DNA from: a bacterium
Lineage (GTDB): Bacteria > Thermosulfidibacterota > Thermosulfidibacteria > Thermosulfidibacterales > JALWSI01
Length of the DNA: 7,618 bases
Reading direction: 5' to 3'
Assembly: GCA_027080315.1 (NCBI GenBank)
Contig: JALWSI010000064.1
Span: 1 to 7,618 of the forward strand
The notes under the pieces are model-generated. The model was not told the origin of the DNA, made no database searches, and was given only the letters and a program-made list of their open reading frames with translations. A program made the position numbers and the translations under genes. Shown here piece by piece: positions 1 through 7,618 of this stretch. Numbering within the stretch: the first letter of the stretch is position 1; the number at the start of each line of letters is the position of its first letter.

Positions 1-1180
1 GCATCATACCCTCTGGAACTATGAGCCTTGGAGACAGAACCTCTCGGGGAAGAGGAAAAGGCTCCTCCATGGAGGGAGGGGTTATGCTCTCAAGAGAGAG
101 AGCCATCTCTTTTAAAGAGAGAATCTCCCCTGAACCAAAGAGATTAGAGATTCCATCTTCTTGAACGGTCCTCCACATGGATCCTTGCATAGTGGAGGTG
201 CTGTGATCAGGAATAACCCCAAACACACCCACAAACCGGCGTCCCTCTTTTGGAGAAAAGTAGAGGGCCAATGGAAAACCGAGGCCCCGATTGGTGTCTG
301 TTAGGCCCTGAAGAAAGAGCTTTATGCGTTTTGCAGGATTGCTGGTCAGTCTGTAGGCATTGCCCAGTTCGTAGAGTATGGATAGATGCGAGATCTGTCT
401 CTCCTTCTCCCCTAAAAGATCGTTAAGTTTGGCAAAAAGCTCAATGTTCTCAAGGAACACATTGGAGACCTCTGCAAGTAGCCTCAGAATCTTCCTGTCG
501 GTTTTTGGAAGACCCCTATGCTCAGAGAAGAAAATCTCAATGGTGCATCTCAACCCCTCTTCTTCTCTAACCTTGAAAACGGCTTTTTTCGCTCCCTTTG
601 CAACCGAACCCTCCTCTACAGGGCAGGAGACCACGGTCTTCTCCCGCCTGCTATCCAGCTTAACCCTCACCATAAGAGGAGAGACCAGTTGATAGGCAGC
701 CTTGCATATCTCATTTGCCAGATCCCTCTGGTTCATAGCCCTTCCAAGCCTACTGACAGCCTGATAGAGGCTGCTCATGTTCCGAGACGCTTTTTCAGCT
801 TCCTCTCTCCTTTTGAAGCCTGACAAGGCTATTCCAAGCTGTTTGCAGAGGGTTGAGAGAAGGAGGGTCTCTTCCTCATCAAAGAAGCCCTCTTTACGGA
901 TTCCAAGGGTGGTTTTTATCCCATCCCGCTCAGAAGAGAAGATCTTAAACCCCTCTTCTCCCTCAAATAAGGAGGATAGAGAGACGCTTCCCGGCGGAAA
1001 GACTATGGGGCGCTCTCCCTCGGCCACAAATACTGCCGCTTGGGCACCAGTGCTACTCACCACAACCTCTAAAACCTTCTGAGCACCCTCTCTAAAGGAT
1101 CTGGAACTGAAAAGGGCCTCACAGCAACTTGCTCCCACGAACAACATTCTGTTCTGGCCATTTCGGGGCAAATCAATCAT
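1..1180 (-). CDS. tandem GAF-type sensor protein, N-terminal part (3' end beyond window)
   Basis: An open frame of 393 codons runs without a stop from 1180 to the window edge, so the C-terminus is missing. Three GAF-like units can be proposed from alternating amphipathic strands and helices: about residues 29-125, 145-258 and 275 to the edge. They are joined by charged helices (about 118-140 and 245-268) that look like signalling linkers. GAF domains bind small ligands or mediate dimerisation, and in this arrangement usually precede a histidine kinase, GGDEF, HD-GYP or sigma-54 output domain; none is visible here. No signal peptide or membrane segment is seen, so it is probably cytoplasmic. 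The chosen ATG overlaps the end of the FapA-like gene by 8 nt (ATGATTGA) with a weak GGAAG site just upstream. A TTG at 1171 and an ATG at 1147 (residue 12) are in-frame alternatives. That the frame is coding is well supported by its length and position; the GAF assignment rests on pattern only. Confidence 0.72.
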   Translation of the reverse strand, partial: MIDLPRNGQNRMLFVGASCCEALFSSRSFREGAQKVLEVVVSSTGAQAAVFVAEGERPIVFPPGSVSLSSLFEGEEGFKIFSSERDGIKTTLGIRKEGFFDEEETLLLSTLCKQLGIALSGFKRREEAEKASRNMSSLYQAVSRLGRAMNQRDLANEICKAAYQLVSPLMVRVKLDSRREKTVVSCPVEEGSVAKGAKKAVFKVREEEGLRCTIEIFFSEHRGLPKTDRKILRLLAEVSNVFLENIELFAKLNDLLGEKERQISHLSILYELGNAYRLTSNPAKRIKLFLQGLTDTNRGLGFPLALYFSPKEGRRFVGVFGVIPDHSTSTMQGSMWRTVQEDGISNLFGSGEILSLKEMALSLESITPPSMEEPFPLPREVLSPRLIVPEGMM

Positions 1181-3176
1181 CCTCTTCCATCTCGCCCACT
1201 TCTTCCACCTCAAAGAGCTCCGCCACAGACTTAAGGCCCTTTTTTGAAAGCACTTCGTTAAGGTATATCCTATCCTCCCTGTCCAGCACCCTTACGAGAT
1301 GAGACTTCATCTCTTCAGGCTCCGAAACCTTCACAACGGCAGTAGGTTCTCCTAAAGGAAATCCCACCAACATAAAGAGTCCTCTACTCTCTTCCCTAAA
1401 GACCTCTTTGCCCTTACCTATCTTCACGTAGTTGTCTCGGCCAATCTCGTTCACCACAAATACAACCCCTTTTGGGGTGCTCTCGTCTTTGATTATCTTG
1501 GTGAGTAGCTCCACATCGTGCCTAAGTCGTTCTATCTTGGCCTCAATCCCAGCAATGGTGTCGTTGTAATCTACAATCTCTTCCACCATCTTCTTGGCAA
1601 ATAGAGGGAGCTTGGGCATCAACTGGGCTTCCACCTTGGGATCACCCTCTGCCAATCGCAAGATAAGGCTCTTTATCTTCAGGTTTGGCACGTTTGTGTT
1701 CTTAAACACGCTGCCCTTAAGCATACGGGTCAGGGCAGTCACCTTCCCCTCTTTTTTGTTCTCCTGCTCTTTTAACTGGGCAAGGGTCTTGGCGATCTGA
1801 TCCTCTGCCGACTCTTTCTGCTCTTTAAGCTTGCGAATCTCTTCCCGTTTCTTCTCTACCTCCATGGGATCAATCACGAAGTTGTTTATCCCCATGGTGT
1901 CAACAATAAGTATGAGCTTAGTGGCAGCAATGGTGGTATGGTTGAGATTCTTCACCCCAAACACTATCTCACCTTCAACCCTGCCCCCAGAGAGCATGTT
2001 CACCTCTACAGTGCGGCTCTTCACAGTGGCATTGTTAGCTCTGGCAATGCTCACCTTTCCATCACACTCAACAGAGGCTCCTGTAACTATGTTGAGCACA
2101 CACTCTTCCTCAGCCCTAATAACGGCGCCTGAGGCCACTGTACCCTTCACAATCACTGCCCTGCCGTCCACAACGGCGTTTCTGCCCACACTGCCTTTAA
2201 TCTCAATGGCCTTGCCTGGAGAAACCACCTTGAAGCCGTCTCTCACCGCATCGGTGGTCTCCATGTCGGTTCCAGAGATGAGAATGTCCACACCCTGAGG
2301 GCGATCTGCCAGATCCACGCTGCCAGTGGAGTAGTCCACCCCCTTCAACTTCAACACTGGGGAGAGAGAGATCTTTCCTTTCTCAATAACAACGAATCCA
2401 TCAACCTTGGCTATAAGTTGATAGATTCTCTTTTTGTCCTTACTCTCCTCCTTCACCTCCAAGGTCTCTTCGTCAACCACAAAGGGAAGAGGTGAAATAG
2501 GTTTAAAAGGGATAACGGCCCCATTAACCTTAACCCCCATCTCCCCAGGAAAGTACTCTACGGTGACCACCACATTGCCGGGCTCTACCTTCCTCTCGGT
2601 GTAGCCCCTGTCTTTAAAGTCCATTCTTCCAGAGCGCTTATCTATGACCCTGCCAGCATAGGTGATGAGTGGCACGTGGTAGATCTCTTCTCGCGAGGGG
2701 TGAACCACGGGTCGCCCCTTAGCCACGACAAAGGTGGACATCTCCCTCTTACCCTTTGACCACTTCTCTAAGATCTTCAGCCACTCATTTTTGATCTCGT
2801 CGTCGCTCACAAGGCCGTAGATAACCCCCTCTAAGGCCATCTTCGCCCTGGTCTTTCTCAAAAGCTCTCCAAGGGCAGGACCCTCGTTCCCCTCTTGAAA
2901 AAAGACCCTCGTGGTGGGCAACACCCTTAGATTAGCAAGGGGAACCGGGTACTCCTCTTCGTCAAGGATGGTGTCAAAGACCTCAACATAGGTATAGGTG
3001 GCAGGATAGACATCCAGGGTGTACTCTGCCACGTATCCCTGGGTGGTGGGAACATGATAGACGTCCATAGAGACCACATCAAAGGAGAGATCCTTTGCCT
3101 CCATTCCATACTCTGCCGCAATCTCCTCCAAGGCCTTTGCAGGATCTCTGGTCTTTACCTGTCTCCCCTTAGGCAT
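1173..3176 (-). CDS. FapA/DUF342-family polymerisation-type protein, with a Jag-N-like N-terminus
   Basis: This 667-residue protein has the FapA (DUF342) layout. Residues about 13-35 resemble the Jag-N/KhpB N-terminal module (AKALEEIAAEYGMEAKDLSF). Residues about 165-425 form the DUF342 core, including a repetitive valine/glycine-rich stretch typical of a right-handed beta-helix (VSPGKAIEIKGSVGRNAVVD, then GRAVIVKGTV and GGRVEGEIVFG). Charged coiled-coil helices follow at about 438-475 and 530-565, and the C-terminus is acidic. FapA proteins are linked to flagellar assembly or polar localisation in some bacteria, but many family members lie outside flagellar loci and their role is unknown. 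No flagellar gene is visible here. The start at ATG 3176 is chosen because AAGGAGGAGG lies 6 nt upstream; it overlaps the topA stop in ATGCCTAA. A 13-residue extension from TTG 3215 is possible but would place that site inside the gene. Family assignment is fairly firm; function is not. Confidence 0.85.
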   Translation of the reverse strand: MPKGRQVKTRDPAKALEEIAAEYGMEAKDLSFDVVSMDVYHVPTTQGYVAEYTLDVYPATYTYVEVFDTILDEEEYPVPLANLRVLPTTRVFFQEGNEGPALGELLRKTRAKMALEGVIYGLVSDDEIKNEWLKILEKWSKGKREMSTFVVAKGRPVVHPSREEIYHVPLITYAGRVIDKRSGRMDFKDRGYTERKVEPGNVVVTVEYFPGEMGVKVNGAVIPFKPISPLPFVVDEETLEVKEESKDKKRIYQLIAKVDGFVVIEKGKISLSPVLKLKGVDYSTGSVDLADRPQGVDILISGTDMETTDAVRDGFKVVSPGKAIEIKGSVGRNAVVDGRAVIVKGTVASGAVIRAEEECVLNIVTGASVECDGKVSIARANNATVKSRTVEVNMLSGGRVEGEIVFGVKNLNHTTIAATKLILIVDTMGINNFVIDPMEVEKKREEIRKLKEQKESAEDQIAKTLAQLKEQENKKEGKVTALTRMLKGSVFKNTNVPNLKIKSLILRLAEGDPKVEAQLMPKLPLFAKKMVEEIVDYNDTIAGIEAKIERLRHDVELLTKIIKDESTPKGVVFVVNEIGRDNYVKIGKGKEVFREESRGLFMLVGFPLGEPTAVVKVSEPEEMKSHLVRVLDREDRIYLNEVLSKKGLKSVAELFEVEEVGEMEEDD

Positions 3177-5247
3177 CTGGAGCCTCCTCCTTATGACCGC
3201 ATCGTGGGCAAACAAGCTTGTCTTTCTGCTGCATCAGATAAGGCAGCCCGCACTCAGGACACTCTTTCTGCACCGGCTTTCCATTGGCTATGGCCCTACA
3301 CTCTGGATACCTGCTACAGCCGTAAAAGACCCCTCTTCTGCTTCTTCTTGGAACCAAGAGACCCTGGCAGCCATCTTTAAAGCAGGGCATCTCAAATTCT
3401 GCCTCAAGCTTGGGGCCCTTTAAGGGCTGGGTGTAGCGGCACTCTGGATAGCCTGTGCACCCCAAAAACTGTCCGAATCTACCAAACTTGATCTCCAAGG
3501 GCTTCCCGCACTGGGGACAGAGCTGCTCTTTGTCAAGCTTCAACGAGCGAACCTTGGCCATGCCATTTTCGGCCTTGGATAGCTCTTTTGAGAAGGGATC
3601 ATAAAACCTCTTCACTATATCAACCCAGTTCTCCTCTCCCTCCTCAACCTTGTCCAAGTTCTCCTCCATCTGGGCTGTAAAGCTGTAGTCAACTATTTTG
3701 GGAAAGTGCTCCACAAGCAGCTTGCTCACCAATCTTCCCAAAGGCGTAGGGAAGAGGGTTCTCTTCTCCCTTCTCACGTATCCCCTGTCTTGGATGGTAG
3801 AAATGATGGTTGCGTAGGTACTTGGACGGCCTATACCCCTTTCTTCAAGGGTCTTCACCAAAGAGGCCTCGGTGTAACGAGGCGGAGGCTGGGTGAAGTG
3901 CTGAGAGGGAATTATCTCAAGCAGCTTCAGCTCTTCTCCCTTCTCAAGTGGAGGAAGTTTGGAGTCCTTCTCCCCATTCTCCTCCTCTCCCTCAATGTAG
4001 AGCACCCTGTATCCCTTGAACTTCAAAACGGACCCCGTAACCTTGAACAGGGCATCCCCAGCCGAGATCTCCACAGTGGTGGTATCAAACAGAGCAGCCT
4101 TCATCTGGCTGGCCAAAAACCTCTTCCAGATCAGCGAATAGAGCCTCCAGAGGTCTCTGGACAACACCCCCTTCAAATTGTCGGGGGTTCTGAGAACAGA
4201 GGTGGGGCGGATACACTCATGGGCCTCTTGTGCCCCTTTCTTGCTCTTGTACTTTGGTGGGGTTGTGGGCAGAAAATCCTTACCCCACTGGGCCTTAACA
4301 AAGTCCCTGGCCTCAGCCTGGGCCTCTTTGGCCACAGAGACAGAGTCGGTTCTCATGTAGGTTATCAGGCCAACGCTACCCTCTTCTCCAAGCTCAACAC
4401 CTTCGTAGAGCTGCTGAGCCAGCATCATGGTCTTCTTTGCTGTGAATCCCAGTTTTCTACCTGCCTCTTGCTGGAGAGTGCTGGTTATGAAGGGGGGCGG
4501 TGGTGACTGACGGCGGGTCTTCCTTTTCACCTCCGCCACCACAAAGGGCTGGCCCTTCAAAGAGTCAACAACCTCCTTGGCCTCTTCCTCTTTGATAAGA
4601 CTGGCTTTCTTTCCCTTCCACTTGAAGAGCTTGGCCTTGAACTGGGGAGGCTTAGACGCCTCCAACAGGGCCTCAACCTCCCAGTACTCCTTGGGAACAA
4701 AGGCCTCAATCTCATCCTCTCTCTCGCAGATGAGGCGCAGGGCAACCGATTGCACCCTGCCTGCAGAGAGGCCCTTCTGCACCTTTTTCCAGAGCAGAGG
4801 GCTGATGCTGTAGCCCACAAGCCTGTCAAGCACCCGCCTGGCCTGCTGAGCGTCAACCTTGTTCTTGTCAATCTTACCCGGATTGGCCAGGGCCTCCTCA
4901 ATGGCCCTCTTGGTGATCTCGTGAAAGGTGATGCGAGCGATCTTTCTCTTGGCCCCTATCTCCTCTGCCACGTGCCAGGCAATGGCCTCTCCCTCACGAT
5001 CCGGGTCAGAGGCTAAATACACCTTCTCTGCCTTCTTGGCCTCTTTTTTGAGCTCGGCGAGAATCTTCTCTTTACCTGGCACCACTACGTAGGTGGGTTG
5101 AAAACCGTTGTGGGTATCAACCCCCAGCTTGTTCTTTGGAAGATCCTTAACATGGCCCATGCAGGCCTTTATGGTGAAATCCTTACCAAGAAACCTTGAA
5201 AGGGTTCTGGCCTTAGTAGGCGATTCAACAACCACAAGCTTCTTCAC
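3169..5247 (-). CDS. topA: DNA topoisomerase I (type IA)
   Basis: A 692-residue type IA topoisomerase that relaxes negatively supercoiled DNA by a transient 5'-phosphotyrosine break in one strand. The N-terminal Toprim domain carries E9 (VVVESPTKA) and the acidic triad D81/D83/E85 (SDPDREGE). The catalytic tyrosine is Y297 in GLITYMRTDS. SAGRVQSVALR (161-171) and ERGIGRPSTYATII (469-482) are further family motifs. The C-terminus holds three four-cysteine zinc modules: C577/C580/C597/C603, C622/C627/C644/C650 and C663/C666/C680/C683. These are expected to bind single-stranded DNA and, in E. coli, RNA polymerase. Length and layout are normal for the bacterial enzyme. The start codon is GTG, with AGGAGG 5 nt upstream, and it overlaps the dprA stop (GTGA). 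The dprA-topA order is common in bacteria. All catalytic residues are present, so the enzyme should be active. Confidence 0.98.
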   Translation of the reverse strand: MKKLVVVESPTKARTLSRFLGKDFTIKACMGHVKDLPKNKLGVDTHNGFQPTYVVVPGKEKILAELKKEAKKAEKVYLASDPDREGEAIAWHVAEEIGAKRKIARITFHEITKRAIEEALANPGKIDKNKVDAQQARRVLDRLVGYSISPLLWKKVQKGLSAGRVQSVALRLICEREDEIEAFVPKEYWEVEALLEASKPPQFKAKLFKWKGKKASLIKEEEAKEVVDSLKGQPFVVAEVKRKTRRQSPPPPFITSTLQQEAGRKLGFTAKKTMMLAQQLYEGVELGEEGSVGLITYMRTDSVSVAKEAQAEARDFVKAQWGKDFLPTTPPKYKSKKGAQEAHECIRPTSVLRTPDNLKGVLSRDLWRLYSLIWKRFLASQMKAALFDTTTVEISAGDALFKVTGSVLKFKGYRVLYIEGEEENGEKDSKLPPLEKGEELKLLEIIPSQHFTQPPPRYTEASLVKTLEERGIGRPSTYATIISTIQDRGYVRREKRTLFPTPLGRLVSKLLVEHFPKIVDYSFTAQMEENLDKVEEGEENWVDIVKRFYDPFSKELSKAENGMAKVRSLKLDKEQLCPQCGKPLEIKFGRFGQFLGCTGYPECRYTQPLKGPKLEAEFEMPCFKDGCQGLLVPRRSRRGVFYGCSRYPECRAIANGKPVQKECPECGLPYLMQQKDKLVCPRCGHKEEAPDA
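3183..3192 (-). promoter_or_regulatory. Shine-Dalgarno site of the FapA-like gene
   Basis: AAGGAGGAGG on the minus strand sits 6 nt before the ATG at 3176-3174 and inside the last codons of topA. It is a near-ideal anti-16S match and decides the start over the upstream TTG. Confidence 0.85.
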
Positions 5248-6332
5248 ATCACCCTCCTGGAATAGACTCCTCCCCTACCCTGAGAGATAATCCCCTTCAT
5301 CTCCATCTCTAAAAGCACCTCCCAAATCTCTGACAGATCCATACCCGCCCTCTGGGCAATAACCTCAGGGGGAAGATCGGCATTCTCAAGGGTCTTCCAC
5401 ACCAACATCTCCTTCCCCTCAAGGGTCTCAGGTTCCTCTGAGGCAGTGTTCATATCAACCTTAAGGCTGATTGAGAGGTGCTCTAATACATCCTCTGCAC
5501 CTGCCGCAACCTTGGCCCCCTCTTTTAACAACCGAGCCACCCCTCTACCCTGGCTTCTGTCAACCCTTCCGGGAACGGCAAAAACTGGAATGCCCATCTC
5601 CTTGGCGTACTGGGCAGTTAACAACGCTCCGCTTCTCTCCCCTGCCTCAACCACCACCACCGCCTCTGCCAAGGCTGCCATCACTCTGTTGCGCTTGGGA
5701 AAGGTCCAGCGTGCAGGCTCCGTGTTGGGGGCAAAGGGAGAGAGCAACAGGCCATTCTCTCTTATCCTCTTCGCCAGGCCCTTGTTCTGGGGAGGATACA
5801 CCCGTCCAAGGCCCGATCCCAGCACAGCAACGGTTCTTCCCGCCTCCAGGGCCCCTTGATGGGCAAAGGTGTCTATTCCTATGGCCATCCCGCTAAGCAC
5901 CATCACCCCTTGAATCGTCAACTCCCGGGCCATGCTGTAGGCCATCTGGTTTCCATAGCCGCTGGCCCTTCTCGTTCCCACAATGGCAACCATAGGCTCT
6001 GACAAAGAGCCCTCATCACCCTGGCAGAAGAGAACCGCAGGCACGCCCTTTTTGCCCTTGAGTTTACTGGGAAACCCCTCGTCAAGTATGGTTATGGCTC
6101 TGCAGCCGCTCTCCTCTATCTCCCTGTTGAGCCGCTCCAGCTCTTTTTGGGGATCAACCTGAAGGATCCGCTCTGCCCTTCTGGGACCGATCCCCGGAAC
6201 TTCAGTGAGCTCCTCCTCTGAGGCCCCAAATACGGAGCTTAAGGGAGAAAACTCTGCCATCACATCCCCTATGGCCTCCATACCCATCCCCAACGCGGTG
6301 TGGAGAACCAGCACAGACTCTCTCTGGGTCAT
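5244..6332 (-). CDS. dprA: DNA-processing protein DprA (Smf)
   Basis: A 362-residue DprA/Smf protein, which binds incoming single-stranded DNA and loads RecA during natural transformation, and is also found in non-transforming bacteria. Domains in order: an N-terminal helix-hairpin-helix/SAM-like region (TEVPGIGPRRAERIL, about 43-57); a Rossmann-type DprA core with VAIVGTRRASGYG (115-127), LSGMAIGIDTFAHQGAL (146-162), TFPKRNRVMAALAEAVVVVE (210-229) and ERSGALLTA; and a C-terminal winged helix (about 304-362). The ATG at 6332 is chosen because homology begins here and it overlaps the stop of a 41-codon ORF (ATGA). No good Shine-Dalgarno site precedes it, so translation is probably coupled to that ORF. 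A 48-residue extension from TTG 6476 is open in frame but is the out-of-frame reading of the small ORF, with no family similarity. The 3' end overlaps topA. Confidence 0.96.
   Translation of the reverse strand: MTQRESVLVLHTALGMGMEAIGDVMAEFSPLSSVFGASEEELTEVPGIGPRRAERILQVDPQKELERLNREIEESGCRAITILDEGFPSKLKGKKGVPAVLFCQGDEGSLSEPMVAIVGTRRASGYGNQMAYSMARELTIQGVMVLSGMAIGIDTFAHQGALEAGRTVAVLGSGLGRVYPPQNKGLAKRIRENGLLLSPFAPNTEPARWTFPKRNRVMAALAEAVVVVEAGERSGALLTAQYAKEMGIPVFAVPGRVDRSQGRGVARLLKEGAKVAAGAEDVLEHLSISLKVDMNTASEEPETLEGKEMLVWKTLENADLPPEVIAQRAGMDLSEIWEVLLEMEMKGIISQGRGGVYSRRVM
5252..5258 (-). promoter_or_regulatory. Shine-Dalgarno site of topA
   Basis: AGGAGGG on the minus strand lies 4-5 nt before the GTG at 5247-5245, within the last codons of dprA. 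It supports a GTG start with translational coupling through the GTGA overlap. Confidence 0.8.
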
Positions 6333-6454
6333 GGCATGTGCTTCAGAAGAAAGGCCAGCAAGAAGAGCCCCGCCACCAAGGCAAGGGGCACAGCGGCTAT
6401 CACCGCCCAGAAGGCCTTTCCGGCCTTGGGCTCTCTCCACTTGGAAAAGGCCAT
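6329..6454 (-). CDS. 41-residue single-pass membrane protein upstream of dprA
   Basis: A complete short frame of 41 codons. The N-terminus MAFSKWREPKAGK is basic (K5, R7, K10, K13), followed by one uninterrupted hydrophobic segment at about residues 15-37 (FWAVIAAVPLALVAGLFLLA, then FLL) and a short KHMP tail. By the positive-inside rule the N-terminus should be cytoplasmic. It is not an ordinary cleaved signal peptide, because nothing follows the hydrophobic segment. AGGAGGA lies 6 nt upstream, the strongest ribosome-binding site near this operon's 5' end, and the stop codon overlaps the dprA start (ATGA). That architecture argues for real translation, and for dprA depending on it. I do not recognise a family. 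It could be a leader ORF whose main role is coupling dprA translation, or a functional membrane peptide. Confidence 0.72.
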   Translation of the reverse strand: MAFSKWREPKAGKAFWAVIAAVPLALVAGLFLLAFLLKHMP

Positions 6455-6460
6455 GGTGTC

Positions 6461-6467
6461 TCCTCCT
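6461..6467 (-). promoter_or_regulatory. Shine-Dalgarno site of the 41-residue membrane protein
   Basis: AGGAGGA on the minus strand lies 6 nt (GACACC) before the ATG at 6454-6452. It is the only strong ribosome-binding site upstream of dprA and supports the short frame as the first gene of the operon. Confidence 0.8.
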
Positions 6468-6474
6468 GTAAAAC

Positions 6475-6502
6475 AAGATACTCCCACTATTGAGAGTTGC
6501 AA
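6475..6502 (-). promoter_or_regulatory. candidate sigma-70-type promoter for the leftward operon
   Basis: On the minus strand TTGCAA (6502-6497) and TATCTT (6480-6475) match 4 of 6 positions each of the -35 and -10 consensus, with a 16-nt spacer. Transcription would start near 6468, leaving a very short leader that begins at the ribosome-binding site. The -35 element lies inside one arm of the inverted repeat. Placement is plausible but the match is modest. Confidence 0.35.
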
Positions 6503-6522
6503 ATGTAACCTACCTTTGCAAC
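6496..6522. repeat. inverted repeat GTTGCAAA-N11-TTTGCAAC in the divergent intergenic region
   Basis: Perfect 8-bp arms, GTTGCAAA (6496-6503) and TTTGCAAC (6515-6522), are separated by 11 nt. The arm centres are 19 bp apart, near two helical turns, which suits a dimeric DNA-binding protein better than a transcript hairpin. The repeat lies between two divergent genes, outside any coding frame I accept, and one arm coincides with the proposed leftward -35 element. It is therefore a candidate operator. The regulator is unknown. Confidence 0.55.
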
Positions 6523-6538
6523 AGGGACCTTCTCATCG

Positions 6539-6568
6539 TTGACCCCTTGGGGAGAGAGGTGTTATCTG
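6539..6568 (+). promoter_or_regulatory. candidate promoter for the acetyltransferase-pyrC unit
   Basis: TTGACC (6539-6544) is followed 18 nt later by TATCTG (6563-6568), preceded by TG at 6560-6561 as in an extended -10 element. A start near 6575 would give a leader of about 17 nt before the ATG at 6592. The -10 match is weak, so this is only a candidate. Confidence 0.3.
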
Positions 6569-6580
6569 AAACCCCTAAAG

Positions 6581-6587
6581 GGAGGTG
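6581..6587 (+). promoter_or_regulatory. Shine-Dalgarno site of the GNAT gene
   Basis: GGAGGTG lies 4 nt before the ATG at 6592 (6 nt if counted from GGAGG). It sets the start there rather than at the open-frame TTG at 6490, whose extension crosses the inverted repeat. Confidence 0.8.
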
Positions 6588-6591
6588 CAAG

Positions 6592-7185
6592 ATGGAGCTG
6601 CTGGGTGAGATCTACCCCAAGAGGGTGCTGCTCAAAAACGGTAGATGGGTGACTCTTCGTCCCCTTCAGAGAGACGACGTTGACCCCCTCTACCAGTTCT
6701 TTCTCACCTCTGTCTCTGAAGAGGAGCTGCTCCTGCTGAAGCACAACGTGAAGGACAGGTTTCTCATTGAGTCTTGGTGTACCAACCTGAACTACGAAAG
6801 GGTGCTTCCCTTGGTTGCCATCACCGACGAGGGAAACATCATCGGAGAGGCCACCCTTCACCGCACCGAGTTTGGGTGGTCTTCAAGGATTGCCAAGATA
6901 CGATGCGTCACCTGCAACAGATGCAGGGGTATGGGGCTTGGCAAGACCCTCTTCTCAGAGCTGCTCATGATCGCCAGACAGGAGGGTAAGGAGAAGGTGT
7001 GGGGAGAGATCCTCTCTTCCCAACTTGCACCTGCCGCCATGCTGAAACAGCTTGGGTTTGAACGGGTTGCGGTCATTCCAGGCTTGGCCCGGGATCTCTT
7101 CGGAGCAACCCACGACCTGTGGATCTACATCTACGACTTCACCAAGGAAGAGGCTATGAAACAGGCCCACGAGGATGCTTATTGA
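6592..7185 (+). CDS. GNAT-family N-acetyltransferase
   Basis: A 197-residue cytoplasmic protein of the Gcn5-related acetyltransferase fold, which transfers an acetyl group from acetyl-CoA to an amine. It opens with the usual first strand [18 protein letters not shown] (20-37), and has [15 protein letters not shown] (75-89) as the central strands. The acetyl-CoA pyrophosphate loop is RGMGLG (112-117, pattern RxxGxG) followed by [15 protein letters not shown], and the last strands are [14 protein letters not shown] (151-164) and [10 protein letters not shown]. The substrate cannot be told; the overall form resembles protein or small-molecule acetyltransferases of the Pat/YncA type. An unusual feature is a CX2CX2C cluster (C105, C108, C111) directly before the cofactor loop. 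The gene diverges from the small-ORF/dprA operon and is followed 16 nt later by pyrC, so the two are probably cotranscribed. The start at 6592 has a good ribosome-binding site; the 34-residue upstream extension from TTG 6490 has no GNAT similarity. Confidence 0.88.
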
Positions 7186-7189
7186 TGTC

Positions 7190-7195
7190 AGGAGA
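7190..7195 (+). promoter_or_regulatory. Shine-Dalgarno site of pyrC
   Basis: AGGAGA lies 6 nt before the ATG at 7202. It favours that start over an in-frame ATG at 7175, which overlaps the end of the acetyltransferase gene and has only GAGG directly adjoining it. Confidence 0.65.
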
Positions 7196-7201
7196 AGAGA
7201 G

Positions 7202-7618
7202 ATGCCGCTCTTAATCAAAGGTGGAAGGGTGATTGATCCCGGTTCGGGGATTGACGGGGTGATGGATGTGCTTGTGGAGAATGGGCGGATCACCGCCGTT
7301 GCCCCGCAGATAGAAGCAGAGGCAGAGGTTATCAACGCAAAGGGCCTCTGGGTTCTGCCGGGACTGGTGGACATACACGTCCACTTCAGGGAACCAGGCT
7401 ACGAGTACAAAGAGACCATTGCCACAGGATCCGCAGCGGCCTTGGCAGGGGGGTTCACCCAGGTCTGTTGTATGGCAAACACCATGCCTGTGAACGACAC
7501 GGGGGCCATAACCGCCTTCATTCTGCAACGGGGAAGGGAGGCACAGGGGGCAATAGTGCACCCTGTGGGAGCCGTCACCAAGGGGCTCAAAGGAGAGAGC
7601 CTTGCAGAGATGGGAGAC
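7202..7618 (+). CDS. pyrC: dihydroorotase, N-terminal part (3' end beyond window)
   Basis: The first 139 codons of a class I (long-type) dihydroorotase, the zinc amidohydrolase that cyclises carbamoyl-aspartate to dihydroorotate in pyrimidine synthesis. The N-terminus is the small beta-sandwich typical of amidohydrolases ([20 protein letters not shown]). It is followed by the metal site [19 protein letters not shown] with H59, H61 and R63, and then [20 protein letters not shown] with the conserved substrate-contact N93. The catalytic Asp and the later metal ligands lie past the window. Allantoinase and hydantoinase share the fold, but [10 protein letters not shown] plus ANTMPVND is characteristic of bacterial PyrC. 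The ATG at 7202 is preferred on its ribosome-binding site; ATG 7175 would add 9 residues and overlap the upstream gene by 11 nt. The gene lies 16 nt after the GNAT gene and is probably in the same transcript. pyrB is not in view. Confidence 0.95.

Follow-up and report, generated by a model that had tools for sequence, protein, structure and literature searches.

The short open reading frame that lies directly ahead of dprA in this bacterial genome raises the question of whether it encodes a protein with a function of its own, or is a chance frame or a translated leader at the true or false beginning of dprA. The window, that is, the whole stretch of DNA analysed here, comprises 7,618 nt and is the entire contig C64 of a 1.84 Mb assembly in 253 contigs. 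On its minus strand, positions 6454-6329 form a frame of 126 nt, a short length that the limits of some gene callers would nevertheless admit, running from an ATG at 6454-6452 to a TGA at 6331-6329, with the 41-residue product MAFSKWREPKAGKAFWAVIAAVPLALVAGLFLLAFLLKHMP. A Shine-Dalgarno sequence, AGGAGGAG (6460-6467, minus strand), precedes it with an anti-Shine-Dalgarno duplex energy of -10.3 kcal/mol, and its codon score of 0.272 falls within the range of true genes and is reached by none of 230 off-frame pieces. The product has a hydropathy of 2.76 over 19 residues and is modelled by AlphaFold2 as a single helix at residues 13-39 (mean pLDDT 79.6), which together predict one transmembrane helix (6341-6418, minus strand; about residues 13-38). 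With a single predicted hydrophobic helix of about 20-27 residues and a positively charged N-terminal side, it has the features of a bitopic protein. According to the positive-inside rule a basic N-terminus stays in the cytoplasm, which suggests an N-in orientation. Among window frames of 30-80 residues, this is the only one combining a strong Shine-Dalgarno sequence with a strong transmembrane segment.

The frame is followed on the minus strand by dprA (5244-6332; PF02481, DprA_WH and HHH), topA (3169-5247), a FapA-like gene (1173-3176; PF20250, PF03961) and a GAF-like frame. Two genes diverge on the plus strand, one for a GNAT acetyltransferase (6592-7185), at which the operon ends on its upstream side, and one for a pyrC-like amidohydrolase. 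The stop codon of the small frame and the start of dprA share an ATGA (6329-6332, minus strand; TGA 6331-6329, ATG 6332-6330), the GTG start of topA overlaps the dprA stop, and the start of the FapA-like gene overlaps the end of topA. As overlaps of 4 to 8 nt occur at all of these junctions and are thus a local habit of the operon, coupling by itself is unremarkable and says little about function. What stands out at the junction is that the window dprA has no Shine-Dalgarno sequence of its own, with an anti-Shine-Dalgarno pairing energy of -0.2 kcal/mol ahead of its ATG compared to the strong site ahead of the microprotein. The FapA-like gene lies directly 3' of topA in the window, and by eye none was seen at that position in the loci of the related family f2 described below.

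Were the small frame open by chance, dprA could instead begin at the TTG at position 6476, which would add 48 residues in a frame different from that of the peptide, to a total of 410. This extension is in frame and open, and a Shine-Dalgarno-like sequence (-6.8) precedes its start; however, its codon score of -0.182 is that of non-coding DNA, in contrast to that of the peptide frame. In three relatives (L003, L004, L006) ATGA provides the first start in the dprA frame, with no in-frame start upstream, and the single earlier start in a fourth (L005) is an ATG three codons upstream of ATGA, leaving no conserved upstream in-frame start among them. As the peptide is also kept in five genomes, we consider it highly improbable that dprA truly begins at the TTG, and the small frame is, as judged from its sequence features, close to certain to be a protein-coding gene. 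A sequence-only reading had described much of this junction correctly, namely a real small frame with a strong ribosome-binding site, a single transmembrane helix behind a basic N-terminus, a stop overlapping the dprA start, a window dprA with no good site, and an erroneous 48-residue extension of dprA; orthologues of the frame in f2 now add to that description.

The phylum was sampled by nine genomes in three families (f1, f2 and f3), all of the same order. A 40-residue version of the peptide precedes dprA, with the same ATGA overlap, in all four dprA-bearing f2 genomes (L003-L006, all MAGs), so that the overlap is seen in five of the five genomes carrying the peptide. The f2 consensus is MFKRLGENRLSKKAWIVIxGTPLLLILxLLLLSxxIRxGx. 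Peptide and dprA are both absent from the assembly of a fifth f2 genome, which is 73% complete. Database records of the four f2 MAGs are filed under Aquificota, Thermodesulfobacteriota or just bacterium, indicating that naming is unsettled. The fair test of orthology is a profile built from f2 only, as other E-values were obtained with the window itself in the profile; against the f2-only profile the window frame ranks first of 217 frames (E 0.0011). The best pairwise match is between the window peptide (P0001) and L006 (E 5.9e-7), and the similarity of the window peptide to f2 exceeds that of 5000 of 5000 region-wise shuffles (z 5.9). Identity between the window and f2 peptides is only 28-33%, and the orthology of the window copy therefore rests partly on position.

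Comparison of f2 genera revealed that third codon positions take most of the differences; one comparison has 9 at first, 2 at second and 20 at third positions. When the same substitutions were placed at random, as few amino acid changes arose in 0 or 1 of 5000 trials in five of the six comparisons. The remaining one, between close relatives within genus g4, gave 389 of 5000 and is not significant alone. Amino acid changes are far below random placement, and the reading frame is under purifying selection across species. Within f2 the peptide is 70-82% identical compared to 52-77% for DprA, an order that reverses between f1 and f2 (28-33% for the peptide, about 44% for DprA), so that strong constraint is demonstrated for f2 only.

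These patterns bear directly on the suggestion that the peptide merely sets DprA expression, as a translated leader that delivers ribosomes to dprA and whose amino acid sequence is unimportant. Such a leader would fit the strong Shine-Dalgarno sequence of the peptide frame beside a window dprA nearly devoid of one (-0.2 kcal/mol), and the presence of ATGA in all five genomes. It does not, however, fit a peptide conserved more than DprA within f2, and the third-position bias combined with that identity argues for a selected protein and not merely a leader. RNA structure at the junction is also ordinary, being less stable than in shuffled sequences (z 0.4 to 2.3), and we regard a pure leader as improbable. 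Terminator-like matches within the peptide gene overlap coding sequence and were not taken as meaningful.

We therefore favour, with a probability of roughly 0.8, a selected membrane microprotein that is translationally coupled to dprA. The gene of this lineage-specific bitopic protein would open the dprA-topA operon. The microprotein would keep its basic N-terminus on the cytoplasmic side, span the membrane with one helix, expose its last few residues on the outside and have a selected function of its own. Ribosomes would load at its strong Shine-Dalgarno sequence, stop at ATGA and restart on dprA, so that both proteins would be made together; termination-reinitiation is the likely mechanism given the arrangement of the two genes. 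Across the five genomes the Shine-Dalgarno energies of the peptide gene range from -8.8 to -10.3, and the dprA sites are weaker, from -0.2 to -6.9. The sequence hallmarks of a coupled pair (overlap, weak downstream site and conservation) are accordingly clear in the window, with f2 dprA sites that are weak to moderate, and coupling in f2 may be only partial given these sites.

The distribution of the microprotein is narrow. All three f3 genomes keep dprA, there overlapping maf, with no peptide at that place, and the need of DprA for the peptide is consequently not universal. The sequence-only reading had envisaged that a spurious frame would be broken in close relatives retaining dprA; no such break occurs in f1 or f2, whereas the peptide is missing from f3. 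In a DprA tree the window groups with f2 with moderate support (84/81) and f3 is their sister, a topology that accounts for this distribution with either a single gain or a single loss. No comparable coupled peptide was found in 98 dprA loci outside the order, among which two candidates were flagged, one turning out to be a protein with a ferredoxin domain and the other a chance frame. Searching 84,980 species with one short conserved motif and f2 as reference recovered only the four f2 genomes; the same scan yielded no confirmed match when the window peptide served as reference, and a scan of viral contigs returned no relatives. The profile also gave weak matches in G001, G003 and G008 (L043, L052, L041); these run antisense to metF and were attributed to chance. 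Matches with E-values of 1e-3 to 0.1 in 290 genomes included unrelated frames (L039, L042, L044, L048, L053, L054), and the remainder were dismissed by score alone. DUF2516 (PF10724) matched two of the five members at 16.2 bits (E 0.013) against a cut-off of 30.6, and TrkA_TMD also fell below its cut-off; both are typical of hydrophobic stretches.

What the microprotein does is a matter of weighing several indirect indications. In genus g4 a three-gene insertion parts dprA from topA and leaves the peptide next to dprA, which indicates dprA rather than topA as its partner. comEC occurs in eight of the nine genomes of the phylum, making DNA uptake plausible, and this co-occurrence within the phylum is the one tie of the peptide to competence; two of the three f3 genomes have comEC and dprA and no peptide. 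We tentatively suggest that the peptide may be a membrane-bound partner of DprA or of the uptake of DNA, a plausible role that falls well short of an even chance. More doubtful is the specific version in which the peptide represents a new family that is co-translated with DprA and binds it at the inner membrane, where ComEC hands incoming single strands to DprA. At only slightly under even odds stands another branch of the preferred explanation, in which the peptide has a function in the membrane that is independent of DprA, for instance as a small subunit in a respiratory complex or a transporter, and heads the operon by chance. Small single-span subunits are common in membrane complexes, a nuoE-like gene lies divergently upstream of the peptide in f2, and f3 has DprA without the peptide. 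Against this, the divergent neighbour in the window is the GNAT gene, so that the link to dprA alone persists, and the g4 insertion falls 3' of dprA with the peptide-dprA pair intact. Type I toxins of toxin-antitoxin systems are likewise short with a single helix, and in these general terms the peptide is toxin-like in length and structure; nevertheless, it has no paralogues within genomes, it keeps a strict operon position under strong protein-level constraint, and it has no PADLOC or family match, all of which render a small hydrophobic toxin very unlikely.

The selected, dprA-coupled microprotein is of a known general kind. AcrZ, KdpF and CydX are bitopic bacterial membrane microproteins that serve as small regulatory or stabilising subunits. 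By general description they are comparable to the present peptide, being likewise single-helix proteins of around 30-50 residues whose genes lie within operons or close to them and are easily under-annotated. The present peptide differs in having no similarity at meaningful scores to entries of Pfam, NCBIfam, PHROGs or PDB, and no relative in these databases that would lend it a function. The direct order dprA-topA is the same in the window, where their codons overlap, and in genus g2; the difference from other dprA-topA operons is the extra conserved microprotein gene at the head. No paper was found in the literature on such a peptide beside dprA. The novelty is thus the conserved microprotein family, and not the overlap. 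In Bacillus subtilis, DprA/Smf is recruited to the competence machinery and its polar foci depend on ComGA (PMC2216020). Placement of DprA at the uptake site is hence possible there via ComGA with no dprA-linked microprotein. In a phylum of which little is known, the present findings add a conserved gene in front of dprA in its operon, correct the dprA start and provide a concrete candidate membrane partner for DprA; if the peptide is indeed an adaptor, it would show how DprA gets placed near the uptake channel.

Several features of neighbouring and related loci were also observed. The three genes inserted between dprA and topA in g4 lie at L076:7836-10516 and L077:2088-4678, and two of them resemble, in their N-terminal sequences only, thioredoxin-like ferredoxin and NuoF-like proteins near the nuoE locus. 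comEC (PF03772) is found in a conserved run of prfA-like, HU-like and comEC genes at G000:C98:258-3444 (L168), in the genome of the window, and also in G001, the names prfA-like and HU-like being given on sequence appearance. Ahead of nuoE-like genes in f2 lies a 29-bp element, TTGTCAATAGAGAAAATGATTTTCTTCAC, that hardly varies between the loci (L003:624-652; L004 about 1205-1233; L005 about 1186-1214; L006 about 1194-1222) and includes the perfect 7-1-7 palindrome AGAAAATGATTTTCT. Further related copies (L075 about 1311 and 7911; G000:C98 4492-4520 and about 4651-4671) precede nuoA-like genes, among them copies on a different contig of the genome that the window comes from. The element was considered as a dprA operator and rejected, since copies upstream of nuoA-like genes indicate that it seems to belong to the nuo genes, and it looks like a putative operator or promoter of respiratory genes.
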